A DNA stretch of 5,547 nt from Planctomycetota bacterium (GTDB lineage Bacteria; Planctomycetota; UBA11346), in NCBI GenBank assembly GCA_024641365.1, contig JAHEDF010000290.1, forward strand, positions 1-5,547. The letters are read 5' to 3'. Numbering within the stretch: the stretch's first letter is position 1; the number at the start of each line of letters is the position of its first letter. Under the pieces are notes generated by a model. The model saw only the letters and a program-made list of their open reading frames with translations. It did no database searches and was not told the origin of the DNA. Shown piece by piece: positions 1 through 5,547 of this stretch. Made by a program: the position numbers and the translations under genes.

Positions 1-609
1 ATGTAAATTACGCTTTAAACAGGCGATGCCATATAATCCCGATCCACCGCCAACATCTAATAACGTTGAAACACCATGTAATGGTAAACGGTTTGCTAAA
101 ATGGGACCAACATTGCGTGCGCGACTTGCTAAAGCCATGGTCAAACGTCGTGCGCTGGCCGCGTGATCCATGGCTGAATCCATGCCATCACGAAAAATAA
201 ATGCTGCGCCGCCATCATCAGCAGCAAATCCTTTTGGTTTATTATCCCGTAATCGTTCAACCATTGCCATAACGCCGGGCATATCTGCTGATAAACCGAC
301 ATAATCATCTATCGCAAATTGACCGCCAGAAACTAAATGCTCTTGTGCTAATTCACTTAATGCTAATTGACCGTCGCGATCAACTAACATACCCATTGCT
401 TTTAAGACGGTAAACATCACGTGAGCTGGTCGCTCTGCTAGGCCAATGGCAGCACGTAAATCAGTGAAGCTCAATGGACCTTGTGCGAGTCGATCAAAAA
501 CTTTGAAATGGGCACTGGCGGCAATTAATAATTCACTGCCTAAATGCGCACGATGAAAATCAAAAATTGGTGTGGGATCGGTCAGCGGAGGCGTCAGTGG
601 ATTAGTCAT
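1..609 (-). CDS. SAM-dependent O-methyltransferase, winged-helix type (3' end outside the window)
   Basis: This leftward frame is open for 203 codons from ATG at 609 to the window edge, so the C-terminal half is missing. Residues about 25-95 look like the winged-helix dimerisation domain found at the N-terminus of plant- and bacterial-type small-molecule O-methyltransferases, including a stretch LFK-like 'MFTVLKAMGML' at 65-75. A helical linker follows. Residues 183-191, LLDVGGGSG, are SAM-binding motif I of the Rossmann fold. By family the enzyme would move a methyl group from SAM to a hydroxyl of a small molecule; the substrate cannot be told because the catalytic His/Glu region lies beyond the edge. 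No other start is available upstream: the frame holds no ATG, GTG or TTG before a stop at 682-684. The ATG at 609 has no Shine-Dalgarno sequence, but a short frame with a good one ends just inside this gene (see 602-685). The family call is firm, the exact function unknown. Confidence 0.85.
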   Translation of the reverse strand, partial: MTNPLTPPLTDPTPIFDFHRAHLGSELLIAASAHFKVFDRLAQGPLSFTDLRAAIGLAERPAHVMFTVLKAMGMLVDRDGQLALSELAQEHLVSGGQFAIDDYVGLSADMPGVMAMVERLRDNKPKGFAADDGGAAFIFRDGMDSAMDHAASARRLTMALASRARNVGPILANRLPLHGVSTLLDVGGGSGLYGIACLKRNLH

Positions 610-685
610 GATGCGAGGTTCTAGAGCGGTGCCGCCGCAATTGAAAGCGAGAGCCGTGCCATGATCTCCTCGCTTGAGCGATCAT
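602..685 (-). CDS. Possible 27-residue Arg/His-rich leader peptide upstream of the methyltransferase
   Basis: The frame starts at ATG 685 and ends at TAA 602-604, encoding 27 residues with seven Arg and four His (MIAQARRSWHGSRFQLRRHR at the start). AAGGAG at 692-697 sits 6 bases before the ATG, the best Shine-Dalgarno match in this intergenic stretch. The stop codon lies 5 bases downstream of the A of the methyltransferase start, which itself lacks a ribosome binding site. This is the layout expected for translational coupling by termination-reinitiation. I infer that the frame is translated mainly to deliver ribosomes to the methyltransferase; it could instead be a sensing leader. No homolog is recognised and the frame is short enough to be chance. 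Confidence 0.4.
   Translation of the reverse strand: MIAQARRSWHGSRFQLRRHRSRTSHHD
661..685. repeat. Imperfect palindrome between the divergent genes
   Basis: ATGATC at 661-666 and CGCT at 671-674 are matched by AGCG at 677-680 and ATCAT at 681-685, with a TCCT insertion breaking the left arm. A competing stem can form from AAGCGAG (645-651) and CTCGCTT (669-675). The right arm covers the start of the 27-codon frame, so it may be an operator or an RNA hairpin. No regulator is encoded nearby. Confidence 0.3.
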
Positions 686-691
686 ATGCCG

Positions 692-697
692 CTCCTT
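692..697 (-). promoter_or_regulatory. Ribosome binding site of the 27-codon frame
   Basis: On the minus strand this reads AAGGAG, 6 bases before the ATG at 685. It is not at a usable distance from the methyltransferase ATG at 609, so if it works at all it works for the short frame. Confidence 0.45.
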
Positions 698-710
698 ACT
701 CTTCTTACAA

Positions 711-717
711 AGAGAGG
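711..717 (+). promoter_or_regulatory. Ribosome binding site that fixes the start at 724
   Basis: AGAGAGG lies 6 bases before ATG 724. The longer in-frame start at 661 has no Shine-Dalgarno sequence, and the 21 residues it would add are not membrane- or signal-like and run into the divergent gene's leader region. The start at 724 is therefore preferred. Confidence 0.7.
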
Positions 718-723
718 CTCGTA

Positions 724-1428
724 ATGTCACAGGACCAACAGCCACATAAAGCAAAAAGTACATTTATTCCGTGGCTGATTGCATTTCTGGCAATTATAGG
801 TGCCGTAATTGTTCTCTACCAGTCGCGGATGCTATCGAATAACATACAAAATAAACCCAATAGTTCATCAAATAACGGTCAGGAGATGGAGGCATTACAC
901 GCTGAAATTACTAAAATTAAACAGCGTCTCGTTGCATCTGAAAAATTGGTTACTGAAATCGCTGATCTCGAACGAGTTTTAAGTGATGCGCAAAGTGCTT
1001 TAGCGGAGCGCGATCGTGAAATAGCAGCCGCTCAGGCAGAAATTAAAGCGCTTAAATCTTCACCATCTGCAACTACATCGTCGTCGTTAGCTGATCAATT
1101 AAGTTCGTATTTAAAACAACAGCACACACCGCATTTGTTGATGCTGATGAAAGAGCGCAATATTGGACTCGTCATATCCGCGACCGAACAACAAGCCGTG
1201 CTGCTCCTCTGCCAACCTTTCCCCACTGAGGACAACGGCGCTGGCCTTGAGTTATGGAGTTTGTCGCCTCAACCTCAGCGCTTGGCAGTTATCACAAGCA
1301 CCACAACGGCTTTTACCTGGCCAGCCAATGTCTCAATCAACACACCAATAAGCCTCCATTGGGCGTCAGGTGACCAGGCACCAGGACCGGCTTTTGCCCA
1401 CAGCACACAGGTAACCTTTAGCAAATAA
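724..1428 (+). CDS. Single-pass membrane protein with coiled coil and RskA-like C-terminal domain
   Basis: The product has 234 residues from the preferred start. A short charged N-terminus (1-13) is followed by one membrane segment at about 14-32 (FIPWLIAFLAIIGAVIVLY), then a Ser/Asn-rich linker (38-52), a heptad-like Glu/Lys/Leu-rich coiled coil (53-111), a Ser/Thr linker (112-121) and a C-terminal globular domain (about 122-234). The positively charged N-terminus suggests that the coiled coil and last domain are periplasmic. The last domain carries a pattern of the RskA anti-sigma-K family: LELW at 175-178, followed by LAVITSTTTAFTWP, then SLHWASGDQAPGPAFA at 210-225, comparable to the family's 'LAVSLEP-GGSP-GPV' stretch. 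This similarity was judged by eye and is weak. There is no cytoplasmic anti-sigma (zinc-finger) region before the membrane segment and no ECF sigma gene beside it. It could be a stand-alone envelope protein rather than a regulator. Function unknown. Confidence 0.75.
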   Translation: MSQDQQPHKAKSTFIPWLIAFLAIIGAVIVLYQSRMLSNNIQNKPNSSSNNGQEMEALHAEITKIKQRLVASEKLVTEIADLERVLSDAQSALAERDREIAAAQAEIKALKSSPSATTSSSLADQLSSYLKQQHTPHLLMLMKERNIGLVISATEQQAVLLLCQPFPTEDNGAGLELWSLSPQPQRLAVITSTTTAFTWPANVSINTPISLHWASGDQAPGPAFAHSTQVTFSK

Positions 1429-1460
1429 CCCCAGCAAATCCTGAAACGGTGCGTATACTT

Positions 1461-1474
1461 CAGCAAATATGCTG
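1461..1474. repeat. Short hairpin downstream of the membrane-protein gene
   Basis: CAGCA and TGCTG form a perfect 5-bp stem around the loop AATA, 33 bases after the stop codon at 1428. Without a following T-run it is at best a weak terminator or an mRNA 3' end stabiliser. Confidence 0.3.
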
Positions 1475-1524
1475 GTAATCACTGAGTACCATTGTTCATG
1501 AAGCCAAAGCGCCTTACAGCTTGC

Positions 1525-1545
1525 GCTGGCAAACTTTTCGCCAGC
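1525..1545. repeat. 6-bp perfect stem with 9-base loop
   Basis: GCTGGC (1525-1530) pairs with GCCAGC (1540-1545) around AAACTTTTC. An alternative stem, AGCGC (1508-1512) with GCGCT (1523-1527), shares bases with it, so the two are mutually exclusive in RNA. It lies upstream of the desaturase promoter, so it would be in the 3' tail of the upstream transcript. No T-tract follows. Confidence 0.3.
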
Positions 1546-1584
1546 ATACGCCGCCTTCCTGCGTACTTACTCAGATTTCCTGCT

Positions 1585-1612
1585 TAGACCGTTTAACCTT
1601 ATATCCTATAAT
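1585..1612 (+). promoter_or_regulatory. Sigma-70-type promoter of the desaturase gene
   Basis: A perfect -10 hexamer TATAAT at 1607-1612 is preceded by TAGACC at 1585-1590, which matches four of six bases of TTGACA, with a 16-base spacer. Transcription would start near 1619 and leave a leader of about 85 bases before the desaturase ATG. Confidence 0.6.
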
Positions 1613-1625
1613 GACTTACATTATA
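1607..1625. promoter_or_regulatory. Perfect palindrome over the -10 box and start point, likely operator
   Basis: TATAATG (1607-1613) and CATTATA (1619-1625) are exact inverted repeats around ACTTA. The left arm is the -10 box itself and the right arm covers the expected transcription start, so a dimeric repressor bound here would block RNA polymerase. The sequence does not resemble the E. coli FabR site as I know it. No regulator gene is in the window. A/T-rich palindromes can also arise by chance around -10 boxes. Confidence 0.45.
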
Positions 1626-1703
1626 TGGCTCGGTATTTAGCTCTTCACTTTCTCCCGCTATATTGACCTCAATTGCCCTAAACTTACTTCTGGTTTTGCC
1701 TAC

Positions 1704-2738
1704 ATGAACGCACCCATTGATACTTTGCCGCCTGCGGAACCAGCTACAACGCCAGTTGAAGCCGAATTGCCACCGCCGCCATCAATAATGATTCGTATGT
1801 TGCGTACGGTGCGAGTATGGTTTGATAGTCACTCCAGCATGCAATCTGAAGCAGATGGCAGAGTTCCACTTAAAGTGGACTGGCTACGTCTTTTGCCGTT
1901 CATTGGCGTCCACTTTGCTTGTTTAAGTGTGTATTGGGTCGGATGGAGTTGGGTCGCTGTCGGCGTCGCCCTAGGCATGTACGTACTGCGCATGTTTGCT
2001 ATCACTGGCTTTTACCATCGCTATTTTTCACATCGTACTTTTACCACTAGTCGCGTCATGCAATTCTTAATGGGCTGCATGGGAAATAGTTCGGTGCAGC
2101 GCGGACCATTGTGGTGGGCTGCTCATCATCGCCATCATCACAAATACAGTGATAAACCAGAAGACAGCCATAGTCCGCGCCAGCACGGATTTTGGTGGGC
2201 TCATGTCGGATGGATCAGCGCACATGCCAATTTCCGGACCGACATGAAATCAGTACCGGACCTTGCCAAATATCCTGAATTAGTTTTGTTAGATCGTTTT
2301 GATACCACAATCCCAATATTATTGGGTGTCGGCATGTTTTTCCTCGGCTATGGTCTCAACATGTGGTGGCCCGAACTCGGCACCAGCGGCGGACAAATGT
2401 TGGTGTGGGGTTTCTTTATTTCGACCGTCGCCGTCGCACATGGCACCTTCACGGTAAATTCACTGACCCACATTTGGGGTAAACAAGATTATCCTTCAAA
2501 CGACGATAGTAAAAACAGCTTGCTTATCGCCTTAATTACCTTGGGTGAAGGCTGGCATAATAACCACCACTATTATCAATCCACGGTACGCCAAGGCTTC
2601 CGCTGGTGGCAAATAGACATCACTTATTATGGACTGTGGATGATGTCAAAACTCGGATTAATCTGGAATTTAAAACCCGTACCAGCTAAAGTTGTCGCTG
2701 ATCGTGGAAAATTGTTAGAGCAGGAACCTGCTGCGTAA
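1704..2738 (+). CDS. Membrane fatty-acid desaturase, delta-9 (acyl-CoA/acyl-lipid) type
   Basis: This 344-residue protein belongs to the membrane di-iron desaturases, which use O2 and electrons from a redox partner to place a cis double bond (typically delta-9) in a saturated acyl chain and so control membrane fluidity. All three histidine boxes are present: HRYFSH at 105-110, HHRHHH at 141-146 (within WWAAHHRHHHKYSD) and HNNHH at 285-289, plus the extra family motif NSLTHIWG at 252-259. Hydrophobic segments at about 63-82, 83-103, 203-222 and 230-250 fit the usual four-helix hairpin topology, with the His boxes facing the cytoplasm. A Pro-rich stretch of about 28 residues precedes the conserved part. 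An internal start at Met29 is conceivable, but neither start has a clear Shine-Dalgarno sequence. No fused cytochrome b5 or ferredoxin domain and no reductase gene is seen. It has its own promoter with a palindrome over the -10 box. Exact regiospecificity and acyl carrier are inferred from family only. Confidence 0.93.
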   Translation: MNAPIDTLPPAEPATTPVEAELPPPPSIMIRMLRTVRVWFDSHSSMQSEADGRVPLKVDWLRLLPFIGVHFACLSVYWVGWSWVAVGVALGMYVLRMFAITGFYHRYFSHRTFTTSRVMQFLMGCMGNSSVQRGPLWWAAHHRHHHKYSDKPEDSHSPRQHGFWWAHVGWISAHANFRTDMKSVPDLAKYPELVLLDRFDTTIPILLGVGMFFLGYGLNMWWPELGTSGGQMLVWGFFISTVAVAHGTFTVNSLTHIWGKQDYPSNDDSKNSLLIALITLGEGWHNNHHYYQSTVRQGFRWWQIDITYYGLWMMSKLGLIWNLKPVPAKVVADRGKLLEQEPAA

Positions 2739-2748
2739 TTATTAATAG

Positions 2749-2772
2749 AATTTTTAACCGAGATTAAAAATT
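2749..2772. terminator. A/T-only inverted repeat between convergent genes, possible bidirectional terminator
   Basis: AATTTTTAA (2749-2757) and TTAAAAATT (2764-2772) are perfect 9-base inverted repeats around CCGAGA. The repeat begins 11 bases after the desaturase stop and overlaps the TAA of the leftward ATPase gene (2771-2773). Each strand ends the stem with a run of A/T. The stem has no G-C pairs, so it would be weak for an intrinsic terminator, but its place between convergent genes supports the role. Confidence 0.45.
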
Positions 2773-4420
2773 ACCGTCTGAGCGATTCCGGAACAAATTC
2801 TGGATCCGATGCTTCGGCAATAGCAAGGTCGATTTGAAATTGCATCGTCGCTGCGGGAATGGGGCTTTGATACCCCGTTAAGCAATCTCGTAAGGCTTCA
2901 ATTGGCGTCTGGTTTTCCGTGCGCGATAGACGGTACGCTTTTACCGCTATGGCTTCTGCAGCACCCGGGGTCAACAAGTGAGGCACGATTGGTTCGAGGG
3001 TCGCGGCTTCTTCATCACTAATAATTAATTCGCGGCGCTTACCAAGCGCACGTAATAAGCGTAATCCCTGTGCCGCCGTTGTGGTCGGGAAAATAGGTAT
3101 GCGCACATCTATACGACCTGGGCGTTTCAAATCGACCTCAATTAAATCGGGTCGACTGCTCGCTAATATCCACACCACTTTACCACGATTTTGTGTGTCT
3201 GACATTTCTTCTGCCATCATGGCATAAATGCGACCATTTATGCCACCGGCATCATTGCCACCTTGATCACGTTTTCCTAAGGCTTGGTCTGCTTCATCAA
3301 TAAAAACAAAACAGCGACCTAAAGCATGAATGAGGCGGAATATTTTTTCTAAATTACCTTCCGTCGACCCGACCCATTTATCGCGGAAATTTTTTAGCTT
3401 CACTACCGGAACACCTGCTTCACCGGCTAAACATTCGACCAAAAATGTTTTTCCGGTGCCTACTGGCCCGCACAATAAATACCCCATTGGCATGGCTTGT
3501 AATTCACCTTGTTTCCACAAGGCTACATCTTGGCGTAACCATTTTTTAATTGGTTCACCAGCTTCATAGTCATCTAAACTGCGATGTGATTCAATAAATT
3601 CGATAAGTCCGGCGCATTCTCGTTCCACCATTAATTTTTTGATGCTGAGTAAATCGGCTTCCACCAATGGATTGTTGGTGTGTTCGCGTAATTTTAATAA
3701 GGCTTCCAAGGCACTAAGCGTTGTACCGGCTAATAATGCTGCTGGTTTTGCAAAATCTTCAACAAACGCACTTAACGCCTTGGGGTATTGTGCTTTTAAT
3801 AATTTGAGCGTCGCGGCAATTTCTTCTGCTGATGGCAAGGGAATGCTAACCCTCGTAGCACGTGGATTTGCTGCGACGAGCGGATGCAAATCACTCATGT
3901 TGTCAGCCATTAAAAAAGTAGCGACAGCTTGTTCAGCAATGGCGCCATCACTGGCCCAATCACGAATTAGGCTGGCCATCGCATTTGTTTCCGCTGCTTT
4001 ATACGGAGTCGCTGGTACCATTAAATCCGCAGAGCGAATTAATACCCCAACCTGGGTACGACCTTGTCCTAACCGTGCTAAATTCGCGGTGTAGCGCAAA
4101 TAATGGGTAATGAGATCAACCGCTTCTTTCGCGCCGCGTGGCATAGTTGGCGCGTCTTTCATGCGCGACCATTTAGCAATAACATCGCCACCACGTTCAA
4201 CGCGCAGTCCATTGCCTAAATCATAACTAAACACCACATCAAAACGTGGCAGCATCACCTTAATTAAAAAATCATTGAGCGAGCCGAGTTGACCACCCTC
4301 TATCGGCAAAACCATGCGATCATGGACATTACCTGCCAATATAAATTGTGCGGTTGCACCACTTTCGTAACCAGTAATTAAATCTTTTGCCCACGCGGGC
4401 AGCGCCGGTGATTGGCTCAT
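2771..4420 (-). CDS. Two-domain AAA+ ATPase, probable partner of the PspA-like protein
   Basis: From ATG 4420 the product has 549 residues. The C-terminal half is a complete AAA domain: Walker A GPVGTGKT at 318-325; a Gly-containing loop and helix DKWVGSTEGNLEKIF at 347-361; Walker B FVFIDEAD at 371-378 with catalytic Glu376; a sensor-1 strand WILASSRPD at 417-425 with Ser where Asn is usual; arginine-finger-like Arg433 and Arg436 in DLKRPGRID; and a sensor-2 helix LTPGAAEAIAVKAYR at 483-497. This pattern is that of ring-forming classical AAA unfoldases such as Vps4, katanin and FtsH. Residues about 1-200 look like a degenerate AAA domain: GNVHD at 30-34 where a P-loop would lie, a Walker-B-like strand VGVLIRSADLMVP at 124-136, and a sensor-1-like stretch ATFLMADNMSDLHP at 167-180. 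No signal peptide or membrane segment is seen, so it is cytoplasmic. A GTG at 4462 would add 14 residues but lacks a good ribosome site. The gene follows pspA after 113 bases on the same strand. I infer that it remodels PspA polymers. Confidence 0.88.
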   Translation of the reverse strand: MSQSPALPAWAKDLITGYESGATAQFILAGNVHDRMVLPIEGGQLGSLNDFLIKVMLPRFDVVFSYDLGNGLRVERGGDVIAKWSRMKDAPTMPRGAKEAVDLITHYLRYTANLARLGQGRTQVGVLIRSADLMVPATPYKAAETNAMASLIRDWASDGAIAEQAVATFLMADNMSDLHPLVAANPRATRVSIPLPSAEEIAATLKLLKAQYPKALSAFVEDFAKPAALLAGTTLSALEALLKLREHTNNPLVEADLLSIKKLMVERECAGLIEFIESHRSLDDYEAGEPIKKWLRQDVALWKQGELQAMPMGYLLCGPVGTGKTFLVECLAGEAGVPVVKLKNFRDKWVGSTEGNLEKIFRLIHALGRCFVFIDEADQALGKRDQGGNDAGGINGRIYAMMAEEMSDTQNRGKVVWILASSRPDLIEVDLKRPGRIDVRIPIFPTTTAAQGLRLLRALGKRRELIISDEEAATLEPIVPHLLTPGAAEAIAVKAYRLSRTENQTPIEALRDCLTGYQSPIPAATMQFQIDLAIAEASDPEFVPESLRR

Positions 4421-4426
4421 TGCGTT

Positions 4427-4430
4427 ACCT
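4427..4430 (-). promoter_or_regulatory. Ribosome binding site that favours the ATPase start at 4420
   Basis: The minus strand reads CAGGTAACGCA before ATG 4420; the core AGGT is 6 bases from the start. The upstream in-frame GTG at 4462 is preceded by TTTCCTC, with no purine-rich site. Confidence 0.5.
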
Positions 4431-4479
4431 GTAATAAAATACCTGCCTGACCACGTAGCCACGAGGAAAGTATTTTTCC

Positions 4480-4503
4480 ATGACTACATACTGTGACAGT
4501 CAT
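4480..4503. repeat. Inverted repeat in the pspA-ATPase gap
   Basis: ATGACT (4480-4485) and AGTCAT (4498-4503) are exact inverted repeats 12 bases apart, with a nested CTGTGACAG palindrome at 4491-4499. It lies 60 bases before the ATPase start. It could be an operator for an internal promoter or an mRNA processing hairpin. I could not find a convincing -35/-10 pair with it. Confidence 0.35.
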
Positions 4504-4517
4504 ATACTATTCCTATT

Positions 4518-4551
4518 GGTCCGCTTAGCCCAATTAGCCCGCTTGCGGACC
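4518..4551. repeat. Inverted repeat spanning the pspA stop codon
   Basis: GGTCCGC (4518-4524) and GCGGACC (4545-4551) pair perfectly around 20 bases that contain the pspA TAA (4534-4536) and a TTAGCCC direct repeat (4525-4531, 4534-4540). In the leftward mRNA this G/C-rich stem closes the end of pspA and is not followed by a U-run. It may protect the pspA message or reduce read-through into the ATPase gene, setting a polymer-to-ATPase ratio. Confidence 0.4.
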
Positions 4552-5301
4552 CATGCTCTTAGGAGCAGTTTGTCCAGCATCTGCCGCTGGTGCTTCGCTC
4601 GCGGCAGGTACTGGACTACCATCTAAAGTTATACCTTCTGCTGCTGCAAAATCAGCCAGTGCCATATCGGCTAACGCTTTTTGCTCAGCCTCTTTAATAT
4701 TCACTTCATTCATGTTGAGCGAATCGCGTGCAACCCGAGCGCGACCAGCTGCTTTATTGCGTTCATCTTCCACCATTTCATGTAAGCGATTGAGCGTATC
4801 GCCAGCACCACCAATTTCGCTGATCATGCCACTGGCCATTTCGGTCATTTCTGCCATAGCCTTTTTCATCTTCATATCTTCGATGGCGCCCTTGAGCGAT
4901 TCCATTTTTGCTTTTGCCGCCGTAATTGCGACATCGCGCGATTTCATTAAATTCTTATAGGTTTCTTCCGCTTGGGTTAACTGCATGCGGTTTTCTTCTA
5001 ATTCTCTCGTTACCGTTTGTAGGCGCATGGCATATTGTGCAGCGGCATCACGACTTCCGGCACGCAAATGTGCGGTCGTCTTTGCGCGCAGGTCACGTTC
5101 TTCAGTTTCTAATTTTTTAACTTGCCCCATCAGGCGTTCGCACAAGCCAGCATGTGATGCTAACCCCTGGTTGTACTGTCCAATTTGTTTACGGAGATTT
5201 TCTTTTTCGACTTCAAGTAACGCTTCTGGGTTGCGCTTTTCGATACCAGTTATGAAAAGGCCCAAAAAGCCTTTGAACAGATTGGCGATGCGACTAAACA
5301 T
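4534..5301 (-). CDS. PspA/IM30-family membrane-remodelling protein (bacterial ESCRT-III-like)
   Basis: The 255-residue product starts with an amphipathic helix (MFSRIANLFKGFLGLFITGI, 1-20), which in PspA and Vipp1/IM30 binds negatively charged or stressed membrane. Residues 21-215 are almost entirely helical and rich in Lys, Glu, Met and Ala, typical of the long coiled-coil hairpin of this family. The segment after the first helix, EKRNPEALLEVEKENLRKQI at 21-40, is the most recognisable family stretch. A flexible Ala/Pro-rich tail covers about 225-255. Family length is about 220-260, so the protein is complete. By family it forms rings or rods on the cytoplasmic face of the inner membrane and stabilises or reshapes it under stress. 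The classical partners PspB, PspC and PspF are not in the window. Instead an AAA+ ATPase gene follows on the same strand. Start support is good: GGGAG and AAGGA lie just before ATG 5301. I do not give the symbol pspA because sequence similarity to E. coli PspA is only at family level. Confidence 0.85.
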   Translation of the reverse strand: MFSRIANLFKGFLGLFITGIEKRNPEALLEVEKENLRKQIGQYNQGLASHAGLCERLMGQVKKLETEERDLRAKTTAHLRAGSRDAAAQYAMRLQTVTRELEENRMQLTQAEETYKNLMKSRDVAITAAKAKMESLKGAIEDMKMKKAMAEMTEMASGMISEIGGAGDTLNRLHEMVEDERNKAAGRARVARDSLNMNEVNIKEAEQKALADMALADFAAAEGITLDGSPVPAASEAPAADAGQTAPKSMGPQAG

Positions 5302-5303
5302 AT

Positions 5304-5314
5304 TCCTTACTCCC
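5304..5314 (-). promoter_or_regulatory. Ribosome binding region of the PspA-like gene
   Basis: The minus strand reads GGGAGTAAGGAAT before ATG 5301. GGGAG is 8 bases and AAGGA 2 bases from the start, so the first is the better-placed site. Translation initiation should be efficient. Confidence 0.6.
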
Positions 5315-5338
5315 AGGCGCGAAGAATGGTGATTTCTA

Positions 5339-5364
5339 GCTCAGGAGCAAGGACTCCTCTGAGC
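5339..5364. repeat. Hairpin in the leader of the PspA-like gene
   Basis: GCTCA (5339-5343) and GGAG (5344-5347) pair with CTCC (5354-5357) and TGAGC (5360-5364), with a TC bulge and a CAAGGA loop. In the leftward transcript it lies 38 bases before the start and is followed by TAGAAATC rather than a U-run, so it is not a standard terminator. It may regulate or stabilise the leader, or be the binding site of a regulator. Confidence 0.4.
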
Positions 5365-5390
5365 AAATGCTGGTCAGCTCCCTCTTAAAC

Positions 5391-5418
5391 AACTAAAAGG
5401 ACATAACTAAAAGGACAT
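5391..5418. repeat. Perfect 14-base tandem duplication at a stop codon
   Basis: AACTAAAAGGACAT occurs at 5391-5404 and again at 5405-5418 with no mismatch. On the coding (minus) strand the first copy encodes the last residues Met-Ser-Phe and the TAG of the upstream gene; the second copy lies just after the stop. It looks like a recent slippage duplication. Confidence 0.85.
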
Positions 5419-5547
5419 TGCGCGGTCCGCTCCGTGTCCAATTGGCGGATAATTACGTGACGAATCATCCAAAACCAACACCCAATCTTCCTTGTTTGGC
5501 GGGGTAAAGACACGCGTGCCACGGACTGGAAATTGACCAAGCCAACG
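5407..5547 (-). CDS. C-terminal end of a protein with a collagen-binding-like (Collagen_bind_2) tail, possible GH140/DUF4038 glycosidase
   Basis: Only the last 46 residues are in the window; the frame is open to the right edge and stops at TAG 5407-5409. The segment RWLGQFPVRGTRVFTPPNKE followed by DWVLVLDD at 21-28 resembles the end of the 'putative collagen-binding domain' that closes DUF4038/GH140-type glycoside hydrolases, where the usual pattern is W-x-D-P-x-T-G, a Gly-rich turn, F-x-P-P and DWVLVL. Here the first motif is altered to RWLGQF. Such proteins are usually exported and act on plant polysaccharides such as apiose-containing pectin. A further 18 residues (29-46) extend beyond the domain. 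The gap to the PspA-like start is 105 bases on the same strand, so co-transcription is possible, but no functional link is obvious. The call rests on a short motif. Confidence 0.55.
   Translation of the reverse strand, partial: RWLGQFPVRGTRVFTPPNKEDWVLVLDDSSRNYPPIGHGADRAMSF

Follow-up and report, generated by a model that had tools for sequence, protein, structure and literature searches.

A PspA together with a two-domain AAA+ protein whose N-terminal domain is inactive is described in passages of Ravi et al. 2024 (PMC11237479), where Vps4-like ATP-dependent remodelling is proposed for the two proteins; the same passages identify PspF as an NtrC-type AAA+ enhancer-binding protein. Parts of Makarova et al. 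2024 (PMC10936438) report an archaeal Vps4-like ATPase without an MIT domain and with a PspA-like gene (weak similarity) upstream (WP_014555335.1). Slow ATP hydrolysis by PspA itself is reported in portions of PMC11746142 and PMC12358876, and a motor may therefore not be needed. Sections of Liu et al. 2021 (PMC8281802) leave open whether PspF has a Vps4-like role and whether an equivalent ATPase assists Vipp1. Here we present the analysis of a pspA-ATPase gene pair in a 5,547-nucleotide stretch of DNA from a Planctomycetota bacterium (contig JAHEDF010000290.1), referred to below as the window.

As the initial annotation had read it, a pspA gene is followed on one strand by a gene for a AAA+ ATPase:

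4534..5301, minus strand: pspA, a PspA/IM30-family (ESCRT-III superfamily) protein of 255 aa (Pfam PspA_IM30)
2771..4420, minus strand: tandem AAA+ ATPase of 549 aa, whose open frame reaches to a GTG at 4462

The PspA matched PspA_IM30 over residues 2-214 with 39.1 bits (cut-off 33.9), which places it in the family. Counted from the GTG at 4462 the open frame of the ATPase comprises 563 aa; the database entry begins instead with the ATG at 4420 (549 aa), and with that start the two genes are spaced by approximately 113 bases. A scan found no minus-strand terminator-like site between them, in a setting where the sigma-70 and terminator scans returned site numbers below the shuffle expectation. 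A defence system was considered and rejected: in PADLOC the AAA domain matched chiefly IetA (best 40.1 bits), and the hits on the PspA were weak and of coiled-coil type.

The ATPase was compared with 77 relatives drawn from the 80 best of 493 confirmed stretches, the set in which both ATPase and PspA were usable (L037, L044 and L079 excluded). Its domains and motifs are as follows:

3611..4420, minus strand: N-terminal pseudo-AAA+ domain, residues 1-270, without Walker A (predicted AAA+ fold, pLDDT 94.8)
2774..3610, minus strand: C-terminal AAA+ motor domain, residues 271-549
3446..3469, minus strand: Walker A GPVGTGKT (Walker A in 77/77 relatives)
3368..3394, minus strand: pore loop 1 KNFRDKWVG, with Trp-Val (pattern in 74/77 relatives)
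3287..3310, minus strand: Walker B FVFIDEAD (77/77 relatives)
3146..3163, minus strand: sensor-1 region ASSRPD, with Ser (ASSRPD or ATSRPD in 77/77 relatives)
3113..3124, minus strand: arginine-finger box RPGR (RPGR in 77/77, RRRF in 0/77 relatives)

Pfam AAA matched the C half alone, with 90 bits over residues 328-456 in the numbering of the 563-aa frame; the N half yielded no Pfam match above any cut-off. A Walker A of the form GxxxxGK[ST] was found in the N half of none of the 77 relatives, a bare GK[ST] in nine and DE after hydrophobics in one. The predicted structure nevertheless contains two AAA+ folds within one chain, the tandem layout of Cdc48/Rix7/AFG2-like proteins, and the N-terminal copy is probably inactive because Walker A is missing. 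In the C half the motor motifs are, judged by their residues, intact, and the pore loop carries Trp-Val; the role given to pore loop 1 is taken from other AAA proteins.

The second domain had been assigned to the Vps4/katanin type, an assignment that the profile scores and the arginine-finger counts do not bear out. NCBIfam profiles scored 73 bits for CDC48, 66.5 for FtsH, 53.9 for PAN and 32.1 for CdvC (archaeal Vps4), none of them near its cut-off; the protein thus falls outside both the CDC48 family TIGR01243 (cut-off 802.65) and the CdvC family (cut-off 650). Neither MIT nor Vps4_C was matched by Pfam in the ATPase at E 0.1. The RPGR box is one that we take to be of Cdc48/FtsH type, RRRF being the arginine-finger box of the meiotic clade. 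On profiles and motifs, the motor is classified as Cdc48/FtsH-like, not Vps4/katanin-like. Cdc48/p97, AFG2/Drg1 and Rix7 share the tandem AAA+ layout and gave the best sequence and fold matches, but differ from the window ATPase in that the first AAA+ domain of its family lacks Walker A, its sensor-1 residue is Ser, where AAA proteins usually carry Asn, and the CDC48 profile remains far below cut-off.

With a pspA neighbour, two AAA+ domains and an N copy whose inactivity follows by inference from the missing Walker A, the locus corresponds to the pair in the passages of Ravi et al. 2024 (PMC11237479); their PspA example, AEY64321.1, was likened to ours by description. Neither the pairing, presented as novel in the initial annotation, nor the Vps4-like idea is therefore new. 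Added here are the classification as Cdc48/FtsH-like, a tail motif examined against controls, and co-occurrence at genome level, unlinked genes included. The archaeal system in the available parts of PMC10936438, again compared by description, has an N-terminal domain akin to that of the Cdc48-like VAT, whereas the domain here is a predicted pseudo-AAA+.

Linkage was determined in the best 80 of 493 confirmed ATPase stretches, a sample that for this reason leans to close relatives of the window. Carriers of the ATPase in it include Luteolibacter pohnpeiensis, Steroidobacter agaridevorans and Pseudoxanthomonas wuyuanensis. In 58 of the 80 loci (L079 included) pspA lies upstream on the same strand, so that the pairing is not due to chance; among the linked loci of this sample the gap is under 300 bases in 39 and 300-1700 bases in 18. 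The remaining 22 had no pspA in the fetched DNA, which in four of them extended less than 2 kb upstream. All 22 genomes carry pspA elsewhere, with exactly one match each (23/23 when the genome of L079 is counted). Homologues lying mostly apart from pspA had been named in advance as evidence against a functional pair; what was found is linkage in 58/80 and retention of PspA in the 22 others, and on these grounds this PspA clade seems to have the ATPase as its dedicated partner.

Close PspA relatives (score limits chosen once the gap in scores was known) occurred in 19 of 708 sampled genomes, and the same 19, which are not phylogenetically independent, carry the ATPase, one as a fragment. Three of them (G011, G015 and G002) are sample centres picked for carrying the ATPase; excluding these, PspA and ATPase were each present in 16 of 705 genomes. 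The Verrucomicrobiota class sample (188 genomes) contributed nine with PspA and the same nine with ATPase, three of them adjacent; the Planctomycetota sample (246 genomes) contributed nine with PspA and eight with ATPase, the ninth having an ATPase fragment; the sole addition from the Proteobacteria class sample (274 genomes) was its own centre. G015 is assigned to Proteobacteria by phylum only. Beyond the close relatives, six of seven genomes with a mid-tier PspA also had the ATPase, and seven outer-tier pairs were side by side. Exceptions were G613, with a motif-bearing PspA and no ATPase detected, and the Planctomycetota G485, G543, G572 and G590, with an ATPase match and no PspA-family match; five weak ATPase matches in Verrucomicrobiota likewise had no PspA in the narrower A1 search. 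The pair is termed occasional in the passages of Ravi et al. 2024 (PMC11237479), whereas here unlinked genes co-occur across genomes as well. Mirror trees gave distance correlations of 0.71 (22 unlinked pairs) and 0.58 (55 linked pairs), against maxima of 0.31 and 0.22, respectively, in 2000 permutations, and 40 of 74 splits were shared; these values have no species-tree control and are for that reason not counted as interaction evidence.

The C-terminal end of the PspA provides a second line of evidence:

4537..4638, minus strand: variable linker and C-terminal tail, PspA residues 222-255, of high entropy and following the conserved ALADFAA helix
4546..4560, minus strand: KSMGP motif in the tail, at PspA residues 248-252, where the ATPase may dock

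Of 89 unique closed strong-tier PspAs, 88 entered the tail counts, with that of the window among them (L015, with its tail in another frame, was excluded, as were the open or broken L082/L159, L044 and L037). A Met motif is present in 88/88, preceded by a linker of 17-35 residues. Paired PspAs typically end in K-S/T-M-G-P, with variants that include M-COOH, KEMAP, KDLGP and KTIG; MGP occurs in 53/88 close tails (shuffles: mean 1.4, maximum 8). The strict pattern [KRG][ST][MIL]G was found in 57/88 close, 0/7 mid-tier and 12/16 outer-tier PspAs, and in 0/66 of the unpaired PspAs examined (0/60 for those of ATPase-negative genomes), the motif classes having been defined after the tails had been viewed (L115-L118 and L120 of the outer tier, and L119, were viewed before classing). 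All 16 outer-tier copies assigned to an ATPase have [KR]x[MIL]G within 40 residues of the end; nine of these are unlinked and were matched to the ATPase by similarity. The outer-tier count covers matches with a fetched locus, leaving out others such as a further strong copy in G612, and is given without L114 (the second motif-like PspA of G563, tail KTIGPVS), L193 (internal stop) and the four weak matches L160-L162 and L167. Among other PspA paralogues of ATPase-positive genomes [KR]x[MIL]G was seen in 0/6, and in controls from ATPase-negative genomes it matched 5/34 Planctomycetota PspAs, with [MIL]GP matching 1/24 from Proteobacteria. The loosest pattern, which fits all 88, was found within 30 residues of the end in 3/6 paralogues, 4/34 Planctomycetota and 1/24 Proteobacteria controls, and within 40 residues in 12/34 and 2/24 of these controls, respectively. 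Together these distributions suggest that the motif may dock the ATPase; a literature search found no description of it, supplementary material, which may hold one, being outside that search.

Joint inheritance and the tail tag suggest a machine that may pull the PspA polymer apart as Vps4 does in human cells. In the mechanism that we propose, the motif at the end of the flexible PspA tail (KSMGP here) would recruit a ring-forming AAA+ ATPase, in the role held by the MIM motif in ESCRT-III. The N half would form a catalytically dead AAA+ ring, possibly a docking platform, and the C half an active ring whose Trp-Val pore loops would thread PspA subunits; such threading might remodel or dismantle the polymer and could thereby serve a membrane role. 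The initial annotation further saw the ATPase as a possible substitute for PspF, PspB and PspC of E. coli. We regard a dedicated PspA-extracting or recycling motor, recruited by the tail motif and convergent with Vps4, as moderately probable. The system resembles ESCRT-III/Vps4 (CdvB/CdvC in archaea) in joining an ESCRT-III-superfamily polymer protein to a AAA+ motor and in a motif that ends a flexible C-terminal tail; the Vps4 pore loop is aromatic, like the Trp-Val loop of the window motor. It differs from Vps4 in having no detected MIT or Vps4_C and a pseudo-AAA+ domain in the MIT position, and from Vps4/CdvC in having RPGR rather than RRRF and a CdvC score far below cut-off. Any likeness to Vps4 would be convergent, since the motor is of the Cdc48/FtsH type and lacks an MIT domain.

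The co-occurrence fits equally well with two proteins acting on a third, and the direction of control might be the reverse: PspA, as adaptor or inhibitor, would hold the ATPase at stressed membranes via the tail motif while the ATPase remodels a membrane or envelope protein. E. coli PspA, an adaptor of this kind that controls the AAA+ protein PspF, sets a precedent, and its PspA/PspF/PspB/PspC system likewise places a PspA-family protein next to a AAA+ protein; it is set apart by the strict tail motif, absent from the PspAs examined in ATPase-negative genomes (E. coli PspA not among them). All pairing data are equally compatible with such regulation, and possible clients lie in some loci, namely a TM coiled-coil protein (f2) and solute-binding and OmpA proteins (f4, f16). 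These families, however, occur in 15, 13 and 4 of the best 80 of 493 loci, each too rare for a conserved third component, so that no single conserved client lies nearby; a motif so near the terminus of a disordered tail is what one might expect of a pore substrate, although it would suit tethering too. We consider regulation by PspA unlikely. A fusion of the two proteins was also sought; long ORFs exist in L017, L072 and L028, but pspA is a separate ORF in each.

Somewhat less credible is a role of the ATPase as assembly chaperone or loader, keeping PspA soluble or placing it onto membranes instead of dismantling it: AAA+ and other chaperone partners are suggested for sub-membrane complex assembly in passages of Ravi et al. 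(PMC11237479), but a Trp-Val pore loop with apparently intact motor motifs would fit threading and unfolding. Least probable, by a little, is that the motif serves otherwise (e.g., as protease degron, membrane contact or for a transporter) and ATPase and PspA are merely co-selected in one stress pathway, for although the motif has no known or predicted binding site and loose forms of the pattern arise in some unpaired PspAs, the motif tracks the ATPase-assigned copy in multi-PspA genomes and the strict pattern was seen in none of the ATPase-negative controls.

Returning to the extracting motor, its broader form is more tentative, a possibility that we put somewhat short of probable: an independently evolved bacterial ESCRT-III/Vps4-like system in which a dedicated PspA paralogue carries a K/R-x-M/I/L-G-P tail as MIM analogue, a dead AAA+ ring doing the job of MIT reads it, and a Cdc48/FtsH-type motor pulls polymers apart. 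If true, polymer and recycling motor would appear to have arisen more than once. A dedicated motor and a motif to recruit it would make a bacterial PspA directly relevant to the question about PspF and Vps4-like function in the sections of PMC8281802 cited above, and recruitment would make that question testable with one short peptide. Longer operons with solute-binding and OmpA proteins are common to the loci analyzed here and to those in the passages of Ravi et al. 2024 (PMC11237479).

The following features were delineated in the window.

4534-5301, minus strand: pspA (255 aa)
2771-4420, minus strand: AAA+ ATPase gene (549 aa when begun at the ATG of the database entry; 563 aa if a GTG upstream is the start)
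1704-2738, plus strand: fatty acid desaturase gene that converges on the ATPase gene (PF00487, 63.3 bits)
661-1428, plus strand: frame of 255 aa; inspection by eye suggests a membrane segment and a coiled coil, and no family scores above cut-off
1-609, minus strand: frame open at the window edge, weakly similar (20.7 bits, under the cut-off) to a CrtF-type methyltransferase model
5407-5547, minus strand: C-terminal end of a frame that matches, by eye, the apiosidase-like glycoside hydrolase gene of locus L001

Within the window pspA comes first and the AAA+ ATPase gene follows on the same strand; a scan of their strand between the two genes revealed no terminator-like site. The PspA scores above the Pfam cut-off (39.1 versus 33.9 bits). 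The ATPase carries motor motifs and is predicted to have an AAA+ fold, the Pfam AAA match being confined to its C-terminal half. At residues 420-425 (window 3146-3163) every one of the 77 relatives examined has Ser in place of the sensor-1 Asn; Asn is the usual residue at this position, and Ser is unusual in an active AAA+ motor.

A profile built on 24 relatives yielded 493 confirmed stretches, the best 80 of which were taken as loci; according to their record titles they belong to Planctomycetota, Verrucomicrobiota, Acidobacteria, Proteobacteria and others. The nearest of these 80 is L001, from a Planctomycetota MAG (ATPase identity 81%), in which an apiosidase-like glycoside hydrolase gene (PF13204, 215 bits) lies upstream of pspA. 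Regarding the best 80 of 493, a close PspA ends less than 300 bases upstream of the ATPase on the same strand in 39, the gap is 300-1700 bases in a further 18, no PspA was found in the fetched DNA of 18 despite at least 2 kb upstream, and four offer less than 2 kb of upstream DNA. At L079, Ns break the ATPase frame, and pspA lies about 55 bases upstream according to the genome search. The survey of ATPase neighbourhoods, part of a check called for in the initial annotation, thereby counted linkage at 58 of the best 80 of 493 loci (L079 included), the other 22 having no PspA gene in the fetched DNA. For each of these 22 genomes, the genome search yielded exactly one close PspA elsewhere. At L062 a contig break may separate neighbors, both genes lying at contig ends; at L004 the PspA gene appears to lie about 12 kb from the ATPase gene on the same contig.

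Co-occurrence was assessed in three samples, each centered on a genome selected for carrying the ATPase (G011, G015 and G002). In the Verrucomicrobiota class sample (188 genomes; close limits E <1e-100 for PspA and <1e-200 for the ATPase), the same nine genomes encode a close PspA and a close ATPase, and the genes are adjacent in only three of them. Two further genomes with a mid-score PspA yielded no ATPase, not even at E 1e-20, and five gave weak ATPase-like matches only (1e-65 to 1e-88), with nothing found by the PspA profile used here. The class sample around G015 (titled Proteobacteria, 274 genomes) contributes double absences only, because its sole positive for either protein is G015 itself. 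Among 246 Planctomycetota genomes, nine have a close PspA and eight a close ATPase, all eight within the nine; the ninth, G656, holds an ATPase fragment (profile positions 8-158) near a contig start. Pooled, PspA and ATPase were each counted in 19 of 708 genomes (16 and 16 of 705 without the centers), for which no probability is claimed because the close limits were fixed only after a gap in the scores was seen and related genomes are not independent. In the mid-tier of Planctomycetota, seven genomes have a PspA (2.8e-60 to 5.1e-52) and six an ATPase (9.9e-153 to 2.0e-145), the six lying within the seven; in G613 the mid-tier PspA is present and the ATPase was not found. A PspA_IM30 match at E 0.001 occurs in 29 of 33 ATPase-positive Planctomycetota (E up to 1e-60; G485, G543, G572 and G590 gave none) versus 41 of 213 others, with G656 grouped among the latter. 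In the outer tier, both genes lie side by side on one strand in seven genomes (G612, G651, G705, G615, G547, G696 and G563). G563 (L114, L195, L135, L138) encodes two motif-bearing PspAs and two ATPase matches, with one pair adjacent, possibly a duplicated system.

The tails of close PspAs consist of a very variable linker, which spans 17-35 residues (median 24) up to the motif Met, and a short conserved core. In classes defined after the tails had been looked at, the 88 unique tails of close PspAs comprise [KR]xMG (57), other xMG (13), xM[ATS] (9) and tails ending at Met (9). MG is found in 70 of 88 tails, where shuffled tails give a mean of 14.2 and at most 27; for MGP the count is 53, against a shuffled mean of 1.4 and at most 8. 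By reading, all seven mid-tier tails, including that of G613, carry KQMGP, KDMGP, KDLGP or KEMGP. Of the 16 outer-tier PspAs assigned to the ATPase, seven adjoin its gene; the other nine are unlinked and were attributed to it either because they resemble the Pfam family less than another copy does or because no other copies were found. The pattern [KR]x[MIL]G, usually as KTIG, lies within 30 residues of the end in 15 of the 16 and within 40 in all of them.

The strict pattern, [KRG][ST][MIL]G in the last 40 residues, matches 57/88 close, 0/7 mid-tier and 12/16 outer-tier PspAs. It matches none of six other PspA paralogues of ATPase-positive genomes, a contrast in which the compared motif copy adjoins the ATPase in two of six genomes (G612, G547), and, in ATPase-negative genomes, 0/34 from Planctomycetota, 0/24 from the Proteobacteria sample and 0/2 from Verrucomicrobiota. 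In the same order of controls, [KR]x[MIL]G matches 0/6, 5/34 (by eye all within the usual terminal helix), 0/24 and 0/2, and [MIL]GP matches 0/6, 0/34, 1/24 and 0/2, versus 53/88, 7/7 and 6/16 of close, mid-tier and outer-tier PspAs. The loosest pattern, which accepts M before any of G, A, T and S, M as the last residue, or [KR]T[IL]G, covers 88/88 close tails and discriminates poorly, because controls match too (3/6, 12/34, 2/24 and 0/2).

We infer that the PspA tail recruits the ATPase, that the tail probably docks on the catalytically dead N ring, and that the C ring would thread PspA out of the polymer. The proposed tail-ATPase layout parallels ESCRT-III, where Vps4 associates with the MIM of the C-terminal region (PMC8281802). 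Alternatively, PspA could regulate the ATPase, the ATPase could act as a loader, or the tail could have a role unrelated to the ATPase. A separate motor is not logically required, because slow ATP hydrolysis by PspA itself has been reported (PMC11746142, PMC12358876).

Neither the pairing nor the Vps4-like idea is new, since Ravi et al. 2024 (PMC11237479) already report PspA alongside a protein in which the first of two AAA+ domains is inactive, and propose Vps4-like remodeling. Neither the tail motif nor the co-occurrence of unlinked genes was found in the searched text of Ravi et al. or in the further literature searches. For Liu et al. 2021 (PMC8281802) the equivalent of Vps4 is an open question, and in the searched text of PMC9239133, which surveys the Psp response phyletically, AAA and ATPase came up twice, each time among the references cited. 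Makarova et al. 2024 (PMC10936438) offer a precedent from another domain of life, archaeal Vps4-like ATPases that lack MIT and are encoded behind a PspA-like gene.

Regarding other neighbors of the pair, proteins of family f2 (about 240-380 aa; judged by eye to have a membrane segment as well as a coiled coil) are encoded near both genes at 15 of the best 80 of 493 loci (e.g., L006:8447-9247 and L074:11647-12495); a Pfam scan of two members gave no match, and f2 is a possible membrane partner. Near the pair, 13 of the best 80 of 493 loci also encode solute-binding/OmpA proteins (f4) and four encode solute-binding or solute-binding/vWA proteins (f16), with L061, L074 and L050 among these loci, an arrangement that resembles the longer operons described by Ravi et al. 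2024 (PMC11237479).
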